In this document: piece after piece, positions 1 to 36,243 of the stretch
Position numbering within the stretch: the stretch's first letter is position 1
Layout of the letters: each line of letters starts with the position of its first letter
Source: Candidatus Aenigmarchaeota archaeon LH_S7
Lineage (GTDB): Archaea > Aenigmatarchaeota > Aenigmatarchaeia > QMZS01
DNA length: 36,243 nucleotides
NCBI GenBank assembly: GCA_023659895.1
Contig: JAGXOL010000008.1
Coordinates: forward strand, 1 to 36,243
Direction of reading: 5' to 3'
Made by a program: the position numbers and the translations under genes
The notes under the pieces: generated by a model
The model's database searches: none
Told to the model about the DNA's origin: nothing
What the model saw: the letters and a program-made list of their open reading frames with translations, nothing else

Positions 1-54
1 TGTGGTTCAGAGTGCGACCTCAGAATCTCCTGATTTTAGTCGTGGAGAGTGTCA
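1..54 (+). mobile_element. Right end (RE) of an IS605/IS1341-type mini-element; body lies left of the window
   Basis: tgtggttcagagtgcgacctcagaatctcctgattttagtcgtggagagtgtca is nearly identical to the reverse complement of 27349-27402. Confidence 0.75.
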
Positions 55-145
55 AGATTTCCAAGAACTCTTTAACTACAGAAATTCTAATGAAAACATC
101 AAAAACATCTTTTTCAGATAAATTATCTTAGTTATTCTTTCTCTA

Positions 146-523
146 TCATACATGTTTATCCAAAATTCTGTCATAATGCCTGTCAATTATAGGTTTAAAA
201 TCCAGATAAGACTTGAGTGTATTGGATCTTGTCCTATGCAAAAACAGTTCATCTTTTTGATATAATACTTTACCTTCCTTAAAAATCCTAAATCTTACAT
301 TAAGCGGCAAATCAGAGAATATAGAAATGTCTATTTTTCTTGAAGAGCAACTCAAGATTTCTTCTCTTCTCTTTTTTTGAATATCCTTGTCCGTAATCAC
401 ACAAATATCTATGTCAGAAAAAGGTTTTGTTTTTTTCCTTGCATAAGAACCAAACAAGTAGATTCCCTCCACCCCTTTTATATTTTTAATTTCATCCACA
501 ACCGACTTAATTTCTTTGTTCAT
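146..523 (-). CDS. MNT-type nucleotidyltransferase domain protein
   Basis: GSYARKKTKPFSDIDICVI matches the GSxxRG/DxD nucleotidyltransferase signature. Confidence 0.8.
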   Translation of the reverse strand: MNKEIKSVVDEIKNIKGVEGIYLFGSYARKKTKPFSDIDICVITDKDIQKKRREEILSCSSRKIDISIFSDLPLNVRFRIFKEGKVLYQKDELFLHRTRSNTLKSYLDFKPIIDRHYDRILDKHV

Positions 524-660
524 AAACTAACCTCTAAATTTGTTAATATATAGGAACTTAGAGAAAATGTGTAAGAATGGTCTAAATATTCTCTCAGAAA
601 CAGCTCTTGCATATTTAGAATGGATGTGCAAATCTGTATTTATTTCAAAAGACATAATTA

Positions 661-1266
661 TTACTTCTTTTTTGTTTTTTCAGCTCCTTTCTTATAACCA
701 AAACACAAAAAACCTGTGTGCAAAATTCCTGAATGAACAGGGCGAGAAGAAAAACCTACCTGCCATTCTCTAACAATATTCTCAAAAGTTTTTGTTTCAT
801 ATCCTAGCTCCTTAAAAACTTCCACACATTCCTTTATCTGCTCTATATTAGGAGAATAAATTGCAAAAACACCTCCTTCCTTCAAATTCTTGTCCAACTT
901 CTTTATTAAATCATAAGGTTGCTGCAAATCCAAGGTAATTATATCATATCTGGATTTTATTTTTGCTTTCCTGATGTTATCATTATGAATCTTGATGTTT
1001 TTCAGTTTTGAAGATTCAATATTCTTCTTAGCTAACTCATAGAATTCCTTTCTTTTCTCATAGGTATGGACTTTTCCTGGGTATGCAAGATTTGCTAAAA
1101 AAATTGCGAGCCATCCTGAACCTGTTCCAGCATCCAAAACATTTTTTCCACTAGACAAACCAGAGTAAGTTGCAATCAAACCTACATCTTTAGGCAAGAT
1201 TACCTGGGGACCTCTCTTAGCCTTCTTCTCAAAAAAATTAATGTCCATATTTACTTTTGTAAACAT
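661..1266 (-). CDS. trmI: tRNA (adenine-N1)-methyltransferase TrmI-like (m1A57/58)
   Basis: RGPQVILPKDVGLI..GLSSGKNVLDAGTGSGWLAIFLANLAYPGKVHTYEKR SAM-MTase motif; start may be the internal Met at about 1248. Confidence 0.75.
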   Translation of the reverse strand: MFTKVNMDINFFEKKAKRGPQVILPKDVGLIATYSGLSSGKNVLDAGTGSGWLAIFLANLAYPGKVHTYEKRKEFYELAKKNIESSKLKNIKIHNDNIRKAKIKSRYDIITLDLQQPYDLIKKLDKNLKEGGVFAIYSPNIEQIKECVEVFKELGYETKTFENIVREWQVGFSSRPVHSGILHTGFLCFGYKKGAEKTKKK

Positions 1267-2068
1267 CTAAAATAGTAGCATTTTGAATCCATGTGCTCCC
1301 AATATCAATGATTAATCCCAGAACCAAAACACTTGCCAACTTTCCAAAAACAGAAGTATAACCCGCGATGATTATAATAGAAGAAAGAGCTATCAAAGAA
1401 GTTAAAGTCATTGTTAAACCTGTTTTCAAGGCTCTCTTGTATTGGTCCTCAAATTTTCCTCTTTCTCTCAATACTCTTGTTGTTAGTAGAATATCTGTAT
1501 CAACTGAATAACCTAAAAGCATTAACAAGGCAGTGAAAGTGATAAGGGAAAGTTTTATTCCTAATATATTCATCAAAAATAAGGTTCCTATAATATCTGT
1601 AAAAGCAGCAAAAACTACAGCCAGAGAAGGTATTGGTATTCTGAACAAAATGAATATTATAACAGCCATTGCAACAAAAGCAAAGAAGATCCCATTTATG
1701 ATCTCATTTAGAACTTCCTCACTGAGTTTTGGGTCTATCTCACTAACTTCATAATTTTTTATTTCAGCTGTTTCATTTACATGATTTATTAATTCTTGTG
1801 TGTTTCCTCCAGTGGATTCTATGGATAATTGTGTTTCCAAAACACTAGTAGTTAAATAAGCAGCAACATTATAATTTCTCTCTAAATCATCTCTTAGCTT
1901 TGAAAGTTTTGAATACTCTGTATCTTCAAAAGTTATAGTAATAAAATTTCCTCCCTTTAAGTCAATAGCTTTGTCTATGAAATATCCTGTAGTTGCTTGT
2001 TTATAGCCTAAAAATCCTACACTAAGCAACAAGAAAGCTATAGTAAGGAAAATCAATTTTCTGTTCAT
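1238..2068 (-). CDS. secF: Protein-export membrane protein SecF
   Basis: DLKGGNFITITFE and GYSVDTDILLTTRVLRERG motifs; multiple TM segments. Confidence 0.88.
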   Translation of the reverse strand: MNRKLIFLTIAFLLLSVGFLGYKQATTGYFIDKAIDLKGGNFITITFEDTEYSKLSKLRDDLERNYNVAAYLTTSVLETQLSIESTGGNTQELINHVNETAEIKNYEVSEIDPKLSEEVLNEIINGIFFAFVAMAVIIFILFRIPIPSLAVVFAAFTDIIGTLFLMNILGIKLSLITFTALLMLLGYSVDTDILLTTRVLRERGKFEDQYKRALKTGLTMTLTSLIALSSIIIIAGYTSVFGKLASVLVLGLIIDIGSTWIQNATILDVYKSKYGH

Positions 2069-2155
2069 AAAGTTAATAGAATCAAATATTTATTTTCCAT
2101 ATGTAATTTTTTATAGTTGAAAAGCCTAAGAAATTAGATAAGTTACATGCACATA

Positions 2156-3103
2156 TTAAATTATTCCAAAAGATTCTAAAATAAACAATAAGTACAATAT
2201 TATCAGGATTGCTCCCTCAAAGCGGGTAACTTTTTTCTTGTTAGCTATTGCATACCAAACTACAAATATTGCGATGAACAAGAAAGGTAACAACTTTATC
2301 AAACATCTGGCTTCTACTGCAACAGGACTCAATATGGATAAAATTCCAAGAACTAAAGTTAAGTTAACTACGCAACTACCTAGCAAATCTCCAATAGCTA
2401 ATCCATATTCTTTATTTTTAATTGCTCTTAACTGTACAGAAAGTTCAGGAAGTGTGGTGCCTATTGAAGTAATAGTCATTCCTATAAATGTGGTACTTAA
2501 AGCAAATACACTCGCAATTTCCAAAGCAGAATTAACTAAGAAATGGGAGGAAACAAGCAAAAATAATACTGAAATAGAAAAATACATAACAGCTTTCTTT
2601 TTTGAAAGAGTCTTTTCTTTTTTCTTAGTTTCGTAGAATTTTCTTTTAATTCTCCCTCCTCTGTAAAGTTTAGAGAAAAGCAATCCAAATAAAGTTAACA
2701 AAATTACTCCATGTATAATTGAAAGACTCTGGCTTTGGAATATCAATAAAGTGACTAAAGTGGATAAAAATAAGAGTTCAACAAGATCTGCTTCTTCCTT
2801 TTTGTTCAGATAGACAACTTTATAAGCTAAAACACTTATTCCCATTACTAATGTCAAGTTGAGTAAGTTTGATCCTAATAAATTTCCCACAGATAAGCTT
2901 ACATCTCCTGAAACCACGGAAAAAAGTGCAACAGTTAATTCTGGAAGTGATGTTGAAACTGCAACCATTATAAAACCAAAGACTACTGTTGAAATTCTAA
3001 GTTCTCTGGAAAGAATCAAAGAATATCTAAGAACCCATTCACTGCTTTTATACAAGACTAAAGAGCTTACTATAAATATTGCAAACAGAATAACCTCGTT
3101 CAT
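2156..3103 (-). CDS. CaCA-family Na+/Ca2+ exchanger-like antiporter
   Basis: Duplicated alpha repeats: VAVSTSLPELTVALFS..GNLLGSNLLNLTLV and TSIGTTLPELSVQLRA..GDLLGSCVVNLTLV. Confidence 0.88.
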   Translation of the reverse strand: MNEVILFAIFIVSSLVLYKSSEWVLRYSLILSRELRISTVVFGFIMVAVSTSLPELTVALFSVVSGDVSLSVGNLLGSNLLNLTLVMGISVLAYKVVYLNKKEEADLVELLFLSTLVTLLIFQSQSLSIIHGVILLTLFGLLFSKLYRGGRIKRKFYETKKKEKTLSKKKAVMYFSISVLFLLVSSHFLVNSALEIASVFALSTTFIGMTITSIGTTLPELSVQLRAIKNKEYGLAIGDLLGSCVVNLTLVLGILSILSPVAVEARCLIKLLPFLFIAIFVVWYAIANKKKVTRFEGAILIILYLLFILESFGII

Positions 3104-3248
3104 ATAATTATTTGGATTCTTTCATAAAGTATTCTTGGATGGTTCTGTAGAATAACATCAGCAAAATAAACAACCCAGCAAAAAAAGCATATAATAGTCC
3201 ATAATAAGCCTTTTATTTGTTTAAAAAGATATAAGCCAAAGAATATTT

Positions 3249-3794
3249 ATGAAAAAAGAAATATATTATCTTTTAATTCTATCTTTAGTTCTATTATTCA
3301 TCTATTTTGTTGGAGGTTTTGTAATTATTTTTACAACTTTGCTTGTAATCTTTGATAAATGCTTTTTTGGAAGGATAAAGGTTATCCCTGGAATAGAATT
3401 CACAAGTTTAGCAACTCTTTTAGTTGTTTTAAAATATGGTTGGGCAACAGGAACTCTTTTTGTAATTATTATACTTTTGATTGTTCCTATAATAATCAAT
3501 ATATTTATAGGAGAAAAATTTATTTTAAACAAAGATTTTACATTAATGTCTATAGGTTTTGGAAATATTGTTGATATATTTTGTGTTTTTATCATATATT
3601 TGCTAAGAGGATTCGATATATTTTGGATAATGTTAGTTATGCTTGTATTCAAACATACCCTAAATAATTTGGCAGGTAAATTGAACGCAGCAAGGTTTAT
3701 GGTAGATTATATTGGGATTACTGTTGGATTTTTGTTTAATTTATCTATTATCTACTTCTTTCATTCCTTTTGGTTATATCTATTAGCAATATGA
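3249..3794 (+). CDS. Multi-pass membrane protein of unknown function
   Basis: Long hydrophobic ORF in its own intergenic interval. Confidence 0.6.
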   Translation: MKKEIYYLLILSLVLLFIYFVGGFVIIFTTLLVIFDKCFFGRIKVIPGIEFTSLATLLVVLKYGWATGTLFVIIILLIVPIIINIFIGEKFILNKDFTLMSIGFGNIVDIFCVFIIYLLRGFDIFWIMLVMLVFKHTLNNLAGKLNAARFMVDYIGITVGFLFNLSIIYFFHSFWLYLLAI

Positions 3795-3880
3795 ATAAAC
3801 GTTTGGTTTATCTTTTAATTCTATCTTTAACTCTATTATTCATCAGTCTTGTAGAAATCCTCAGGAAATTAATCAACTAA
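3791..3880 (+). CDS. Putative 29-aa membrane peptide MNKRLVYLLILSLTLLFISLVEILRKLIN
   Basis: ATGA overlap with upstream ORF; N-terminus repeats that of the upstream protein (YLLILSL.LLFI). Confidence 0.4.
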   Translation: MNKRLVYLLILSLTLLFISLVEILRKLIN

Positions 3881-4002
3881 AACAACTTTAATGAAAAAGC
3901 TTACATACTTGAAAACCTTTTGCACTTTCTTTGATTTGGAGACTCTAAATCAGAGGATTTCTACAGAACCTCTTGGATTATATTTTTTAAGAACTTTAAG
4001 TT

Positions 4003-7000
4003 ATGCTATACAGTCCAAAAGAAATTGAAAAACAAATCCTAAAAAAATGGAAAGATGAAAAAATTCCTGAGAAAATTGTGGAATTCAAAGGAAAAAACAA
4101 GTTTTATCTACTTGATGGCCCACCTTATGTAAATGGTAAACCACATATAGGGCACATAATGACTACAACATTCAAAGATGTTTGGGGAAAATTCAAGAAG
4201 ATGCAGGGACATGATGTTTGGTTTCAACCAGGTTTTGATTGTGGGGGTTTGCCTATAGAAAACAAAGTTGAACAAAGAATGGGAATAAAAACTAAATCAG
4301 AAATATTTAAAAAAGGTATAGGAAAATTTATAGAGGAATGCGACAAGTTTGCTAAAGGTAATGAAAAATTCTGGCTGGAATTTTATAGTAATATTGGTGC
4401 TTGGCGTGGTTTTGAAAAACCTTATTTAACAAGTGCTAGCTATTACAAGGAAAGTGGGTGGTGGGCAATCAAGAATATGTATGAAAAAGGGCTTCTTGTT
4501 AAAGGAGAAAAGCCAAATTTCTGGTGTCCTCAATGCGAAACTGTTTTGAGTGGTTACGAAACCACTGATACTTACAAGAATTTGAGTAGTCCTTCAATAT
4601 TCATCAAGTTCAAAATCAAAGGGAAAGAGGAATACTTACTTGCCTGGACAACAACACCTTGGACTTTACCATCAAATGTTGCCTTGTGCGTTCATCCAAA
4701 GGAAAAATACGTGAAAATTAAGGTTGAAGGTGAAACAATAATTTTAGCTAAAAATAGATTGGATCTTCTTGATGAACTTGAGAAAAAGTATGAGATTGTT
4801 GAAGAATTTGAGGGCAAAGAACTGGAAGGTAAAAAATATGAACCTCTACTTGACATACCTATACAAAAAGAGATTGATAAAGAGGATAATGCACATAGAG
4901 TTGTTTTATCAATCCCAATAATTAAAAAGAGAGTTGCAAGCAAAGTTCAGGGTAAGAAAAAAGTTGAAGGAGGAGAGGAAGCAGGCCACTTAGTTGATGT
5001 TTCCACAGGAACAGGTATAGTTCATATAGCTCCTGGTCATGGTCAGGAAGATGCAAAAATAGGGGAACATTACAATTTACCTGGACCTTCCCCAGTAGAT
5101 GAACAAGGTAAATTAAGTGAAGGTACTGGAGTATTTATAAAACAAAAAGTTGATGATGCTAATAAATCAATAATGGATTATTTAAATAAAACTAATTCTC
5201 TCTTTTATAAAACAACTATAACACACCCTTACCCTTTGTGTTGGAGATGCAAGACTCCTTTGATTTACAGAAAAAGCACGCAATGGTTATTAAAATTAGA
5301 TGTTATTAGAGAAAAAATGTTGGAAGAAATTGAGAAAGTTGATTGGAAGCCTGGATTTGCAAAAGAACAATTCAAAGAACTTGTTGAAACAGCACCTGAT
5401 TGGGCAATTACAAGACAAAGATTTTGGGGGATACCTTTACCTGTGTGGACCTGCAACAAATGCGATAATATAAAGGTAATAGGTTCCAGGAAAGAGCTAA
5501 AGGAAAATTCACTAGATGAATTGGAAGATGATTTTAACTTATCTGTTGATGTTGTGGACAAAATAAAGTTGAAATGTGATTGCGGGGGAGAAATGGAGAG
5601 AGAAAAAGCAATTCTGGATGTATGGTTTGATTCAGGTATTGCAACTTTCGCCTCCCTTGGATATCCATTCAAAAATGAGGAACTTTTCAAAAAACTTTAT
5701 CCTGTAGATTTGGTTGATGAGAGCCAGGACCAAATAAGAGGTTGGTTCTACTACTTAATGCTTTGCGGAGTTTCATTGTTTGGAGAAACCCCCTACAAAA
5801 CAGTTTGCTATAATGGATGGACTCTGGATAAGAGAGGGGAGAAAATGAGCAAGAGCCAAGGTAATATAATACGGGGTGATGAAGCGTACAAGGAACTAGG
5901 AGCTGATTTATTAAGGTTATATTTGTGTTTTTCTAGTGCTCCCTGGGAAACCAAAAAAATCTCCTTGGAAGAAGCAAAAAATCTTCAAAACAAGTTAAAT
6001 ATTTTGTGGAACCTTGTAACATTCATAGATTCCTATTCAAAAGAAGAACTTAAATTTGAGGAACCTGTTAAACCTGAGAATTTGTATGATAAGTGGTTGA
6101 TATCAAAAGTAAATTCTTTAGTAGAAGAAGTAAATGAGGGTTACGAGAATTTCATGTTCCATTATGCATCAAGAAAGATAATGAATTTCGTTGTGAATGA
6201 TTTCTCAAGACTCTATATTAAATTAGTCAGAGATGAGATGGATAAAAACAAAATAAACACAATGCTCTATACTTTAGAGAAAGTTTTGAAATTACTTGCT
6301 CCAATCACACCATTTATTACTGAATATATCTATAGCAAATATTCCCAAGGATCAATTCACCTATCAAAATGGCCTAAAGTGGAAAAAGAAAAAATTGATA
6401 AAAAACTTGAGGAAAAGATGAAACTTGCTGAAGAAATTTCAACAGCTATAAATAGTGAAAGACAAAATCAAGGAGTTAAATTACGTTTACCAATCAAGAA
6501 AGTTTTTGTTTACGGTTTTAAGGACATGAAGAAAAAGGTGGAAGAAACAAAGGATATCCTTAAAAATTTGTCAAATGTGAAAGAAATTGAGTTTAGAGAA
6601 AATAAAAATGTGAAAACCAAGCCCAATTTCGCTTCTCTAGGAAAAAAATTTGGTAGTGAGACCCAAAAAGTTGCAAAAGCAATTTCAAATTTAGATCCAA
6701 GCAAAGTTGATTTGAGGAAAGAAAAAATAAAAGTTGAGGATTTTGAATTAGATAGAGAGGATATAATAATAACAAAGAATGTGAAGGAAGGGGAAGAATT
6801 CTCCAAAGGATATATAACTCTAGATTTAACAGAAGATGAAGAATTAAAGAAAGAAAGATTCTTCAGGGAGTTGGTAAGAGAGATTCAAAAAGCGAGAAAG
6901 GAGCAAGGTTTTAATGTTCTCAAAAATATTAACTTGTATCTGGAGGATAAAGAATTCATTAAAGGATTTGAAGAAATTTTGAAGGAAGAGGTCAGGGCAA

Positions 7001-7083
7001 AAGAAATTGTATATAATATTAAAGAAAAAAAAGGAAGAGCAAAATATAAGGATTTGAATATTAAGTTTGGGTTTTCCAAATAG
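4003..7083 (+). CDS. ileS: Isoleucyl-tRNA synthetase
   Basis: PYVNGKPHIGHI (HIGH), DKRGEKMSKSQGN (KMSKS), CP1 editing domain, W-rich class Ia core. Confidence 0.97.
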   Translation: MLYSPKEIEKQILKKWKDEKIPEKIVEFKGKNKFYLLDGPPYVNGKPHIGHIMTTTFKDVWGKFKKMQGHDVWFQPGFDCGGLPIENKVEQRMGIKTKSEIFKKGIGKFIEECDKFAKGNEKFWLEFYSNIGAWRGFEKPYLTSASYYKESGWWAIKNMYEKGLLVKGEKPNFWCPQCETVLSGYETTDTYKNLSSPSIFIKFKIKGKEEYLLAWTTTPWTLPSNVALCVHPKEKYVKIKVEGETIILAKNRLDLLDELEKKYEIVEEFEGKELEGKKYEPLLDIPIQKEIDKEDNAHRVVLSIPIIKKRVASKVQGKKKVEGGEEAGHLVDVSTGTGIVHIAPGHGQEDAKIGEHYNLPGPSPVDEQGKLSEGTGVFIKQKVDDANKSIMDYLNKTNSLFYKTTITHPYPLCWRCKTPLIYRKSTQWLLKLDVIREKMLEEIEKVDWKPGFAKEQFKELVETAPDWAITRQRFWGIPLPVWTCNKCDNIKVIGSRKELKENSLDELEDDFNLSVDVVDKIKLKCDCGGEMEREKAILDVWFDSGIATFASLGYPFKNEELFKKLYPVDLVDESQDQIRGWFYYLMLCGVSLFGETPYKTVCYNGWTLDKRGEKMSKSQGNIIRGDEAYKELGADLLRLYLCFSSAPWETKKISLEEAKNLQNKLNILWNLVTFIDSYSKEELKFEEPVKPENLYDKWLISKVNSLVEEVNEGYENFMFHYASRKIMNFVVNDFSRLYIKLVRDEMDKNKINTMLYTLEKVLKLLAPITPFITEYIYSKYSQGSIHLSKWPKVEKEKIDKKLEEKMKLAEEISTAINSERQNQGVKLRLPIKKVFVYGFKDMKKKVEETKDILKNLSNVKEIEFRENKNVKTKPNFASLGKKFGSETQKVAKAISNLDPSKVDLRKEKIKVEDFELDREDIIITKNVKEGEEFSKGYITLDLTEDEELKKERFFRELVREIQKARKEQGFNVLKNINLYLEDKEFIKGFEEILKEEVRAKEIVYNIKEKKGRAKYKDLNIKFGFSK

Positions 7084-7087
7084 TTTT

Positions 7088-7576
7088 ATGGATTTAGTTC
7101 TAAAAGATGAATGTAGAGGAAAATTGAAAAAACCTCTAGGGGAATTAATAAGGGATGACAGCGAGCTGGTAAGAAAACTAAAAGGTAAAAAGATTATAAC
7201 TGTGGGAGACAAATCAACCCAAACTGTTTTAGAATTGATGATTAAACCTAAATTAGCAATTGTGGATTACAAAATTGAGAGGAGGGTAATAAGATATGAA
7301 TATAAAGGATTTTTAAATAAAAGGTGTGTGGAGAATCCGCAAGGTATGATTTCTGAAAAAGCTGTGGAAAAAATAAAAGAGTGTTTAGATGATATGAACT
7401 GCCTCTTGGAAATTAAAGGGGAAGAAGATCTGCTATTATTACCTACAATTATTGAATCTAAAGAAGGCACAATAATCCTTTATGGACAACCTAATGAAGG
7501 TATTATTTTGGTTAAGATCACAAAAGATAAAAGGGAAGAAATAAATAACTTAATCAAGATATGTTTTAAAAAATAG
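7088..7576 (+). CDS. GTP-dependent dephospho-CoA kinase (DUF359)
   Basis: KKPLGELIRDDSELV..ITVGDKSTQTVLELMIKPKLAIVDYKIERR family signature; start assigned at ATG 7088 just after ileS. Confidence 0.85.
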   Translation: MDLVLKDECRGKLKKPLGELIRDDSELVRKLKGKKIITVGDKSTQTVLELMIKPKLAIVDYKIERRVIRYEYKGFLNKRCVENPQGMISEKAVEKIKECLDDMNCLLEIKGEEDLLLLPTIIESKEGTIILYGQPNEGIILVKITKDKREEINNLIKICFKK

Positions 7577-9379
7577 GTGTTATTTGTTATGAGAAGTCTA
7601 AAAATAATTGTTTTGTTATCTATATTTGTCTTGTTTATTTCACCCAGTCTTGCACTAAAAGATACCACTGTACACCTACCTGCTGTTAAAGACACAAAAT
7701 ATGGTTATGAAGGTGCATTAGCAACATTAACTGTTGATGTAAAGAAAGGTAATGGTCATGTTTATGTAGATACCTGGCCTTTGACAAAGATTGATACACA
7801 AGCATCTGCAAGAATGGGTAAACAAGTTGCCTGTGATTTGCTAAGTTTGGATTGCTCAAATTATAATTTTTACTATACTATAAGGTCTGATGCAAGGATT
7901 GTTGGAGGTCCTAGTGGGGGAGCTGCAATAACAATTGCAACTTTAGCTTCTCTCCTTGACTTGGAAATGGATAAGGATGTAGCTATTACAGGAACTATTA
8001 ATCTGGATGGTTCTATAGGTCCAGTAAATGGACTTTTGGAGAAAGCGAAGGCAGTAAGTAAAAAAGGGGATACCTTCCTAATTCCTTATGGTCTTAGCAC
8101 CATAGAAAAAGAAAAAACAATCACTAAGACTATTGGACAGGTAACCGTTGAAAAAAAGGAGCCAGAAAAAATAAATATAAAAGAATATGCAAAAGAACAC
8201 TGGAACCTAACAATCATAGAAGTTAAAACTGTTAGTGATGCACTTGAATATTTCACAAATTATAAACTTAAAGAAGAAAGAATCCAATTTGAGAGAACTG
8301 AAAAATACCAAGAAGTTATGAAAAAATTAGCAGATAATTTGATTAACAGGTCCTCAAACTTAAAAGAAAATTGTGAAGAAAAATTGGAAAGAGCAACTAT
8401 AGGGTACAACTATCAGCAACAAATTTCAAAGATTTGCGAAAAAAGCTTGGACAAAGCAAGACAAAATCATCAACAAGGTAATTATTATTCTGCTGCTTCC
8501 ATATCATTTTCCAATGCGATTTCTTACAGGTATGGAAATGAACTAGTAAACTTCCTGAATAGTAATGAAAAGAAATATTATTTAAGGGATTATTTAAAAG
8601 AATTAGAAAATAAGGTATTTGAAATAAAAACCACTAACATAGAACTTTATGCAATCATAGAAGAGAGGTTATCTGAAACTAAAAACAAATTAGATGATGC
8701 GTGGAAGAACTATTACAATGAAAATTATATCGCAGGTTTGAATAATGCTGCTTTTGCTGAAGAGAGATTATACACTGCCCAATTATGGATGAAGTATGCA
8801 AATGAGTTTCCATCTTATATTGAAAATGAATCTGAATATTTGAAAGAAATTTCAAACAATATGATATCTGAAGCTTCTTCAATAATTACTTATGCCTCAA
8901 TTACTTCCTCTAACTCCTACATAAAGGAAGCAAATGAATTATTAACCAAAGCAAGAGATAATTACAAAGAAGAGAATTATTACGCTGCTATAACCTATTC
9001 CTTGAAGAGTCAAGCAAATGCGGAACTCGCTTCTGAATTACTTTTCCAGGACAAAGATTATTTAATAGAACTTCACAGAAAAAGGAGTCTTTCTGAAATA
9101 GACAAAACTAATTCTATTATAGGTCAAAGTTATTATGAATATGCTAAAACTCTACAGAAAGGTAATAAGGACATGGCTTTGATTTATTACACTTATGCTA
9201 AAAAGTTATCAACATTAAGTGAAATTTTGAATAAAGAGCCAGATAAACAAAAAATAATACCTGAAGACCATATAAAAGGAATCTCCTGTAATTATGAAAA
9301 CATGTATATTAAAATGGCAATAATAGGGATAACTTTACTTGCAATAGGTTTTGTATTAGGTAAAAAATTGAGAAAATGA
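7577..9379 (+). CDS. Secreted/membrane-anchored S16 (Lon-type) protease domain protein without AAA+ domain
   Basis: Signal peptide; GGPSGGAAITIATLASLLDLEMDKDVAITGTINLDGSIGPVNGLLEKAKAV (Ser/Lys dyad region); C-terminal TM. Met at 7589 is an alternative start. Confidence 0.85.
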   Translation: MLFVMRSLKIIVLLSIFVLFISPSLALKDTTVHLPAVKDTKYGYEGALATLTVDVKKGNGHVYVDTWPLTKIDTQASARMGKQVACDLLSLDCSNYNFYYTIRSDARIVGGPSGGAAITIATLASLLDLEMDKDVAITGTINLDGSIGPVNGLLEKAKAVSKKGDTFLIPYGLSTIEKEKTITKTIGQVTVEKKEPEKINIKEYAKEHWNLTIIEVKTVSDALEYFTNYKLKEERIQFERTEKYQEVMKKLADNLINRSSNLKENCEEKLERATIGYNYQQQISKICEKSLDKARQNHQQGNYYSAASISFSNAISYRYGNELVNFLNSNEKKYYLRDYLKELENKVFEIKTTNIELYAIIEERLSETKNKLDDAWKNYYNENYIAGLNNAAFAEERLYTAQLWMKYANEFPSYIENESEYLKEISNNMISEASSIITYASITSSNSYIKEANELLTKARDNYKEENYYAAITYSLKSQANAELASELLFQDKDYLIELHRKRSLSEIDKTNSIIGQSYYEYAKTLQKGNKDMALIYYTYAKKLSTLSEILNKEPDKQKIIPEDHIKGISCNYENMYIKMAIIGITLLAIGFVLGKKLRK

Positions 9380-10062
9380 TCTGGAAGATAATACTACTAA
9401 TTTTTAGCTTCTCTATAGCTAGTTTTGGTTATGAAAAAAAGCTTGTGGATAAATACTCTCTAATCTTCATGCTATTCTTTTCTGTTTATTTCATTTTTTT
9501 GTTTCCTTTAAGATTTTTTATTTCAATTTTTATATTGTATGTTATTACTAGTGTGGCAACCAGGTACAAGATTGATAAGAAAAAAGTCTACCACAAGAAA
9601 GGAAGAAACCTTAATAATATCTTGAGCAACTTGTTAATATCTATTATTTTCTCATTCATATATTTGATTTATCCTAATCAAATTTTTTATCTAACTTTTT
9701 TATGTAGTTTAGCTTGTGCAAGCGCTGATACCTTAGCAAGTGAAATAGGTCAGCTAAGCAGGAAAAATCCAAAGTTAATCACAACACTTGAGGAAGTGAA
9801 GACAGGTACTGAAGGAGGCATTTCATTTTTAGGTTCTTTTTTTGGTTTGTTTGGTGCTTTTCTTGTTTCTTTACCAGCTTATTACCTAGGGATCCATTTG
9901 TTTTCCATCATAATCTTAGTAGGATTTATAGGTTGTAATGTTGACTCAATAATAGGAGCCAGTGTAGAACTTAGAGGTAAATGCACTAATGAAATAACAA
10001 ATCTGTGTGCAACATTATCTTCAGGTGTTCTTGGTCTTTTGATATTCAGTTTCTTAATTTAA
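9376..10062 (+). CDS. DUF92 family integral membrane protein
   Basis: ADTLASEIGQLSRKNPKLITTLEEVKTGTEGGISFLGSFFGLFGA. Confidence 0.85.
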   Translation: MIWKIILLIFSFSIASFGYEKKLVDKYSLIFMLFFSVYFIFLFPLRFFISIFILYVITSVATRYKIDKKKVYHKKGRNLNNILSNLLISIIFSFIYLIYPNQIFYLTFLCSLACASADTLASEIGQLSRKNPKLITTLEEVKTGTEGGISFLGSFFGLFGAFLVSLPAYYLGIHLFSIIILVGFIGCNVDSIIGASVELRGKCTNEITNLCATLSSGVLGLLIFSFLI

Positions 10063-10997
10063 TCAAACTTGTTACTAAATTTTGAGTTAGGATTTTTCAA
10101 CAAAACTATTCTGGAACTTTCCTTCTGGTTCTCTATTTTATAATTGCTCTTGTCCTCAATTCTTCTTGCATATTCTTTGATTTCTTCGAAGCTTGGCATT
10201 GCTTCATCACCTAGCCTCTTTTTTGCATTACCTATACTCATAAAAGCCTTTACTTCCAAAAAGTCTGGTGAAGCTTTGTTAATTAACTTCAAGTAATTTT
10301 CAATAAATCTTTCATTAGAATTAACTCCTTTAATTAGAGTTAATCTCAAAACAGTTCTTCCTTTAAAATCTCTCATCACATCCAAGGAATCATTGAATTT
10401 GTTCCATTCTTTTTCATCAGCAGGTTTGCAAATTTCCAAGAATTTTTCCCTGTTAGGTGCGTTCAAAGAAATATATAATTGGAAATTATTTTTTGGAGGG
10501 ATTTTCTCTAAAAGTTCTGGTTTGGTTCCATTAGTTACTAAAAAAACAGTTCTTGCTCTCTCTGATAGATAAGTTATCAAATCTATAATCTTAGGATAAA
10601 GTGTTGGTTCACCTGAAAGAGAAATAGCGAAGTGATTTGGTTCAAGAGCTTCTTTCAGTTTTTCTTTGTTGGGAGCACTACCTCCAAAACCAGAAAGTAA
10701 TTGTTTCCTCAATTCTATCAAAGCATCAACAATCTCCTTGGGCTCATTCAATTTTTCAAGGATTTTTTTGTACATCAACTCATTAGGTCTCCAACAGAAA
10801 ATACAATTCAGATTGCAGTGTGAAACTGCTGGGGAGAACTGCATGCACCTGTGGCAATCCACACCATAAAATTTCTCTTTGTAGCAAACATCCTCTTCTC
10901 TTATGGATTTCTTTGTCCACTCGCAGATTTGTACTCCACTGTGGTTGAAAATTTTATAGTGCTTTTTCTCCAATTCTTTCTTTATCTCCTCTATCAT
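10059..10997 (-). CDS. taw1: tRNA 4-demethylwyosine synthase TYW1/Taw1 (radical SAM)
   Basis: CHRCMQFSPAVSHCNLNCIFCWRP (CxxxCxxC) and FAISLSGEPTLYP. Confidence 0.92.
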   Translation of the reverse strand: MIEEIKKELEKKHYKIFNHSGVQICEWTKKSIREEDVCYKEKFYGVDCHRCMQFSPAVSHCNLNCIFCWRPNELMYKKILEKLNEPKEIVDALIELRKQLLSGFGGSAPNKEKLKEALEPNHFAISLSGEPTLYPKIIDLITYLSERARTVFLVTNGTKPELLEKIPPKNNFQLYISLNAPNREKFLEICKPADEKEWNKFNDSLDVMRDFKGRTVLRLTLIKGVNSNERFIENYLKLINKASPDFLEVKAFMSIGNAKKRLGDEAMPSFEEIKEYARRIEDKSNYKIENQKESSRIVLLKNPNSKFSNKFD

Positions 10998-11024
10998 AAA
11001 AAAGTTAATTCAGAAATTAATAAT

Positions 11025-11597
11025 TTATTTCATATTTAGAACTTCTTTAACTTTCTTGATTCCTGCCCCTTCTCTCACAATTCTAAGCTCAACAAGATTT
11101 ACCAGTGTATTGGATTGCGAATATTTAATTTCTTCATCACCTCTAACAACAAAATCAACATTAACCTCTAATTGATCCGATTTTTTTATAACCTCTTCTG
11201 AAAGACTTGCTGAAGCTGTGGCCAAAGGTAATCCTAACTTATCTATGAGTTCAGTGGCTATTTTGTTTTCAGGAAAATTTATTCCAACTCTCTCATTACC
11301 CCTGGTTATCAAATCAGAAACCAGTTCTTTTTTTGGTAAAACAACAGTAACAGGTCCTGGTAATAGTTCCTTAGCTTTTTTTCTTTGTTCTTTGGATAAA
11401 TAAGCTAGTTTCTCTAACATTTCAAAACTTGAAACAGTAATGGATAAGGGTTTGTTTATAGGTCTTTTTTTAATTTCAAAAATTCTCATTATTGCCTGCT
11501 CATTCATTATACCAGCTCCCACTTTATATCCTGTCTCAGTAGGAAATGCAATAATTCCACCCAATTTCAAAATTTCTGATGCTTTTTCTGTTTCCAT
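11025..11597 (-). CDS. sua5: Threonylcarbamoyl-AMP synthase (Sua5/YrdC)
   Basis: GGIIAFPTETGYKVGA..KKRPINKPLSI..LPGPVTVVL. Confidence 0.9.
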   Translation of the reverse strand: METEKASEILKLGGIIAFPTETGYKVGAGIMNEQAIMRIFEIKKRPINKPLSITVSSFEMLEKLAYLSKEQRKKAKELLPGPVTVVLPKKELVSDLITRGNERVGINFPENKIATELIDKLGLPLATASASLSEEVIKKSDQLEVNVDFVVRGDEEIKYSQSNTLVNLVELRIVREGAGIKKVKEVLNMK

Positions 11598-11605
11598 AAT
11601 TTTTT

Positions 11606-11980
11606 ATGAAACGATTTTACCTAAAAACCTATGGTTGCTCCGCAAACAAGAATGATTCAGAGATAATTGCAGGTATTTTATCTAAATCTGGTATGATTAA
11701 AATTAAGAACCCTAAATTTGCGGATTTAATAATCATAAATACCTGTATTGTCAAGAAACCCACAGAAAATAAAATCTTACATAGGATAAAAAAATTAAAA
11801 GAGAATTTTCCTAGAAAAAAATTCTTAATAGCTGGTTGTATGCCAGAAGCTTACCCAGAACTAATCAAAGATCACTTTCCTGAAATGAGCATGATTTCCA
11901 CGAACAAGATTAAGGATATAAGCAAGGTATTGACACTCTCCACGACTAAAATCGGTAGCTTTCTTGGGACTTATCTGTAA
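11606..11980 (+). pseudogene. Truncated tRNA-t6A methylthiotransferase (MtaB/CDKAL1-like), N-terminal UPF0004 domain only
   Basis: FYLKTYGCSANKNDSEIIAGIL..ADLIIINTCIVKKPTENKIL; radical SAM and TRAM domains absent; last ~16 codons read into an element scar (11930-11980). Confidence 0.8.
11930..11980 (-). mobile_element. LE/RE fusion scar of the same mini-element family
   Basis: Minus strand: acagataagtcccaagaaagctac (LE of 27349-27702 element) fused to gattttagtcgtggagagtgtca (its RE). Confidence 0.75.
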
Positions 11981-12026
11981 AAATAAAAACAAAGGGATTA
12001 AAAATATATGGAAAAATTATAAAAAA

Positions 12027-12398
12027 TTAATTTTCTGAAATCTTCTTTTTTCCTTCGCACTCTATATAGTTCACTTGATCCTCCTCTTTTAGTTCCTTTC
12101 CTTCAGGAACATCCATGTCTATCATTTCGTAGGTCTCTAAATCCATTATTTGAGCCACATTACTTTGAACACTAATTACCTGTCCTTTCTTCTTTAGAAT
12201 CATAGGTACCTCAACTCTTGAGGTCACTGGCTTAACCAAATATCTCTTCTTTCCATCAAAAATTCCCACTGCTTCAACCCTTGCTTTTGCTTCACCGTGC
12301 TTACTTGTCTTTCTTTTTGTCAAGCTTGATATCTTACAAGGTTCTCCCTCTATCTTTATATAGTTTCCTTCCTTTAAACTTCTTAACTCTTCTGCCAT
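12027..12398 (-). CDS. Translation initiation factor aIF5A
   Basis: CKISSLTKRKTSKHGEAKARVEAVGIFDGKK, hypusination loop K-T-S-K-H-G. Confidence 0.93.
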   Translation of the reverse strand: MAEELRSLKEGNYIKIEGEPCKISSLTKRKTSKHGEAKARVEAVGIFDGKKRYLVKPVTSRVEVPMILKKKGQVISVQSNVAQIMDLETYEMIDMDVPEGKELKEEDQVNYIECEGKKKISEN

Positions 12399-12415
12399 AA
12401 AAAATAAAAATAAAA

Positions 12416-12712
12416 TTATTTCTTAGCAGTTTCTAGATTAATTCTGATTCCTCGATAATGAGATGCCACAAAATTGTAAACTATAGCAAATACTGCCCCT
12501 CCAATGAAACCCATTATAAAGAACAATATAGGGTAAACTATTATTGCTAAAGCACTAAGTGTACCAAGTGCAGCCCCACCAAGGAATCCTAGAATTGTAG
12601 ATCCTACTATTGCTGCAATTACACCAAATACTACTCCAATCACTGCATGCACCAAACCCATTACTACTGCAAAACTTAACACATCTATCCCTTTCAATTC
12701 CTGCATTACCAT
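12416..12712 (-). CDS. Small Gly/Ala-rich membrane protein
   Basis: Hydrophobic ORF with GxxxG-rich TM segments. Confidence 0.6.
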   Translation of the reverse strand: MVMQELKGIDVLSFAVVMGLVHAVIGVVFGVIAAIVGSTILGFLGGAALGTLSALAIIVYPILFFIMGFIGGAVFAIVYNFVASHYRGIRINLETAKK

Positions 12713-12750
12713 AATATATTTTATTTATAATAATATTATCCTATAATAAT

Positions 12751-13593
12751 ATGGAGTGGTGCAAAACCTTGAAGAAAAGTTTTATTTTCTCTATAGATAC
12801 AAAGAGATGGTTACCTGTTTTTGCAGCAGATATCTTCTTTGTTCTACTTGTATTATTATCAATCTTTTGGCTGGGAGGACTTTCAAATTATTCAATTATA
12901 TTGATTTTTCTGGAGATATTTATCATAGTTAGTCTTGCAAAAATCTGGATTAAGGGTGCTATAGTTCATCAGAGTTATAAAGAAAAAGACAAGGTCAAAG
13001 AATCTTTTAAGTTATCTTACAATAAGTATTTTTCTCTATTTGGAGCAGCAATAATAGTGATGATCATTAGCGGGATTGTTAGTATAGTTCCTGTAGTAGG
13101 TGTCATCTTCAGCATTTTAGTTTCCTTGATTTTCTTTTTTATTTATCAAGGTGTTATTGTAAAAGATTTTAAGTTTAATGAAACCTTGGAGCATTCTTAC
13201 AATATTTTCAAAAAGAATTGGAGCTCAGTAATAGGAATATTCCTGGTCTTGCTATTAACAACAGGTCTGATAATGCTTGTTTTCTTAATACCTCTAATTT
13301 CCATTTTTATACATTATTTAGTAAGTCTAAGCTCAATAGAAAACATTATCAATGCAATAACTTCCAACCCAATACCTCTCATAGTAACTGGGATTTTGGG
13401 TCTTATAGGTTTCTCTATTGGTCAGGTTTTCAGTTCAAAAGCTCAAACAGAATTTTATTTGCAATTAACCAAAAAGACTGCTGTTAATAAAAACGCAAAG
13501 AAAAGTTCTGCAAAAAAATCTGTTAAGAAGACTCCTAGGAAAACTAAAACAAAGAAAAGCTCCTCAAGAAAATCAACCCATAAAACTAAATAG
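12751..13593 (+). CDS. Multi-pass membrane protein with Lys/Ser-rich cytoplasm-like tail
   Basis: About 6 TM stretches, then KKTAVNKNAKKSSAKKSVKKTPRKTKTKKSSSRKSTHKTK. Confidence 0.65.
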   Translation: MEWCKTLKKSFIFSIDTKRWLPVFAADIFFVLLVLLSIFWLGGLSNYSIILIFLEIFIIVSLAKIWIKGAIVHQSYKEKDKVKESFKLSYNKYFSLFGAAIIVMIISGIVSIVPVVGVIFSILVSLIFFFIYQGVIVKDFKFNETLEHSYNIFKKNWSSVIGIFLVLLLTTGLIMLVFLIPLISIFIHYLVSLSSIENIINAITSNPIPLIVTGILGLIGFSIGQVFSSKAQTEFYLQLTKKTAVNKNAKKSSAKKSVKKTPRKTKTKKSSSRKSTHKTK

Positions 13594-14515
13594 AATCTAT
13601 TCTCCAGTTAGGATTTACTTTTGGTTCAATTCTTTTTTCTTCTTTCCAGTTAATTAAAGCTGTTAAAGCAATCATAACTCCATTATCTCCTGCATATTCT
13701 TTAGGAACTACATAAAAATTGGCTCCTCTATCCTCGCACATCCTTCTCAAAACTTCTTGTAATCTCTGGTTTTGTACTACTCCCCCCACAAGCAATAATT
13801 CCTTCTTATCTGTTGCTGCCAGAGCTCTCTCACAAACTTCTGCTAACATAGAAAAACAAACTTCTTGGAAGGAATGCAAAACATCTTCCTTTTTCTCTCC
13901 TTTCTCAATTTTTCTCATTGCCTCTGTTAGAATCCCTGAAAAATTCAAGTCCATTCCTTTAACTGAGTAAGGTAACAAGATGAATTTTCCTTTTTTAGCT
14001 AAGCTTTCTATTTTGGGACCAGCAGGAAATTTTAATCCAACCTTCCTACCCAACTTATCAAAAGCATTTCCTAACCCTATATCTTGAGTTTCTCCCAATA
14101 TCTTATAACCTCTATTATTATAGATAATCTGGGTATTACCCCCAGAAATGTAAAGAACTAAAGGATCTTCAACTCCACAAAAAACTTTTCCTACTTCTAT
14201 ATGCGCTTGACAATGATTAACGCCTATTATAGGTCTATCTAATTTCTTTGCTAAATTTTTCGCGAAATCAACCCCAAAATTAAGACAAGGAGGTAAACCA
14301 GGTCCTGAAGAAATACCTATCAAATCAATATTATCCAAATCAAGCTCCTCCAACAACCTGTTCGCATTTTCCTTGTGGAATTTAGCTGCTTCTCTTGGAA
14401 CTATTCCTTCCTTAGGTTGATAAGTTTGTCTTTCATCTATCAAAACATTATAAGTATCATCTATGACACCCAAACCAAATGTGTGTGCTGTGCATTCTAT
14501 TCCAAGTACCCTCAT
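13586..14515 (-). CDS. kae1: Kae1/TsaD tRNA threonylcarbamoyladenosine synthesis protein
   Basis: GIECTAHTFGLGVID..NHCQAHIEVG..YISGGNTQII..VGGVVQNQRL. Confidence 0.95.
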   Translation of the reverse strand: MRVLGIECTAHTFGLGVIDDTYNVLIDERQTYQPKEGIVPREAAKFHKENANRLLEELDLDNIDLIGISSGPGLPPCLNFGVDFAKNLAKKLDRPIIGVNHCQAHIEVGKVFCGVEDPLVLYISGGNTQIIYNNRGYKILGETQDIGLGNAFDKLGRKVGLKFPAGPKIESLAKKGKFILLPYSVKGMDLNFSGILTEAMRKIEKGEKKEDVLHSFQEVCFSMLAEVCERALAATDKKELLLVGGVVQNQRLQEVLRRMCEDRGANFYVVPKEYAGDNGVMIALTALINWKEEKRIEPKVNPNWRIDSI

Positions 14516-14547
14516 AAAAAACCTTATCCAAAAAAAGAATTATATTT

Positions 14548-15204
14548 ATGAAGACTATTGCAGTGATTCCCGCTTTTAATGAAGAGAAAGCTATTGGGAA
14601 GGTTTTAGAAGAAATTAAAAAGTTTGTGGATGAAGTTATAGTTGTTGATGATGGTTCCAGAGATAAAACTACTCAAATTTCTAATAAAGAAAAAGTAACT
14701 TTAATCAAACATGAAAAGAATGAAGGTTATGGAAAAAGTTTAAGAGATGGAATAAAAAAGGCTTTGGATAAGAAAGCTGATTACATAATAACCTTGGATT
14801 CTGATGGGCAACATAATCCTAAGGATATACCTAAAATAATCAAAGGGTTAAAAAAACACGATGTTGTGATTGGTTCTAGGTTTACAGGAAAAACTTCAAA
14901 ACACACTCTAAAAAGAAATGTTGGTTTGAGGTTGCTAGCGATAGAATTTTTCTTGTTTACATTATTATTCATAAAAGATGTACAATCAGGATATAGGGGT
15001 TATAGAAAAGAAATGCTAAAAGATGTAAGATTCAAAGAAAAAGGGTTGGGTTTTTCAATAGAAATATTAATAAAATTAAAAAAGCGGGGTGCAAGTTTCA
15101 AGGAAATTCCTATAAAAGTGAAATATTTCAAGGGTTCAAGGAGTTTCTTCTCTGTAGTAAGACAAGGAGTTGAAATAGGAAAAACTATCCTGAAATATTT
15201 TTAA
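14548..15204 (+). CDS. Family 2 glycosyltransferase (dolichyl-phosphate sugar synthase-like)
   Basis: AVIPAFNEEKAIGKVLEEI..VIVVDDGSRDKT..LDSDGQHNP..GSRF. Confidence 0.9.
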   Translation: MKTIAVIPAFNEEKAIGKVLEEIKKFVDEVIVVDDGSRDKTTQISNKEKVTLIKHEKNEGYGKSLRDGIKKALDKKADYIITLDSDGQHNPKDIPKIIKGLKKHDVVIGSRFTGKTSKHTLKRNVGLRLLAIEFFLFTLLFIKDVQSGYRGYRKEMLKDVRFKEKGLGFSIEILIKLKKRGASFKEIPIKVKYFKGSRSFFSVVRQGVEIGKTILKYF

Positions 15205-17882
15205 GGATTGTTTATTGAATTTTTCATTAAATCCAATATATAAGAATAAAAGTAGTTAAGATTTTCAACAATACTCTCAAAAATATTTTTCTCACGGAAC
15301 TTACCAGTAAATTTATCTTCTCTAGTACTTGTATTATTAGATGATTGTTTTTCTTCTGATTGATTAATAATTCTTGGTTCTTTTTTAGATTCCCAAACAT
15401 AAGTCTTATTTATTAGAACTTTAGAATTTTTTAATACAAAAACTTTGTATTTTCCAAATCTATCAAAAACTCTATATTTCCTATTTGTAATTGCAGTAAT
15501 ATTAGGTCCAGTAATAATCATTTTACATCCTTCGCAATTGCTAAGATTTATTCTTATCTTTGTGTCATTCCAAATTTTTAAATTAGGCAACTTAAATTCT
15601 TTTACTTGTGCAGCTTCTTTTATTATCTCTTCATTAACTTTTATGTTTTTGGTTTTATCAATCTGATCATCATCTAGTTTTGCTCTAACCCTAAAGGGAT
15701 AATCTCCTGGTTTTGCTTCTTCTTCAATCTTGTTTCTTAATTTAATAGTTTTTTCCTCATTTTCCTCTAATGTTACTTCTTTCCTGTTTGAGGTCCACCC
15801 TCCTGTTATGCAATTTCTTCCATCAAATGCATAAGAATAAGTTTCAAAAGATATTTTCTTTCCAAAATTGTTTTTCAGTTTTACTCTTGTTGTAAATTCC
15901 TCGTTTCTTGCAACTTCTTTTGTTAGGTTTAAAATTTCTATTTCCAGAGTTTTTGATTTTTCTTCAGATTTTGTTGTTGAGTCTTTTGAAATATATTGGC
16001 ATAGATTATTTGCTTTTCCAGAAATATTGAGAGACAACTCTTTTTTTGTTTTCCACCTATTGCGTTCCTTTGTTTCTATGACAATTCTATATTCAGAGTT
16101 GTGATAATGATCATTACAATTTGGTTTGATTATCAGAGGCACAAAAATATATTTTGTTTCACCCCTGCTAAAACTATAGGTCATTTCATAATTTAAAGAC
16201 GCATATCTGGTTTTACTTATTGATAAATCTTTATTTATTCTTGCCCTGCAGCCAAGAGAGCCAGCATAATTATTTGCATTTACTTTTAGAAATATAGGGA
16301 TTATATCTCCAAATCTTGCTGTTTCTGGTGGTTCACCTAAAATAGATACATTTAAATCACCCAAATCTTTCAAACCATTTAACCAAAAAATTCCATTATC
16401 TGAAGAGTCTAAATAATCCCAACCAGTAGAACCATATTTAAATTTTGCCCTTAACTTATAGATTCCTTCAAAATAATTCTCGGGAATAGTAAAATTGCCA
16501 GAAATTGTTGTTCCATTTTGGGTGATATTAAAAGAATTATTTTCATAGGTTGTATTGAAATATTTAAAACCCGAACCTGACTTCTTATTTTTTCCTAATT
16601 TTAATGTCAGATTTCCTGTAGTTGAACCATTTAGTGGGATAAACAATTGTATTATCCAATTAATAGAACTATTTAATTCATATTTTTCTTTGTCTATCCA
16701 GCTCCTAAGTCTATATCGTATTCTATCTCCGGGATTAATTGTAATATTTTTATTAATTGAATTATCTGATTTGTTAATATCATTGAAATTGTGAAGAGTC
16801 ATATTTGCACAAACATTGAATTTTCCAAAACCAATATCAAGGCTTGCATTTTGAAAAGCTTCTTTTTCTATTTTTCCAGAGTCTATGATAAAATTACCAA
16901 TGGAGATATTGTAGTTTATTGTACAAGAAGCGTTTGAAAGATTTGTATAAAAAATTATTTTTTCATCTTCTTCTGTAATATTTAGAGAAATACTTGCATT
17001 CTCCAAAGGCAATATTTCAAAATTTTTGCAGAAAGAATTATTTGCTTCCGCACAAATTGTATAGTTTCCAGTTTCATTAAATGTCCAATTAAATTGAATT
17101 TTTGTTTGGTTTATTGCCTTTACTTTACAGTCTACTTCACTAGAATAAACTGCTGAATTTGTATTGTTGATAATTGTCAAACTAATATTTTCTGTTCCAT
17201 TCTCAAGACCTCTATTTAGAATCGTTATATTAAATTCAATTGAGTTATTTACAAAAATTTGTTCTGCTGAAATATCCAAAAGTTCTAAAGTCGCATTTTC
17301 ATAAAAATTCTGTTTTCCAGGACTTGGTGGAAAGGCAACCCAGTTTGTTGAATTGTTTGAAAGATTCTGGCTTGAATTAATCCTTTGGAGAGAATATCCA
17401 TCTCCATCTGCTCCCCAACTATCATTATAAGTTATGGAATCTGTTAAATTTCCTTGATTATTTGTAAGATTTATTGTTTCTCCAGTATTTTTTAATCCTC
17501 CTCCACACAAACTTCCTGCATCCACATGTAAAGCCAAAGAATCATTTGAAACATTAAAGTATTGGTAAACTTCTGTTCCACTCTCACCATCTGTAATTAT
17601 TGCATATTGATTTGGTGAAAGATTTGTACCTTTGTTTAAATAAGGTCCTCCCACTCCAGAATTTGTATAATTTATATAACCAGCCAATAATTCTTTTTCA
17701 CAAAGTTCCCAACTACTCAAATTTACTGATCTATTTCCTGGATTATAAATTTCTATCCATTCAGAGTAATCTTCATCTTGTTCAGTACTTGGATTATACA
17801 TCACTTCATTAATCACAACCTGCCCAAAGCAAGGAAGAAAAATAAACTGAAAAAAGACAAATAACGAAATAATTTTTTTCAT
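15201..17882 (-). CDS. Large secreted lamin-tail-domain protein
   Basis: Signal peptide then VVINEVMYNPSTEQDEDYSEWIEIYNPGNRSVNLSSWEL; Asn-rich repeated beta-type segments. Confidence 0.75.
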   Translation of the reverse strand: MKKIISLFVFFQFIFLPCFGQVVINEVMYNPSTEQDEDYSEWIEIYNPGNRSVNLSSWELCEKELLAGYINYTNSGVGGPYLNKGTNLSPNQYAIITDGESGTEVYQYFNVSNDSLALHVDAGSLCGGGLKNTGETINLTNNQGNLTDSITYNDSWGADGDGYSLQRINSSQNLSNNSTNWVAFPPSPGKQNFYENATLELLDISAEQIFVNNSIEFNITILNRGLENGTENISLTIINNTNSAVYSSEVDCKVKAINQTKIQFNWTFNETGNYTICAEANNSFCKNFEILPLENASISLNITEEDEKIIFYTNLSNASCTINYNISIGNFIIDSGKIEKEAFQNASLDIGFGKFNVCANMTLHNFNDINKSDNSINKNITINPGDRIRYRLRSWIDKEKYELNSSINWIIQLFIPLNGSTTGNLTLKLGKNKKSGSGFKYFNTTYENNSFNITQNGTTISGNFTIPENYFEGIYKLRAKFKYGSTGWDYLDSSDNGIFWLNGLKDLGDLNVSILGEPPETARFGDIIPIFLKVNANNYAGSLGCRARINKDLSISKTRYASLNYEMTYSFSRGETKYIFVPLIIKPNCNDHYHNSEYRIVIETKERNRWKTKKELSLNISGKANNLCQYISKDSTTKSEEKSKTLEIEILNLTKEVARNEEFTTRVKLKNNFGKKISFETYSYAFDGRNCITGGWTSNRKEVTLEENEEKTIKLRNKIEEEAKPGDYPFRVRAKLDDDQIDKTKNIKVNEEIIKEAAQVKEFKLPNLKIWNDTKIRINLSNCEGCKMIITGPNITAITNRKYRVFDRFGKYKVFVLKNSKVLINKTYVWESKKEPRIINQSEEKQSSNNTSTREDKFTGKFREKNIFESIVENLNYFYSYILDLMKNSINNP

Positions 17883-17935
17883 AAGAAACTTATAATTAAA
17901 TATTTATGAAACTAAAATATCTAACTCCAAGATTT

Positions 17936-18115
17936 TTAATAAGTACCATTAGAATCTTCATCAGCAATTGTCCAATTACTCAAATTTATAGAGTTATTTG
18001 AAGGGTTATAAAGTTTACCCATTCAGGCTTTGTTGAATGAACTTCATTAATAACAAGAGCCTGTGAAGGAAAAATCAAAAACAAGAAGATTAATAAAGGT
18101 GATAAAATGTCTCAT
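17936..18115 (-). pseudogene. Lamin-tail-domain protein remnant
   Basis: Reverse frames give IFLFLIFPSQALVINEVHSTKPEWV then, after a frameshift, LYNPSNNSINLSNWTIADEDSNGTY*, parallel to the 15201-17882 N-terminus. Confidence 0.65.
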
Positions 18116-18137
18116 AAATTAATTCAAATTATAAATT

Positions 18138-18704
18138 ATGGATACTATTGAGTTAAGAGATATTTTGATCTCTTGGTTGGTTTTAAGTGTAGCATTCATG
18201 AATTTATTTGGGATTTCTCTAGAGAATCTATTAATGTTTTTGTTTATTATAGGATTAAGTGTAATAATCCATGAGCTTGCTCACAGAGAAGTTGCGAAGA
18301 GATTAAAATTTGATGCAAAATACAAAGCCTGGCCAATGGGTTTAATTTTGGCTTTAGTTACTTCATTCGCGGGTTTTCTTTTTGCAGCACCAGGAGCAGT
18401 AATGATTTCTCCTAAATATGTTTTCCATGAAAGCAGAGAAAGATTAAAAGAAGCAAATTTCAAGATTTCTGCAGCTGGACCTGGAACAAATATTATTTTG
18501 GGTGCATTTTTTGCTGTTTTAGCTCTCAATTTTGCGGGTTCCTTGTTTTATTTTGCATCTATGATAAACATTTGGCTGGCTATCTTTAACTTAATTCCTT
18601 TCCCTCCTCTGGATGGGTCAAAAATATTCTCTTATGATGTAAAATATTGGGGTGTGATGATTGGTATTGCAGCGGCATTATTTGTTTTGTTAGGTAGTTT
18701 TTAG
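18138..18704 (+). CDS. Site-2 protease family (M50) membrane metalloprotease
   Basis: IIHELAHREVAKRL (HExxH) and NLIPFPPLDGSKI (NxxPxPPLDG). Confidence 0.88.
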   Translation: MDTIELRDILISWLVLSVAFMNLFGISLENLLMFLFIIGLSVIIHELAHREVAKRLKFDAKYKAWPMGLILALVTSFAGFLFAAPGAVMISPKYVFHESRERLKEANFKISAAGPGTNIILGAFFAVLALNFAGSLFYFASMINIWLAIFNLIPFPPLDGSKIFSYDVKYWGVMIGIAAALFVLLGSF

Positions 18705-18806
18705 TTTTCTTAGTAGGAATTGGACTTTTTGGTATTATGATGTTTTTATAACTGGATGAATAATTCTTTAAAGTATTACTATAGGAGCAATTTTCTGGTC
18801 TAATAT

Positions 18807-19425
18807 TCAAAGTTTGGGCCACATTTTTTTAGTTGCAATTAGACTTACAATATTATTTAGTTCCTCATTCAAATAACACGAGATTGTTAGTATTCCTTTT
18901 TCTGCTATTGTTTTTTTGTTAGACGAAGTAACAATCAACAATTCTCTGTTTTTTATATCAAATTCTTTCTTGAGAAAATTAAAGTTAAATTCTTCTACAT
19001 ATTGCGCTTTCAGTAAATCATTTTCACAGGTTAAGACCATAGCAGAATTGCATCCAACCCTGATTCCATTTTCTCGGGCAACATATAGTTTTTTCCTGTT
19101 TGTTTTTGTTATATTTTCTCAGAATACACCCATAACAATTTAAATTATCCCTAAAAATATCTTGATTTATTTTGATTATTGGAGATATAAATTTATATAT
19201 TTCAGAAAAATATTTCTTTCCTTTTTTAGTTAATTTATTACCCTTCTTTTCTGTTGAAACAAAATCATTATTTTTTAGAATTTTTATCATGGATTTTATA
19301 CTCCCTTCTCCAAATTCTGTAATTGTTGCCAGTTCCTCCCTGCTTACTGTTTTATGTCCTATTTCAAGAAAAGTAAGCATTATATCTAAGTCATCAAATT
19401 TTCTTAAAGTTCTTACAACCTCCAT
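18807..19425 (-). pseudogene. Winged-helix transcriptional regulator, apparently frameshifted
   Basis: 19024-19425 encodes an N-terminal wHTH; a second frame continues as ENITKTNRKKLYVARENGIRVGCNSAMVLTCENDLLKAQYVEE.. Confidence 0.55.
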
Positions 19426-19479
19426 ATTTATATAAATAATTTTTCTATATTAATTATTGTACGCCGTGTCCAATAGAAT

Positions 19480-21597
19480 ATGATTAATAAAATAAAAAAA
19501 AGAGATGGAAGGATTGTGAATTTTGAAAAAGAGAGAATAATTAATGCGATTTTTAATAGTGCTAAAGCAGTTGGTGGACAGGATTATGAATTAGCAAAAA
19601 AACTTGGTGATGAAGTAATTAAACTTTTGAAACAAAAATTAGATCCGGAAGAAATACCAACAGTTGAAAAGATTCAGGATATTGTTGAAAAGATTCTGGT
19701 AGAAAATGGGCATTATAAAACTGCCAAAGCTTACATATTATATAGAAAACAGCATGAAGAAATAAGAAGAACTAAAGATCTATTTTCTAATATAGAAAAC
19801 ATTGAAAGATATTTAAATGGGGAAGACTGGAGAGTAAAAGAAAATGCAAATATGAGCTACTCTCTTCAGGGTTTAAATTTTTATATTTCCTCTACAATAA
19901 CTACCCAATACTGGCTAAATAAAATCTATCCCGCAGAAATCAAACAAGCACATTTAAATGGTGATTTTCATATTCATGATTTGGGTATCTTTGGAGCTTA
20001 TTGTGTTGGTTGGGACTTGCAGGATCTACTGCTAACTGGTTTTAAAGGAGCGAGAGGAAAAATTGAGAGCAAACCACCAAAGCATTTCAAGTCAGCATTA
20101 GGTCAGATAGTAAATTTCTTATATACTTTGCAAGGTGAATCAGCAGGAGCCCAGGCATTCTCTGATTTTGACACCCTACTTGCCCCTTTTATCAGGCATG
20201 ATAATTTGAGTTACAGACAAGTGAAGCAGGCTATCCAGGAATTTTTATTCAATATAAATATTCCAACTAGAGTAGGATTTCAGACCCCTTTTACAAATAT
20301 TACTATGAATTTAACAGTACCTGGATACTTAAAAAATGAACCAGTGATGATAGGAGGAGAAACAAAAGAGGACACATACAGTGATTATACAAAGGAAATG
20401 AGCATGATCAACAGGGCTTTTGTTGAGGTGATGCAGGAAGGGGATGCGAAAGGTAGGCCTTTTACTTTTCCTATTCCAACTTATAATATAACAAAAGACT
20501 TTGACTGGGAAAATAAAAATTATGATAAACTTTTTGAGATAACTGCAAAATATGGAATTCCTTATTTTGCAAATTTTATTAATTCGGATATGAAACCTGA
20601 TGATGTCCGGTCCATGTGTTGCAGAATGAGAATTGATAACAGGTCACTCCAGAAAAGAGGAGGAGGTCTTTTTGGAGCAAATCCTCTTACAGGATCCATA
20701 GGAGTTGTAACAATTAATATGCCCCGTTTGGGATTTTTATCAAAAACTAAAGAAGAATTTTTTGAGAAATTAGAAAGATTAATGTTACTTGCAAAGAATA
20801 GTCTTGAAATAAAAAGAAAAACATTGGAAAATTTGACAGAAAAGGGTTTGTATCCCTATTCAAAGTTTTATTTGAGAGATATTAAAAAAAGATTTGGAGA
20901 CTATTGGAAAAACCATTTTTCAACAATCGGACTTATTGGAATGAATGAGTGTTGTCTAAATTTTTTAGATTGTACCATTGGAGATAAAGAAGGATTAAAA
21001 TTTGCAGAAGAAGTTATGGATTTTATGAATAACAAGTTAATAGAGTTTCAGAAGGAAACCGGAAACAACTACAATTTAGAAGCCACTCCAGCTGAGGGAA
21101 CCTCATACAGATTAGCAAGGATGGACAAAGAGAAGTTCCCTAAGATTATTGTTGCAAACAATGAGGAAGTAAAAAAGGGTGTAGAGCCATATTACACAAA
21201 TTCAACACAACTCTCAGTTAATTTCACAAATGATATTTTTGAATCTCTAAAATTGCAGGACCCTCTTCAGATAAAATATACAGGAGGGACGGTTCTGCAC
21301 ATATTTTTGGGTGAAAAAAAACCTCCAGCAGAATCGGTTAAAGCACTTATTAGAAAAATCTGTGAGAATTTCAGTTCACCTTATTTTACAATAACACCTA
21401 CTTTTAGCATCTGCCCCATTCATGGTTATCTTTTTGGTGAACATAAGTACTGTCCAAAATGTGAAGCAGAGAAAAAGAAAACCAAATGTGAAGTTTACTC
21501 CAGAATTGTTGGGTATTTAAGACCTGTTGACCAGTGGAATGAAGGAAAGCAGGAAGAATTTAAACAAAGAAAAACTTTTGATAAGGCTCTAAAATGA
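19480..21597 (+). CDS. nrdD: Anaerobic ribonucleoside-triphosphate reductase (class III)
   Basis: N-terminal ATP-cone, CPIHGYLFGEHKYCPKC zinc site, C-terminal YSRIVGYLRPVDQWNEGK glycyl-radical segment. Confidence 0.95.
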   Translation: MINKIKKRDGRIVNFEKERIINAIFNSAKAVGGQDYELAKKLGDEVIKLLKQKLDPEEIPTVEKIQDIVEKILVENGHYKTAKAYILYRKQHEEIRRTKDLFSNIENIERYLNGEDWRVKENANMSYSLQGLNFYISSTITTQYWLNKIYPAEIKQAHLNGDFHIHDLGIFGAYCVGWDLQDLLLTGFKGARGKIESKPPKHFKSALGQIVNFLYTLQGESAGAQAFSDFDTLLAPFIRHDNLSYRQVKQAIQEFLFNINIPTRVGFQTPFTNITMNLTVPGYLKNEPVMIGGETKEDTYSDYTKEMSMINRAFVEVMQEGDAKGRPFTFPIPTYNITKDFDWENKNYDKLFEITAKYGIPYFANFINSDMKPDDVRSMCCRMRIDNRSLQKRGGGLFGANPLTGSIGVVTINMPRLGFLSKTKEEFFEKLERLMLLAKNSLEIKRKTLENLTEKGLYPYSKFYLRDIKKRFGDYWKNHFSTIGLIGMNECCLNFLDCTIGDKEGLKFAEEVMDFMNNKLIEFQKETGNNYNLEATPAEGTSYRLARMDKEKFPKIIVANNEEVKKGVEPYYTNSTQLSVNFTNDIFESLKLQDPLQIKYTGGTVLHIFLGEKKPPAESVKALIRKICENFSSPYFTITPTFSICPIHGYLFGEHKYCPKCEAEKKKTKCEVYSRIVGYLRPVDQWNEGKQEEFKQRKTFDKALK

Positions 21598-22298
21598 AAA
21601 TAGGAGGTTTTCAAAAGCAGAGTTTGGTTGACTATCCAGAAAAAATTTGCTCAATTATTTTTACAGTTGGTTGCAATTTCAGGTGTCCTTATTGCCATAA
21701 CCAAGACTTAGTAATCCCTGGAAAAACTGCAAAAGAAATTCCAGAGGAGGAAGTTTTATCTTATCTAAGAGACAATAACAAACTTCTTAATGCTGCAGAA
21801 ATAACGGGGGGTGAGCCAACTCTACACCAAGACTTGCCAGACTTTATTCAGAAAATCAGAGAACTTGGACTCCTGATAAAACTAGATACTAATGGAACAA
21901 ATTTTGAAATGCTGAAAAAATTGTTGGATGATAACTTGTTGGATTATGTTGCTATAGACATTAAAGCTCCAATAGAGTTCCATAAATATAACAAAGCAAC
22001 AGGAGGAATACTAACAGAAAAATTATTTAGCAATGTTAAAAAATCTATCTCACTTTTACTTAATTCAGGAATTCAATATGAATTCAGAACAACCATTGTT
22101 CCAGGGCTACTTACAAAAAAAGATGTTGTCAAAATTTGCTCATTCATCAAAAATGCAAATCAGTTTTCTTTACAACAATTTAACCCTGAAAACACCTTGG
22201 ACAAAAAATTTCAAAAACTTAAACCATTTGAAGAAAATGAAATAATTTCTTTGATTGCAGAGTGCAAACATTACATCCAAAATATTCTTTACAGGTAA
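21594..22298 (+). CDS. nrdG: Anaerobic RNR-activating radical SAM protein
   Basis: SLVDYPEKICSIIFTVGCNFRCPYCHN (CxxxCxxC); ATGA overlap with nrdD. Confidence 0.93.
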   Translation: MKIGGFQKQSLVDYPEKICSIIFTVGCNFRCPYCHNQDLVIPGKTAKEIPEEEVLSYLRDNNKLLNAAEITGGEPTLHQDLPDFIQKIRELGLLIKLDTNGTNFEMLKKLLDDNLLDYVAIDIKAPIEFHKYNKATGGILTEKLFSNVKKSISLLLNSGIQYEFRTTIVPGLLTKKDVVKICSFIKNANQFSLQQFNPENTLDKKFQKLKPFEENEIISLIAECKHYIQNILYR

Positions 22299-22502
22299 AA
22301 TTAATTAATCTTGACTGAATTTCAATTATTTAATCAATTTTTGAGCTCCAATAATTCTTTTTTTGAGTAATTAATAAAAACTAATCTACTTCCCTATTTT
22401 AACTTAAAATATCCAAGAAGTCTACTTCCAAAATCTTAGCCAATAATACAGATTTTGGTGGTAGATGAATTGGCATACTAAAGGTTTTTTGTAAATATAT
22501 AT

Positions 22503-23711
22503 ATGGTTGTGAAAAATTATAAATACAGAATTTATCCAACAGGAAAACAAAAAATAAGATTAGAAAAACAATTTGAGATTTGTAAAAACTTACATAATGA
22601 CTTATTGGAAATATCCAAAGAAACTTACACATGTAGTGGAAAGTCTGTAACAAGTAGAAAAGATTTGTATCAAGTTACCAATATTCTAAAAGAACAAAAT
22701 GGTTATAAAGGACATTCTCAGGTTCTACAGAATGTTGCAGATAAGCTAAGCAAGTCTTATAAAGCATTTTATCAGAGAATAAAAGAAAAACAGAAAGGCA
22801 AGAAAGTCAAAGTTGGCTATCCAAGATTCAAGAAGAGAATAAACAGTATAACCTATCCGCAGAATAATAGTTGTTTCAAATTCAAAAATCAGAGAAGACT
22901 TCATATAACTCAAATAGGTTCTGTTCCTATTGAGTTGCACAGGATACCAAAAGGAACTCCAAAAACCCTTACAATTAAGAAAACACTAAGTAACAAATGG
23001 TTTGTTTCCTTTAGTTGTGAGATAGAAAACAAACCAGTTAAACACAAATATCCTGAAAACAAAACTGGTATAGATTTAGGATTGGAAAACTTTGCTACTC
23101 TGTCGGACGGAACTGTTATAGAAAATCCAAGATTTCTAAATAAAACAGAAAAGAAACTCAAAAGAGAGCATAGGAGATTAAGTAAAAAGAAGAAAAGGTC
23201 TATTAATAGGAGTAAACAAAGAGTGAAATTAGCAAGATCTTATGAAACCTTAACTAATCAGAGATTAGATTTTCTACATAAATTAAGTTACCACCTTACA
23301 CAACAATATGATTTCATAGCCATAGAAAATTTGGGTGTATCAAATATGGTTAAGAATCATTATTTGGCAAAATCAATATCTGACGCAAGTTGGTCTGTTT
23401 TTACAGGAATGCTCACTTACAAGGCTTCAAGTGCTGGAGGTAAGTTAGTAGAAATAGACAGATTTTACCCATCTTCCCAAATATGTTCTGATTGTGGAAA
23501 TAAACAAGATATGCCACTATCAAAGAGAATATATAAATGTGAAAAATGTGGTGCAAAAATACCAAGAGATAAGAACTCTGCAATCAACATATTAATGGAA
23601 GGAATAAAAGAAAATACGGCTGGGCGAGTCGGAATTCACGCCTGTGGAGATTTGACCTCTACTGATCAGTCAGCAAGTCGAGTCGTGGAAGCAGGAACTA
23701 TATGTAACTAG
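22503..23711 (+). CDS. tnpB: TnpB RNA-guided nuclease (RuvC-like, zinc ribbon)
   Basis: GIDLGLENFATLSDGT (RuvC-I Asp), FIAIENLGVSNM (RuvC-II Glu), CSDCGNK..YKCEKCGAKIPRDKNSAINI (zinc ribbon plus RuvC-III Asp). Confidence 0.95.
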   Translation: MVVKNYKYRIYPTGKQKIRLEKQFEICKNLHNDLLEISKETYTCSGKSVTSRKDLYQVTNILKEQNGYKGHSQVLQNVADKLSKSYKAFYQRIKEKQKGKKVKVGYPRFKKRINSITYPQNNSCFKFKNQRRLHITQIGSVPIELHRIPKGTPKTLTIKKTLSNKWFVSFSCEIENKPVKHKYPENKTGIDLGLENFATLSDGTVIENPRFLNKTEKKLKREHRRLSKKKKRSINRSKQRVKLARSYETLTNQRLDFLHKLSYHLTQQYDFIAIENLGVSNMVKNHYLAKSISDASWSVFTGMLTYKASSAGGKLVEIDRFYPSSQICSDCGNKQDMPLSKRIYKCEKCGAKIPRDKNSAINILMEGIKENTAGRVGIHACGDLTSTDQSASRVVEAGTICN

Positions 23712-23783
23712 GTCTCACAACCATTACTAGTTGCTGGAAGCCACTTCCAAAAATCAATTTGGTGGTGGAGGATGTCACACATT
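23690..23783 (+). ncRNA. Putative right-end (omega/re) RNA scaffold region of the tnpB element
   Basis: Stems AACTAG(23706-23711)/CTAGTT(23727-23732), GGAAG(23736-23740)/CTTCC(23744-23748), CCAAA..TTTGG, next to tnpB 3' end; second copy has compensatory change. Start of RNA not determinable. Confidence 0.5.
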
Positions 23784-23882
23784 TTATTCTGCAATCAATA
23801 CACTTCCTTATAATACAGCCCTGCTCATTTTCTACTTTGCTTAATCGTCAACCATCTCTTTTTGATTTATTTAATCCATACT

Positions 23883-24272
23883 TCACAACTTCTCCAATTC
23901 TAATTTCCTTAAAGCTTCAAAATTTGGATCTTCCACCTTCGCAATGTTTTCTAGCTGTATATATCTTTCTTCATTGTATTCCTTAATTTTTCCAATCACA
24001 TCAACCAAATCCCCTTTCTCCACCTCCTCCAAAATAGTTAAGTCCTTGAAAACCTTGCATCTTATTGTGTCAGTTGTGTCATCTAAGGTTATGGTTCCAT
24101 AGTTTCCATCCTCTGAAATAAATTTATCAATTACTGTTCCCAAAACTCTTACTCGAGAAAATTCTATTTCTTCAGTTTTCACATAATTAGGGTTCATTCC
24201 TCCCTGCTGTACAAACTCTCCTGTATGAAGAATTTTTACATTTACTTTCTTAGCAACTTGTCTCTCTTGCAT
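23883..24272 (-). CDS. OB-fold (RPA-like) nucleic acid-binding protein
   Basis: FSRVRVLGTVIDKF..YGTITLDDTTDTIRCKVF..GDLVDVIGKIKEYNEERYIQLENI. Confidence 0.75.
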   Translation of the reverse strand: MQERQVAKKVNVKILHTGEFVQQGGMNPNYVKTEEIEFSRVRVLGTVIDKFISEDGNYGTITLDDTTDTIRCKVFKDLTILEEVEKGDLVDVIGKIKEYNEERYIQLENIAKVEDPNFEALRKLELEKL

Positions 24273-24558
24273 AATTAAAGAGTTTTAAGATTATTTAATT
24301 GTCTTTTTGGAGCAGATTTCTTCTAAAAATGGTCAAAGAAGATGGCCTGAACAAACTAAACAAAAATGAATAAACTACAAGGTGAAGCTACTGCAATAAC
24401 TAAACTGCCAGCCAAACCTGACAATACACCAGACTTGAAAAATCTTAGGAATCTCTTATTCATAAATTTTAGATTAAATATGTGCGAAATTAAATAACGA
24501 ACTATCTAACTCTCACAACAAAAGTTGTTAATTTTGATTAATTTCACACATCTCTATT

Positions 24559-26607
24559 TTAGATTATATTATCTAAAGTTTTCTTGCCTATTAGCCTCTC
24601 CAAAGAAACCCTATCATATTTTTTAATATCAACAAATTTCTTTACACCAAAATTATATAACCTCCTAGCTCTAATCCTCCCAATACCTTTTACTCTAATT
24701 AAGTCAAGTAATTCTTCCTTGACACCATGTTTCATTCTAAGTTCTAACTTTCTTATTTCCTTAGAAATTTTTCTATGCCCTTTTAGTTTTGCAAATTCCT
24801 GAGCAGCGTATAATAACCATTCAGAATTAGTTTTTTTGACATAAAGTTCACCAGGTGTAAGTCCATATTTTTCCAGCATTTTTTCTTCTGTGTTCTCATT
24901 TATCCAATCTTTCAAGAAGAAAGCTGTTTTCAAGGAGTCCAAAAAAAGATTGTATTCAAAATCCCAAGATGAAGGAATTTCTATCAAAAATTTATTTTCA
25001 TTTTTAACAACAAAATCCTCATAATCCATTGACTCCTTGTTCTTCACTCTTAACAAAGGACGGATTTCTGAACAATAGCATATTGTTTGCAACCAAAAAA
25101 TGTCTTCTGTTTTCAAACTTGCTTTTTCTGTGGATTGGATTATTCTATGTGCAGATAAAGGATCAAGATACAATTCGGAAACCCTTTTTCCAATTCTTGT
25201 TGCTCTGAAATCATTGAAATCAATAAAACCAAATTCTTCTAACTGGAATAGTATGTCTTCCACTTTTTCCTTTAATTGATGAGTTGTCCCAAAAGTATGC
25301 CCAAAAAAAGTTCTTTCAAAAAAATCTATCAACTTATCCAAAGAATGAACAAAATCACTCGCAATCAAAGACAAAGTATGTATCCTCAAAATAGGTTCAA
25401 TAGCTAGTTTGGAAGTTATTGGCTCCACTTCCCCATATAGATACCTTCTTCTCAACTCTTCTGTTTCTCCATGATTCTTAGCCATTAAAACTCCCAAACC
25501 TGTTTTATCATATTTTGGTCTTCCAGCCCTACCCATCATCTGTTCTACCTCTAGATTTGGTAAATATTGGGAATAACCACCAGAATACCTTTTCATATCC
25601 CTAATGACTACAGCATAAGCAGGAAGATCCAAACCAGCAGCTAAAGTGGTGGTTGCACAAATTACTCTTATACTTCCATCCCTAAAACCTTTCTCAATCA
25701 AATTTCTCTGCTTGTTTAACAAACCAGCGTGATGGAATGCAACACCTTTTTTCAAAACCTCATATTCCCTCTTGCATTGTTGGGTTGGATTCTCAAGAAC
25801 ATTAAGAACTCTTTTAGGCAGTTCATTTTCTATGGGAGATGATTCCTTAGCCACTTTTTCAGCCATGCTTTCCGTGTTTCTCCTGCTTGCGAGGAAAACC
25901 AAAACTTGTTTTTCCTTCTTTACCAAATTCCTTATGTAAGATACAATGTCCCCCTCCACTTCCTCGGTTTTGTCTTCCAAAATTAGTTTACCACTAGAAA
26001 AAATTCCTTTATTTAAAGGAACTGGACGATAATCAGAAATAACATAATTTGCGTTTAACCATTCAGCTATCTCATCAACATTTGAGATAGTTGCTGAAAG
26101 AGCAATGATTTGAGGTGCAAGATTCTCTTTTAACAAAGTCAATACAATTTCCAAGGTTGGACCTCTTAAAGACTCAGTAAGTAAATGGGTCTCATCAGCA
26201 ACAACCAAAGAGATTTGGGAAAGCCACTCAACCCTGTGTCTCATCAAAGAATCAAGTTTTTCACTGGTGAGAATTATCAAATCCTTCTTCTCCAAATAAT
26301 CAGAAGTTGAATCCAAATCACCTGTGGAAATTCCAATGTTTAATCCCAACTCAGAATATTTCTCTTTGAACTCCTCATATTTTTCATAAGCCAAAGCTCT
26401 CAAAGGCACTATGTAAACAGTCTTACCTTTTCTATTTATCCAATTATTGATAACTGCTAACTCAGCAACAATTGTTTTTCCTGATGCAGTGGGACTCGCA
26501 ACAACCAGATTTATATTATCCAAAATACCTTTGTCTAAAGCTAATTTTTGTACAGGATTGAATTCCTTTATTTTTGATTGTTTTTTTACAGTTTCTATAG
26601 GCTCCAT
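24559..26607 (-). CDS. hel308: Ski2-like superfamily 2 DNA helicase, Hel308 type
   Basis: ASPTASGKTIVAE (Walker A), VADETHLL (DExH), LSATISN, MMGRAGRPKYD, C-terminal helix-hairpin-helix. Confidence 0.9.
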   Translation of the reverse strand: MEPIETVKKQSKIKEFNPVQKLALDKGILDNINLVVASPTASGKTIVAELAVINNWINRKGKTVYIVPLRALAYEKYEEFKEKYSELGLNIGISTGDLDSTSDYLEKKDLIILTSEKLDSLMRHRVEWLSQISLVVADETHLLTESLRGPTLEIVLTLLKENLAPQIIALSATISNVDEIAEWLNANYVISDYRPVPLNKGIFSSGKLILEDKTEEVEGDIVSYIRNLVKKEKQVLVFLASRRNTESMAEKVAKESSPIENELPKRVLNVLENPTQQCKREYEVLKKGVAFHHAGLLNKQRNLIEKGFRDGSIRVICATTTLAAGLDLPAYAVVIRDMKRYSGGYSQYLPNLEVEQMMGRAGRPKYDKTGLGVLMAKNHGETEELRRRYLYGEVEPITSKLAIEPILRIHTLSLIASDFVHSLDKLIDFFERTFFGHTFGTTHQLKEKVEDILFQLEEFGFIDFNDFRATRIGKRVSELYLDPLSAHRIIQSTEKASLKTEDIFWLQTICYCSEIRPLLRVKNKESMDYEDFVVKNENKFLIEIPSSWDFEYNLFLDSLKTAFFLKDWINENTEEKMLEKYGLTPGELYVKKTNSEWLLYAAQEFAKLKGHRKISKEIRKLELRMKHGVKEELLDLIRVKGIGRIRARRLYNFGVKKFVDIKKYDRVSLERLIGKKTLDNII

Positions 26608-26635
26608 TAATTAATCTTGAATAAAATTTTGGTAA

Positions 26636-27157
26636 TTAATTTAGACAAGAAGCAACATTATGATCTTCATTCAAATACTTCCTGACATCATTGTCTTGGG
26701 ATGCAAGGTTCTTTGCCAGATTTATTTCACGTTGGTAAGGGCTAATTTCTTCCCAATCCTTCCCTATTTTATGTCCTTGTTCTATTGTTTTTTTCTCTGT
26801 TAGACCTTCTTCTATAGATTCCCAAGCACCTCCATATTTATTCATTAAATTTATGGGCTTCTCTGGATTTTCTTTTAAAGATTTGTAATGGATTGTTTCA
26901 TGTGCCAAGACATAATTCTCAAAGTTATTCACATATTCTCCTAGGCTTCCATACTTATCTAAAAATTCTTCAATATTACCTTTCTTAGAGGATTCATCCA
27001 TTTTATTAAAATAATCAACTACTGCATATAAACTAGATAAAGGATTTATCTCTATTTTATAAGGGGTGCACTCTTTCCCATCACAACCAAATAAGGTTCT
27101 ACCTCCTATTTGAGGATCCATAGGTCTATATTCTGGTTTTGGACAACTACTTGCCAT
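26636..27157 (-). CDS. Small putative zinc metallopeptidase-like protein
   Basis: LAHETIHYKS (HExxH) followed by EEGLTEKKT candidate third ligand. Confidence 0.55.
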   Translation of the reverse strand: MASSCPKPEYRPMDPQIGGRTLFGCDGKECTPYKIEINPLSSLYAVVDYFNKMDESSKKGNIEEFLDKYGSLGEYVNNFENYVLAHETIHYKSLKENPEKPINLMNKYGGAWESIEEGLTEKKTIEQGHKIGKDWEEISPYQREINLAKNLASQDNDVRKYLNEDHNVASCLN

Positions 27158-27190
27158 AATAAAATTTATAAATTTTAAATATCTTCTATA

Positions 27191-27923
27191 ATGCTGAAGG
27201 AAATAATAAAGAAAGAAGTGGATGAAATTTTAGAGAGAACATTTTATGTTAACTTCTATAAAATAGAAGAACTAGCAGAAAGATATGATTTTGAGAAAGT
27301 TGCAACTTGCAGAAAACCAGAAGGAGAAACAGGACATTCTTTTTCATTTGACACTCTCCACGACTAAATCAGGAGATTCTGAGATCGCACTCTGAACCAC
27401 AAAGCCTTTCGGCTGACTTCTTTATGAACTCTGCCTCAGTTCTGGGTTGTGCCAAAACAACCCCTAGTTTAGACATATAGCCTAAACCTCGTTGGTCTTT
27501 TATTGTATAAGCACCTTACCTCTTATTTGGTTGTTGCCAACGGTTTTAACAGGTGTAGTGTTCTGAAGTTTTAACCTTTCTCCAGCACAGCTATAGAGAA
27601 AGAACTCCATAACTATATACAGAAAACTTTAAATACCCTTCTTTCCAGCCCAATTCATCTACCCTCACTAAAGTCTGTAGCTTTCTTGGGACTTTATCTG
27701 TAATGCAGTAGTCTATTCTAAAAACAAAGGGGAAGAAGCTATTGTTTTGTGTGATAAATTAGGGGCTTTATATAAAAATGATAAAATATCTATAAATGAT
27801 ATCAACTTAGGGGAATCTTGTCCTCACTCTGAAGAAGTATCTAAAAACTTAAAAGAGTTTTTTCGATTGGATTATAAAAAGATAAGGGATTCAGAACAAC
27901 TTAAAGAATATTTAGAAAGATAG
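27191..27923 (+). pseudogene. ORF of unknown function split by a mini-element
   Basis: 5' part MLKEIIKKEVDEILERTFYVNFYKIEELAERYDFEKVATCRKPEGETGHSFSF; after the element an open frame NKGEEAIVLCDKLGALYKNDKISINDINLGESCPHSEEVSKNLKEFFRLDYKKIRDSEQLKEYLER*. Confidence 0.6.
27349..27702 (-). mobile_element. tnpB-less IS605-type mini-element (PATE/MITE-like), about 354 bp
   Basis: Minus strand LE acagataaagtcccaagaaagctacagactttagtgagggtagatgaattgg and RE ctcctgatttagtcgtggagagtgtca; no transposase or full tnpB inside. Confidence 0.75.
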
Positions 27924-27958
27924 TTTATGATATTTAGAGAGAAATAAATCTCATTAAA

Positions 27959-29102
27959 ATGAAACAAATTTACCTAGACAATGGGGCTACTACACCTGTA
28001 GCAAAAGAAGTTATTGAAGAGATGAAACCTTATTTTGATAAAAAGTATGGAAATGCCTCTAGTCTGCATAGTTTTGGGATGGAGGCTAACGAAGCTCTTA
28101 CTAATTCAAGAAATAAAATATTGAAAAAGCTAAATGCGCAGAAAAATTTTAAGTGTGTGTTTACTTCTGGAGGTACTGAATCAAACAATCTTGCTATGAA
28201 AGGCCTAGCATTCAAAAATAAAGGAAAGCACATAATAACAACAAAGGTTGAACATCCTTGTATTTTAAATGCATGTAAATGGTTAGAAAGTCAGGATTTC
28301 AAAGTAAGTTACTTGAATGTTGATGAGAATGGTTTTTGTTGACTTGGAAGAGTTAAAAAAAGCTATTAAGAAAGACACAATTTTGGTTAGTGTGATTCAT
28401 GGTAATAATGAGATAGGAACAATAAATCCTATAAGGGAAATTGGAGAGATTTGTCGCGATAAAAAAATTTACTTTCACACAGATGCTTGCCAAAGTTTCA
28501 CAAAAGTTCCAATTGATCTGGAGAAGGATAATGTTGATTTACTTTCAATAAATTCCCACAAAATATATGGGCCTAAAGGTGTTGGAGCTTTGGTTTTGAG
28601 GGATGATATTAAATTAACACCTTTATTCCATGGAGGAGGTCATGAGGGAGGTCTAAGAGCTGGGACAGAGAATGTTACAGGTATTGTTGGATTTGCTAAA
28701 GCTTGTGATATTATAACAAAAAAGGATGTTGAACACATGAGTAAACTTAGAGATGAACTAATTGACAAGATAATGGAAATTCCTAATACAATATTGAATG
28801 GGCCTAAAGAAAACAGGCTGTGCAACAATGCAAATTTTTCTTTCAAATCTATTGAAGGAGAATCAATAATCTTACACTTGGATGAAAAAGGAATTGCTAC
28901 CTCAACAGGAAGTGCTTGTTCAACTAAAAGTTTGAAACCAAGTCATGTTCTAACTTCCATTGGCTTGTCCCCAGTGGATGCTCATGGCAGTCTAAGATTG
29001 AGTTTAGGTAAAGAGAACACAAAAGAGGAAATTGATTATACTGTGAAAAGTGTAAAACAGATTGTTGAAAAATTAAGGAAGATGAGTCCTTTAGGTAAGT
29101 GA
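27959..29102 (+). pseudogene. iscS: Cysteine desulfurase IscS/NifS, apparent +1 T frameshift (or sequencing error)
   Basis: 27959-28342 (YLDNGATTPVA..TSGGTESNN) and 28317-29102 (HTDACQSF..NSHKIYGPKGVG..GSACSTKS) join to a full-length protein if one T is removed from T5 at 28333-28337. Confidence 0.85.
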
Positions 29103-29106
29103 TATT

Positions 29107-29484
29107 ATGTATAGTAAAAAAGTAATGGAACATTTCAGGAACCCAAGAAATATGGGAGGGATGAAAAATCCTGATGCAATTGGTGAAATCGGGAATCCTG
29201 TCTGCGGAGATGTAATGAAAGTCTATCTCAAGATTGGGAAAAGGAACGGGAAAGAATTCATAGAAGATATCAAATTCCAAACTTTTGGTTGTGCAGCTGC
29301 TATAGCCTCTTCATCAATGATTTCAGAACTTGTTAAGGGGAAAACCCTGAAAGAGGCAATGAAAATTACAAGAGATGATGTTGCAGATGCTTTGGGAGGT
29401 CTTCCTCCTTTAAAATTACATTGTTCAAATTTAGCAGCTGATGCCTTTCATGAGGCAATTAAGAATTACAAGGGGAAGAAATAG
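29107..29484 (+). CDS. iscU: Fe-S cluster scaffold IscU/NifU-like
   Basis: GNPVCGDVMKVYLKI..FGCAAAIASSSM..LKLHCSNLAADA (three conserved Cys). Confidence 0.95.
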   Translation: MYSKKVMEHFRNPRNMGGMKNPDAIGEIGNPVCGDVMKVYLKIGKRNGKEFIEDIKFQTFGCAAAIASSSMISELVKGKTLKEAMKITRDDVADALGGLPPLKLHCSNLAADAFHEAIKNYKGKK

Positions 29485-29708
29485 ATTAAAAAGTTAAATG
29501 ATGAAATAGAGAAAGAGCCAAATAAAAAATAAATTAAATTATGGTTGATCTCATACCTTATGAAAAAATTCACAACTAGCCAAATATTTTAAAGCTGAAG
29601 TTAGTATCCGAAAGAAAACTATGATCCCTTTGAAAAAACTTATAGGAAAAAATCTGAAAAATCACAACCTTATATACCTAGAAATTTAATGACAAATTTA
29701 CCAAATAA

Positions 29709-30959
29709 CTATCTTCTTTCTGATTTCTTTTTTCTTGCAGATTTCTTCCTCCCAGAAGCTTTCAAAATTGCAAAGTTCAAAGGATTTTTTATTTTACTGC
29801 ACAAAGGTAAAGGTTTGCAAATCCCAACATCTTTGTAAAACAAATTGTTATCGCAATTTGGAGGTATGATTTTCCTGTTCTGTTTCTTGTGCCACATTAG
29901 TTGGGCTTTCACATAGTTGTCCTGCAATCCAACTTTTCTACCCCACTCCAAAACAAATTCCTCCACCTCCTTCATAGGCCAGTTACAGCACCTCAAGAAA
30001 CTTATTAATGTGAAAGTGCTTCTTTTCCTTCCATCTTCCAATCCTTCTATTATTTTCTTTATGCAGGGAGGGAAATTCTCTGCAAAGATTTTCTTGGTGT
30101 AAGTGATTGCTTCTTTTTGTGGTTTTGTCTTGTCTTCTTCTTTTTCTTTTTGTTTTTCATAGAAATCATAAGATTCAATAATTAGTTTGCTTGCATCTCC
30201 CTTCTTTTTCTCAATCTCCTTGAACTTAAAATTCTCTATTTTTGCGTCCTCTTTTCTGAATTTCTCTGGATTTTCTAAAGGAACAGAGGCTAGTTTTGTT
30301 TTCTCGTGCAAAGAATAAGGCATCCTAAACAAATGTCTGGAACTCCAGTCCTTCTCAATCTCAACAAATTGGAAAGGGCTAACTTCATGCACATCTTCCC
30401 CTCCTGTAAGTTCTTTCAAAGAGCCTTTGTAATTTATTAATTCCTCTAACAATTTGTCTTTAATTTTCTCTCTTAAAAAACCTGACAAAACTTTTGGTAA
30501 TTCAGGATAGAGTAATCTTGTTTCTTGATAATTAACTTCCTTTGGAAAGTTTTCCCAGAAAACGCAAAAATGGAATCCTCTTCTCCCTGAAAATTTTAAC
30601 AAATAATCTAAACCATATTTATCCAAGAATCTTTTAACTAATCTCGCTGCAATCTTTGATTCTTCAAGTTCCAATTTAGAATCTATATCAATGACCCAAT
30701 CAAAACCAATTCTTTGCTGGCTGTAGTTTCTTTCATTTATCAACAAAGGATTTTTCCAGTGCTCAACAGAACCATGGAAAGAAAAAGCTCCTCCTTCCAC
30801 TTGTTTCAAAACATCTTTTGGGTAAAGAAGCATTGCAGGCCTCTTAAAATATATTCCATCCAAATTCCTTGCTACCACTTCCCTGTTTTTCCCAAAGTTC
30901 CAAAGAATCTGCTGTAATTTTTCATTTGAATAATATTTTATAATATCCTCTTTGTTCAT
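29709..30959 (-). CDS. Fused archaeal DNA primase PriS-PriL(C-terminal Fe-S domain)
   Basis: PriS motifs (RPAMLLYP..FDWVIDIDSK..FSGRRGFHFCVF) followed by FPPCIKKIIEGLEDGRKRSTFTLISFLR..NRKIIPPNCDNNLFYKDVGICKPLPLCSKIKNPLNF. Confidence 0.8.
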   Translation of the reverse strand: MNKEDIIKYYSNEKLQQILWNFGKNREVVARNLDGIYFKRPAMLLYPKDVLKQVEGGAFSFHGSVEHWKNPLLINERNYSQQRIGFDWVIDIDSKLELEESKIAARLVKRFLDKYGLDYLLKFSGRRGFHFCVFWENFPKEVNYQETRLLYPELPKVLSGFLREKIKDKLLEELINYKGSLKELTGGEDVHEVSPFQFVEIEKDWSSRHLFRMPYSLHEKTKLASVPLENPEKFRKEDAKIENFKFKEIEKKKGDASKLIIESYDFYEKQKEKEEDKTKPQKEAITYTKKIFAENFPPCIKKIIEGLEDGRKRSTFTLISFLRCCNWPMKEVEEFVLEWGRKVGLQDNYVKAQLMWHKKQNRKIIPPNCDNNLFYKDVGICKPLPLCSKIKNPLNFAILKASGRKKSARKKKSERR

Positions 30960-30977
30960 AAAGTAAAAAAGAAGAAA

Positions 30978-31286
30978 TTACTTTATCTCAATCTGTTCCT
31001 TCTTGAATCCTTCCTTAACTAATAAATCCTTGATTTTCTGCTTGTGGCTTCCCTGCAACCACAACTCATTGTTCTTTATTGTACCCCCACAAGCTAATGT
31101 CTGTTTCAGTTTCTTCAGCAAGGCCTTGGTGTCAACTTTTTTTGGGTCTATCCCCGAAATCACAGATACCTCTTTCCTAAATCTCCCTATTATTGTGTAA
31201 ATCATAATCTTTTGCTCCTCTCTTGCCGCGAATTCACAAGTACAAATATCCTTCGGCAATCCACAAACTGGGCAAATCTCAGCCAT
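30978..31286 (-). CDS. Translation initiation factor aIF1 (SUI1)
   Basis: CPVCGLPKDICTCE N-terminal Cys motif; KKLKQTLACGGTIKNNELWLQGSHKQKIKDLLVKEGF. Confidence 0.93.
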   Translation of the reverse strand: MAEICPVCGLPKDICTCEFAAREEQKIMIYTIIGRFRKEVSVISGIDPKKVDTKALLKKLKQTLACGGTIKNNELWLQGSHKQKIKDLLVKEGFKKEQIEIK

Positions 31287-31476
31287 TTTGATTCAAATAA
31301 GTATTTATTCTAGCAATTGTCCTCCTAATCTCTCCCAATCTTCCAGGGTTCTTAACAGTTCCTCCAATAGCTGCACTGCTCTTCTCCTTTGCAAGCTCCA
31401 TTCTCAGCTCTTTCACTTTGCTCTCCAACTCTTCCTTTTTCATCTTCTCCATTTCTTTATATTTTAGGATGGACAT
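31279..31476 (-). CDS. rpl29: Ribosomal protein uL29
   Basis: KELRMELAKEKSSAAIGGTVKNPGRLGEIRRTIARINTYLNQ. Confidence 0.93.
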   Translation of the reverse strand: MSILKYKEMEKMKKEELESKVKELRMELAKEKSSAAIGGTVKNPGRLGEIRRTIARINTYLNQNG

Positions 31477-31477
31477 T

Positions 31478-31504
31478 ATTATCTATTTATCTTAAGTTTT
31501 TTAT
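31478..31504. repeat. 27-bp direct repeat copy 1 (promoter-like, upstream of uL29)
   Basis: attatctatttatcttaagttttttat; one mismatch to 31828-31854. Confidence 0.8.
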
Positions 31505-31540
31505 AGTTCATTTTGTTTTTCCAACCGAATTTTGAATTTA

Positions 31541-31672
31541 TCATTTGTTTATGTTTGATATTTGGGTAGTAGTATTCCTTTTCAAAACATCCCAAGGTTT
31601 TGCAGGATCTGTTTCCGTGCCAAAGTAAGCTAAATCTTTTTGGTTGGAGTTTAAAACTTTTTTGTAATCCAT
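31541..31672 (-). CDS. Possible small protein, 43 aa
   Basis: Short ORF MDYKKVLNSNQKDLAYFGTETDPAKPWDVLKRNTTTQISNINK; no recognised family. Confidence 0.35.
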   Translation of the reverse strand: MDYKKVLNSNQKDLAYFGTETDPAKPWDVLKRNTTTQISNINK

Positions 31673-31685
31673 AATTATAGTTTCT

Positions 31686-31823
31686 TTAAATATTTAAGTT
31701 TATTCTGCTATCTATAACGCAACCTATTCTTTTTTCAACATGTATTCTTCTCTTCTCAATGTTTTCAGAATCACTAGATCTTTTATTATATATTTCCAAA
31801 GCTCTTTCAGGCTCTAAAATCAT
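31686..31823 (-). CDS. Possible small protein, 45 aa
   Basis: Short ORF MILEPERALEIYNKRSSDSENIEKRRIHVEKRIGCVIDSRINLNI directly downstream of repeat copy 2. Confidence 0.4.
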   Translation of the reverse strand: MILEPERALEIYNKRSSDSENIEKRRIHVEKRIGCVIDSRINLNI

Positions 31824-31827
31824 AATA

Positions 31828-31854
31828 ATTATCTATTTATTTTAAGTTTTTTAT
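31828..31854. repeat. 27-bp direct repeat copy 2
   Basis: attatctatttattttaagttttttat; one mismatch to 31478-31504. Confidence 0.8.
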
Positions 31855-32139
31855 TCGTGGAGATGAATTGCCTTATAAATAATTTTCTTTTTAAATATAT
31901 ATGGACATACAGGTCCTGTATTGTCTTCTGGGTATATCTTGGAAGACGGGGCTGCTGACCCTACAATAGTGAAATAAGGCGTCTGAAAAAGGTGACTCAG
32001 CCCTAAACTAAAGCGTGTTAGACCAAAACCTCTGCTATAGTAAGTTTTGTTAGCGACTTTAGAACCTCGCCAGTCTTCTGTATTCAAAACGGTGTTTTGG
32101 TTAAGGAAGCTCCTGAATTTATTCAGGGAGAGGAAGTCA
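31855..32139 (+). mobile_element. tnpB-less IS605-type mini-element / RE-RNA-like remnant
   Basis: LE-like gtggagatgaattgcc..aaatatatatgg (cf. 22465-22505) and RE hairpin CTCCTGAATttATTCAGGgAG followed by aggaagtcac; no tnpB ORF between. Confidence 0.65.
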
Positions 32140-32316
32140 CTTACCTTTACCCTCCTTAGACTTTGCCCTGAACTTGTTGAAACCGCAGTTTCTGCAATAA
32201 ATTTTTCCCTGCTTGATTTTTTGAGGGTGACCTCTCACCTTTCTCTTGCATCTCAGGCACACGAAAACGTTTTCAAATACTCTTTTGAAAACAGCCTCGT
32301 TCATCTTTACTCCCAT
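32137..32316 (-). CDS. rpl40e: Ribosomal protein eL40
   Basis: MGVKMNEAVFKRVFENVFVCLRCKRKVRGHPQKIKQGKIYCRNCGFNKFRAKSKEGKGK, two CxxC motifs; below ORF-track length cut-off. Confidence 0.88.
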   Translation of the reverse strand: MGVKMNEAVFKRVFENVFVCLRCKRKVRGHPQKIKQGKIYCRNCGFNKFRAKSKEGKGK

Positions 32317-32350
32317 AATCTCAAAAATAATTTATAAATTAATCTCGTAA

Positions 32351-32734
32351 TCAGTAGACGTAGCCTACAATAACTCCTCCTTCCTCCTTCAAATCTCTGT
32401 CTGTGGTTATCTTGCTTTTAGGGGTAGAGACCATCAAAAAACCAACATTGTTCCCAGGCAAATACCTTTTCTTGTACCTAAAAATCTCACTTTTCTTAAA
32501 GGAATGTCTTGGCTTCACAACCTTCAACTCATTTATACTGTTTTTCAGCTTAACTTTTAATTCCTGGTAATTGTTTCTAACTAAAACTTTATAACCTTTT
32601 ATATAATTTTTTTTCTTAAGCAGGTTCAATATATTCACAATCAAGTTGCTACTCTCTACTACAATCTCTTCCTTTCCTATTTTATCTGCATTTTTTATAG
32701 CAGAGAATACATCAGCTAGCAAATCATGCCTCAT
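32351..32734 (-). CDS. rps8: Ribosomal protein uS8
   Basis: MRHDLLADVFSAIKNADKIGKEEI..TDRDLKEEGGVIVGYVY. Confidence 0.93.
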   Translation of the reverse strand: MRHDLLADVFSAIKNADKIGKEEIVVESSNLIVNILNLLKKKNYIKGYKVLVRNNYQELKVKLKNSINELKVVKPRHSFKKSEIFRYKKRYLPGNNVGFLMVSTPKSKITTDRDLKEEGGVIVGYVY

Positions 32735-32757
32735 AAAATATTAAAAAATAATAAATT

Positions 32758-32847
32758 ATGCCCAGTGGTAAAAAGAGGAAAAGGAAAAAGATGAAAACCC
32801 ATAAGTTAAAGAAGGAAAAGAAAAAGACAAGACATAAAACTAAATAA
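32758..32847 (+). CDS. 29-aa Lys/Arg-rich mini-protein, COX24/AURKAIP1-like or ribosomal mini-protein candidate
   Basis: MPSGKKRKRKKMKTHKLKKEKKKTRHKTK; complete ATG..TAA ORF in a 113-bp gap. Confidence 0.6.
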   Translation: MPSGKKRKRKKMKTHKLKKEKKKTRHKTK

Positions 32848-33711
32848 TTATTTCGCTACAATTTCATAATTTCTCCCCCTCCTTCTCCTTTCAATTAACC
32901 CACGAGATTCCAAAGACTTAGCTGTCCTGCTAACATGAGCTTTGGAAAAACCAGTATCGCGAGCTATTTTTTTCTGAGAGATTTTTCCACTACTTGTAAC
33001 CACATTGAGAACTTTTCTTTCATCCTCTGTTAATCCAATATCCATTATTTTAGGCTGTCTTCTAAAATAGATGAACAATAAAAACATTCCTACTATTAAA
33101 GCTAAAGTTATGACAACTACAAAAAATTGGTCTTCTCTTAAAGCTTTTTCATAGAGAACTGAAACATCATAAACCTTACCTAACTTAGGATTAAAGTTCC
33201 ATTCTAAATAAATAATCTTTCCATCTGTTTTTTGGGTTCCTCCAGAGGGATAATAAGAAGATTGTTCATTCTTTGTGTCTTCAGATAAAATATAACCTTT
33301 TGGTAAATAAACTTTCAAACTAAAATTATCTGTGGGTGTGGTTACGAAATATCTATCAGAATATATATTGTATTCACTATGTGGGGTTACAAGCCCATAA
33401 TACTCAAAATTTAGTTGGATTTCTGATGATTCAAAATTTTCACAGGAAACTAAGGTTCCTGCTCTATCATAACTTTTTTCACAGCTTAATCTTTCTTCAC
33501 CTGCAAAAATCTCTAAATTTCTGGCTCTGTGTATAAGATAATGGTTAAATTTATCTGCTTTCTGAGGAAATTGTATATTCATGGTCTCCTCCACAACCTT
33601 GTTTTCATTTAGTTCTACGATTATCTCATAATTCTCATATTTTGTGGGCAAATCCCCAAAAGAAGGGGTTGCTAATAAAACCAATAACAATAAGAACAGG
33701 ATTCTCTTCAT
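32848..33711 (-). CDS. Membrane-anchored regulator: signal peptide, extracytoplasmic domain, TM, C-terminal winged helix
   Basis: TM at VVVITLALIVGMFLLFIYF; C-terminal LTEDERKVLNVVTSSGKISQKKIARDTGFSKAHVSRTAKSLESRGLIERRRRGRNYEI. Confidence 0.8.
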   Translation of the reverse strand: MKRILFLLLLVLLATPSFGDLPTKYENYEIIVELNENKVVEETMNIQFPQKADKFNHYLIHRARNLEIFAGEERLSCEKSYDRAGTLVSCENFESSEIQLNFEYYGLVTPHSEYNIYSDRYFVTTPTDNFSLKVYLPKGYILSEDTKNEQSSYYPSGGTQKTDGKIIYLEWNFNPKLGKVYDVSVLYEKALREDQFFVVVITLALIVGMFLLFIYFRRQPKIMDIGLTEDERKVLNVVTSSGKISQKKIARDTGFSKAHVSRTAKSLESRGLIERRRRGRNYEIVAK

Positions 33712-33773
33712 AATAGTGTATAATTGTTAATATTTAGATGATAATAAATTATTAAAAATTTTGTAGTTATATT

Positions 33774-34859
33774 ATGGCTAGTAAAAAGAGTAAAAAAGGG
33801 TCCAAGAAAACTAAACCAGAAGGAGTAAATCTGGAAAAATTACTAGAACAAAGGAAAGCAGTAATAAAGGTTTTTGGTATAGGTGGAGCTGGAAACAATA
33901 CTGCAATTAGATTAATGGAAGGAGGAATTCATGGAATAGAGATTATTGGAGCTAATACAGATGCTCAACAATTATTGTATTGTAAAGCAGACAAAAAGCT
34001 CTTATTAGGTAGAAATCTTACAAAAGGTTTGGGAGCAGGAGCAGATCCTTCAGTTGGTGAGGAAGCAACTAAAGAGGACAAAGAAGAAATAAAGAAATCC
34101 TTAAAAGGAGCAGATTTAGTGTTCGTTACTTGCGGATTAGGTGGAGGAACTGGTACTGGTGGAGTACCTATAATAGCAGAAATAGCTAAGAAGATGGATG
34201 CTCTTACAGTTGGGATAGTCACTATGCCTTTCAAAATGGAAGGAAATCAAAGGATGGAGAATGCTGTTCATGGACTTGAAAAATTAGAAAAAGCTGTGGA
34301 CACTTTGATTGTGATTCCTAATGATAAATTGCTAGAGATTGTTCCAGAAGTTTCAATAACAACAGCTTTCAAGATTGCTGATGATATATTAGTTAACGGT
34401 GTAAAAGGTATCGCTGAGTTAATAACAAAGCCTGGACTTGTAAACCTAGACTTCGCGGACTTGAGATCTGTGATGAAAGATGGTGGTTTAGCAATGATTG
34501 GTTTGGGAAGTTCAGACACTGAGAACAAAGCAACAGAATCAGTGGAAAGAGCTTTGAACAACCCACTACTTGATGTAGAAATTGAAGGAGCAAAAGGAGC
34601 TTTAATAAATGTTTCAGGTGGAAAAGATATAACAATAAAGGAATGTCAGGAAACTGTAGAAAGAGTGAGTGGAGTTTTGGATCCAAATGCAAAAATAATT
34701 TGGGGTGCTGTAGTTGACAAGGAATTAGGTGAAACTGTGAAAACATTAATTGTGGTGACAGGTGTGAAATCACTTTCAGAATATTTCAAACATGAGGTTT
34801 ACCAGAAAGGCAAAAAGAAAGATATTGAAAACGTACTAGGAGTTGAAGTAATTGAATAG
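33774..34859 (+). CDS. ftsZ: Cell division protein FtsZ
   Basis: KVFGIGGAGNNTAIRL, TCGLGGGTGTGGVPIIAEIAK tubulin signature, T7-loop-like NLDFADLRSVM. Confidence 0.96.
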   Translation: MASKKSKKGSKKTKPEGVNLEKLLEQRKAVIKVFGIGGAGNNTAIRLMEGGIHGIEIIGANTDAQQLLYCKADKKLLLGRNLTKGLGAGADPSVGEEATKEDKEEIKKSLKGADLVFVTCGLGGGTGTGGVPIIAEIAKKMDALTVGIVTMPFKMEGNQRMENAVHGLEKLEKAVDTLIVIPNDKLLEIVPEVSITTAFKIADDILVNGVKGIAELITKPGLVNLDFADLRSVMKDGGLAMIGLGSSDTENKATESVERALNNPLLDVEIEGAKGALINVSGGKDITIKECQETVERVSGVLDPNAKIIWGAVVDKELGETVKTLIVVTGVKSLSEYFKHEVYQKGKKKDIENVLGVEVIE

Positions 34860-34923
34860 TTCTGGGACTTGGAGAGATAATTTATATATAAGGGATTTTT
34901 AGTTAGAAATAAGCAAAAAAGTA

Positions 34924-35184
34924 TTATTCTATAATCTTAATTTTAAACATTACTATAGCACAGTCTTCCGATTCACATTTTTTGTCATAATTAAACTCAG
35001 GGAAAAATTTATCTTTTGATAGTTCAGTTAATGTAGACTCTATCTTTTTTATATTTTCATTTCCTATAGTATGAATACTCACTTCTGTAAGGTTATCAGT
35101 TACACACCTTCTAAACAAATTTTCTTTTATTTTATATATATTATCTAACCCAAAAAGCTGAGGGAAAATATAAGATATAGTCAT
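34924..35184 (-). CDS. Hypothetical protein, 86 aa
   Basis: Third ORF of an overlapping minus-strand set. Confidence 0.5.
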   Translation of the reverse strand: MTISYIFPQLFGLDNIYKIKENLFRRCVTDNLTEVSIHTIGNENIKKIESTLTELSKDKFFPEFNYDKKCESEDCAIVMFKIKIIE

Positions 35185-35662
35185 TTAATTTTGTATTTAA
35201 CCAATCTCTGATTTCACTATCAGCTTTTCCATTCTTCTGTTGTTGCATTACATAGCCTATCATTTCATTAAAATATCCTTGTATAATAAGATTTATAAAA
35301 TGGACTGATTTTCTTCCATATCTTTCTGATGCTTCTCTCTTGATTCGACCTGCATTTTCTACATCACCAGATAACTTTTTTTCTCGAGCTCTTTCACCAA
35401 GAATAAAAATAGGCCAGTATTCGTAGCCTATATATTTTTCTACTAATTTATATTTCTCGGTTTTGCTTATATCTCTCAGCCTGTTATACTCCTCTGCACT
35501 CTCAGAAATTAATAATGGTTTAGATAATTTTTTACTCTTTATCTTCTTTATTTTATCAAATTTTTTCTTAAATTTTTCTGATAGTAGCTTAGCTACTTTT
35601 TTACTAACTTCAACAATTTCTGGAAAATATTTAATGAGATTCTATATGAAATCACTATTCAT
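35141..35662 (-). pseudogene. 174-codon ORF with in-frame TAG at codon 7
   Basis: MNSDFI*NLIKYFPEIVEVSKKVAKLLSEKFKKKFDKIKK..SAEEYNRLRDISKTEKYKLVEKYIGYEYWPIFILGERAREKKLSGDVENAGRIKREASERYGRKSVHFINLII..; TAG at 35642-35644 (reverse). Confidence 0.6.
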
Positions 35663-35930
35663 CTTTTTTACTTACTTCTTGTTTCTTTATTATATAGTCT
35701 GCCAGTGATGTTGCATTTTTACTTATAAAAAGATTAGAACCTGGCAGGATTCCAGCAAAGTTATCTTTATTTAATTCTACACCTGTAAGTGGGTCGTGTA
35801 ATACATTTCCTGTTATTCTATCTATTATTTTTCCCTCTTCATTGATTTCTTTATCAAAAAGGTCTAAAATTTGAGGCAAAATTTCTCTACTAAACTCTAC
35901 AACCTCAATTTTTGTGTCTTCTTTAATCAT
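35655..35930 (-). CDS. Hypothetical protein, 91 aa
   Basis: Clean ORF overlapping the next minus-strand frame by 8 bp. Confidence 0.55.
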   Translation of the reverse strand: MIKEDTKIEVVEFSREILPQILDLFDKEINEEGKIIDRITGNVLHDPLTGVELNKDNFAGILPGSNLFISKNATSLADYIIKKQEVSKKDE

Positions 35931-36144
35931 AGTATAATTTGGAAAAATATAATAAATTATATAGTATCCAAGTTAAGTATATCATAATTAATAATTTAAA
36001 AATATTTATAGATTTCGGTTGTCTACTATATATATTATTTCTCAAATCCTTTTTAGAAAACCTGCTAATTTACAGGTCCTGTATCTCAATTCCCAATAAT
36101 TATCTGATTATTTTCATCTATTTCTATTGGTTGAATAACTGAAT

Positions 36145-36243
36145 AATGTGTGACCTCCTCCACCACCAAATTGATTTTTGGAAATGGTTTCCAGCAACTA
36201 GTAATGGTTGTGAGACCTAGTTACATATAGTTCCTGCTTCCAC
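36145..36243 (-). mobile_element. Right end and tnpB 3' terminus of a second tnpB element, running off the window
   Basis: Reverse complement gtggaagcaggaactatatgtaactaggtctcacaaccattactagttgctggaaaccatttccaaaaatcaatttggtggtggaggaggtcacacatt nearly identical to 23689-23783. Confidence 0.9.

What the first reader, a model, noticed from the sequence alone, without database searches (positions are those of the whole stretch)
23706..23783. Compensatory base-pair change between two tnpB element right ends supports a selected hairpin
Copy 1 reads GGAAG-CCA-CTTCC (23736-23748). Copy 2 (36180-36192, reverse strand) reads GGAAA-CCA-TTTCC. The two substitutions sit opposite each other and convert a G:C pair to A:U, while the flanking ~35 nt on the tnpB side are unchanged. 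An adjacent stem AACTAG/CTAGTT is conserved in both. This fits TnpB biology, where the RE is both a transposition end and the guide-RNA scaffold. CTTCC and the CCAAA of the next stem share CC, so the two stems may be alternatives. One covarying pair is suggestive, not proof.
Basis: partly seen in the sequence, partly recalled or inferred. Interest (0 to 1): 0.72.

Follow-up and report, generated by a model that had tools for sequence, protein, structure and literature searches.

The report
DNA-guide right end of tnpB element
The supposed RNA hairpin is better read as the right end of a small IS605-type jumping element: one of its arms (GAAG) is the short DNA guide that base-pairs with the element's own cut site, so the noticed paired mutation is weak evidence for a hairpin, although real structural covariation exists just beside it.

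Summary
In detail: copy 2 reads GGAAA-CCA-TTTCC against GGAAG-CCA-CTTCC. In 28 right ends from three Aenigmarchaeota genomes it is the only two-sided change. Two copies have one-arm changes, one lacks the second arm, and random re-pairing does as well in 131/500 shuffles. Each substitution also occurs alone in left ends. The hairpin is never the predicted fold; an overlapping imperfect hairpin (CCAC-TT-CCAAA/TTTGG-TG-GTGG) is.

The element is IS608-like. Orthologous empty sites prove scarless insertion TTAA|[22403-23778]|. GAAG (23737-23740) is the right DNA guide for cleavage site TCAC (23775-23778); AAGT (22418-22421) is the left guide for TTAA. Two sister end families in the same genomes use TTAC/AAAG with TCAA/GAAT (exactly IS608) and TTAT/AAAA with TCAC/GAAG. 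Guide and cut site therefore vary together at position 4 at both ends; all three left sites are backed by empty sites. Copy 2's G-to-A breaks that match.

The neighbouring AACTAG stem is the better structural candidate: a second module of equal length keeps seven pairs in the same register with most bases changed, at the position of omegaRNA stem 3. Ordinary family, unusually clean natural retargeting.

The parts
22399..22402 (+). left cleavage/target site C_L = TTAA (stays in the flank; presumed TAM of the TnpB)
   Evidence: empty sites in related genomes; conserved with variable upstream sequence in left ends
22403..23778 (+). complete tnpB-only IS200/IS605 element (1376 bp), from C after TTAA to TCAC
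   Evidence: boundaries fixed by empty sites of sister copies L045 and L042
22418..22421 (+). left DNA guide G_L = AAGT, 15 nt after the cut, just 5' of the foot
   Evidence: 30 left ends TTAA-15nt-AAGT; IS608 rule from PMC5934647
22422..22464 (+). left imperfect hairpin: foot CTAC/GTAG, TT/TG internal mismatch, CCAAAATC/GATTTTGG
   Evidence: sequence; DNA fold z = -3.7
22503..23711 (+). tnpB (402 aa; OrfB_IS605, Cas12f1-like TNB, HTH_OrfB)
   Evidence: Pfam
23704..23734 (+). 31-nt hairpin module type I (GTAACTAG/CTAGTTGC); replaced by ACGATGA/TCATCGT (type II) in other copies; position of omegaRNA stem 3
   Evidence: ISDra2 omegaRNA architecture PMC10097598
   Evidence: GAAG-TCAC / GAAT-TCAA covariation in three genomes; IS608 rule
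23741..23768 (+). right imperfect hairpin B: foot CCAC/GTGG, TT/TG mismatch, CCAAA/TTTGG
   Evidence: minimum-energy fold as DNA and RNA; pair counts; shared with left end and other tnpB types
23775..23778 (+). right cleavage site C_R = TCAC, last bases of the element; guide part of an omegaRNA would start at 23779
   Evidence: empty sites; flanks diverge right after TCAC in all 28 copies
36150..36243 (-). copy 2: right end only, cut by the contig end; G_R reads GAAA, foot CCAT
27348..27699 (-). sister family 2 non-autonomous element (TTAC/AAAG ... GAAT/TCAA)
23..55 (+). family 2 right end (GAATCTCC...GTCAA) at the contig start
32106..32140 (+). family 3 right end (GAAGCTCC...GTCAC)

Best explanation
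The feature is the right end of a tnpB-only IS200/IS605 element of IS608 type. On single-stranded DNA, 23741-23768 folds into the imperfect hairpin that a Y1 (HUH) TnpA binds. GAAG just 5' of its foot is the guide G_R, which pairs with the cleavage site TCAC at the tip and brings it into the active site. AAGT does the same at the left end for the target TTAA. The CTTCC that seems to pair with GGAAG is mostly foot, mismatch and upper-stem bases of that hairpin. Copy 2's double change is most likely coincidental, or a templated repair, in a copy whose guide no longer matches its cut site. In the transcript the same region would be the 3' part of the TnpB omegaRNA, in which the neighbouring AACTAG (or ACGATGA) stem corresponds to stem 3; that is where real structural covariation lies. 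Shown: boundaries, scarless insertion, guide/site covariation, stem-module swap. Inferred: cleavage chemistry, which TnpA acts (none found in this genome; one with similar ends in LH_S6), RNA expression.
For: Orthologous empty sites give TTAA|C...TCAC| with no target duplication. The IS608 rule and its four tetranucleotides (TTAC/AAAG, TCAA/GAAT) come from PMC5934647. Left ends: 30 TTAA-AAGT and 20 TTAC-AAAG at exactly 15 nt, the IS608 spacing; family 3 TTAT/AAAA; families 2 and 3 also have empty sites. Right ends: a pattern leaving both position-4 bases free found 52 GAAG-TCAC, 32 GAAT-TCAA, no GAAG-TCAA, and 2 GAAT-TCAC that lack the hairpin (counted by hand). The same ends flank TnpBs only ~27% identical (L072, L078), so they follow the transposase, not TnpB. 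Hairpin B is the predicted fold of the window's right end, hairpin A is not predicted for any copy folded; hairpin A covariation is not above shuffles. Stem module: seven pairs kept in one register between types I and II, 0.0008 by shuffling.
Against: No tnpA was found in the window's genome (assembly 85% complete), and the LH_S6 tnpA sits in family 2, whose tetranucleotides differ. The guide/site covariation reflects only three end families, so few independent events. Both ends of family 1 happen to allow a GAAG...CTTC hairpin, which is unexplained if it is pure coincidence.
Confidence: 0.88

Rival explanations
1. Hairpin A (GGAAG/CTTCC) is a selected RNA or DNA stem, for example a temporary fold that hides the guide G_R until hairpin B forms; copy 2 keeps it by compensation.
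For: One true two-sided change in copy 2; G.U intermediates (C>T alone) in left ends L042/L045/L087; both ends of family 1 allow GAAG...CTTC.
Against: One event in 28 right ends; two one-arm changes and one copy lacking arm 2; 131/500 shuffles as good; not the predicted fold; absent in families 2 and 3, in the C44 element and in L011.
Confidence: 0.06
2. The paired change in copy 2 arose in one step by templated repair of the short inverted repeat (quasi-palindrome correction), with no selection.
For: A 5-7 bp inverted repeat with a 3-nt gap is a classic substrate (general knowledge); both changes are transitions in one copy; the copy's guide is then mismatched, as expected for a decaying copy.
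Against: A template switch cannot be told from two point mutations with one copy; no second example among 28.
Confidence: 0.3
3. CTTCC (23744-23748) pairs in the omegaRNA with the upstream in-ORF GGAAG (23687-23691), enclosing the stem module like ISDra2 stem 2, rather than with the local GGAAG.
For: This long-range pairing is in the minimum-energy fold of the 122-127 nt RNA of both module types; ISDra2 stem 2 encloses stem 3 (PMC10097598); copy 2 would keep it through G.U.
Against: Fold z-scores are modest (-0.9, -2.0); the C44 relative keeps the upstream motif but has no CTTCC.
Confidence: 0.25

Closest known systems
IS608 (IS200/IS605 family, Helicobacter pylori)
   Same: Imperfect hairpins at both ends; 4-nt guide directly 5' of the foot; 15 nt from left cut to left guide; scarless insertion 3' of a tetranucleotide; sister family 2 has exactly TTAC/AAAG and TCAA/GAAT.
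   Different: The window family is tnpB-only and has TTAA/AAGT and TCAC/GAAG.
ISDra2 and its TnpB-omegaRNA (reRNA)
   Same: tnpB followed by a right end that would supply the scaffold; last bases before the guide are part of both the cut site and the RNA; target site presumed to be the TAM; a stem at the place of stem 3.
   Different: TTAA instead of TTGAT; no tnpA in the element; RNA not shown here; scaffold pairing not established.
Non-autonomous IS200/IS605 derivatives (MITE/PATE-like)
   Same: 280-350 nt elements with both ends and no ORF.
   Different: Family 1 copies keep the tnpB upstream region and the last ~180 nt including the putative omegaRNA.

Membership tests
IS200/IS605 transposon (IS608-like ends) | scarless insertion 3' of a short conserved site, no target duplication | tested here: met
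   empty sites L097, L100 (clear), L101, L102; families 2 and 3
IS200/IS605 transposon (IS608-like ends) | imperfect subterminal hairpins at both ends | tested here: met
IS200/IS605 transposon (IS608-like ends) | guide tetranucleotides matching the cleavage tetranucleotides | tested here: met
IS200/IS605 transposon (IS608-like ends) | Y1 HUH TnpA encoded by the element or available in trans | tested here: inconclusive
   none in G000 (85% complete); Y1_Tnp in LH_S6 and LH_S4, the LH_S6 one behind a family-2 left end
TnpB RNA-guided nuclease | OrfB_IS605 + TNB zinc-finger domains | tested here: met
   RuvC-like motifs GIDLG, IAIENL, RDKNS read from the sequence
TnpB RNA-guided nuclease | right-end RNA bound and processed, guide from the 3' flank | not testable with these tools
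   needs small-RNA sequencing; no Rfam match
structured RNA with covarying GGAAG/CTTCC stem | compensatory changes above chance across copies | tested here: not met
   131/500 shuffles as good; look-elsewhere p 0.03-0.06

The most novel reading that the evidence does not exclude
Three end families in one archaeal lineage have naturally re-programmed the transposase's DNA guide (TTAA/AAGT, TTAC/AAAG, TTAT/AAAA), perhaps all served by one TnpA in trans, with unrelated TnpBs recruited behind the same ends and omegaRNA-bearing mini-elements supplying guides to TnpB in trans.
Probability: 0.3. Interest if true: 0.65.

Novelty: new member of a known kind. Interest (0 to 1): 0.4.

Why it matters
It replaces a weak covariation claim with a tested one. 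The arm that seemed to be a hairpin strand is a DNA guide, and its fourth base follows the cleavage site across three natural end families. That is a natural counterpart of the engineered retargeting of IS608, in uncultivated archaea, and it gives a ready set of guide/site pairs for testing. It also shows how omegaRNA and transposase constraints overlap in one right end, and warns against reading RNA structure from two copies.

Tried and rejected
Hairpin A as a covarying stem: rejected. Rfam: no RNA family in the window, and only tRNA genes in the related loci. Left boundary after TTAAC: replaced by TTAA|C, because empty sites and reading-frame restoration in L045 need it. C_L of the tnpA-bearing element first read as TTAAC, then as TTAC once more copies were seen. 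I did not build a covariance model: the right ends are too alike to add information. Structure prediction was not needed.

Full report
Setting. The window is contig 55 of a 740-kb, 85%-complete archaeal genome. Its close relatives are Candidatus Aenigmarchaeota LH_S4 and LH_S6. The tnpB at 22503-23711 encodes a 402-aa protein with OrfB_IS605, Cas12f1-like TNB and HTH_OrfB domains. Copy 2 lies at the contig end, where the assembly breaks in this repeat, so nothing is known about what it is attached to.

The observation. Both sequences are as described. I collected 28 right ends of this type from three genomes. All end in GTCAC and diverge directly after it. Copy 2 (L007) is the only one with a two-sided change in GGAAG/CTTCC. 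L027 has lost one base of arm 1, L062 has G>A in arm 1, and L011 lacks arm 2 (GGAAGCCCCATCTTTTAAGTTGGGGAGGATGTCAC) while keeping an imperfect hairpin. L008 and L026 change the loop. Among left ends, which are built alike (GAAG TCTA CTTC), C>T alone occurs in L042, L045 and L087 and G>A alone in L095. On the eight distinct copies that keep this core (L011 left out), 131 of 500 shuffles reach the observed covariation. A simulation gives 0.002 for this hairpin alone but 0.03-0.06 for any helix of at least 5 or 4 bp. The change is therefore weak evidence.

What folds. As DNA or RNA, the terminal 43-44 nt of copy 1 fold into hairpin B, CCAC TT CCAAA-loop-TTTGG TG GTGG, not into hairpin A. Copy 2's substitutions weaken B (-6.3 to -4.6 kcal/mol as DNA). 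B keeps 98.8% of cells paired in the same alignment, with one-sided G.U changes and one broken cell. The same architecture with other bases is found in the left end (CTAC/GTAG foot, CCAAAATC/GATTTTGG) and in right ends attached to other TnpBs (CCAC/GTGG foot, CTAAAATAT/ATATTTTAG).

The ends belong to the transposase. Elements L072 and L078 carry the same left end and a right end of the same design but TnpBs only about 27% identical to the window's. An end that stays when TnpB changes is most simply a TnpA site.

Boundaries. Related genomes hold the uninterrupted versions of two insertion sites (L045 against L097, L101 and L102; L042 against L100). They give ...TTTAA|[CTTAAAATAGCC ... GTCAC]|AGTTAG..., without loss or duplication; L097 and L100 are clear, L101 and L102 are more diverged at the junction. 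The window element is thus 22403-23778.

The guide. In IS608, TnpA does not read the cut sites. A tetranucleotide 5' of each hairpin foot pairs with them: C_L TTAC with G_L AAAG, C_R TCAA with G_R GAAT, where bases 1 and 2 of the guide pair with bases 2 and 1 of the site (PMC5934647); that the fourth bases pair with each other is my reading of these sequences. In the window the four bases 5' of the right foot are GAAG, which demands TCNC, and the element ends TCAC. The four bases 5' of the left foot are AAGT, which demands TTNA, and the site is TTAA.

Covariation of guide and site. A left-end pattern gave 30 contexts TTAA-15nt-AAGT and 20 TTAC-15nt-AAAG; the rest were single-copy indel variants, one AAAT, or chance hits. 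A right-end pattern that left both fourth bases free gave 86 matches: 52 GAAG-TCAC, 32 GAAT-TCAA, no GAAG-TCAA, and 2 GAAT-TCAC that are one near-identical sequence in two genomes without the hairpin (counted by hand). A third family has TTAT with AAAA on the left (spacing 14 or 17 nt) and TCAC with GAAG on the right. Families 2 and 3 also have empty sites with the junction after TTAC and TTAT. So the left fourth base is A, C or T with guide T, G or A, and the right fourth base is C or A with guide G or T. This is covariation between families, hence few independent events, but it follows a rule set by a crystal structure. Copy 2's G>A is exactly G_R position 4; with TCAC unchanged, copy 2 is predicted to be impaired (inference).

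The neighbouring stem. The AACTAG stem comes as two 31-nt modules between identical flanks: GTAACTAG...CTAGTTGC and ACGATGA...TCATCGT. They are 8/31 identical, yet seven pairs hold in the same register, four of them changed on both sides (0.0008 by shuffling). Module type does not follow tnpB: L030 (type I) and L028 (type II) are 96% identical upstream, so modules were probably exchanged by recombination. Relative to the end, the module lies at -75 to -45; stem 3 of the ISDra2 omegaRNA lies at -77 to -42 and its distal part was disordered in the structure (PMC10097598). This is the better candidate for a selected RNA stem. L043 and L026 each carry one single-arm mismatch in it. In ISDra2 the last bases before the guide also form the omegaRNA pseudoknot, so TCAC may be held by both DNA and RNA (inference for this element).

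Mechanism, with status. Shown: boundaries, scarless insertion, hairpin design, guide/site covariation, module swap. Inferred: single-strand excision and insertion by a Y1 TnpA in trans. No tnpA was found in this genome; LH_S6 has one behind a family 2 left end. Also inferred: TnpB using TTAA as TAM with an RNA whose guide starts at 23779.

Verdict. An ordinary family member with an unusually clear natural record of guide reprogramming; the proposed hairpin is not supported.

Noticed in passing
L041, L042, L044, L045, L046 (about 275-285 nt each): Non-autonomous family 1 elements keep the left end with the tnpB upstream AT-rich region and the last ~180 nt with the putative omegaRNA; they could supply guides to TnpB in trans.
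   Followed up: partly
L041 against L044: Orthologous insertion site in LH_S4 and LH_S6 with module type I in one and type II in the other; LH_S4 also lacks about 35-40 bp directly after the right end.
   Followed up: partly
window 11930-11976 (-): A 47-nt family 2 mini-element, left and right hairpin fused, sits at the end of a truncated MiaB-like ORF (11606-11980).
   Followed up: partly
window 31850-32140 (+): Family 3 non-autonomous element with a strongly conserved ~230-nt interior and a truncated left end; no Rfam match. Its interior may be another guide RNA scaffold.
   Followed up: partly
window 23-55 and 36150-36243: Both contig ends fall in IS right ends, so the assembly breaks at these repeats.
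   Followed up: yes
L072, L078: Two other TnpB types (about 27% identical to the window's) carried between the same family 1 ends.
   Followed up: partly
L039: LH_S6 has a right end with the same downstream flank as the window element, so the insertion is probably shared between genera.
   Followed up: no

Follow-up and report, generated by a model that had tools for sequence, protein, structure and literature searches.

A tnpB-less element of the IS200/IS605 type was identified at positions 31855-32140 (plus strand, 286 bases) of the window, the 36,243-nucleotide stretch of DNA that was analysed, which represents one entire contig (C55) of a 740-kb Aenigmarchaeota genome that is 85% complete (G000). 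The favoured reading, to which we assign a probability of about two in three, is that this block is a non-autonomous, PATE-like element carrying a stand-alone TnpB guide RNA, which is driven by a promoter in the left end and depends on TnpA and TnpB2 supplied in trans. A preliminary description, made from the letters of the window, had placed a tnpB-less element at 31855-32139, which was borne out with the end correct to one base (32140); it mentioned neither the membership of the element in a repeat family, here designated family A, nor a second tnpB-less element in the window (27348-27692, minus strand). For an uncultured archaeal phylum, these results provide sequence evidence that the guide RNAs of TnpB can be dispersed as mobile genes in their own right, which are here at least equal in number to their tnpB-bearing relatives.

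The element is bordered on one side by rpl40e (32137-32316, minus strand), which encodes eL40 and was assigned from its translation and from the gene order S8-eL40-uL29 in relatives; on the other side, uL29 and eIF1 follow further on. It is preceded by the motif TTAT (31851-31854, plus strand), the left cleavage site and presumed TAM, which is the reverse complement of A.TAA as present at the stop of eL40. Alignment with other copies and with tnpB2 left ends delimited a truncated left end and a putative A/T-rich promoter (31855-31900, plus strand); the former consists of the 3' arm of the left-end (LE) hairpin (GTGGAGATGAATTG) and the latter includes TTATAAATA at 31873-31881 (plus strand). The resemblance to the left end of a tnpB element that had been pointed out earlier was confirmed, since the left 14-40 nt match tnpB left ends. 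Intact copies open with TTAT followed by ACTTAACCAAAGGCAAGAAAACTCCCGA-TTTA-TCGTGGAGATGAATTG and have subterminal hairpins at both ends (LE, ACTCCCGAATTTATTCGTGGAG; right end or RE, CTCCTGAATTTATTCAGGGAG), with terminal inverted repeats absent. The left end of the window copy, TTAT followed by TCGTGGAG, is that of copies L061 and L067 minus 34 bp between two copies of TTAT, of which one is the target and the other belongs to the loop of the hairpin. This loss explains the missing 5' arm of the LE hairpin, which the preliminary description had noticed. The window copy is probably immobile as a result; lacking this arm, it should no longer excise, and its RNA may still be made.

The predicted RNA body of approximately 240 nt (31901-32140, plus strand) is conserved in the 15 full copies, and its start was placed at the position of the leaderless ATG of tnpB2. 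It was predicted to form five helices: hairpin H1 (31923-31947, plus strand), hairpin H2 (GGGGCTG...CAGCCC; 31948-32004, plus strand), which recurs in the folds of A, TnpB2, TnpB3 and G083 and has a larger loop than in the tnpB elements, a central H3, H4 with an inner hairpin (32075-32109, plus strand), and the RE hairpin (32110-32130, plus strand). The 3' domain (32063-32140, plus strand) comprises H4, which reads CTTCTGTATT-[CAAAAC/GTTTTG]-GTTAAGGAAG, the RE hairpin and the tail AGGAAGTCAC, so that both hairpins previously proposed for the structured right end are present. The presumed guide is the right flank, TTACCTTTACCCTCCTTAGA (32141-32160, plus strand), which is identical to the 3'-end DNA of rpl40e. 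A plus-strand peptide of 22 codons that starts at the retained ATG is not in the tnpB frame and was judged incidental. RNase P, SRP, tmRNA and other known RNAs were rejected as candidates because no Rfam family reached its gathering threshold, and no tRNA or tmRNA was found in the element.

Family A is a dispersed repeat with 28 distinct right ends, a set that includes some copies located at contig ends, in three Aenigmarchaeota genomes from two genera. It was detected in 3 of the 156 genomes of the phylum and, within the GTDB family, is present in G000, G006 and G007 and absent from the eight other genomes. In the genome of the window itself, BLAST revealed six further near-full copies (90-96% identity, E ≤ 1e-100) as well as partial ones; the element core is also present, exactly, in Candidatus Aenigmarchaeota LH_S4 and LH_S6. 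The recurrence of the element is far beyond chance. Beyond AGGAAGTCAC, or AGGGAGTCAC in a single case, all 28 right junctions diverge completely, with the terminal GTCAC as the same end point in the family A copies and a right flank that is unique to each of the 28, while TTAT precedes every copy that has an intact A-type left end. Copy L078 (G000:C11:14214-14496) is a chimera in which the left end is that of family B, the body that of family A and the target TTAC, which indicates that ends have been exchanged by recombination. Mean column identity over the RNA body was 97% among the 15 full copies. Since the core is approximately 96% identical between genera whose ribosomal protein S8 sequences are 75% identical, family A appears to have moved recently. 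A search of viral contigs with an exact 35-nt pattern returned no family A copy. The view that the block is ordinary diverged intergenic DNA, which had been put forward as a possible refutation, failed when it was examined; it is excluded by the repeat family and by the relatives, in which the eL40-uL29 spacer is 36-52 bp long and the element is absent.

The left end and putative promoter of family A recur in the tnpB2 elements that G000 carries. Furthermore, nucleotides 31920-31952 (plus strand), which hold hairpin H1, correspond to the 3' codons of tnpB2 (SSGYILEDGA), with 97-100% identity over 31-33 nt, and the guide RNA begins at these retained last tnpB codons. With tnpB mostly deleted, the guide-RNA segment has come to lie directly behind the promoter of tnpB2, a gene that is apparently leaderless. 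Among the 11 genomes of the family, close relatives of TnpB2 were found only in G000, G006 and G007, which are the genomes that carry A. A Y1 TnpA was sought in the 85% complete G000 and none was found; G006 and G007 each encode one, which in G006 (C22) lies immediately next to tnpB3.

An evolutionarily conserved fold was indicated by R1, a 77-position covariance model for this 3' domain. Four A variants and a single HgcC-like match from another family went into its construction. This model gave 102 bits in the window, and when the phylum was searched with it, 13 of 156 genomes proved to contain related domains. The one in G083 extends over the 3' end of an intact tnpB, the product of which shares 50% identity with TnpB2, and the helix order of the G083 RNA is the same as that of A. 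Three matching copies in G098 have no adjacent tnpB. In the 3'-domain alignment, both-side changes were present in 13 of 18 pairs, both-side cells numbered 67 (14 in shuffles), and 95.5% of cells were paired compared to 44-65% with slid partners; the alignment was fitted to R1, which favours structure, a bias that the slid controls limit and do not remove. For H1-H3, the support comes entirely from matching folds. The folding energy of the whole A RNA was not unusual (z = -0.32), and there were no compensatory changes inside family A because its copies are too similar; the structural case therefore rests on the distant relatives. Comparison with these relatives identifies the 3' domain of A as a predicted TnpB wRNA-type fold that is conserved across families of the phylum, and supports the earlier suggestion of a stand-alone right-end (TnpB guide) RNA. 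The three G098 copies (L173, L185 and L192) are stand-alone HgcC-like elements, two of which are located downstream of ftsY- and ftsZ-like genes, and long runs of perfect hairpins, variable in number, are inserted in their RNA bodies.

These data also bear on a simpler explanation, in which family A is an inert MITE or PATE that spread through recognition of its ends by TnpA in trans, with the internal RNA as a passenger that has no role. The Haloquadratum PATEs are described as non-coding remnants of IS605 elements (PMC3119063). The A copies are so alike that recent amplification suffices to account for their conservation, and the window contains an LE/RE-only scar (11930-11972). However, all copies that were not cut by contig ends or by the LE deletion of the window copy keep the full 240-nt body, which is more than the ends, and the 3'-domain fold has been retained across families of the phylum by compensatory changes, including in the three stand-alone G098 copies. 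We consider the inert explanation to have perhaps one-third of the weight of the guide-RNA reading, and thus to be improbable.

If the guide-RNA reading is correct, removal of most of tnpB would have left the LE promoter to drive the guide RNA (wRNA/reRNA) directly. The RNA would be transcribed from near 31901, run for approximately 240 nt through the five helices to GGAAGTCAC, and continue into approximately 20 nt of flank as the guide. In TnpB systems the guide corresponds in sequence to the unoccupied insertion site, here TTAT followed by TTACCTTTACCC. The element would be mobilised by a Y1 TnpA acting in trans, and TnpB2 or a relative would load the A RNA and cut empty sites that consist of TTAT and the guide sequence, so that the element is copied back. 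TnpB2 is probably the protein that employs the guide RNA in trans. The right end of tnpB2 itself is without H3 and H4 and terminates in GTCAA instead of GTCAC; the A RNA may therefore be unsuited to TnpB2, which leaves the identity of the partner uncertain.

The TnpB2-type proteins contain a Cas12f1-like TNB domain (Pfam); in G000, TnpB2 is encoded at C11:38216-39343. In the clade formed by TnpB2, TnpB3 and the G083 TnpB (L024, L022, L113 and L187), the RuvC-II motif reads VVGDLKG, with Gly at the position of the canonical Glu. The motif xxE-xxTSxxC of these proteins contains a Glu that is possibly the relocated catalytic residue. The absence of the canonical Glu would suit a role in which a TnpB, nuclease-dead or otherwise, uses the A RNA to repress transcription at the guide target in the manner of TldR. 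Each guide is, however, taken from the DNA that flanks the site where that element itself inserted, and the whole clade presumably retains an Asp-Glu-Asp set if the Glu of NERGTSHTC substitutes, as in derived TnpBs. Repression of this kind is accordingly judged to be very unlikely.

At rpl40e, joining of the flanks at TTAT restored the gene with no target duplication. On the minus strand the joined sequence reads ...GGT AAA GGT AA/A TAA AAA ACT (the slash marks the junction); the last residue of eL40 is unchanged (...KGK), the stop is TAA, and the next start codon is approximately 33 nt away. In four of five uninterrupted relatives, TTAT is present at the homologous eL40 stop (AGA TAA). In the window, as the preliminary description stated, the TCA of the terminal GTCAC (32137-32139) is the eL40 stop on the minus strand, so that the TGA stop of rpl40e lies inside the element. 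Read on the minus strand, the right end is GTGAC; it has swapped A.TAA for G.TGA and left the protein unaltered. Since A.TAA is TTAT when read on the opposite strand, and GTGA is supplied by the right end, an element that inserts in this orientation turns xxA.TAA into xxG.TGA, which explains the rpl40e site. Upstream of uL29, the leader located just 5' of the gene (AAAAAACTTAARATAAATAGATAATNATG) is duplicated in the window (31463-31502 and 31813-31852), and two short unknown open reading frames without a Pfam match lie on the minus strand between the leader copies.

The preliminary description had also proposed that the guide is antisense to the eL40 mRNA. As a statement about sequence this holds, the plus-strand right flank being complementary to the 3' end of the mRNA; a regulatory effect on eL40 was unsupported, because the complementarity follows from insertion opposite the gene. 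An exapted antisense RNA that pairs with this 3' end and regulates eL40 would have an archaeal precedent in the transposon-derived RNA-257 of Saccharolobus (PMC3674436). Nevertheless, the flank differs in every copy, which points to insertion rather than to selection at rpl40e as the source of the complementarity, and the 36-52 bp spacer of the relatives leaves no ancestral antisense gene. Little credence is therefore given to this explanation.

Insertion at stop codons was not confined to rpl40e. When genes of at least 60 codons on the opposite strand were considered, such a gene reached the junction in the frame xxA.TAA at 9 of the 28 junctions (copies L060, L065, L070, L079, L081, L082, L083, L084 and L086); in L082 the conversion was from TAA.TAA to TAG.TGA. 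For three of these copies with both flanks, which interrupt the ends of genes for eL40, an FtsY-type GTPase and a 68-aa protein, the joined frame was longer by exactly one codon. At other stop-codon copies the Pfam profiles were complete to the end (SDR, 236/236; PCMT, 205/210; ribosomal S10, 98/98). The expected proportion was approximately 3%, based on 45 convergent xxA.TAA stops and 1429 TTAT sites outside genes in approximately 200 kb of related sequence. The corresponding binomial probability was approximately 1e-7 for 9/28; when the count was restricted to copies with both flanks (3/15), it was 0.01. Both values are approximate owing to crude gene calls, the shared descent of some sites and the inclusion of copies at contig ends. 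Relatives that end in TCAA showed stop-codon insertion in approximately 3 of 19 cases. It is conceivable, and we propose it only tentatively as the less likely case, that family A elements are mobile, consist of nothing but a guide RNA, exploit a resident TnpB as parasites and have become specialists for stop codons; if so, the protein would be left intact and the guide anchored in conserved gene ends. The sites suggest a simple route to harmless insertion, in which target and end sequences jointly rewrite one stop codon as another.

The window contains other elements of the IS605 type. The tnpB1 element (22420-23772, plus strand) encodes a 402-aa TnpB with HTH, OrfB_IS605 and TNB domains, as assigned by Pfam and sequence. 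The second tnpB-less element (27348-27692, minus strand) belongs to family B and, as judged by its shared ends, derives from a tnpB3 element (G000:C56:17156-18256); over 147 bp it is 96% identical to the right end of tnpB3, and the two have a common left end. Its RNA folds unusually well (z = -3.5). A stem that reads GGGTTG/CAACCC in family B and GGGCTG/CAGCCC in tnpB3 represents a compensatory change, and approximately 110 nt between the promoter and the tnpB 3' end are missing from tnpB3. Further family B copies are L031 and L033 (partial). At 11930-11972 (minus strand), the left and right ends of family B are fused with no core; this terminal-only scar is located where a truncated gene of MiaB/MtaB type (11606-11980) has its 3' end. 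Both contig ends (1-55 and 36145-36243) fall inside IS605-type right ends, of the family B/tnpB3 type and the tnpB1 type, respectively, which indicates that the assembly broke at repeats.

The PATEs of Haloquadratum walsbyi are among the closest known systems. They are, like family A, archaeal and transposase-free, with IS605-like near-terminal palindromes, conserved 3' ends and an origin by internal deletion of tnpB elements; terminal-only LE/RE fusions such as that in the window also occur, and HqIRS71 retains part of the tnpB C-terminal coding region, as family A does (PMC3119063). In contrast to the PATEs, which were called non-coding in a paper that is older than the wRNA, the body of family A has a covarying wRNA-type predicted fold and a putative LE promoter; insertion at stop codons was seen in family A, and no such description was met for the PATEs in the available text (PMC3119063). 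The TnpB wRNA/reRNA of IS200/IS605 elements such as ISDra2 (PMC8612924) and the A RNA share the overlap of the tnpB 3' end with the right end and, presumably, the use of the 3' flank as guide, and the upstream TTAT would act as the TAM; A differs from these systems in having no tnpB in cis and a putative promoter of its own in the LE. The RNA-257 paralogues of Saccharolobus solfataricus (PMC3674436) are likewise stand-alone RNAs that originated as the 3' part of a transposase gene and are equipped with their own promoter. They were interpreted as antisense regulators, whereas A is a mobile family with a variable flank.

The most relevant Rfam match, which did not reach threshold, was HgcC (RF00062; 13.9 bits against a gathering cutoff of 50, at 32049-32150), and a search of G000 with the HgcC model at E ≤ 0.001 gave no match. 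Nevertheless, HgcC and A share the order of their parts, with a GGGCUG..CAGCCC hairpin, a C/GUUCC..GGAAG/C helix, and a terminal hairpin with a UUUA loop and GAGGANGUCA tail; A differs in its strongly diverged sequence, in its longer H2 loop and in the extra helix within H4. The sub-threshold HgcC matches in the phylum mostly terminate in a hairpin and GAGGANGTCA, with variable sequence beyond; two are located at the 3' end of tnpA-only elements and one at a tnpB gene, with the rest having no adjacent transposase. In Thermococcus kodakarensis, HgcC1-3 are transcribed from inside transposase genes and HgcC4-5 are unlinked to them (PMC4247193). Among the papers searched, none mentions HgcC together with TnpB. 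An origin of HgcC RNA from transposase genes had thus been reported before. Our inference is that HgcC represents the guide RNA used by the TnpB of IS605 elements in archaea, and the present results support the view that the orphan archaeal HgcC RNAs are TnpB guide RNAs.
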